A DNA stretch of 38,305 nucleotides, taken from Gammaproteobacteria bacterium (GTDB taxonomy: Bacteria; Pseudomonadota; Gammaproteobacteria; DRLM01). Positions 1 to 38,305 of this stretch are shown here, piece after piece. Below the pieces are notes generated by a model. That model saw only the letters and a program-made list of their open reading frames with translations, made no database searches and had not been told where the DNA came from. The stretch is from positions 13,902 through 52,206 of the forward strand of contig JAHFRV010000020.1 of NCBI GenBank assembly GCA_023266095.1, given 5' to 3'. Positions within the stretch are counted from its first letter, which is position 1; every line of letters starts with the position of its first letter. The position numbers and the translations under genes are program-made.

Positions 1-789
1 ATATTGGGCGATCTTGCGGACGATGCGCACCAGCTCACGCTGCCACGGTTCCAATAAAGGCGCGTTTTTTTCGATGAAGTACAGCACGTTTTCCTGCGGT
101 TCGCTCGGGAAACGCAAGGCTTTGGTGGGATCGGCGGCGGCGTCCGCCCTGGGAATGGTCCGCCACAAATCGTTTACTTGCGATTGGAGAAATTCCTCGC
201 GTTCGCGCTGCCGCAGTCTTTCTTCATGCGCCGATAGGCGCGGTGGGCGTTTGTAACGGTCCACGCCGTAATTCATCAGGGCATGGCAGGAATCGAGAAT
301 CAATTCCACCTCTTCTTCGCCGTGGCGCCGCTCGCATTCCGCCACGTATTTTTTGGCGAACACCAGATAGTCGATGATCGAATCCGGATTGGTCCATGTG
401 CGGAACAGGTAGTTACCCTTGAAAAACGAGTTGTGGCCATAAGCAGCGTGGGCGATGACCAAAGCCTGCATGGTCATGGAATTCTCTTCCATGAGATAGG
501 CGATGCATGGGTTGGAATTGATCACGATCTCATAGGCGAGCCCCATTTGACCGCGTTTATAACGTTGTTCGACACTCAGGAATTGTTTGCCGAAGGACCA
601 GTGGTGATAACCCACCGGCATACCCACCGAGGAATAAGCGTCCATCATCTGCTCGGCGCTGATGACCTCGATTTGGTTAGGGTAAGTGTCGAGTTGATAT
701 TCCGCGGCGACCTTGGCGATTTCCTCGTCATATCGTTGCAACAAGTCGTAGGTCCATTCCGAAGTATAAGGTAGTTGCTTGTCGTTCAT
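1..789 (-). CDS. SpoVR family protein (YcgB-like), 3' end cut by the window edge
   Basis: The first 263 or so codons read as a SpoVR/YcgB family protein, starting [14 protein letters not shown] and including [30 protein letters not shown] and [16 protein letters not shown]. Full family members are about 500 residues, so roughly half is visible. The family was named for Bacillus SpoVR (spore cortex); in Gram-negative bacteria its biochemical role is not established. The ATG (787-789) overlaps the TGA of the upstream DUF444 gene by an ATGA, so the two are translationally coupled, and prkA lies just upstream. This prkA-yeaH-spoVR trio recurs in proteobacteria and is linked to starvation and stationary-phase survival. 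The family call is secure; the function is not. Confidence 0.93.
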
Positions 790-2054
790 GCCGCGGCTTT
801 CTTTTTGAAGAGTTTCCGGAAGACCGGGAAGATATCGGCGCTTTTCTCGATACGCTGCATCGCGAAATTAGGACAGGCTCTTTTGACGTTTTGAAATTCG
901 CGCCACAAGCCGCGCGGGGTGTCTTCGGCGATTTCTATATATGCGTAATATTGAACCCGCGGCATGATGGATTTGGTAAGCACCTCTTTGCAGAGGGGCG
1001 AGTCGTCGCTCCAATTGTCGCCGTCGGAAGCTTGCGCGGCGTAGATGTTCCATTCCGAGGGCGGGTAGCGTTTGTCGATGATTTCCTCCATGAGCTTGAG
1101 TGCGCTGGATACCACCGTGCCGCCGGTTTCCCGCGAGTAGAAGAATTCGTTTTCATCCACTTCCTTGGCGATGGTGTGGTGACGGATGAAGACCAGATCG
1201 ATGTGCTCGTACGTGCCGGTGAGAAAGAAATACAGCAGTGTGAAAAACCGCTTGGCCATGTCCTTTTTGCCTTGATCCATCGAGCCGGAAACGTCCATCA
1301 GGCAAAACATCACCGCCTGGCTGGAAGGATAAGGCTGTTTGATCCGGTTGTTGTAACGCAGATCGAAAGTGTCGATGAAAGGTACGGCCTTAATCCTGGC
1401 TTTCAAGCGTTCGATTTTGTCACGCAGCACGGCGACTCCGGGACTGGCTTCGCCGTTCAACAATAACAGGGCTTCCAATTCTTTTTCCGCTTCGTGCACT
1501 TGACCTTGCAGCGGCGAACGCAGCGCGATGCGGCGGCTGAGGGCGCCTTTGAGCGAGCGGATGATATTGATGTTGGTGGGAACACCGTCTTGGGTATAAC
1601 CGGCACGCACGGTTTTTTCCCGCATCATTTTTTGCAATTGGTTTTTGACCAGATCGGGCAACTCCAAATCCTCGAAGAACAGATCGAGAAATTCCTCCCG
1701 GGAAATTTGAAAGACGAAGTCGTCGAGTCCCTCACCATTGTTGCTGGCTTTACCGCTACCTGGGCCGCCTGATCCGCCCAGCGGGCGGGGCAGGCGATCG
1801 CCGGTAACGAAGTCGGTATTGCCCGGATGAACGGTCTCGCGCTGTCCGCCCGGCCCGTGATGAATCACCGGCTCCGAAATATCTTTGGCCGGGATATTGA
1901 TTTTTTCACCCCGGTTGAGATCGGTGATGCTGCGTTCGGCAATCGCGTCGGACACCGCCTTCTTTATCTGGTTTTTATAACGCCGGATAAATTTTTGCCG
2001 GTTAACCGCGCTTTTGTTCTTGCCATTGGGCCGCCTGTCGATGAATTGGGACAC
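786..2054 (-). CDS. yeaH: DUF444 protein YeaH-like, VWA-type domain
   Basis: About 422 residues, close to E. coli YeaH (about 427). The conserved N-terminus of the family, [12 protein letters not shown], begins two codons after a GTG at 2054, so I take that GTG as the start. An upstream in-frame start at 2114 would overlap prkA by 37 bp and add an unconserved leader. A glycine-rich segment near residues 91-106 ([11 protein letters not shown]) precedes a VWA/MIDAS-like motif DVSGSM (D254). The gene lies 23 bp after prkA and overlaps the spoVR start by 4 bp. It is presumed to work with the PrkA kinase in the nutrient-stress response; the molecular function is unknown. Confidence 0.9.
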
Positions 2055-2077
2055 GCTATATGTCCATCCTATGTTGG

Positions 2078-4000
2078 TTATGACGACTTCCGAGTGCGCA
2101 AATGCCATTCGCACAGCAGGCGAACTTGCTTGGGCGTGTAGCCTTTGGTCACCATGCGATTGACGAACTCCTCATGCTTTTTCTTGTCATCCGACGTCGA
2201 CTTGGCGTTGAATGAAATCACCGGCAGCAGATCTTCAGTGGTGGAGAACATCTTTTTCTCGATGACTTCGCGGAGTTTTTCGTAACTGGTCCACGACGGG
2301 TTTTTACCGGCATTGTTGGCCCGCGCCCGCAATACGAAATTGACGATCTCATTGCGAAAATCCTTGGGGTTGCTGATGCCAGCCGGCTTTTCGATTTTCT
2401 CCAGTTCGCCATTGATCGCCGCCCGGTCGAGGAATTCGCCGGTATCCGGGTCGCGGTATTCCGAATCCTGAATCCAATAATCGGCATAGGTTACGTAACG
2501 GTCGAAGATGTTCTGGCCGAATTCCGAATAGGATTCGAGATAGGCGGTCTGGATTTCCTTGCCGATGAATTCGGCGTAACGCGGCGCCAGATATCCTTTG
2601 AGGAAGGAGAGGTAACGGTCCTTCACTTCCGGCTGGTACTGCTCTTGCTCGATCTGCTGCTCGAGAATGTACAACAAGTGTACCGGATTGGCGGCGATTT
2701 CCGAATGATCGTAGTTGAACACCTTGGAGAGTATCTTAAACGCGAAGCGGGTGGACAGGCCTGACATGCCTTCGTCCGGGCCGGCGAAGTCGCGGTATTC
2801 CTGATAGGACTTGGATTTCGGATCGACGTCCTTGAGATTCTCGCCGTCATAGACCCGCATCTTGGAATAGATGCTGGAATTTTCCGGATCCTTGATGCGG
2901 GACAGGATCGCGAACTGGCCCATCATTTCCAAGGTGCCAGGCGCGCACGGTGAATTGGACAGCGATGAGTTGGTCAGCAGTTTTTCATAGATTTTCATCT
3001 CTTCGTGGACGCGCAGGCAATACGGCACCTTGACGATGTAAATGCGGTCGAGGAAAGCCTCGTTGTTTTTGTTGTTGCGGAAGGCCTGCCACTCCGATTC
3101 ATTGGAGTGGGCGAGGATGATGCCGTCGAAGGGAATGGCTGCGAACCCTTCTGTGCCCTTGTAGTTGCCTTCCTGGGTGGCGGTCAGCAAGGGATGCAGC
3201 ACCTTGATGGGAGCTTTGAACATTTCGACGAATTCGAGCATGCCCTGATTGGCCAGGCACAGACCGCCGGAGTAGCTGTAGGCGTCGGGATCGTCTTGCG
3301 AAAATTGCTCGAGTTTGCGGATGTCGACCTTGCCCACCAGGCTGGAGATGTCCTGGTTGTTTTCGTCGCCAGGTTCGGTTTTGGCTATGGCTATTTGACG
3401 CAAGATCGACGGCAGACGCTTCACGACCTTGAACTTGGTTATATCGCCGTTGTATTCGTGCAGGCGTTTGACCGCCCAGGGCGACATGATCTTGCCCAAA
3501 TAGCGCTGCGGTATGCCGTAGTCTTCTTCGAGAATACGGCCGTCTTCCTGGCGGGAGAACAGCCCGAGCGGCGATTCGTTTACCGGCGAGTCCTTGATCG
3601 CGTAGAAAGGGATGTGCTCCATCAGCGATTTGAGTTTCTCCGCCAGCGAGGACTTGCCACCGCCCGGTGGTCCGAGCAGGTAGAGAATCTGTTTTTTCTC
3701 TTCCAGGCCTTGGGCCGCATGACGGAAGAAGGCGACGATTTGTTCGATGGTCTCTTCCATGCCGTAGAAATCGCGGAAGGCAGGATAGATTTTCATGACT
3801 TTGTTGGCGAAGATGCGGCTCAGGCGGGAATCCTTACTGGTGTCCAGCAGCTCCGGTTCGCCGATGGCCATCAGCAGACGCTCAGCCGCAGTGGCGTAAG
3901 CGGAAGGGTCGGTTTTGCAGATTTCGAGATATTCATTGAGGGTCAGCTCTTCTTGCCGAGACCCTTCATATCGCGCCTGGTAACTATCGAAGATACTCAT
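2078..4000 (-). CDS. prkA: PrkA family serine protein kinase / AAA+ protein (YeaG)
   Basis: 640 residues, matching the usual length of about 640-644. A PrkA AAA domain holds the Walker A motif GPPGGGKS (residues 110-117). The C-terminal PrkA kinase-like domain follows. The start is the ATG at 4000 ([13 protein letters not shown]) because the upstream GTG at 4006 lies inside the Shine-Dalgarno sequence GAGGTG. PrkA/YeaG has been described as a serine protein kinase, with later work on Bacillus PrkA pointing to ATP-dependent protease activity. In E. coli yeaG-yeaH is an NtrC/nitrogen-starvation operon. A sigma-54-type promoter about 100 bp upstream fits the same control here. First gene of the prkA-yeaH-spoVR operon. 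Confidence 0.96.
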
Positions 4001-4096
4001 AATCACCTCACTCCATGCTTTGCAGGGGCGCCGCCGCCCAATGCCGATGTGTTCCTGACTTTATGCTGCTCAATGTATTGGCACTCAAGCGACATT

Positions 4097-4113
4097 TTGC
4101 AACTATCAGGCCA
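4097..4113 (-). promoter_or_regulatory. Putative sigma-54 promoter of prkA-yeaH-spoVR
   Basis: Read on the minus strand the site is TGGCCTGATAGTTGCAA. It has GG at -24 and GC at -12 with exactly 10 bases between, and a TTGCA downstream element, close to the consensus TGGCAC-N5-TTGCW. Transcription would start near 4088, about 90 bases before the prkA ATG. Known nitrogen control of E. coli yeaGH supports the call. No activator site was identified. Confidence 0.6.
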
Positions 4114-4421
4114 AAACTATTGCTTGGTTTCAGTTTCGCTCGACACCGCCGCAGAATTGAACGGCAATCCAGTTTGTCACATTACTTATCCGATTATAGA
4201 CAATTAGTTAATCAGGTCCATGCCCGCCGCCGGCTAATTGGCGTGACCACGGCCTGGCCGGTCACAACTTGAGCGTTTGCCTACATTAAATCCCTCAACA
4301 GTCATTTTTTCGACACTTCGGAAAGTGCGGAGGTTTCATAAGATTGCGGAATTATTTATTTGCTGCCCGCCCGCCCAGGCCGGCGGTGTCTTGCCGGTTT
4401 CAGGGAAACGAGCCCACTGTG

Positions 4422-4427
4422 TATAAT
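4422..4427 (+). promoter_or_regulatory. Putative -10 element (TATAAT) of prfC
   Basis: A perfect TATAAT lies 37 bases before the prfC ATG, giving a predicted start near 4434 and a short untranslated leader. The best -35 candidate (TTTCAG, 18-base spacer) is poor. The rest of the prkA-prfC gap (4007-4464) holds the sigma-54 site on the other strand and nothing else recognised. Confidence 0.45.
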
Positions 4428-4464
4428 GCCCAACCTTTTCCGTCAGTGTCGTATTAAGAATCTC

Positions 4465-6045
4465 ATGGCAAGTATCGCAGCAGAGGCGGCCCGGCGGCGC
4501 ACGTTCGCTATCATTTCGCACCCCGACGCCGGCAAGACCACCCTTACCGAGAAACTCCTGCTCTATGGCGGTGCCATCCAATTGGCCGGTGCAGTGAAAG
4601 GGCGTAAAGCGTCCCGGCACGCCACCTCGGACTGGATGGAACTGGAAAAACAGCGGGGTATCTCGGTGACGACCTCGGTGATGCAGTTCCCCTATAAGGG
4701 CGTGGTGGTCAATCTGCTGGACACCCCCGGCCACGAGGACTTTTCCGAGGACACCTACCGCACTCTCACCGCGGTGGATTCAGCGTTGATGGTGATCGAC
4801 AGTGCCAAGGGCGTGGAGGAGCGCACCATCAAGTTGATGGAAGTCTGCCGCCTGCGCGATACACCGATCATCTCCTTCATCAACAAACTGGACCGTGAGG
4901 GCCGCGAGCCCATCGATCTGCTGGACGAGATCGAATCGGTGCTCAAGATTCAATGCGCGCCCATCACCTGGCCCATCGGCATGGGCAAGGGTTTTAAAGG
5001 CGTGTTCAATCTCTACACCAACAGCGTGCACTTGTTCAGTTCCACTCACGGCGGCCGCATTCAAGCGGGCGAGGTGATCGAGGGGCTGGCCAATCCGCGG
5101 CTGGATGACTTATTCGGCAGCATGGCCCGCGAGTTTCGCGATCAAGTGGAACTGGTCAAAGGCGCCAGCCATGACTTCGATCTGGCGGCCTATCGCGCCG
5201 GCCGATTGACTCCGGTGTTTTTCGGTTCGGCGGTGAATAATTTCGGCGTCGAGGATTTGTTGAATGCGATGGCGGAATACGCCCCCGCGGCCTTGCCGCG
5301 CCATGCCAGCAGCCGTGATGTGTTGCCTGATGAAGAAAAATTCACGGGCTTCGTATTTAAGATTCAAGCCAATATGGACCCGGCGCACCGCGACCGTATC
5401 GCTTTCATGCGGGTGTGTTCTGGCGCTTACAGCAAGGGTATGAAGTTGCATCAGGTGCGGCTGGGTCGCGACGTGAAGATCGCTAACGCCATCACTTTCA
5501 TGGCGCGCGAGCGCGAGCAGGTGGAAGACGCCTACCCTGGCGATATTATCGGTCTGCACAATCACGGCACCATCCAGATCGGCGATACCTTCAGCGAAGG
5601 CGAAGTGCTCAAGTTCACCGGCATACCCCATTTCGCGCCGGAGTTGTTCCGCCGTGCTCGCCTGCGTGATCCGCTGCGGATGAAAGCCTTGCAGAAGGGC
5701 CTCGAACAGTTGTGCGAGGAAGGGGCCACCCAGTTGTTCAGGCCGCTCAATAGCAACGATTTGATCTTGGGCGCGGTGGGGGTGTTGCAGTTCGACGTGG
5801 TGGCGCAACGGCTCAAGGACGAATATGGCGTGGAGTGTCTCTTCGAGGCGGCGGCGGTAGCCACGGCGCGCTGGGTGCTGTGTGACGACGCCAAGCGTCT
5901 TGAAGAATTCCGTCGCAAGGCTCACGACAATCTGGCCTTGGATGGCGGCGGCGACCTCACCTATTTGGCGCCGACCCGGGTCAACTTGGGGTTGACCATG
6001 GAGCGCTGGCCAGAGATCCAGTTCTTGGCCACCCGCGAGCACTGA
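4465..6045 (+). CDS. prfC: Peptide chain release factor 3 (RF3)
   Basis: 526 residues from the ATG at 4465 ([20 protein letters not shown]); E. coli RF3 is 529. RF3 is a translational GTPase that removes RF1/RF2 from the ribosome after termination. Visible GTPase motifs are G1 HPDAGKTT (residues 19-26), [10 protein letters not shown] of switch I (64-73), G3 DTPGHEDF (86-93) and G4 NKLD. The RF3-specific domains II and III follow ([24 protein letters not shown]). The open frame extends to 4360, but the extra N-terminus is unlike RF3 and would contain the promoter. It converges on glrR with only 19 bp between the stops. Confidence 0.97.
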
Positions 6046-6064
6046 GGACCGCGGGACGCTGAGT

Positions 6065-7432
6065 TTATACCGCCGCTTCCTTGAACAGGCCGGGTTCCAG
6101 ATGGTGACGGCGCAACAATTTATAGAATTCCGTGCGGTTGCGTTTGGCCAGCCGTGCGGCTTGGGTGACGCTGCCCTGAGTGATTTGCAGCAGTTGCACC
6201 AGATAATCGCGCTCGAAACGATTGCGGGCGTCAGCGAAGGAGAGGATGTCTCCTGATTCGTTGCGCAGCGCTTTATTCACCAAGGAAGCGGGCACGATCG
6301 GCGTGGTGGAAAGGGCCACCACTTGCTCGACGACGTTGAGCAATTGCCGCACATTGCCCGGCCAGGGCGCGCCTATCATCAATTCCAAAGCTTCCGGCGA
6401 GAAGCCTTCTATCTCGCGGCTATTCTTCGCGGCGATGCGGGTCAGAAAATAGCTGGCGAGCAGGGGGATGTCTTCGCGGCGCTGTGCCAGCGTCGGAATT
6501 TCCAGGGCGACGACGTTGAGCCGATAATAAAGATCTTCGCGGAAATGGCCCTGGCTCATCGCCTGTTCGAGATTACGGTGGGTCGCGGAAATGACCCGCA
6601 CATCCACCTTGATCACCTCGGTGGCGCCGACCGGCCGCACCTCGCGGTCCTGCAGCACCCGCAATAATTTCGCTTGCAGGGAAAGCGGCATGTCGCCGAT
6701 TTCGTCTAGGAATAAACTGCCTTTATCGGCAGCCTGAAACAGCCCTTTGTGATTACGGGTCGCGCCGGTGAACGAGCCTTTATTATGGCCGAACAATTCC
6801 GATTCGAGCAGAGGTTCGGGGATGGCGCTGCAATTGATGGCGACGAAAGACTGGTCGTGACGCGGGCTGGCCTTGTGAATGGCGCGGGCCAGCAGGTCTT
6901 TGCCGGTACCGCTCTCGCCGTGGATGAAGACGCTGATATCGCTTTCCGCGACCAGCCGCGCCTGGTGCAGCACGTCCTCCATCATCGGATTGCGGGTGAT
7001 GATTTCGCGGCGCCAGCCGGTGTCGCCGGTGGTTTCGATGTCGGCGATCTGGCTGTTGCCGCTGATGTCGATGGCCTTATTGATTTGATCGAGCAGCGTC
7101 TTGCTTTCGAAAGGTTTGGTAAGAAAACCGAACACGCCCCGTTTGGTGGCGTTCACCGCGTCGGGGATGGTGCCGTGCGCGGTGAGGATGATTACCGGGA
7201 TCATGGGGTAACGTTGATGGATGGCCTCGAACACCGCCATGCCGTCCATGCCGCTCATGCGCAGATCGGTCACCACCACCTGGGGCCGGTGGATGGAAAA
7301 CTGGGCGAGGGCGCGTTCGCCGCTGTCCATGGGAATGACGTCATATCCAGCGGTATTGAGCCGGATGGAGATGAGGCGCAACAGGCCGGGGTCATCGTCG
7401 ATCAGTAATACTTTTCCTTTGGTGCGGTTCAT
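6065..7432 (-). CDS. glrR: Sigma-54-dependent response regulator GlrR (QseF/YfhA)
   Basis: 455 residues in three domains. The receiver domain has acidic residues near 12-14 and the phosphoacceptor D56 (VVVTDLRMSGMDG). The AAA+ sigma-54 activation domain has Walker A GESGTGKD (172-179), the sigma-54-contact loop GSFTGA (219-224, a serine variant of GAFTGA), and FLDEIGDMPLSLQAKLLRVLQ. A Fis-type helix-turn-helix lies near the C-terminus (SVTQAARLAKRNRTEFYKLLRRH). In enterobacteria GlrR activates sigma-54 promoters such as glmY in response to envelope state. The ATG overlaps the qseG TGA, and the order glrK-qseG-glrR matches the enteric operon. Targets in this organism are unknown. Confidence 0.95.
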   Translation of the reverse strand: MNRTKGKVLLIDDDPGLLRLISIRLNTAGYDVIPMDSGERALAQFSIHRPQVVVTDLRMSGMDGMAVFEAIHQRYPMIPVIILTAHGTIPDAVNATKRGVFGFLTKPFESKTLLDQINKAIDISGNSQIADIETTGDTGWRREIITRNPMMEDVLHQARLVAESDISVFIHGESGTGKDLLARAIHKASPRHDQSFVAINCSAIPEPLLESELFGHNKGSFTGATRNHKGLFQAADKGSLFLDEIGDMPLSLQAKLLRVLQDREVRPVGATEVIKVDVRVISATHRNLEQAMSQGHFREDLYYRLNVVALEIPTLAQRREDIPLLASYFLTRIAAKNSREIEGFSPEALELMIGAPWPGNVRQLLNVVEQVVALSTTPIVPASLVNKALRNESGDILSFADARNRFERDYLVQLLQITQGSVTQAARLAKRNRTEFYKLLRRHHLEPGLFKEAAV

Positions 7433-8013
7433 TGCTTGTCCGTCACCTCGACTTTACGGCGTTCATAAATACTCCGTTCGATTTCCTTCAAAGCATCCAA
7501 CTGCTGCTGTATGGCCGTGTTGTTGTTTTGCAGTTCCTTTATCTTAGCCGCCAGGGTCTGAATTTTTTTCTGGTCTTGCAGCGCGGTGAGAACATTCGCT
7601 TTCACCAGAGCCGCGGTGTCTTGAACTAATTTGGGTTGGTCGCTCTGTTCGTCGGTGATTTCGTTGAGCAGCCTAAGCGCGCGATCCGGGTCGTAGAAAG
7701 AGGCCTCACTCAAGCTGAGCAAGGTGATCAATCGGAGACGGTTGTGCAGGGAATTGTCGGATGACCATGCGGTTGACGCGCTTTTGTATTCGGCGCCGAG
7801 CGTGCTTGGTGATGTCGAGTTCATATTGCGATGGTAATCCAACCACCAGCGGGTGACCGCCAGCGCCTCCAATTCAATATCGGGTTGCACCGGTGATTCG
7901 ACTTGTGCCGGTGGCGGGGTTATCGTCGCCGGCGGCTGAGCGGGTAGGCCGCTACAGGCGGTAATACCCAGCGTGAGCATGCAAATGAAAAGGAGTCGCC
8001 AGTTATGCTGCAT
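7429..8013 (-). CDS. qseG: QseG-like outer-membrane lipoprotein of the GlrKR operon
   Basis: 194 residues from the ATG at 8013. The N-terminus MQHNWRLLFICMLTLGITAC is a lipoprotein signal with cleavage before the Cys of GITAC/SG. A proline-rich linker follows, and the C-terminal part (about 140-190) is a predicted coiled coil (KIKELQNNNTAIQQQLDALKE). The open frame extends upstream to 8103, but that part lies inside glrK and would bury the signal peptide. The gene overlaps glrK by 11 bp and glrR by 4 bp. By position and type it matches QseG/YfhG, an envelope partner of the QseE/GlrK sensor. Sequence similarity to the enteric protein was judged by eye only. Confidence 0.8.
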   Translation of the reverse strand: MQHNWRLLFICMLTLGITACSGLPAQPPATITPPPAQVESPVQPDIELEALAVTRWWLDYHRNMNSTSPSTLGAEYKSASTAWSSDNSLHNRLRLITLLSLSEASFYDPDRALRLLNEITDEQSDQPKLVQDTAALVKANVLTALQDQKKIQTLAAKIKELQNNNTAIQQQLDALKEIERSIYERRKVEVTDKQ

Positions 8014-9484
8014 GAGTATGTTTGATTTGTTTATGGGGTAGCGTGACCCGTAAATGGGCGCCTTCGGTATGGGGCAAAGCTTCAATTTGACCATGATGAG
8101 CAAGCGTGTGTTCCCGTGCGATGGATAAACCCAGGCCGGAGCCTTTTATGAAACCGTTAATCGGCGCCTGTCCTTGATAAAACGCCTCAAAAATTTTGGA
8201 CGACTCCGCAGGCGCGATGCCGGGTCCGGAATCGTGTACGTCGAGGATAACGTGCTTGCCACGTTCCTGCAATGTGAGGCGGATGGTGCCGCCGTGGGGC
8301 GAGTATTTAACCGCGTTTGAAAGCAGGTTGTCGACGATCAGCCGCAACTTCTCGGGTTCACCCTCCACCGTTACGGGGGGCGTGTCCATATGCAGGCGGA
8401 TGTCTTTGGCGACCATGCTGAGTTTGTGATCATTGGTAACGTTGATCACGATCTGATCGAGCCGCAATGGCTGGTTATTATAGGCCGGTAACGTGGTGGC
8501 GATGTTGAAATTGAGCAGGTCTTCGATGAGTTTTTGCAGTTTAATGCTGTTTTGCTGCAAGATGCACACGACTTCTTTTTGTTCGCCGCGCAAGCCGCCG
8601 ACCACTTCATCGGCCAATAATTCCGCGCCTTCGCGCAAGGCGGTGAGTGGGGTTTTCAGTTCGTGCGAGACATGACGGATGAAATTGGTTTTTTGTTTTT
8701 CGAGGTCGGCGAGTTGTTGACGCAGCCATTCCAGACGCTGGCCGAGGTATTCCATGTCGCGCGGACCGGTGACGGTGACCGGCGCCGAAAATTGCCCACC
8801 ACCGAGCTGGCGGATGGCCTGATCGATTTGTTTGATGGGGCGATTGAGCAGAACGACAAACACACCCGCGAATATCACCGCCGCGGGGCCTAAAGAAAAA
8901 GCCAGCCAGAGAAATGCTTGCAAGGTTCGTTCGGTGGCTTGGTGCATGGCGGCCACTTCCTCATCGATGACTTGATTGCTTTTGGTCATTATGTTTTGGG
9001 CGATCGCGGTCAACCCGATGAATTGGTTGATCGCGTCTTCAGCGCGCGGGGAATCGGCGGTATCGTTACTGAGCAGTAGAAACTGTTGCTTTTCTTTTTC
9101 GGCAAGCGCGTTGAGTTGCCAAGTCACTGCCGGGTGGTGAATGGCCTCCAGCAGCAAATTGACCGTGACTTGGAAGTTTTGATGTTTCTCCACGTACGCT
9201 TGGAAAAGCGTTTCATCACTTAGCACCCGATATTGGCGGGCGGTGCGTTCCATTGCGGTCAGTTGTTCCAGCAACATGCGAGTGTGCTGGGTCGTGCGTA
9301 CCGCTTTATAAACGGTGGTTTGACTTTGGGTGGCAAGCCGGTCGACATGGATGGCGCCATAAATCAAGGCGAATGTTAAAGGCAGGGCGACTACGCCGAA
9401 CCCGATCAGAGCCAGGGCCAGGAAAGACTTGGGACCATAAAAGTACAGCGATTTCGCGGTGGGAAGGCTGCTGGTAGCTGGCAT
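8003..9484 (-). CDS. glrK: Sensor histidine kinase GlrK (QseE/YfhK)
   Basis: 493 residues. Two membrane segments (about 20-42 and 190-213) flank a helical periplasmic domain. A HAMP-like segment follows, then the dimerisation/phosphoacceptor domain with H274 in HVSHELKTPLTALREGAELL, then the HATPase_c domain with the N box (LLSNAVKYSPHGG), G1 (DSGPGIAP) and G2 (KGSGLGLSIARE) motifs. It should phosphorylate GlrR. It is the first gene of the three-gene operon and is transcribed away from the acyltransferase gene. A sequence 50 bp upstream resembles half of a sigma-54 promoter but lacks the -12 GC. Confidence 0.94.
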   Translation of the reverse strand: MPATSSLPTAKSLYFYGPKSFLALALIGFGVVALPLTFALIYGAIHVDRLATQSQTTVYKAVRTTQHTRMLLEQLTAMERTARQYRVLSDETLFQAYVEKHQNFQVTVNLLLEAIHHPAVTWQLNALAEKEKQQFLLLSNDTADSPRAEDAINQFIGLTAIAQNIMTKSNQVIDEEVAAMHQATERTLQAFLWLAFSLGPAAVIFAGVFVVLLNRPIKQIDQAIRQLGGGQFSAPVTVTGPRDMEYLGQRLEWLRQQLADLEKQKTNFIRHVSHELKTPLTALREGAELLADEVVGGLRGEQKEVVCILQQNSIKLQKLIEDLLNFNIATTLPAYNNQPLRLDQIVINVTNDHKLSMVAKDIRLHMDTPPVTVEGEPEKLRLIVDNLLSNAVKYSPHGGTIRLTLQERGKHVILDVHDSGPGIAPAESSKIFEAFYQGQAPINGFIKGSGLGLSIAREHTLAHHGQIEALPHTEGAHLRVTLPHKQIKHTHAA

Positions 9485-10139
9485 GGTGTTGTTTGTCCCG
9501 TCACTTTAATTTATCCCTTTGCCCAAGATCAGTGCCGAGATCATCGGCAGTGCCTTGCGGCTGGGCGCTAATGTTGAGTGTATTACGGCGCGGGCCTGCT
9601 GACCTGAATCGCCTGCTCTCCCGGCAGGGGTCGATTATAGATCACCTTGACTGCCGCTGAACGGGTCGTACGCCGTTTCCTCTGGAAATTATCGAAAATA
9701 GATTAAGCCGCCGCGTTGATTTATTTACCCAATGTCTCCAAACAGAGACGTAAAAAATGCTTCGATTCATTGACATAAATTTCGGTCGCGGGCTATTGTC
9801 AGCCTAACAAAAAAATTGGGTTTTCCGGCGGGGTGGATTAAATTTAAATTATTGTTTTTTAAAATTTTATTTAATTGTCGGCCATAGAGCCATCAAATGG
9901 CCGGTCCTGTTTGAAGTCGTGGACTCGAGGGCGTTACCCGGTTACGAAATACTGTTGATTATTGTCTTGAGGTGGCCTGCGGGACCAGCCAAGGCAAATC
10001 ATGAATAACCCCGGATGGCAAGCTCATAAAGAGCCGCCACCGTGGTGACTGCACAAGAAATGGAGGTTAGGCGGGCTTCATGCCCGGCATGCATAAATTT
10101 CGATGTGTGCTCACCGCACCATCACGAAGGGAGACGATC
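9485..10139. other. 655-bp divergent intergenic region between glrK and the acyltransferase gene
   Basis: No coding region is convincing here. It holds a perfect inverted repeat TGCCGA/TCGGCA with a 5-base spacer (9533-9549), about 50 bp upstream of glrK, a plausible regulator site or hairpin. There is an A+T-rich block around 9838-9880 and a promoter-like pair at 9770-9799 pointing to the acyltransferase. If that promoter is used, the acyltransferase mRNA has a leader of about 330 bases. I could not match this leader to a known riboswitch. Confidence 0.6.
9770..9799 (+). promoter_or_regulatory. Putative sigma-70 promoter upstream of the acyltransferase
   Basis: A perfect -35 TTGACA (9770-9775), an 18-base spacer and a -10-like TATTGT (9794-9799, 4 of 6 consensus bases). 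It points at the acyltransferase gene 340 bp away. Confidence 0.4.
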
Positions 10140-10901
10140 ATGCTGAAGGAAAACTTTGAAGTGGTTCTGGCGGACGATGAATGGAGCCGCCGTTTACATT
10201 ATCAGCTTCGCTATCGCGTTTTTTGTTTGGAAACAGGTTACGAGGATGCCACCGCTTTTCCCGGTGGGGAAGAAAAAGACGAATGGGATGACCAGGCTGT
10301 CCACTTTTTGGTGCGGGAGCGAGGAAGCAAACAATGGGTGGCCGCCATGCGGATGGTTTTCCCGGGGGACAACGGCTTGCCCATCGAAACGCGGACCACG
10401 ATCGAAGACGATTTTCGCGCACCCGCCGATCACGTAATGGAAATCTCCCGCTTATGCATGGTTGGCCATTACCGCTGTCGTTCACCCGGCCAGGTATCTG
10501 GTGAAACACCGAGCCCGCTGGCAACGGTCAGCGCCGAAGGGGTGATCGGCGTGGCGCCATCCGAATTGCGCAAGCGTTTACGTACCGCCGAGATACTCCG
10601 GGCTTTGCTGGGCGCGGCGGTGGCGTACAGTCATGAGGCCGGTATCAAGCATTGGTATATGTTCATCACCAAGGCCTTGTCCAAAGTGATAGCGCATGTC
10701 CTGCCGTTGGAGTTGCGGCAGGTAGGGCAACCGGCTTGGCATCGCGGTGAGCGTTATCCGTTTCTGGTAAATGTCGACCACTTGTTCGAACAATTCGCCC
10801 AGTCCATCATGGGCGATAAGATGGCGGAGCGGCGATCCGCTTTCCAGCTGCATAGTGAATTAGTCGCGTCCACCATGCCTCGCGCCGTGGGTGCGATGTA
10901 A
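10140..10901 (+). CDS. PEP-CTERM/exosortase system-associated acyltransferase (GNAT, LuxI-like fold)
   Basis: 253 residues from the ATG at 10140, preceded by AAGGGAG at good spacing; an upstream ATG at 10080 lacks this. The N-terminal LRYRVFCLETGYE and the following HFLVRERGSKQWVAAMRMV, EISRLCM and a mid-protein insert match the exosortase-associated acyltransferase family, related to autoinducer synthases and N-acyl amino acid synthases. The reaction is probably transfer of an acyl chain to a small amine or amino acid, but it is not proven for the family. No exosortase or PEP-CTERM gene is in the window, so it stands alone here. It is monocistronic, with glrK divergent upstream and valS convergent downstream. 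Confidence 0.83.
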   Translation: MLKENFEVVLADDEWSRRLHYQLRYRVFCLETGYEDATAFPGGEEKDEWDDQAVHFLVRERGSKQWVAAMRMVFPGDNGLPIETRTTIEDDFRAPADHVMEISRLCMVGHYRCRSPGQVSGETPSPLATVSAEGVIGVAPSELRKRLRTAEILRALLGAAVAYSHEAGIKHWYMFITKALSKVIAHVLPLELRQVGQPAWHRGERYPFLVNVDHLFEQFAQSIMGDKMAERRSAFQLHSELVASTMPRAVGAM

Positions 10902-10940
10902 CGAATCGTCAGCGGGTGAACGGCGCCGAGCGAATGGAGT

Positions 10941-10974
10941 AGCGACCTTGCGTCCGCGCCGGGCGCAGGTCGCT
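10941..10974 (+). terminator. Hairpin after the acyltransferase gene, possible terminator
   Basis: AGCGACC-T-TGCG pairs with CGCAGGTCGCT across an 11-base GC-rich loop, giving an 11-bp stem with one bulged T, 40 bp after the stop codon. There is no clear T-tract, so it may be a weak or Rho-assisted terminator. The rest of the 215-bp gap to valS holds nothing recognised. Confidence 0.4.
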
Positions 10975-11116
10975 TAGTGCATTCTTTCCCAGCCGACGCT
11001 TTCATGCCCATTCAGTTCGTGCCCAGGCGGGGTCCAGAGCCGGCCTCGGCGTGAGAGTGAAGGCCTTTTGGCCCTGGCTTATAAAATACCCACGGTCTGG
11101 TGCGGTGAGCGTGCGG

Positions 11117-13948
<2,832 letters not shown>

Positions 13949-14008
13949 GGAGGGTCCGGGTTAAAACGAAAAAAGTTATGGTGAGGCTGTGTCGGCGGCG
14001 CGGCTTGA

Positions 14009-14368
14009 TCAATGGTCTTGTTGTTTGAGCTGCTGTTGCAGCGCAGCCTGTACCAATTCGGGGAGCAGCTGTTCCAAGTGTTGGTGAAGATTTTGTTTCA
14101 TGCTGCTGGCCATTTCTTCCATCGCCGCCTGTAGGCGTTGGTACACCGCGCCGTCGATGGCGTAATTCAATTCGCGGGTCAGCGAAAGTTGCAGGATATC
14201 GGCCAGTTCCGCCACCGCCTCGGCCGAGAGCAAGGGCAGAGGCCCGGACACCGCCTGAGACGGGTCGAGCACCGGGATCTCGTAGTCTGGTCCGGGCACG
14301 ACAATATCCCGCAACACCGGCGGGATGCCCGTGGCGGATTGGGAGACAGTAGTCGGGTCGTCACTCAT
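14009..14368 (-). CDS. Hypothetical protein between holC and valS
   Basis: 119 residues. The N-terminus is proline-rich and probably unstructured (ATGIPPVLRDIVVPGPDYEI); from about residue 48 the protein is helical (LSAEAVAELADILQ, AAMEEMASSMKQNLHQHLEQ), ending glutamine-rich. It overlaps the holC stop by 8 bp (ATG at 14368) and lies 60 bp before valS, so it is almost certainly part of the holC-valS operon. I do not recognise a named family. The operon position suggests a link with HolC or the replisome, but that is only inference. Confidence 0.75.
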   Translation of the reverse strand: MSDDPTTVSQSATGIPPVLRDIVVPGPDYEIPVLDPSQAVSGPLPLLSAEAVAELADILQLSLTRELNYAIDGAVYQRLQAAMEEMASSMKQNLHQHLEQLLPELVQAALQQQLKQQDH

Positions 14369-14807
14369 CCTCGGCCTGTGCGCTCAATGTGTGAGTTTGT
14401 AGAGCATAACCCCGGTCGCGGTAAAAACGAAACCGTTCCCGCCCGGACAGCCGATTGGCCTCGGCCTGGTCCACGGTCTCCATCACCCGCTCGAAGCGGC
14501 TGAAGAAACTCGGCACCTGGTCGGCCAGGTTGATCAGCAGTTCGTGGCGATCGTCCGGCACCTCGTCGTGGCCGATCAGCACCGGGCTACCGGCTCCGCC
14601 TTCTTTGCCGTGCAGAGCGTGAGGCACGAAACTGCCTTGGCGAAAAGTCCACAGCAGGTCGTCCAGCGCCGCTGCCTGTTCCGCAGAGCGGGTGTGAATG
14701 TATACCCGGTGGCCGAGGCGGAAGGCCTTGTCCGCCAGGCGGCAGGCCAGCCGCTCCCGGCCTTGTGGGGCGTTGTCTTCGAGTACATAAAAATCGACGC
14801 GGGTCAT
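14361..14807 (-). CDS. holC: DNA polymerase III subunit chi
   Basis: 148 residues, typical for HolC. It starts MTRVDFYVLED and shows ACRLADKAFRLGHRVYIHT, LDDLLWTFRQGSFVPH and a C-terminal FRFYRDRGYALQTHTL. Chi belongs to the clamp-loader complex and joins it, through psi, to single-stranded DNA-binding protein. It is commonly found between pepA and valS, as here, although a 372-bp gap separates it from pepA. Confidence 0.95.
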   Translation of the reverse strand: MTRVDFYVLEDNAPQGRERLACRLADKAFRLGHRVYIHTRSAEQAAALDDLLWTFRQGSFVPHALHGKEGGAGSPVLIGHDEVPDDRHELLINLADQVPSFFSRFERVMETVDQAEANRLSGRERFRFYRDRGYALQTHTLSAQAEDE

Positions 14808-15179
14808 GGCGGCTTGTGCTGATTCTTAATTTTAAGATCCCCCGGGCCAGCCGCGGGGATGTTTTTCGTCCCTGAAAAATCCCTGGAGGAAATTTTCAGG
14901 CGTTCAATAAAACACTTCTGCCGACTATCTCTTTTTCCAATCAGGAAGAGGGAGCCACTCAAGACCGGATGATAACGCAGATCTCGGCGGCGCGACGCGA
15001 GGAACGTCCACTGGCGCGTCGGGTTAAGTTTCGCTCGAATAATGAGTTTCCAGGATCGTCGCTTTTAACATTGGGGTGGTTGGCCCCGAATTTTGAAAAA
15101 GGCGGCACGCGACCATTTTCCTTGATTAAAAACCCAACCCAGGAATCCATCCACGGTGGTTTTCATCGGCAGTCGTCCC
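14808..15179. other. 372-bp gap between pepA and holC
   Basis: No convincing gene. A 63-codon minus-strand frame (14959-15150) resembles nothing known and has no good ribosome binding site. Two inverted repeats are visible: ATCCCC/GGGGAT near 14838-14860 and CCTGAAAA/TTTTCAGG near 14872-14901. The second could act as a terminator for pepA or as a leader structure for holC, both on the minus strand. The gap means holC probably has its own promoter here. Confidence 0.45.
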
Positions 15180-16718
15180 CTATCGGCCGCGAGCAACTTT
15201 TTTAACGGCCGGGATCTTCGCGCCGTGTTGCGCCGCCCGCGCTATCAGGAATTGGGTGAGCAGCGGTACCGGCCGGCCGGTGGCGCCTTTTTTATCACCG
15301 GTCACCCAGGCGGTGCCGGCGATGTCGAGATGCGCCCAATGGAATTTCTTGGTGAAGCGCGACAGGAAACAGGCGGCGGTGATGGTGCCGCCCTCGCGCC
15401 CGCCGACGTTGGCCATGTCGGCGAAATTGGTCTTGAGCTGGTCTTGATAGTCATCCCACAACGGCAGTTGCCAGGCGCGGTCGCCGGTGTCATTGCCGGC
15501 GTCGAGCAGTTCGTTGATCAGCGGGTTGTGATTGCCCATCAGGCCTGAAGCGTGTTTGCCAAGGGCGATCACGCAGGCGCCGGTGAGGGTGGCGATGTCG
15601 ATCACCGCCACCGGGTCGAAACGCTCGGCGTAGGTGAGGGCGTCGCAGAGTATCAGCCGGCCTTCGGCGTCGGTGTTGAGAATTTCGATGGTCTGGCCCG
15701 ACAGGCTGGTCACCACGTCGCCCGGTTTGATGGCGAGGCCGCTCGGCATGTTTTCCGTGGCGGGTATGATGCCCACCACGTTGATGGCCAACTCCAGCTC
15801 GGCGATGGCGGCGAGGGTGCCCAGCACGCTGGCGGCGCCGCACATGTCGAATTTCATTTCATCCATGGCCGCCGCCGGTTTGATGGAGATGCCGCCGGTG
15901 TCGAAGGTCACGCCTTTGCCGACCAACGCCACCGGCTTGTCGGTCTTGGGGCCGCCGCGATAGTGGGCGACGATGAGTTTGGGCGGTTCCTCGCTGCCGC
16001 GCGCCACCGCGAGTAGGGAACCCATGCCCAGTTTTTCCATTTGGGTTCGGTCCAGCACCTCGACCTTGATCGACTTGTGGCGTTTGGCCAGGGCGCGGGC
16101 CTGATCGGCGAGATAACTCGGCGTGCAGATATTGGCGGGGAGATTGCCGAGATCCCGGGTGAGTTTGATGCCGTGGGCCACGGCCTTGCCGACCCGCAGT
16201 GCTGCTTCGGCGGCGGCGAGTTCGCCGCGCTCGGCGACGTTGATCACCAGTTTACGCAGCGGCCGACGGGCCTGGTCTTTTTTGCTCTTCAGTTGATCGA
16301 AGCGGTAAAGGCCGTATTGGGTACTCTCCAGAATCTGACGTACTTTCCAGGCGTTGTCGCGGCCCTTCACCGGCAGGTCGGTGAGATAACTCACCGCTTC
16401 GCCGGCGCCCATCTCGTTGAGGGTGGCGGCGGCTTTGGCGATGATCTTGCGATAATGGCTGTCGGCCAGTTCTTTGGCCGGCCCGCAGCCGATCAGCAGC
16501 ACCCGCTCGGCGGCGAGGTTGGGCACGTTGTGGAGCAACAGGGTCTGGCCGAGTTTGCCGTCCAGGTCGCCGCGCTTCAGTAATTGCGAGATGAAACCAC
16601 CGGCCGCCGCGTCGGCTTGTTCACCCGCGGGCGAGAGCTGGCGCGACTCGATGACCCCCAGTACGATGCAGGCGCTGCGTTGCTGGTCGGGGGTGCTGCT
16701 CTTTACCGTAAAATCCAT
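15180..16718 (-). CDS. pepA: Leucyl aminopeptidase (M17 family)
   Basis: 512 residues (E. coli PepA about 503). M17 metallo-aminopeptidases are cytosolic hexamers that remove N-terminal residues; PepA also binds DNA in Xer recombination in E. coli. The two-metal site is intact: K268 and D273 in [11 protein letters not shown], the catalytic K280, D291 in [13 protein letters not shown], and D350, E352 and R354 in the family signature NTDAEGRL. The divergent lptF gene shares the upstream region, the usual gammaproteobacterial arrangement. Confidence 0.97.
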
Positions 16719-16827
16719 GTCTGCTCCTATTGGGTGTAGCGATTCAGCCGGGGCCTGCGTTTAAGTTGATACGCGGCCGCGTGACGCATCGCTGGTTTAA
16801 TCATCGCAAGCCGCGTTGGTTTTGCTA

Positions 16828-16836
16828 TGGTATAAG
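16828..16836 (+). promoter_or_regulatory. Putative extended -10 promoter of lptFG
   Basis: TGGTATAAG is an extended -10 element (TGn then TATAAG) in the pepA-lptF divergent gap, 132 bp before the proposed lptF start. No good -35 is seen, which extended -10 promoters do not require. Confidence 0.4.
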
Positions 16837-16967
16837 CCCTTGCGCGGCGGGGCATCTTCCGTTTAACCGCAACGATGAAAGGACGAACACATGGTTTCAC
16901 AGTGTACCGTAATAGACGCGATTTTCCAGCGCGGCGCCCCGCGCCCATGCCGGGGCGGGCGCCGCCG

Positions 16968-18083
16968 GTGATCATCAGCCGCTACCTATTGCGCGAAGTT
17001 GTGCTGGCCCTGCTGGCGGTCACCGGCGTGCTCTACGTCATTTACGTGAGCAACCGCTTCATCCGCCTGCTGGCCGACGCCGAGGGCGGCAGCCTGCCCG
17101 GCGACGTGGTGGTGCAACTGCTGGCGCTCAAATCCATCAGCAATCTGGTGACGTTGTTGCCGCTGGCTTTGTTCTTCGCCGTACTGATCGCCTTTGGCCG
17201 CTTATATAAAGACAACGAGATAGTGGCCTTGGCCGCCTCCGGAGTCAGCACCGGCCGCTTGCTGCGCACGGTGTTGTGGGCCGCTTTCGGTTTCGCCGGG
17301 CTGGTGGCGGGCATTTCGCTCTATGCCGGACCGTGGGCCGAGGAACAGAGTTATCAAATCACCGATGCCTTGAAAACCGACGCCGATACCCGCGGTGTGG
17401 CCGAGGGACGTTTCCGCGAATTGCGCGATGGCCAGCTGGTGTTCTACGTCGAAACTCTAAGCGAAGACGGCCGCACCATGGAAAACGTTTTCGTCGAGAC
17501 GCAAGCTAAAGATGGAATACGCAATGTGCTGGCGGCGGAACGCGGTTATTACTTCGTGGAGGAAAGCACCGGCGACCGCTATTTGATTCTGCAGAACGGC
17601 TACCGTTACGAAGGCCAGCCGGGCGACGCCCAATTCAAAATCATCCAGTTCAACGAACACGGCTTGCTGGTGGAAGAGCGGGCGGTGGTGAGCAGCGCCC
17701 GCAAGGTGATTGCCTATCCCACCCCGGCGCTGATCGGCGGCACCGAACCGCATGAACGGGCCGAACTGCAATGGCGGATCGCCATGCCCTTGGCCACCGT
17801 TCTGCTGGCGGCGCTGGCGGTGCCGCTCAGCCGCACCACCCCGCGCCAAGGGCGCTACGCCAAACTGTTCGTCGCGATCCTGGTGTACGTGGTTTATATG
17901 AATTTGTTGGTGGTATCGCGCTCCTGGCTGGAGCAAAACACCGTGCCGCCCTACATCGGCATGTGGTGGGTGCATGGGCTGTTATTGCTGTTGGTGGGAG
18001 TGCTCGTCGCGCGACAGTTGGGCGTGAAATGGCGGCGGCCGGCCGGCCGCGGCAATGGTAAGGGCGCGCATGAATCTGCTTGA
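16968..18083 (+). CDS. lptF: LPS export ABC transporter permease LptF
   Basis: 371 residues from the GTG at 16968 (read as VIISRYLLREVVLALLAVTG), which aligns with the family start. ATG at 16947 (MPGRAPP) or 16875 are alternatives with unconserved leaders. LptF and LptG form the inner-membrane part of the LptB2FGC machine that extracts LPS and sends it to the outer membrane. Membrane segments lie at the N-terminus (REVVLALLAVTGVLYVIYVSN), near LVTLLPLALFFAVLIAF and AAFGFAGLVAGISLY, and as three helices at the C-terminus. A periplasmic beta-jellyroll domain lies between. It overlaps lptG by 14 bp. Confidence 0.93.
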   Translation: MIISRYLLREVVLALLAVTGVLYVIYVSNRFIRLLADAEGGSLPGDVVVQLLALKSISNLVTLLPLALFFAVLIAFGRLYKDNEIVALAASGVSTGRLLRTVLWAAFGFAGLVAGISLYAGPWAEEQSYQITDALKTDADTRGVAEGRFRELRDGQLVFYVETLSEDGRTMENVFVETQAKDGIRNVLAAERGYYFVEESTGDRYLILQNGYRYEGQPGDAQFKIIQFNEHGLLVEERAVVSSARKVIAYPTPALIGGTEPHERAELQWRIAMPLATVLLAALAVPLSRTTPRQGRYAKLFVAILVYVVYMNLLVVSRSWLEQNTVPPYIGMWWVHGLLLLLVGVLVARQLGVKWRRPAGRGNGKGAHESA

Positions 18084-19134
18084 TCGTTACATCGGCAGGG
18101 CTATCGCCGGTAGTACGCTGATCGTGCTGCTGGCCTTGCTGGCGTTATTTTCCTTCGGCTCGTTCGTGGCGGAGCTGGACGTGGTCGGCAAAGGCGACTA
18201 CACGCTGCTGCACGCGGCGCAGTATGTGTTGCTCACCTTGCCGCGCCTGGCTTACCAGCTCTTTCCGGTGATCGCCTTGTTGGGCAGCGTGATCGGCCTC
18301 GGCATTCTCGCCAGCAACAACGAGCTGATGGTGATGCGGGCGGCCGGCGTCTCGGTGTTGCGCATCGCCTTCGCGGTAATGAAGGTGGGTATCTTGTGGA
18401 TGGTATTGGCGTTGATCCTCGGTGAATACGTGGCGCCACCGGCGGAACGATACGCGCAAAGCATGCGCAGCACCGCCCTGGTCGAGCGCTTCGCCGTCAC
18501 CAGCGACAACGGTCTGTGGGCGCGCGACGGACAATACTTCATCCACATCCGTGAAGTGCCGTCGCAAAATCAGGTGAACGGCGTGAGCATTTATGAGTTC
18601 GACGAGGCGCGGCGGCTGCGGACCATGACCGTGGCGCGCAGCGGCCATTACCGCGGCGATCAATGGTTGTTGGCTGAGGTGTCGCGCAGCCGCATCGATG
18701 TCAACGGAGTCAGCACCGAACACGTCGCGCAACTGGCGTGGCATTCCTTGTTGACGCCGGAGATGATCGAAGTGGTGGCGGTCAAGCCCGCCAGCCTCTC
18801 GGTGCAAGGTCTGATCAATTACATCCGCTATCTCAAGGACAACGGTTTGAGCACCGACCGTTATAACCTGGCGTTATGGAACAAACTGGTGCTGCCGTTC
18901 ACCACCCTGGTGATGGTGTTCCTCTCCATCCCGTTCATCTTCGGCCCGTTGCGCTCGGTGGGCGTGGGGCAGCGCATCTTCGTCGGCATGTTGCTGGGCA
19001 TCGGTTTTTATCTGATCGACCAAACTTTCAGCTTCGTGGGACTGGTTTATCAATTTCCCACCGCCTTGAGCGCGACCTTGCCCACGCTGCTGTTTTTGAT
19101 GTTGGCGCTGGTGCTGATGGCACGGGTGCGTTAA
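18070..19134 (+). CDS. lptG: LPS export ABC transporter permease LptG
   Basis: 354 residues from the ATG at 18070 (MNLLDRYIGRAIAGSTLIVL), preceded by AAGGG at 6 bases; an ATG 15 bp upstream is less likely. It has the same plan as LptF: N-terminal membrane helices, the coupling-helix region SNNELMVMRAAGVSVLRIA, a periplasmic jellyroll domain (about 130-260), and C-terminal membrane helices (LVLPFTTLVMVFLSIPFIFG onward). It pairs with LptF; the ATPase LptB is not in the window. Confidence 0.96.
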   Translation: MNLLDRYIGRAIAGSTLIVLLALLALFSFGSFVAELDVVGKGDYTLLHAAQYVLLTLPRLAYQLFPVIALLGSVIGLGILASNNELMVMRAAGVSVLRIAFAVMKVGILWMVLALILGEYVAPPAERYAQSMRSTALVERFAVTSDNGLWARDGQYFIHIREVPSQNQVNGVSIYEFDEARRLRTMTVARSGHYRGDQWLLAEVSRSRIDVNGVSTEHVAQLAWHSLLTPEMIEVVAVKPASLSVQGLINYIRYLKDNGLSTDRYNLALWNKLVLPFTTLVMVFLSIPFIFGPLRSVGVGQRIFVGMLLGIGFYLIDQTFSFVGLVYQFPTALSATLPTLLFLMLALVLMARVR

Positions 19135-19147
19135 GAGGCTTTGTAAA

Positions 19148-19166
19148 AGCGGGTTATTAACCCGCT
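19148..19166 (-). terminator. Intrinsic terminator-like hairpin between lptG and the RCC1 lipoprotein gene
   Basis: AGCGGGTT-ATT-AACCCGCT is a perfect 8-bp stem with a 3-base loop. Read on the minus strand it is followed by TTTTACAA, so it would end transcripts from the RCC1 gene. On the + strand, 14 bp after lptG, it lacks a T-tract but may still help stop lptFG transcripts. Confidence 0.6.
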
Positions 19167-19287
19167 GACTACAAAATGAAGCGAGTCGCTCCTTCCCCAC
19201 GGCAGGGGGATGGGAGTGATATGGGCTGGAGTCCGCCGCGTCTTCAACCCGCCTTCCCGCGGGTCCGCTGCCCCGCACACGCGGTGC

Positions 19288-20295
19288 TTAAGGCCGGGTG
19301 ACGTGCACCGGGTCCGCTGCGCTGGCAGTGGTGCCGTCACCCAATTGGCCCTGCGTATTGTCGCCCCAGCTCCACACCGTGCCGTCTTCGGCCAGCGCCA
19401 TGGAGTGCAATTTGCCGGCGGCGATGGCCGTCACTTTACCCATTAATGCCACCCGCACCGGTGTATTGCGGTTGATGGTAGTGCCGTCGCCCAATTGGCT
19501 GTTGCTGTTCTCGCCCCAGGCCCACATCGTCCCGTCGGCGGTGAGCGCCAGCGAGTGACGATCGCCCGCCGCCACGGCAATGACACCGCTCAAACCCCGC
19601 ACTTGCACCGGCACCGCGCTGTCCGCCGTGCCGGCGTCGCCCAATTGGCCGCTGCCGTTGGCGCCCCAACTCCACAGCGTACCCTCGGCAGTGACGGCAA
19701 GACTGTGGGCGCCGCCTGCGGTGATGGCCACCACGTTTTGCAGGCCGGGCACGTTCTTGACCAATGGACCGCCGCCATTCGAGCTCCCGTCGGCGCCTGT
19801 CACCGACAAAGCGTGGGCGCTGACGGCGGAGCTGGAAAGTTGGGCGGGGCTTGCGTTGTTGGTGCCATCGGGCGGGGTGAAAAAAGCGGTAAAGGTTTTT
19901 CCTTCGCTACGGCGCTCGATCAATACCCGATATTGCACGCCGGGAGTGAGAGTCGGCTCCGTGCCGCCCACCGCTTGCGAGCCGTTGGGTATATTGTCGC
20001 CATGATTGACCGGCGAAGGGATGAGGTCGCCGGTGAATACGCTGAAACCCCACACCGGAACACTGGGGTTGGTCAAGCGTACCACCGTGAGTGAGGCGAT
20101 GGGGCCGACATTCCAGGCATAGGTCGGCCTGACGCCCGGGCCCACGAACACGCCATTGGGGCGGCTGACGTTATTTTCCTCTGGTATTAATTCGCTGCCG
20201 TCACTGAGACAGCCGCTCAAGGACAGTGTAAGTAAAATGCCGGCTAGCAGTGCTGGAACGGAAGTGATGGCCTGATACCGCTTTTTCATCGTCAT
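19288..20295 (-). CDS. RCC1-repeat lipoprotein
   Basis: 335 residues. The N-terminal signal ends in a lipobox LSGC (LLAGILLTLSLSGCLSDG), so the protein should be a lipid-anchored envelope or surface protein. Residues about 45-140 look like a beta-sandwich with the IASLTVVRLTNPSVPVWGF and VQYRVLIERRSEGKTFTAFF strands. The C-terminal half holds three RCC1-type repeats, each with GxxHSLAxxxxGTxWxWGxNxxxQLGDG, enough for part of a seven-bladed propeller only. A second ATG lies two codons downstream (20289). The role is unknown; bacterial RCC1 repeats usually serve protein binding. It stops soon after the last repeat, so loss of further repeats is possible. Confidence 0.8.
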   Translation of the reverse strand: MTMKKRYQAITSVPALLAGILLTLSLSGCLSDGSELIPEENNVSRPNGVFVGPGVRPTYAWNVGPIASLTVVRLTNPSVPVWGFSVFTGDLIPSPVNHGDNIPNGSQAVGGTEPTLTPGVQYRVLIERRSEGKTFTAFFTPPDGTNNASPAQLSSSAVSAHALSVTGADGSSNGGGPLVKNVPGLQNVVAITAGGAHSLAVTAEGTLWSWGANGSGQLGDAGTADSAVPVQVRGLSGVIAVAAGDRHSLALTADGTMWAWGENSNSQLGDGTTINRNTPVRVALMGKVTAIAAGKLHSMALAEDGTVWSWGDNTQGQLGDGTTASAADPVHVTRP

Positions 20296-20575
20296 AATCT
20301 TTAAACCGAATACGTAAATGGAGATGCCTGTCGTCCCTCGCGGGGATGGGTGACCGGCCGGCTTTCCCTGTGGCCAGCCAATATATCACAGACCTAAACC
20401 CGTCCGGTTTGGTGTGGTGACGGGGCGGGCGTAGCACTCTTAACGGCTTGCCGCCCCTGTTCCCAGTCACCCGCCATCCGTGTACATTCCTTAAGCGCTC
20501 ATGAGCAGAGGGGTGGGCGCCACCTTCAATCTCGATACCTGCGGTTTGTATCGGCCTGCCGGGAGACATCGCTGA

Positions 20576-21565
20576 ATGGACCGGTTCGATCGCATTTATG
20601 CCTTGCACGGCCTGTTGCGCGGCGCGCGCCGGCCGGTGGCGGGCAAGTTATTGCTGGAAAAGCTGCAATGTTCGCGCGCCACCCTGGCGCGCATCATCGA
20701 AGACATGCGCGACTTTCTCCGCGCGCCCATCGCCTACGACCGCGCCCGCAACGGCTATCACTACGCCCCCAGCGGCGAACACCCCTACGAACTCCCCGGC
20801 CTGTGGTTCAACGCCGCCGAACTCCACGGCCTGCTCGCCGCGCAACAATTTCTCAAAGACATCCAGCCCGGCCTGCTCGACGCCGACCTCAACCCCCTGC
20901 GCAAACGCATCGAAGACATCCTCGCCAAACAGCAACTCGGCAGCGGCGAACTGCCGCGCCGCGTGCGCATCCTCAAGACCGCGGCCCGCGCCGTGGCCGA
21001 TCACGGTTTTCAAACCGTTGCCGGTGCATTGGTGCAACGCCAGCGGCTGCAGCTCCATTATCACGACCGCGCCAGCAATCAAGTCACCGCGCGGGTGGTC
21101 TCGCCCCAACGGCTGGTGCACTACCGCGACAACTGGTACCTCGACGCCTGGTGCCATCTGCGCAACGGCCTCCGCACCTTCTCGCTCGATCGCGTCCAGA
21201 CACCCAAACCGCTGGAGCACCCGGCCATCGATCTGGAAGACACACGGTTGGATGAACACTACACCCGCACCTACGGCATCTTCGCCGGCCCCGCCCGCCA
21301 CACCGCCGTGCTGCGCTTCACCCCCGAACGCGCCCGCTGGGTGGCCGAAGAACGCTGGCACCCGGAACAACAAGGCGAATGGCTGCCCGACGGCCGTTAC
21401 GAACTGCGCTTGCCCTACGGCGATCCGCGCGAATTGATCATGGATATTTTGAAATACGGGGCGGAGGTGGAGGTGGCGGGGCCGGAGGAGTTGCGGCATG
21501 AGGTGATGGAGCGGCTGCGACAGGCGGCGCAGGTTTATGCGCGGGACGGGCAAGGCCGGTCATGA
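20576..21565 (+). CDS. WYL-domain transcriptional regulator (HTH-WYL-WCX)
   Basis: 329 residues. The N-terminal winged helix is of the DeoR/HTH_11 type (RIYALHGLLRGARRPVAGKLL...CSRATLARIIEDMRDFL). The central WYL domain holds RLVHYRDNWYLDAWCHLRNGLRTFSLDRV, and a WCX extension ends the protein (RYELRLPYGDPRELIMDILKYG). WYL regulators sense nucleic acids or nucleotides and are frequent beside CRISPR and other defence loci. Here one lies 2.5 kb before the type I-G operon on the same strand. A damaged copy of its C-terminal end sits at 23662-23880, nearer to cas3. It may regulate the cas genes; this is inference from position. Confidence 0.9.
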   Translation: MDRFDRIYALHGLLRGARRPVAGKLLLEKLQCSRATLARIIEDMRDFLRAPIAYDRARNGYHYAPSGEHPYELPGLWFNAAELHGLLAAQQFLKDIQPGLLDADLNPLRKRIEDILAKQQLGSGELPRRVRILKTAARAVADHGFQTVAGALVQRQRLQLHYHDRASNQVTARVVSPQRLVHYRDNWYLDAWCHLRNGLRTFSLDRVQTPKPLEHPAIDLEDTRLDEHYTRTYGIFAGPARHTAVLRFTPERARWVAEERWHPEQQGEWLPDGRYELRLPYGDPRELIMDILKYGAEVEVAGPEELRHEVMERLRQAAQVYARDGQGRS

Positions 21566-21609
21566 GTTCTCACGAATCATCCGGGTTAGATTCGGGCGGC
21601 CCGATCTTA

Positions 21610-21750
21610 GAACCTGTTCATGATCTCGATCAAGGGATGCAGCGCAAGGCAAAATCGACCGAAAAAGCGCAGCATACACAGAGTATGTGAGCATTTTGAG
21701 GGCGATTTTAACGCCGCGATGCGCCCTTCAGCGAGATCATGAACAGGTTC
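21610..21750. repeat. MITE-like palindromic element, 141 bp
   Basis: The ends are perfect 19-bp inverted repeats beginning GAACCTGTTCATGATCTCG (21610-21628 and complement 21732-21750). The similarity between the two arms continues inward through AAAATCG and GCATACACAGAGTATGTGAGC at the centre, so most of the element could fold into one long hairpin. TTA directly flanks both ends, a possible target duplication. There is no coding capacity for a transposase, so it would move in trans. It sits between the WYL gene and the UPF0149 gene. Confidence 0.75.
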
Positions 21751-21776
21751 TTACGACAATCTTGGAATATCAAGCT

Positions 21777-23237
21777 ATGACCTTGGAGCGATTCCTCACC
21801 CTCATCCACAACGGTCCGGCCGCGCTGGAGCCGGCGGCGGTACATGGATTTCTTACCGCGGTGGCCCTGCATCCCGGCGACATAGAGCAACTCCCCTGGC
21901 TGCGCGTACTGTGTGAAGGCGCGCCCACCGACGAAATCCGTCAGAGCGCTGACCAAGCCATCGCCGACATGCACGCCGCCTTGCAGGCGGGCAATTTTTC
22001 TCCCTTGATCGCCGCCGAGTCGGATTGTCTGCGCTGGTGCGCCGGTTTCCTGCGCGCGGTCGCCGTGGACGATAGCGAGTGGCGGGAATTCAGCGACGCG
22101 TTTCCGGAGGCCGGCAAGCCGCTGCTCTTCATCAATCTGTTGGCCAATCCAAGAGTGTATGCGGATCTGGATATCTCGACTCAGCCGCACCAGGAGTTCG
22201 TGCGCGAGAATGCTCCTCTGCTCGGGGCGACGGTACGGAAAATGGCGGCCTATCTGCTGGCCGATGCCGATGCGCGTGAAACACTCGATGAAGCCGAGCT
22301 GCTCGAAATCGGGTGCGAGGACGAACTGCGCGCCTTGAGCGACGATGAACTGCTGGCCGATCTGATCGAGCACGAAGACTGCGTGCCGCGCATCCTGATC
22401 GACGAATGTATCCGGCGGGGAGAGACCTTTATCCCGCGTCTGCGCGCTCACGTGGCGAGTGAGCATATCTGGTCCGGTGACTGTACCAGCGGAGAGTGGT
22501 GGGCCACCCTTCACGCCGCCTTCATCCTCGGCGCCATCCCCGGCCGCGAGGCGGCCGACACCTTGTTGCTGCTGTTCGGCAAGATGCGTGGCCACCCCGA
22601 CTACCACCTTTGGGATTGGCTGGACAACCACTGGCCGATCTTATTTCAGAACAAGCGCGAGCAGGCGGCGGCCGGTTTGGAGGCCATGGCCTGCGATCGA
22701 GACGGTTCCGCGGTCATGCGTTACGAAGCGTGGGCCGCCTTGTTGGAGGCCGGCCTGGCCAACGGGCCGAGGGCTTTCGAGACAGTGCTCGATCGTCTGG
22801 CACAGGTCGCCGCGGATACGCGAGAAGACGACTTCATGCTGGGCCTGGTCGGATTTTTATTACTGGACTTCCCCCGTGAACGTCATCGCCCCCTGCTGGA
22901 AGACCTCGCCCGCGAATTCGAACGCACCGGAACCTGGGGCCGCCCCTTTGGCCTGAGCGACGTCGAACACGCCTTTGCAAAAGGCGACGAACCACCGCCG
23001 TGGGAGCGCCATCGCGACTACTTGAGTTTTTATAATCCCGCTGCGATTCGCCGCCGGCAACAGCGCTGGCGCGAAGAAGACGAGCGTTCAACGCGCCGCG
23101 ACGCAATGGACGACTACCGCGATCGGGAACCCGTGGAAGAACCTTACATTCGCCCCGTCCCCAAGATCGGCCGCAACGACCCCTGCCCGTGCGGCAGCGG
23201 CAAGAAATACAAGAAGTGTTGCTTGGGCACGGAATGA
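21777..23237 (+). CDS. UPF0149/DUF1186-like protein with C-terminal SEC-C zinc motif
   Basis: 486 residues from the ATG at 21777 ([14 protein letters not shown]). The frame opens 90 bp earlier inside the MITE-like element, so that part is not counted. Residues about 1-170 resemble UPF0149/YecA ([12 protein letters not shown], then a C-rich helical segment). The middle contains DUF1186-like HEAT-type helices ([28 protein letters not shown]). The C-terminus is a SEC-C motif, [18 protein letters not shown], that binds zinc and is shared with SecA. The function is unknown. Its position between two WYL sequences beside the CRISPR locus makes a defence-linked role possible but unproven. Confidence 0.82.
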
Positions 23238-23303
23238 GGGCACAGGCTCATGGTTTGAGGCAGTGGCTGTGACAGGATGTCAAAAACCAAAAAGGGGTTG
23301 CCG

Positions 23304-23661
23304 ATGGAGGGTATTCACAATCAAATTCCACTGGCCCATGTCCGTCAAGGTGGGGATGGCCGGGAATGGACAATGGCAGCTCCATGGATTGGAGGAGCAT
23401 CTGCGGGCCGTCGGTGAAATCGCCGCTGGTTTTGCCGAAGAGTTCACCGCTTTGGAATGGGCGCGACTGGCCGGTTTGTGGCATGACCTCGGCAAGTACT
23501 CCTCCGCCTTTCAGGGCTATATCCGGCGCGAGTCGGGTTTCGATCCGGAGGCGCATATCGAATCTTCCGGCGGCATGGTTAATCACTCCTCTGCGGGTAC
23601 GTTACACGCCGCAGCCAAGCTGCCCGGTAAAGGGCAGTTGCTGGCGTATCTCATCGCCGGG
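23304..23661 (+). pseudogene. cas3: Broken Cas3 HD-domain (Cas3'') remnant, frameshifted and truncated
   Basis: ATG at 23304 opens MEGIHNQIPLAHVRQGGDGREW, the usual start of an HD-first Cas3. The frame is then lost and the domain continues in the next frame as QLHGLEEHLRAVGEIAAGFA, EWARLAGLWHDLGKYSSAFQ, VNHSSAGT and LLAYLIAG. The shift coincides with a partial tandem duplication of AATGGAC near 23361-23372 (GAATGGACAATGG). The HD motif (HDLGK) survives, but the protein stops where the next conserved histidines are expected, and no helicase follows. It comes from a different subtype than the intact Cas3 downstream (HD first, not last), so it marks a lost CRISPR system. Confidence 0.82.
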
Positions 23662-23880
23662 CGCGCCCGTTGAGTGGCCGACGAATGCTGACACTCGGAA
23701 CAGCAAGGCGAGTGGCTGGCGGATGGTTGCTACAAACTGCGCCTGCCCTACGACAACCCGTGCGAAGTCATCATGGATATCTTGAAGTACGGGCCGGAGG
23801 TGGAGGTGGTGGGGCCGGAGGGGTTGCGAGCCCAGGTTGTCCAGCGGGTGCGCGAGATGGCGGCGAGGTATGGGGAGTGA
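23662..23880 (+). pseudogene. C-terminal remnant of a second WYL regulator
   Basis: Starting at RAR the sequence matches the end of the intact WYL gene at 20576-21565: EQQGEWLADGCYKLRLPY, then VIMDILKYGPEVEVVGPEGL, against RYELRLPYGDPRELIMDILKYG and following. Two tryptophan codons have become TGA (23671-23673 and 23689-23691), and the whole N-terminal two thirds are missing. The join to the Cas3 remnant falls at GCGCGCCCG, which the intact WYL gene also carries (CGCGCCCG), as in a microhomology deletion. Confidence 0.82.
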
Positions 23881-24083
23881 GGAGTGGGTGGGGATGAATG
23901 AATTTTTGGAGGGATTGTTGCACGAATTGCAGCAGTGGCTGTGATAGAACCCATAGTCTCGGGATGATGGCGCGGGTTGGCGGATACCCCTCGGGACGAG
24001 GGCGACGTCAAGTTGTGTTGGAAAATTGAGACAAAAATGAGAAATCGTGAAAAATGAATTTCGTTTGCGGCAAGGGGGCTTGA

Positions 24084-27000
24084 ATGAGTAATCAATTTTT
24101 CTCGGACATTACATCTCACCTTTTACCCATGGAGTGGCAGAGTGAGTTGATGGAGTCTGAGGCATGTAGAAACCAGTTGATTCGCATTCCAACGGGATTT
24201 GGCAAAACGCTCGGTGTTTTGTCTGCTTGGTTATGGCATCGAGCGCATCGTAAGGATGAACGCTGGCCCCGTCGTCTGGTGTGGTGTTTGCCGATGCGGG
24301 TATTGGTCGAACAAACAGAAAGCGAAGTTCGCCTGGCGCTATCTAGAGCCGGGCTGTTATGGGATGGCAACTCTTCCCATCAGGGTAAGGTTGGTGTGCA
24401 TGTGCTGATGGGTGGAGCAAATGTTGGCGAATGGCATCTCTATCCGGAGGAGTGCGCCGTGCTTATTGGCACGCAGGACATGTTGCTTTCACGGGCCATG
24501 AATCGGGGGTACGCATCACCGCGCGCACGTTGGCCGATGGAGTTTGGTCTTCTCAATCACGATGCCCTTTGGGTAATGGATGAAGTGCAGCTTATGGATG
24601 TAGGGCTTGCCACTGCCACCCAATTACAGGCATTCCGCGAAGAAGAGCGGGGTAAAGGCCGCAGGCCGTGTATCAGCTGGTGGATGAGCGCCACCCTGCA
24701 ACGTAACTGGCTGGAAAAAAGCCCCGATACCGTCGATCTGGCAGCGGCATTGCCGCAACTCTCAATTAGGCCTGAGCAGCGCAGAGGTGCTTTGTGGGAT
24801 GACGTGCAGAAGCCCTGTTGCATTGAGCCGATTACCAAAGAAAAAGAACTGGCAACGCGAATTGCTGAGGAGCATCTCAGTTCAGGGCGTGGCGATAGGG
24901 GGCCAACGCTGGTGGTTGTAAACCGTGTCGAACGGGCGGTGGAGATTTTCGAGCTACTGCGCAAGGACAAGTCACTCAAGGAGAGCGACATCCGGCTGGT
25001 GCATAGTCGTTTCCGACCGCATGAACGCCAGCAGTGGCGCGAAGAGTTTCTGAACCGCGCGGCCAGCGCACCTGGCACGGATCGCATCATCGTATCCACA
25101 CAGGTGGTCGAGGCGGGTGTCGATATCTCTGCGGGCGTGCTGTTTACCGATCTTGCTCCATGGGCCAGTCTGGTGCAGCGCTTTGGCCGTTGCGCGCGAT
25201 GGGGTGGTGAAGCCAATGTGTTTGTGATCGATTTTTCTCCCAAGGATGACAAGGCGGCGGCACCCTATTCAAAAGATGAGATTGATGCCGCTCGCGAGGC
25301 GCTGGCGCAGCTTGATAATGTCTCGCCTCTGCGTCTTGAAATGTTTGAAGAGCGCCATCCTGAACTGCTGGCGCGGCTCTACCCCTTCGAACCGAAGAGC
25401 CTGCTGCTGCGCCACGAACTGGATGAGCTGTTCGATACCACGCCCGATCTCACAGGGGCAGACATCGACATCAGCCGCTTCATCCGTTCGGGCGAAGAGC
25501 GCGACCTCTCGGTGTTCTGGGCAGCCGTGCCTGAAAAGCAGATGCCCGATGCAAAGCTGCGTCCATCGCGTGAAGAGTTGTGCGCAGTGCCTTTCCTCAA
25601 GGCGCGCGACTGGTTGTGCGGTAAGGAGACATCCACAGCCAAAGCGCCTCGGCTCAAGCAAGGTATGAGTGCTTGGGTGTGGGATTGGCTCGATGGCGCG
25701 TGGCGCACTGCCGAGCGGCGTGATCTCTATCCGGGTCAGACTGTGCTGGTTGAAAAGGGGTGTGGCGGTTACGATCCAGAGAAGGGGTGGGCTCCCGAGA
25801 GTAAAGCAAAATTCGAGATTCATCCCACTACGAACATCGCACCTGACGAGCAGGCCGACGCCAGCCAGGACGACGAATCACTGAGCGCCTATCCCTGGAA
25901 AACCATCGCCACCCACGGACGCGAGACGGGCGCACTGGCGCGCGCCATCGCCTCGGCATTGGATGCGGAGTTATCGAACCTGTTCGACCTGGCGGGGCGC
26001 TGGCACGATGCGGGCAAGGCTTTCCCTGCCTTCCAGAACTCCATTACTGGGTCTGAGCGTCCGGGCCGTCACGATCTGGCCAAGGCGCCGAAAGGCGCAT
26101 GGCTCACCGGGCGGGCGCTTTACCCGATGAGTGAGCGTGAGCGCCGCCCCGGATTCCGCCATGAACTCATCAGCACACTGGCGCTCTTCTCCGTGCTGCA
26201 ACGTCATCAACCGGACCATTCCGCGCTGCTGGGACCATGGCGTGATCTGCTTCAGAAAATGGGCGCGAATATTTCTGCGTCGCCACAAACAGAACGGCCA
26301 GCCACTCCACTGGAGCAGGAGGTTCTCGCGCTCGATGCCGAGCGCTTCAACCTGCTGGCCTATCTGGTGTGCAGCCACCACGGCAAACTGCGCGTAGCGT
26401 GGCACGCCGCGCCGGCGGATCAGGAGGCCAGGAGTCATTTGCCGCGCCTGCGCGGTGTGCAGGAGGGCGATGCCGTGCCATCAGTGCAGTTGTGCGATGC
26501 AAGCGGAGCGCCGCAAGCGCTGCCTGGGTTCACGGCTGGACTCGGCTTGGCAGCCGCAGGATTGGGTACAACCTTTGGCGCAGGCTGGACGGAGCGAGTG
26601 TTGGGATTGATGCGTCAGCATGGCCCTTTCGCGCTGGCCTGGATGGAGGCATTGCTGCGCGCCGCAGATCAGCGCGCCTCCCGGGATATGAAGATTGCGG
26701 ACCCACTATTGGAGGCCGATAATGGTGAACATGGACTGGAAGCAGACAATAGAGAACTGGCGCAAGCTGCCCCCCGAGGAGCAGAAGCGCATCCGCCTGA
26801 GCCGGATTCCCCGCAAGGTGGCCCGCAGCATGGCCTTCGAGGGGGAGCCGGTGGATCAGCGGATGCTGGAAGCCGAACACAAGCGCCGCACCACGCCACC
26901 CGCTATTTAGAAACCACACTCGGCATCCTCAGTTATGCCGAACTCGCCCCTCACCTCTCGCTACGTGTTCAAGCGCTCGAAGACGAAATCGTCGAAGGCG

Positions 27001-27476
27001 CTTTCTCCAATCTCTCCATCGATGAGGCACTGATCCTCGATCTCCATCACCGGATTTGCGGCGACCTCGTCCCCGCCTTCGCCGGGCGCTGGCGGCGGGT
27101 CAATGTCCGCGTCAGCGATCATGAAGCGCCGTCCTATCCGCAGGTGCCCCTCCTCATGCGAGACTATTGCCGCGATCTCCATGCGCGTATCACCGCACTT
27201 GACGATATTCCCGATGAGCGCCTGCTGGAACTCCTCGCCTTCGCCGAAGGACGACTGCTTTGGATACACCCCTTCGAGGATTTCAATGGCCGCATCACCC
27301 GAGTACTCCTGGCCGAGATACTGCAACGGCTCGGCCTGCCCGCCATCGACCCCACGCCAGAACCCGGCGAAGAGACCCAGCGTTATCTCCAGGCGCTCAG
27401 GGCCGCCGACAACGCCAACCTTCAACCGTTGATCGAATACTGGCGCACCCGTTTTGAAAAGGAGGGAAACGCATGA
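24084..27476 (+). CDS. cas3: Type I-G Cas3 (helicase-HD) fused to a C-terminal Fic domain
   Basis: 1130 codons, starting at an ATG with AAGGGGG upstream. The SF2 helicase domain comes first: Walker A PTGFGKT (36-42), DEVQ box (166-169), MSAT (201-204), STQVVEAGVDIS (338-349) and QRFGRCAR (365-372). The HD nuclease domain follows: RWHDAGK (639-645), H693, and CSHHGK (763-768). This helicase-then-HD order is the mark of type I-G (I-U) Cas3, which degrades DNA recognised by Cascade. From about residue 939 the frame continues into a Fic domain with IHPFEDFNGRITR (1061-1073), the HPFx(D/E)GNGR AMP-transfer motif with F in place of the first G. Residues 875-938 are a P/G/A-rich linker that overlaps a separate ORF in the +1 frame. 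No ATG, GTG or TTG in this frame could start a separate Fic protein before residue 1025. Stop overlaps csx17 start (ATGA). Confidence 0.9.
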   Translation: MSNQFFSDITSHLLPMEWQSELMESEACRNQLIRIPTGFGKTLGVLSAWLWHRAHRKDERWPRRLVWCLPMRVLVEQTESEVRLALSRAGLLWDGNSSHQGKVGVHVLMGGANVGEWHLYPEECAVLIGTQDMLLSRAMNRGYASPRARWPMEFGLLNHDALWVMDEVQLMDVGLATATQLQAFREEERGKGRRPCISWWMSATLQRNWLEKSPDTVDLAAALPQLSIRPEQRRGALWDDVQKPCCIEPITKEKELATRIAEEHLSSGRGDRGPTLVVVNRVERAVEIFELLRKDKSLKESDIRLVHSRFRPHERQQWREEFLNRAASAPGTDRIIVSTQVVEAGVDISAGVLFTDLAPWASLVQRFGRCARWGGEANVFVIDFSPKDDKAAAPYSKDEIDAAREALAQLDNVSPLRLEMFEERHPELLARLYPFEPKSLLLRHELDELFDTTPDLTGADIDISRFIRSGEERDLSVFWAAVPEKQMPDAKLRPSREELCAVPFLKARDWLCGKETSTAKAPRLKQGMSAWVWDWLDGAWRTAERRDLYPGQTVLVEKGCGGYDPEKGWAPESKAKFEIHPTTNIAPDEQADASQDDESLSAYPWKTIATHGRETGALARAIASALDAELSNLFDLAGRWHDAGKAFPAFQNSITGSERPGRHDLAKAPKGAWLTGRALYPMSERERRPGFRHELISTLALFSVLQRHQPDHSALLGPWRDLLQKMGANISASPQTERPATPLEQEVLALDAERFNLLAYLVCSHHGKLRVAWHAAPADQEARSHLPRLRGVQEGDAVPSVQLCDASGAPQALPGFTAGLGLAAAGLGTTFGAGWTERVLGLMRQHGPFALAWMEALLRAADQRASRDMKIADPLLEADNGEHGLEADNRELAQAAPRGAEAHPPEPDSPQGGPQHGLRGGAGGSADAGSRTQAPHHATRYLETTLGILSYAELAPHLSLRVQALEDEIVEGAFSNLSIDEALILDLHHRICGDLVPAFAGRWRRVNVRVSDHEAPSYPQVPLLMRDYCRDLHARITALDDIPDERLLELLAFAEGRLLWIHPFEDFNGRITRVLLAEILQRLGLPAIDPTPEPGEETQRYLQALRAADNANLQPLIEYWRTRFEKEGNA
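26722..26910 (+). CDS. Putative Fic antitoxin nested in cas3-fic (+1 frame)
   Basis: 62 residues (MVNMDWKQTIENWRKLPPEE at the start), read one base out of phase with cas3. A strong Shine-Dalgarno GGAGG (26711-26715) lies 6 bases before the ATG. The peptide is helical and basic and contains SMAFEG (36-41), which fits the Fic inhibitory motif (S/T)xxxE(G/N) with E40 as the expected inhibitory glutamate, as in class I antitoxins such as VbhA. It ends at TAG just where the Fic homology begins. By contrast, the cas3 frame over the same stretch is a featureless linker. The position directly before the Fic domain and the motif support an antitoxin; binding and activity are inferred. It is not found by a rule that forbids fully nested genes. 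Confidence 0.72.
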   Translation: MVNMDWKQTIENWRKLPPEEQKRIRLSRIPRKVARSMAFEGEPVDQRMLEAEHKRRTTPPAI

Positions 27477-29692
27477 TCCTGCACAAACTCGAAGGCTGCG
27501 CCCCCACACCGCTGGCGCACTACCTCAAGGCCTTGGGCATTCTCCGTCTCGTATCGGAACAGGCCGACCCCGAGGCGCGCGGCTGGTGGGAAGGCGAGCG
27601 TTTCCTACTGGCGACTCACCTTGATGAGGATGAGTTGCTGAGGTTTTTTCTGGAGCGGTATGAGCCGACGCCATTGGTGGCGCCATGGAATAAAGGTTCA
27701 GGTTTTTTCTATGCCGATGATCCTGGCCTTTCTCCGATTGAGAGTTCCACTGCCCCACGATTTGAAAAACTGCGACAGGGCATTGTTGCGAGCCGCTCTC
27801 TGCTGGGGGAGTTGTCTGTTGCGGATCAGACAGTGCGTTCAATTAAAGGTGAGGCAAAACAGAATGGGATGACAAAGGCACACAAAGACGCCTTGAAGAA
27901 AGATGACGCATACAAGAAACGCCTTGCTGAAGCTGAAAAGTGTTTCAAGGTGTTCAAGGCAGATTTCATTCCCCGTCTCAGATTGTCATGGCGTGGACCA
28001 CACCGGGAATGGATGGATGCTGCAATGGTGCTGGATGATGAAGGCAGTCCACAGTTTCCGGCGTTGTTGGGTACTGGCGGCAATGATGGCCGCCTTGATT
28101 TCACCAATAACTACTTTCAGAAGATCAACGAGGTTTTTGATGTAGGCGATAACGAAGGCAAATCAAAGAGCGACGGCTACGGATGGTTTTCAGATGCGCT
28201 CTTTGGCAGAAGTATCAACACCTATCAGCGCGGTGCGGTGGGGCAGTACGCACCAGGCGCGGCTGGAGGCGCTAATAGCACTGTGGGCGCAGATGGAGGT
28301 AGTTTGCTCAATCCAGTTGATTTCTTGTTGATGCTCGAAGGGACTGTCTTGTTCACTGCACATGCTACACGCCGTTTCGGTTCAACACACTCATCACGAG
28401 CGGCGGCCCCCTTTGCGGTCAGCGCGCAAAGTGCAGGCTATGCCAGCGCCGGTGATAGCGACGAGAGCGCGCGTGGCGAACAGTGGATGCCGTTATGGTC
28501 GCAGCCCACCACGCTTGCCGAGTTGCAGCGCCTGCTGGCAGAGGGGCGGGCGCAGATCGGAGCCAAGGCGGCGCATGAGCCACTCGACTTGGCGCGAGCT
28601 GTGGCAAATTTAGGTACGGCCCGTGGTATCACGGCATTCCAGCGTTTCGGTTACATCGAACGCAATGGCCAATCCAATCTGGCGGTTCCACTGGGCCGCT
28701 TTCATGTGCCCGATCATGTCTCGCCGCGTCTTGCCTGTCTCGATGATCTTGATGCCTGGCTGGTCCGGTTGCGCCGTGCTGCTCGTGACAAGGTGGCGAC
28801 GGGACGGTTGCGGATGGCGGAGCGGCGGTTATCAGAGTCATTGTTTGCCGTGGCGCAGCATCCCGATGAGGCGGCGCGCTGGCAGGCGGTGGTGCTGGCG
28901 CTGGCCGATGTCGAGATGATACTTCTGAATAGCGGCAAGGTGCGTTGCGGTCCCATCCCACGTTTACGTCCTGAGTGGGCGAGCGTTGCTGATGATGGTT
29001 CACCCGAATGGCGTCTGGCAGTCTCTCTTGCCTTGCAGTCAGCGACCTTGCGACGGGATGACAGCGCCCCGATTGATCCGGTGCGACGCCACTGGGTGCC
29101 CGCCAAAAATCAGGAGACCGCCGCCGTCATGCAAGGTCGCCGTGGCGTGGATGACGCCGTTGCGCTGGTGGAACGGCGACTCATCGAGGCGGCGCAGAAA
29201 GGGGGGCGCCGTCTGCCGCTGGTGGCCGCGAGAAAGGCGAGTGCATCGCCTGCCGATCTCGCGACGCTGCTCGCGGGCGAAGTCGACCTCGACCGCACAC
29301 TGAACTTCGCTCGTGTATTGATGGCAGTGAATGGTCGCGCCTGGGCGTTACGTCCGCAACTGCTGCAACAACCCGATGCTGCACGCTGGCCCGATGAGGG
29401 CTGGCTGGCGATTCGCCTCGCCATGTTGCCCTGGCCCCTGCCCGATCGACGGCGCATTGGCGTAGACCCCGCCATTCTGCGCCGTCTTGAAAGCGGTGAT
29501 GCGGGCATGGCCATCGAACTCGCCCTGCGCCGGCTGCGTCCGGCGGGCATTCAACCCGCTGTCAGGGTAGGCACCGTTTCACCGCACACCGCCAGACTTT
29601 GGGCGGCAGCATTGGCATTTCCAATCAATCGAACAATGGCGGAACAGTTTGTTCACCGTCTTGATGCACATTCACTGGCACTGACCAATTAA
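27473..29692 (+). CDS. csx17: Csx17 (Cas8g), large subunit of type I-G Cascade
   Basis: 739 residues. The N-terminal signature LEGCAPTPLAHYLKALGILR, then ARGWWEG and PWNKGSGFF, is that of Csx17, the Cas8-like large subunit of type I-G (I-U) systems. Other recognisable parts are RLSWRGPHREWMDAAMVLD, LGTGGNDGRLDFTNNYFQ and LFTAHATRRFGS. It should help recognise the PAM and hold the crRNA complex. Its ATG overlaps the stop of cas3-fic by 4 bases, so it is translationally coupled, and csb1 begins 16 bp downstream. Confidence 0.94.
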   Translation: MILHKLEGCAPTPLAHYLKALGILRLVSEQADPEARGWWEGERFLLATHLDEDELLRFFLERYEPTPLVAPWNKGSGFFYADDPGLSPIESSTAPRFEKLRQGIVASRSLLGELSVADQTVRSIKGEAKQNGMTKAHKDALKKDDAYKKRLAEAEKCFKVFKADFIPRLRLSWRGPHREWMDAAMVLDDEGSPQFPALLGTGGNDGRLDFTNNYFQKINEVFDVGDNEGKSKSDGYGWFSDALFGRSINTYQRGAVGQYAPGAAGGANSTVGADGGSLLNPVDFLLMLEGTVLFTAHATRRFGSTHSSRAAAPFAVSAQSAGYASAGDSDESARGEQWMPLWSQPTTLAELQRLLAEGRAQIGAKAAHEPLDLARAVANLGTARGITAFQRFGYIERNGQSNLAVPLGRFHVPDHVSPRLACLDDLDAWLVRLRRAARDKVATGRLRMAERRLSESLFAVAQHPDEAARWQAVVLALADVEMILLNSGKVRCGPIPRLRPEWASVADDGSPEWRLAVSLALQSATLRRDDSAPIDPVRRHWVPAKNQETAAVMQGRRGVDDAVALVERRLIEAAQKGGRRLPLVAARKASASPADLATLLAGEVDLDRTLNFARVLMAVNGRAWALRPQLLQQPDAARWPDEGWLAIRLAMLPWPLPDRRRIGVDPAILRRLESGDAGMAIELALRRLRPAGIQPAVRVGTVSPHTARLWAAALAFPINRTMAEQFVHRLDAHSLALTN

Positions 29693-29708
29693 ACCAAGGA
29701 GAACTCTG

Positions 29709-30734
29709 ATGACTATCAATCTTTCTGCACTCGCCAATACTCACCGCCTGTTGTTTGCGATTCCTCTCGAACCCGTGTTGGGAAAACGCTTCCAGCCCAC
29801 CGGCTTTCCCAGTCTCGGGGCGGCCACCTTCCAAACCAGTGAAGGCCAGAGCCTGCTGGTGGAGAGTGCGCAGAGCATGGCCAACCGGCTTGAAATGACG
29901 CTGTGGGATGATGCAAAACAGGATGTTAAAGATGAGCTCAATGGCATCTCTCATGTAAAGGTTTTGCGTCAAGGCAAATTCTTAACAGATACGATTCTTG
30001 AATCGCACCGCATCAATAGTCCCTACATCCTGGAGGGGGCTGACAAAAAATTCTATAACGAGTTGAAGGAGTCACTGGGAGTGCTTGCCGAGGGGCCAAT
30101 TGACCGGCGTGTGTTGGCGGATGCTTTGCTGAAATATGATGTTGGCTCACTGTTGCACGGCGTGTTCATCGCCAAGAAAGAGCTTGCCGGTGGCCGATTG
30201 CGCGTAGCCCGAGCCCTCTCTGCTTTCATTGAGGCTGATGGCGTGCGTGTCGCGGCATCCGGTGGTGTCAAGAACGACCATGTTAATCCGTCGGGTGACA
30301 CCAAGAGTGGCTTCGGCAATGTGCCATTCGCCCGTGATGAATTCACGGCGGATAACATCACTCTCTACGTCAATCTCGATCTGGCACAGATTCGCGGTTA
30401 TGGTTTGGGTGCGGATGTGGAGCGTCTTCTGATTTTGTTGGCGCTGTACAAACTGCGCACACTGGTGGATGGCGGTATGCGCCTGCGTACTGCTTGTGAT
30501 TTTAAACTTGAAGATGATTCTGGAAACATCAGTGCCATGCAGCCCAAGGAATTTACGTTGCCAAGCTTTAGTGATATGACCACTGATTTAAAGGCCGCAA
30601 TCCAATCGTGCAAGGAGAGGATGGCTGTCACCGAAGTCACTTTTAACGATGAATTGAAGAAGGGTAAAGAGGATAAGGGCAACGGCTCCGATGAGTCTGA
30701 GACAGGGGACGACGAGGAAGGCGCGGAGGCGTAA
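29709..30734 (+). CDS. csb1: Csb1 (GSU0053 family), Cas7 of type I-G
   Basis: 341 residues after an AAGGAG ribosome binding site. FQPTGFPSLGAATF (28-41), LLVESAQSMANRLE (49-62) and the later ASGGVKNDHVNPSGDTKSGFGNVPFARDEF block (about 187-218) identify Csb1/GSU0053, a RAMP-fold protein that forms the Cas7 backbone along the crRNA spacer. The last 30 residues are acidic and charged (GSDESETGDDEEGAEA). It lies 2 bp before csb2 and shares the operon. Confidence 0.93.
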   Translation: MTINLSALANTHRLLFAIPLEPVLGKRFQPTGFPSLGAATFQTSEGQSLLVESAQSMANRLEMTLWDDAKQDVKDELNGISHVKVLRQGKFLTDTILESHRINSPYILEGADKKFYNELKESLGVLAEGPIDRRVLADALLKYDVGSLLHGVFIAKKELAGGRLRVARALSAFIEADGVRVAASGGVKNDHVNPSGDTKSGFGNVPFARDEFTADNITLYVNLDLAQIRGYGLGADVERLLILLALYKLRTLVDGGMRLRTACDFKLEDDSGNISAMQPKEFTLPSFSDMTTDLKAAIQSCKERMAVTEVTFNDELKKGKEDKGNGSDESETGDDEEGAEA

Positions 30735-30736
30735 TC

Positions 30737-32341
30737 ATGCCAACACTCATTCTGCAATTCCCCGCCGGGCGTTATCACGCCACGCCGTGGGGGCATCACG
30801 TCAACGAAGGCATGATTGAATGGCCGCCTTCGCCTTGGCGTTTGCTGCGTGGTCTTCTCGCAACTGGCTACGCCACCATGCACTGGCCTGCCGCTGGAGC
30901 GCCGCCAGAGGCGAGATCCTTGATTGAAAAGCTGGCCGCCGTGCTGCCTTGCTATGTGTTACCCAAGGCTGTTGGTACGCACAGCCGCCATTACATGCCG
31001 ATGGCGCGTTTCAAGAATGGCCGCGAGGAGACCTGTCTGGTGTTCGACACCTGGGCGCGAGTCTCTGGCGAACTGGCGGTGACATGGGATGTTCCGCTAT
31101 CGCCGGATGAGCAGGTGCTGCTTGAGCAGCTTGCCGAACGCATGGGCTATCTCGGACGTTCAGAGAGCTGGATCAATGCGCATGTCGCTACGCCGAGTGA
31201 GGCGGTGGTGCAAGGCGAACGTTGCTGGCCTGAAGGCAGAGAAGCTCCGCTCGAATCAGGCTGGGAACAGGTGCCCATGTATGCGCCCATCGCCGCCACA
31301 GCGTATGTCGAGTGGCGCGACAAAGCCGTCGCCAAGGTGATGGAGGATATGCCTCAACCAGAGCCAGGCAAGAAACCCACCGCCAAAATGAAGAAGGAGT
31401 TGGAAAAAGCCACAAAGCCTTACCCGCTCGATCTGTTGGCGTGTCTACAGATGCAGACATCAGAACTTCAGGGGTTTGGCTGGAATCAACCACCGGGTAG
31501 CCAGCGTGTGTTCTATTGGCGTAAGGCGAATGCAATCGAAGTGGGTGTACCGAAAATTCATCGTGTGCGTGAAGTTACTCCTGTTGAAGCCATGTTGCTG
31601 GCGATGGCGACGCAAAGTGGCAGTGAACACGCCCTACCTAGCGTAACCCGCACCCTTTCCCAAGCTGAAATGTTGCATCGCCAACTGGTAGGCAGTCTGC
31701 GGGGGCGTCACAACATCGTGCTTACTGGTTGTGATGAGCAAAGAAAGCCGCTGACGTTGCCGCATCAACATGCGCACATCCTCCCGCTGGACATGAATGG
31801 CGATGGACATCTCGACCATATTCTGGTCTGGGCGCCGATGGGGTTGGATGGTGAGGCGCAGTCAGCTATTCGCAATGCACGCCGAACATATACCAAAGGT
31901 GGAGTAGGGGTGTTACGCCTTGCCCTTGCGGGTGCCGCCAGCCTGGATGAGTTGTTGGTCTTGTCTGGAGAGTATGGCGCAGGCTTGCGCAAGGTTTTGC
32001 ATAAAGGCACCGAATGGATCAGCGCAACTCCCTTTGTTCCACCTCGCTATGTGAAGAAGAATGGGGCGCATACGCTTGAGGGGCAGGTGAGAGCAGAGTT
32101 GGCATCCCGCAATCTGCCTGATGTGATTGATGTGCAGGTGCTTGATCCTCATGAGCATGATTTAGCGCGGCGCCAACGCCATTTCATTCGCACGCGCCGA
32201 TTTGGGCCGGCTCCGCCGATCGACTGCGGATTTGCGCTACAGTTGAGATTTGCCGAGCCTGTGCAAGGACCTATTTGTCTGGGTTACGGTAGCCACTTCG
32301 GTCTTGGAATGTTCCGCACCATTCCGGATCAACAAGCATGA
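30737..32341 (+). CDS. csb2: Csb2 (GSU0054 family), Cas5-Cas6 fusion of type I-G
   Basis: 534 residues. The N-terminal part (FPAGRYHATPWGHHVNEGMI, PPSPWRLLRGL) is the Cas5-like half that caps the crRNA 5' end. The C-terminal half is Cas6-like and ends with the glycine-rich RAMP loop LGYGSHFGLGMFR, so this subunit should also cut pre-crRNA at the repeat hairpin. Length and order (csx17-csb1-csb2) fit type I-G. A GGAGG at the end of csb1 serves as ribosome binding site. Its TGA overlaps the start of the next small gene. Confidence 0.92.
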   Translation: MPTLILQFPAGRYHATPWGHHVNEGMIEWPPSPWRLLRGLLATGYATMHWPAAGAPPEARSLIEKLAAVLPCYVLPKAVGTHSRHYMPMARFKNGREETCLVFDTWARVSGELAVTWDVPLSPDEQVLLEQLAERMGYLGRSESWINAHVATPSEAVVQGERCWPEGREAPLESGWEQVPMYAPIAATAYVEWRDKAVAKVMEDMPQPEPGKKPTAKMKKELEKATKPYPLDLLACLQMQTSELQGFGWNQPPGSQRVFYWRKANAIEVGVPKIHRVREVTPVEAMLLAMATQSGSEHALPSVTRTLSQAEMLHRQLVGSLRGRHNIVLTGCDEQRKPLTLPHQHAHILPLDMNGDGHLDHILVWAPMGLDGEAQSAIRNARRTYTKGGVGVLRLALAGAASLDELLVLSGEYGAGLRKVLHKGTEWISATPFVPPRYVKKNGAHTLEGQVRAELASRNLPDVIDVQVLDPHEHDLARRQRHFIRTRRFGPAPPIDCGFALQLRFAEPVQGPICLGYGSHFGLGMFRTIPDQQA

Positions 32342-32622
32342 ATAACACCACTACCGACCTCCACCCCAACGACCGCGTTTTCCACCCAAAATTCGGTTTC
32401 GGCACTATTCTCGAACGTGATGAGAATGGGCGTTTGTCAGTGCGGTTTGACCACCATGGCACCAAGTGGTTGGTGTTGAAGTATGCGCAGTCGTGCTGGG
32501 TGACGGCGGAGGAAGAGGCACGCACAGCACTTCCAGAAATTGTTATCGATGCATGCGGCAGTTTGCGGCAACGCTGGATATGGGCGCTTTGTTCGTCTCG
32601 CATGTCCCCGCCTTTGAGATAA
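32338..32622 (+). CDS. Small DUF3553/Tudor-like protein in the cas operon
   Basis: 94 residues. Residues about 9-50 (DRVFHPKFGFGTILERDENG, then SVRFDHHGTKWLVLKYA) match the beta-barrel of the DUF3553/UvrD C-terminal Tudor-like domain (VxHPxFGxGxV...VxFxxxGxKxL). In UvrD/PcrA this domain contacts RNA polymerase or repair partners. The C-terminal 40 residues are not conserved in a way I recognise. The gene fills the whole space between csb2 (ATGA overlap) and cas4-cas1 (5-bp gap), which supports it being real and co-translated. It is not a standard component of type I-G. Confidence 0.72.
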   Translation: MNNTTTDLHPNDRVFHPKFGFGTILERDENGRLSVRFDHHGTKWLVLKYAQSCWVTAEEEARTALPEIVIDACGSLRQRWIWALCSSRMSPPLR

Positions 32623-32627
32623 ACGAC

Positions 32628-34340
32628 ATGTCGGAAGAGGTCCAAAAAGAACTCCCTCTTCCCTTCCCGGAGCTGTCCGGGGATCTGCCGTTGCTGCCGG
32701 CCCGTATGATCAACGAATACGAGTATTGTCCGCGCCTCGCGTATCTCGAATGGGTGCAGGGCGAGTGGGCGGAGTCCGCCGATACGGTCGAGGGACGCTA
32801 TAGCCACCGCCGGGTTGATAAGCCGTCCGGTGAGTTACCGCCGCCGGAAAATGCCGATGATGAAGAGCGCATACACGTGCGTTCGATTACGCTTTCGTCC
32901 AGCCGCCTTGGTCTCGTCGCGAAATTGGATTTGATCGAGGGTGAGGGCAACGTCGTCACGCCCGTGGAATATAAACGCGGCAAGCGCCCTCATGTGGCGA
33001 GGGGCGCCTATACACCCGAATTGGTGCAGGTGTGTGTGCAGGCCATGTTGCTCGAGGAGCATGGCTATGTTTGTGAGGAAGGCGCCATCTATTTCGTTCA
33101 GTCCAAGGAACGGGTGCGAGTCATTTTTGACGAGGAGTTACGGGCGCAGACATTGTCGGCCGTGAATGGGCTGCGGTTGCTCGCTGCCGGTGGCAAGATG
33201 CCGCCGCCGTTGGAGGATAGCCCCAAATGTCCGCGCTGTTCCTTGGTGGGAATATGTCTGCCGGATGAGGTGAATTTCTTGCGGCGTGCCGGAGTGAATC
33301 CGCGGCCGCTGGCGGTGGCGCACGATACGGCGTTGCCGCTTTATGTACAGGCCAATCAGGCGCGCGTCTCCAAGAAAGGGGAGGTCCTGGAGGTGTCGGT
33401 GGACGACAAACTGGCCGCGTCGGCGCGCTTGGCGGAGGTGTCGCAAGTGGTGGTGATGGGGAATGTCTATATCACCACGCCGTGTTTGCAGGAGTTGATG
33501 AGCCGCGATATTCCTGTGACGTGGCATTCCTATGGGGGTTGGTTCTTTGGCCATACCATGGGGACAGGACACAAGAACGTCGAGCTGCGGACGGTGCAAT
33601 ATAAGGCGAGCTTTGATAACTCCATTTGCCTGCGCTTGGCCAAGGGGCTGGTCAAGGCCAAGATTCAGAACGGCAGAACCTTGTTGCGCCGCAATTGGCG
33701 CGGGGATGACAAGGCTGACGATCTGATGGAAGAATTCAAGCGCGATATTGATCAAGTAGGCCGCGTGAAAGATTTGCAGATGCTGCTCGGCGTGGAAGGC
33801 AATGCAGCCGCGCGTTATTTCGGCGCTTTTCCACAGATCATTAAGCAAGATGCCGATGCCAAGAGCTTTTCATTCGACTTTATGCAGCGTAACCGTCGCC
33901 CGCCGACGGACCCGGTTAACGCCATGCTGTCTTTTTCCTACACGTTGCTGGTGCGCACGTGGACCGTGACGCTAAGCGCGGTTGGCTTCGATCCCTACAA
34001 AGGGTTTTATCATCAACCCAGATACGGGCGGCCTGCATTGGCGCTCGATATGATGGAGCCTTTTAGGCCACTGATTGCGGATTCTACCGTGATCACGGCC
34101 ATCAATAATGGGGAAGTGCGCCCCAGTGATTTCATCAAGGCCGGTGGCGGCGTTGCCCTTACCAGCGACGGGCGAAAGCGCTTTATCGCGGCTTTCGAGC
34201 GGCGGTTGAGCCATGAAGTGACTCATCCTTTGTTCGGCTATAAGTTGAGCTATCGCCGTCTCATCGAGTTGCAGGCGCGGCTGTTGGGGCGTTACCTGCT
34301 GGGCGATTTGGATGATTATCCCAACTTCACCACCCGCTGA
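32628..34340 (+). CDS. cas4-cas1: Cas4-Cas1 fusion, adaptation nuclease and integrase
   Basis: 570 residues from the ATG at 32628; the frame opens further upstream, but that part overlaps the small gene. Cas4 comes first: Cys34 in NEYEYCPRLAYLEW, the RecB motif VEYKRGK, and CPRCSLVGIC completing the four-cysteine Fe-S cluster. Cas1 starts near residue 230: the active-site E lies in LGVEGNAAARYF, the H in FYHQPRYGRPALALDMMEPF, and the acidic partner just beyond. Cas4-Cas1 fusions are typical of type I-G and trim prespacers and select PAMs before integration. TGATG overlap with cas2. Confidence 0.95.
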   Translation: MSEEVQKELPLPFPELSGDLPLLPARMINEYEYCPRLAYLEWVQGEWAESADTVEGRYSHRRVDKPSGELPPPENADDEERIHVRSITLSSSRLGLVAKLDLIEGEGNVVTPVEYKRGKRPHVARGAYTPELVQVCVQAMLLEEHGYVCEEGAIYFVQSKERVRVIFDEELRAQTLSAVNGLRLLAAGGKMPPPLEDSPKCPRCSLVGICLPDEVNFLRRAGVNPRPLAVAHDTALPLYVQANQARVSKKGEVLEVSVDDKLAASARLAEVSQVVVMGNVYITTPCLQELMSRDIPVTWHSYGGWFFGHTMGTGHKNVELRTVQYKASFDNSICLRLAKGLVKAKIQNGRTLLRRNWRGDDKADDLMEEFKRDIDQVGRVKDLQMLLGVEGNAAARYFGAFPQIIKQDADAKSFSFDFMQRNRRPPTDPVNAMLSFSYTLLVRTWTVTLSAVGFDPYKGFYHQPRYGRPALALDMMEPFRPLIADSTVITAINNGEVRPSDFIKAGGGVALTSDGRKRFIAAFERRLSHEVTHPLFGYKLSYRRLIELQARLLGRYLLGDLDDYPNFTTR

Positions 34341-34636
34341 TGCCGATGGACGAACACATTTATATAGTGGCCTACGACATTGCCGACCAGAAGCGTTGGC
34401 GTGCCGTGTTCAAGCTTATGCAGGGGTATGGAGAGTGGTTGCAGCTTTCCCTATTCCAGTGCCGGTTAAATCGGCGTCGACATGCCGAGCTGCTTGTCAC
34501 CGTGGCCGAGATTATTCATCATGACCACGATCATGTGTTAATCATGGACGTGGGCCCCACCGAATCGGTCACGCCCAAAGTGGTCAGTCTGGGTAAGACG
34601 TTTAAACCGGTCGAGCGCGAGCCGGTTATTGTGTAG
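34340..34636 (+). CDS. cas2: CRISPR-associated protein Cas2
   Basis: 98 residues with the ferredoxin-like Cas2 fold: YIVAYDIADQKRWRAVFKLM with the first-strand Asp, then GEWLQLSLFQCRL and HVLIMDVGPTES. It dimerises and holds Cas1 in the integrase complex. It starts at an ATG that shares a base with the cas4-cas1 TGA; a second ATG lies two codons on. AACCGG/CCGGTT (34605-34627) near the 3' end can form a hairpin 9 bases before a T9 run, a possible weak terminator. Confidence 0.95.
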   Translation: MPMDEHIYIVAYDIADQKRWRAVFKLMQGYGEWLQLSLFQCRLNRRRHAELLVTVAEIIHHDHDHVLIMDVGPTESVTPKVVSLGKTFKPVEREPVIV

Positions 34637-34843
34637 TTTTTTTTTGCCTATGGGGCGCGAGCGGTGTGATGTTGAAGAAAAACCCGGGGAGCGCTCGCGA
34701 TGGGTAAGCTCTTTAAAAATTTGGAAAAATGTAACTGGGATTGGTAAGATGGCGGCCTTACAGGGAGAACTATGGTTGAAAATGAACTACCTCTCGCATG
34801 TGAAGCGGATATTCCTTGCCGCATATGGCCCCCAAGGGGGGCC
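34637..34843 (+). promoter_or_regulatory. CRISPR leader
   Basis: 207 bp between cas2 and the first repeat, opening with T9 (34637-34645). A promoter-like pair lies at 34721-34750: TTGGAA, 18-base spacer, TAAGAT with an upstream TGG (extended -10), so transcription would begin about 85 bp before the first repeat. It ends with a 17-base inverted repeat GGCCCCC-AAG-GGGGGCC (34827-34843) that touches the first repeat. Array polarity (leader on the cas2 side) follows from the repeat 3' end ATTGAAG(G/C) and from the base-change pattern. Confidence 0.8.
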
Positions 34844-37800
34844 GACATCCTCAGCATTACGCTGAGGCCTCATTGAAGGATACAGACCGCGGCGGTCGCG
34901 GCACCCGCCGCCGCCGACATCCTCAGCATTACGCTGAGGCCTCATTGAAGGTCATCGGCTCGCGGCGCGGGCTTCACGCTGAGTTATGACATCCTCAGCA
35001 TTACGCTGAGGCCTCATTGAAGGTGTTGGCCGAGGTGGGCAAGACAAGTGTGGTGATCCAGACATCCTCAGCATTACGCTGAGGCCTCATTGAAGGAGGA
35101 TGTCCATCAGGCTGACGAAGGTGGCGGCGAGACGACATCCTCAGCATTACGCTGAGGCCTCATTGAAGGAGGATTGCAACCGCCCGGCCACGGAGGCGGC
35201 GCCAGGACATCCTCAGCATTACGCTGAGGCCTCATTGAAGGGTGCTTCGCGCGCACTACCAGCCGGTGTTTGATTTCGACATCCTCAGCATTACGCTGAG
35301 GCCTCATTGAAGGCGTTCAAGGTCGGCTTGTTTGTCGGCCTTGATCTGACATCCTCAGCATTACGCTGAGGCCTCATTGAAGGTGGTGGGCGTTCCCATT
35401 GCTCACAGGCATTGATGCGACATCCTCAGCATTACGCTGAGGCCTCATTGAAGGATCGCGCTGGATGATCTGGCCCACGTGCTCCACCCGCGACATCCTC
35501 AGCATTACGCTGAGGCCTCATTGAAGGCCATTTTGTGCCGAACAATCCGCCGCCGGTGATCGAGGACATCCTCAGCATTACGCTGAGGCCTCATTGAAGG
35601 AGCACCGTGCGCGCGGATCGCGAAGGGGTGCTGCCGACATCCTCAGCATTACGCTGAGGCCTCATTGAAGGCCGGGTTCGACGCGTCAGCGGCGACAACC
35701 TCCTTCCCGACATCCTCAGCATTACGCTGAGGCCTCATTGAAGGGGTTCGCGTGGATCATGCTGTTCACGGTCTGCGACCGCGACATCCTCAGCATTACG
35801 CTGAGGCCTCATTGAAGGGATGTGATGTTTCGCCATGCCGATGGTGCGCTGAGCCAGACATCCTCAGCATTACGCTGAGGCCTCATTGAAGGGTCGCGCT
35901 TGCTTTGTCGTGCGCAACACCATAAGGCGGACATCCTCAGCATTACGCTGAGGCCTCATTGAAGGCGAAAGTTTCTTTGGGTGTTCGGCGGTTGGCTTGC
36001 TGACATCCTCAGCATTACGCTGAGGCCTCATTGAAGGTTGAGTCGTTGGGTGGTCATGTTGATCATGGTCTGTGACATCCTCAGCATTACGCTGAGGCCT
36101 CATTGAAGGCAAGCTGGTTCTGTCCGATACTTCGACTACCACGCTAGACATCCTCAGCATTACGCTGAGGCCTCATTGAAGGTGCAGTAGCAACAGCTCG
36201 AAGGTCCCGCCGCTGGTCGACATCCTCAGCATTACGCTGAGGCCTCATTGAAGGGACGATCTCAAGCGGGCAAGTAGACGCGGCGCCCCTTGACATCCTC
36301 AGCATTACGCTGAGGCCTCATTGAAGGTCGGGCAAAGCGCGAAGGCCGGCGCGCGCTGACATGGACATCCTCAGCATTACGCTGAGGCCTCATTGAAGGG
36401 TGGTTGGAAGCTCTCTTAGCGACTCTGCTCAAGCCGACATCCTCAGCATTACGCTGAGGCCTCATTGAAGGATTCCGTCGATGTAGTTGTCGCACAGGAT
36501 GCGCACGACATCCTCAGCATTACGCTGAGGCCTCATTGAAGGGGTACGGCGGCGCGATCGCTGCCAGCCGGACGAGGCTGGACATCCTCAGCATTACGCT
36601 GAGGCCTCATTGAAGGTTCTCGACCGCGAGCCGATAGTGCTTGTCGCGCACAGACATCCTCAGCATTACGCTGAGGCCTCATTGAAGGTTTTCGCCTTCG
36701 ATCCAATGTACCAATTCGGCGCACGACATCCTCAGCATTACGCTGAGGCCTCATTGAAGGTGCGGAGGCGGTGCCGAGCTAGATACTCGCAGAAGCTGAC
36801 ATCCTCAGCATTACGCTGAGGCCTCATTGAAGGTGAGGATTGCAAGTATTTTGCTTCTCGCGGTATGTGGACATCCTCAGCATTACGCTGAGGCCTCATT
36901 GAAGGTCGAACAGGCCGAACAGGATGGACTTCGCGGACGCGACATCCTCAGCATTACGCTGAGGCCTCATTGAAGGAGCGTAAGCCCCGTATCTCGCAGC
37001 CTCTTGGCCTCGACATCCTCAGCATTACGCTGAGGCCTCATTGAAGGAAAAATGATTTGCAATGCCACGCTGACAGGCACGGGGACATCCTCAGCATTAC
37101 GCTGAGGCCTCATTGAAGGCTGGGAGCGCGCCGCATGATTTCTCACAACCGTGTAGACATCCTCAGCATTACGCTGAGGCCTCATTGAAGGACGCGCGCG
37201 TCGAGGAAGCATTGAAAGTTATCGCGACATCCTCAGCATTACGCTGAGGCCTCATTGAAGCGTAAAATCGCTGAGGGCAGTCTGTAATTCCTGAGCGGAC
37301 ATCCTCAGCATTACGCTGAGGCCTCATTGAAGCGATATGGCTCAGCGCGCCATCAGCATGGCGAAACATCGACATCCTCAGCATTACGCTGAGGCCTCAT
37401 TGAAGCGTCGCGGAACTTGGGGTTGCAAGGGGCGGCAAGCTCGACATCCTCAGCATTACGCTGAGGCCTCATTGAAGCCGCGAGGTATCGGTATTTGTCG
37501 GCCCACTCCTGCGTGGACATCCTCAGCATTACGCTGAGGCCTCATTGAAGCAGCACCGGCAACAAAATCTACCTGTCCAGTATCGGCGGACATCCTCAGC
37601 ATTACGCTGAGGCCTCATTGAAGCAGCGTTGGGCCACTATCACAAACCAAGTGTCGCGCTGACATCCTCAGCATTACGCTGAGGCCTCATTGAAGCCACG
37701 GTTTTAATGTCATACCGGCCGTTGGCCGCGTAGACATCCTCAGCATTACGCTGAGGCCTCATTGAAGCGGCGGTACGACAGTGCCTGGCTGAGGATCACC

Positions 37801-38131
37801 AGCAGGACATCCTCAGCATTACGCTGAGGCCTCATTGAAGCGTGTACTGGCTTGGATGGGACGACGCCACGTGGATAGACATCCTCAGCATTACGCTGAG
37901 GCCTCATTGAAGCCTCGCCATGAGCCGGCACGCACACGGTAAGCACAGGACATCCTCAGCATTACGCTGAGGCCTCATTGAAGCGAAGCGGTAGCGATTC
38001 GGTACGCCGCCGGTCATCCACTGACATCCTCAGCATTACGCTGAGGCCTCATTGAAGCAATCAATGACGTTTTGTCATAGCCTTGCTTAAACACCGACAT
38101 CCTCAGCATTACGCTGAGGCCTCATTGAAGC
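34844..38131 (+). CRISPR. CRISPR array, 46 repeats of 36 bp and 45 spacers
   Basis: The repeat is GACAT, stem CCTCAGC, loop ATTAC, stem GCTGAGG, then CCTCATTGAAG and a last base G or C. I counted 46 copies, all otherwise identical, including the last one. Repeats 1-33 end in G; repeats 34-46 end in C (first C at 37261). Spacers are 34-38 bp, mostly 36-37. The 7-bp hairpin would be the crRNA processing site, leaving an 8-base tag ATTGAAG(G/C) on the spacer 5' side, as for Cas6 products. Many spacers read as open coding sequence. Spacers 14 (35819-35856) and 35 (37334-37370) are related in opposite orientation. The array belongs to the type I-G operon just upstream. Confidence 0.98.
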
Positions 38132-38305
38132 TATGCTGACGATAAAACTGCGCTGATAATCGGAACCGGCAGTTAAAGGGGTCCGACCCGAATGGCACTT
38201 ACTTAAGCGCAAGGGGTTGAATTACAAGTTAGAAGAGACCGGAACCATGGTAGGCTGCAAATCGCCAAACCCACACCCTACCAACAGGAACCGGTCTTCA
38301 TGCAG
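38132..38305 (+). other. Region after the array; possible start of an insertion sequence
   Basis: GGGTC-C-GACCC (38179-38189) is a short palindrome. A larger broken inverted repeat follows: AGACCGG (38236-38242) with CCGGTCT (38291-38297), and TGGTAGG (38248-38254) with CCTACCA (38277-38283). An ATG at 38300, directly after the second arm, runs off the window edge. A structured leader just before a start codon is common in insertion sequences, but no transposase sequence is visible, so the call is weak. Confidence 0.3.

Follow-up and report, generated by a model that had tools for sequence, protein, structure and literature searches.

Type I-G CRISPR-Cas systems (formerly type I-U), such as those of Thioalkalivibrio sulfidiphilus and Bifidobacterium lactis, consist of Cas3, Cas8g/Csx17, Csb1, Csb2, a Cas4-Cas1 fusion, and Cas2. 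A TTN PAM was reported for one I-G system (PMC9638904) and a TAT PAM for another (PMC12915315). The B. lactis system has 36-nt repeats and carries repeated spacers within its arrays, and spacers recurring at distant array positions have been reported mainly in type I-E and in one I-G system (PMC12915315). In the type I-E system of Escherichia coli, the last repeat base is supplied by the PAM of each spacer, and a first spacer steers follow-up spacers, all onto its own strand (PMC3338789).

The window examined here, the whole stretch of 38,305 nt, carries a CRISPR array that is preceded by what profile matches predict to be a complete type I-G gene set, resembling the described systems in every component named above (Table 1). 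The cas genes are intact and tightly packed from cas3 to cas2; there is no separate cas11 and no space for an additional long cas ORF. Unlike the Cas3 of those I-G systems, the Cas3 encoded here has a C-terminal Fic domain (PF02661; 45.5 bits, cut-off 24), which lies in the region of aa 979–1119 and contains the motif HPFEDFNGR. Continuous frames in other genomes of the class align with this protein, from residue 16 to 1127 in one genome (G202) and from approximately residue 751 to 1109–1128 in three others (G095, G226, and G248), and the Cas3-Fic fusion therefore looks recurrent in the class. A text search of a paper library found no description of such a fusion; the single paper returned deals, by its title and abstract, with archaeal anti-defence genes.

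Table 1. Features of the type I-G locus and of the spacers discussed (positions in the window)
Feature	Position	Strand	Description
cas3g	24084..27476	+	Helicase and HD nuclease, C-terminal Fic domain (aa 979–1080)
cas8g/csx17	27473..29692	+	TIGR04113, 606 bits (cut-off 150)
csb1/cas7g	29709..30734	+	TIGR02570, above cut-off
csb2 (cas5-cas6 fusion)	30737..32341	+	TIGR02165, above cut-off
cas4g-cas1g fusion	32466..34340	+	Spacer acquisition; NF049935, 838 bits (cut-off 560)
cas2	34340..34636	+	TIGR01573
Presumed leader	34637..34843	+	Between cas2 and the first repeat; orientation from repeat hairpin and handle
CRISPR array	34844..38131	+	46 repeats of 36 nt (GACATCCTCAGCATTACGCTGAGGCCTCATTGAAG plus G or C), 45 spacers of 34–38 nt
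Spacer 3	35024..35060	+	Perfect match to host C39-peptidase ABC exporter gene (G000:C94:11526-11562)
Spacer 4	35097..35133	+	Perfect match to host chromosomal gene (G000:C36:36950-36986, minus strand)
Spacer 14	35819..35856	+	38 nt; part in common with spacer 35, 35824-35856
Spacer 21	36328..36363	+	Terminase small subunit (Nu1) gene; peptide MSARAGLRALP identical in viral contig L124
Repeat 34	37226..37261	+	First repeat with C as 36th base
Spacer 35	37334..37370	-	37 nt; part in common with spacer 14, 37338-37370, minus strand, 33 nt, 2 mismatches
Spacer 37	37479..37515	+	Terminase large subunit (GpA) gene; peptide TQEWADKYRYLA identical in viral contig L124
Spacer 44	37985..38022	+	Mu-type transposase gene; peptide WMTGGVPNRYRF; 2–3 mismatches in closest matches; flank TTT or CTT

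The array fills the last 3.3 kb of the window, and the contig ends 174 nt past the last repeat (38132–38305); no further repeat copies were found elsewhere in the genome. The first 35 nt of the repeat are identical in all 46 copies, and only the 36th base varies. The repeat is predicted to fold into a 7-bp hairpin (CCTCAGC-ATTAC-GCTGAGG), after which come CCTC and the 8-nt handle ATTGAAGG. This is the layout of the Thioalkalivibrio I-G repeat, with 36 nt, a hairpin, 4 nt, and an 8-nt handle (PMC9638904), and cleavage would accordingly be expected 4 nt after the hairpin. Because the layout matches that of the published repeat, the direction of the array can be taken as fixed, with the putative leader adjoining cas2 and spacer 1 as the youngest spacer.

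The last base of the repeat, with which the crRNA handle also ends, is G in repeats 1–33 and C in repeats 34–46, with a single switch between the two blocks. New repeats are copied from the repeat at the leader end, so one mutation there explains the two blocks. This pattern is unlike the PAM-derived base of E. coli I-E, which is set spacer by spacer (PMC3338789). The switch also provides a relative date for the spacers on either side of it: spacer 35 was captured before it, in the older part of the array, and spacer 14 after it, in the younger part.

These two spacers are closely related. Bases 6–38 of spacer 14 and bases 1–33 of the reverse complement of spacer 35 align without gaps and are identical at 31 of 33 positions, the mismatches being a C/T and a T/C 6 nt apart; jointly, the spacers span 42 nt, GATGTGATGTTTCGCCATGCYGATGGYGCGCTGAGCCATATC. 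The alignment agrees exactly with a preliminary description of this DNA, which had reported a 33-base overlap with two differences between the two spacers. In an all-against-all comparison of the spacers, the pair scored 27, by far the highest value, and the runner-up pair scored 12. In principle, such a likeness could arise by chance between unrelated spacers or from an assembly artefact, a reading with nothing in its favor beyond this general possibility. The best pairs of 12 shuffled arrays reached scores of only 9–12, which refutes chance, and both spacers are part of a regular repeat-spacer pattern within a single contig, which speaks against an artefact; we regard this reading as practically negligible. 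Since the score of 27 stands against a background of at most 12, the comparison supports the derivation of spacers 14 and 35 from homologous DNA, present in two variants and sampled from opposite strands. The earlier proposal that two variants had been captured on opposite strands, far apart in the array, was likewise borne out, and the spacers lie on either side of the repeat-end switch.

The pair probably originated in two separate captures from related forms of one mobile element, diverged at silent sites. According to this explanation, Cas4-Cas1/Cas2 would have captured an almost identical 33-bp segment of a mobile element at two different times. The first capture would have given spacer 35, from one strand, which is the older and lies beside C-ending repeats; the later would have given spacer 14, from the other strand, which is the younger and lies beside G-ending repeats. 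The source elements would be close relatives with two differences in this segment, both at silent codon positions of what is most likely the frame [F/L]DVMFRHADGALSHI, and the crRNAs of both spacers would guide the effector and Cas3 to one site on the element. Separate acquisitions from diverged elements would thereby be favored over a single element followed by later mutation. Flipped integration of a single prespacer was also considered; assuming a TTN PAM, it is unlikely, since each spacer discloses the other's flank and these flanks read TGT and ATA.

Alternatively, the second capture may have been primed by the first: spacer 35 would have recognized a newer, mutated element, Cas3 fragments would have been fed to Cas4-Cas1/Cas2, and spacer 14 would have been acquired at the same location but from the opposite strand. 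Both mismatches (positions 16 and 22 of spacer 35) are outside the seed and would probably have left recognition intact. Near-exact overlap is also somewhat rarer than uniform sampling predicts; for an element of 40 kb, approximately 0.03–0.3 such pairs would be expected, the value varying with the number of element types that share the array. However, spacers 14 and 35 lie on opposite strands, in contrast to the same-strand follow-up spacers of E. coli I-E (PMC3338789), the spacers adjoining spacer 14 are not known to match the same element, and no evidence of priming in type I-G was found. We therefore consider priming unlikely; if it did occur, the pair would be a natural record of type I-G primed adaptation acting at the very same site rather than in its vicinity.

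The contiguous array was used as a single query to place other spacers, and three of them matched phage genes (Table 1). Spacers 21 and 37 both match a small viral contig, IMGVR_UViG_3300005940_000113 (L124), at positions 6129–6164 and 6440–6476, respectively, 311 nt apart. All nine base differences between spacer 21 and this contig are silent, as are all three for spacer 37. Spacer 44 matches Mu-like phages, for example Chromohalobacter phage YPCBV-1, and many viral contigs; its peptide is identical in two of the matching records (L057 and L100), and the codon stretch for WMTGGVPNRYRF is highly conserved in the Mu-type transposase genes of dozens of phages. Judging from these matches, the array does sample conserved phage coding genes that have silently diverged variants, which is what the preliminary description had proposed for spacers 14 and 35.

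Both differences between spacers 14 and 35 are silent in the forward frame, DVMFRHADGALSHI. The translation given earlier for this frame is right except at its end, where spacer 14 stops at CA and encodes the last histidine only in part, the full CAT being present only in spacer 35. The differences had been described as the silent changes GCC/GCT (Ala) and GGT/GGC (Gly), and so they are, but they are silent in a second frame as well, the reverse frame IWLSAPSAWRNIT, which is likewise open. In addition, 29% of random two-transition pairs in the segment were computed to leave the protein unchanged in one or more open frames. The silence of the two differences is therefore weak proof of the frame, because a second frame is also silent and because silence arises this often by chance. 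Codon usage, evaluated with host and phage genes, was approximately +8 bits for DVMFRHADGALSHI and approximately -2.5 to -5 for IWLSAPSAWRNIT, which disfavored the latter as the coding frame. A further reverse frame, DMAQR[T/A]I[G/S]MAKHHI, in which both differences alter the protein, also reached approximately +8 bits and tied with DVMFRHADGALSHI.

This last frame underlies another reading, in which the other strand is coding, possibly for an N-terminal portion of a portal protein of the lambda family (PF05136), and the variants differ in two amino acids. Besides its codon usage, which is on par with that of DVMFRHADGALSHI, the frame resembles the portal segment DYARRFVGMVKTHV of one phage record (L149), with 6–7 of 14 residues identical, and when 209 spacer frames were compared with a profile of 19 portal sequences, it ranked first (12.1, compared with 9.1 for the runner-up). 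G and S are both found at the variable position in real portals. In phages with lambda-family portals, the portal gene follows shortly after the terminase genes, and a portal target would thus be near the genes matched by spacers 21 and 37. On the other hand, the family was picked post hoc from a large scan in which other matches, probably due to chance, scored 39–40 compared with 41. The conserved N of the NVVG motif is not retained, the portal residues expected on the flanks (N before and V after) would give no TTN PAM on either side, and the reading requires two non-silent changes and no silent one. A portal target is improbable on this evidence.

Purifying selection is usual for phage genes. 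As spacers 21, 37, and 44 match phage genes with variants that are almost all silent, the forward frame DVMFRHADGALSHI is probably the coding frame of the target. By this analogy, it is plausible and even likely that the target is a coding gene in this frame under purifying selection, as had been suggested, and it would be a gene of a phage (or plasmid). The analogy lends support to that suggestion, and the 29% chance level of silence and the codon-usage tie with the DMAQR frame weigh against it.

The protospacer was searched for in several collections. Exact and wobble patterns of the shared segment found no protospacer in IMG/VR viral contigs, and wobble patterns found none in 84,980 GTDB species genomes. 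With the 42-mer as blastn query, only chance-level matches were obtained in 50,697 phage (INPHARED) and 72,556 plasmid (PLSDB) records. The host genome contained only the array's own copies of the segment. Scans of 144 relatives and of 369 genomes sampled from the class yielded no protospacer, nor was a target present in sets of 50, 17, and 42 records comprising Mu-like and terminase-related phages and viral contigs. Four relaxed viral matches (L109–L112) and one in Limnohabitans (L113) were attributed to chance, having either the wrong residues or a frame opposite to an apparent ABC ATPase gene. A further resemblance (L193) lay on the strand opposite to a phage integrase gene and did not preserve the H and Y of the integrase in the alignment. 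The check proposed in the preliminary description, to obtain the protospacer and its PAMs from viral and metagenomic data, was thus carried out and the target was not found; the absence of the protospacer from the databases neither supports nor disproves the reading of the pair as two variants.

The flanks of other spacers, which bear on the PAM, are mixed. Those of spacer 44 in related phages are mostly TTT or CTT. For spacer 21, the flank is TTG in L129 and CTA in L124, and for spacer 37 it is CTC in L124, where it corresponds to a GAG codon (GAA would give TTC). Two of the array's youngest spacers, 3 and 4, match the host's own genome perfectly; the gene matched by spacer 4 is conserved in the genus and has no Pfam match. 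The neighboring spacers 2 and 5 gave no self match within 3 mismatches. The flanks of the self matches are TGG for spacer 3 and TGC for spacer 4, and such non-TTN flanks may explain why the two spacers are tolerated. The Cas3-Fic fusion and the two perfect self-matching spacers are more unusual than the pair formed by spacers 14 and 35.

The pair itself is known, ordinary CRISPR immunity. As in the recurring-spacer arrays described previously (PMC12915315), two spacers of one array would be directed against the same site; unlike in those arrays, the copies here are on opposite strands, are shifted by 4–5 nt, and differ at two bases. One array would thus have sampled a single short segment of an invader on more than one occasion, and the repeat's last base marks the passage of time from one capture to the other. 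Should the target be identified, both of its flanks are predicted by the pair, so that the PAM of this I-G system could be read directly and primed re-capture could be tested.
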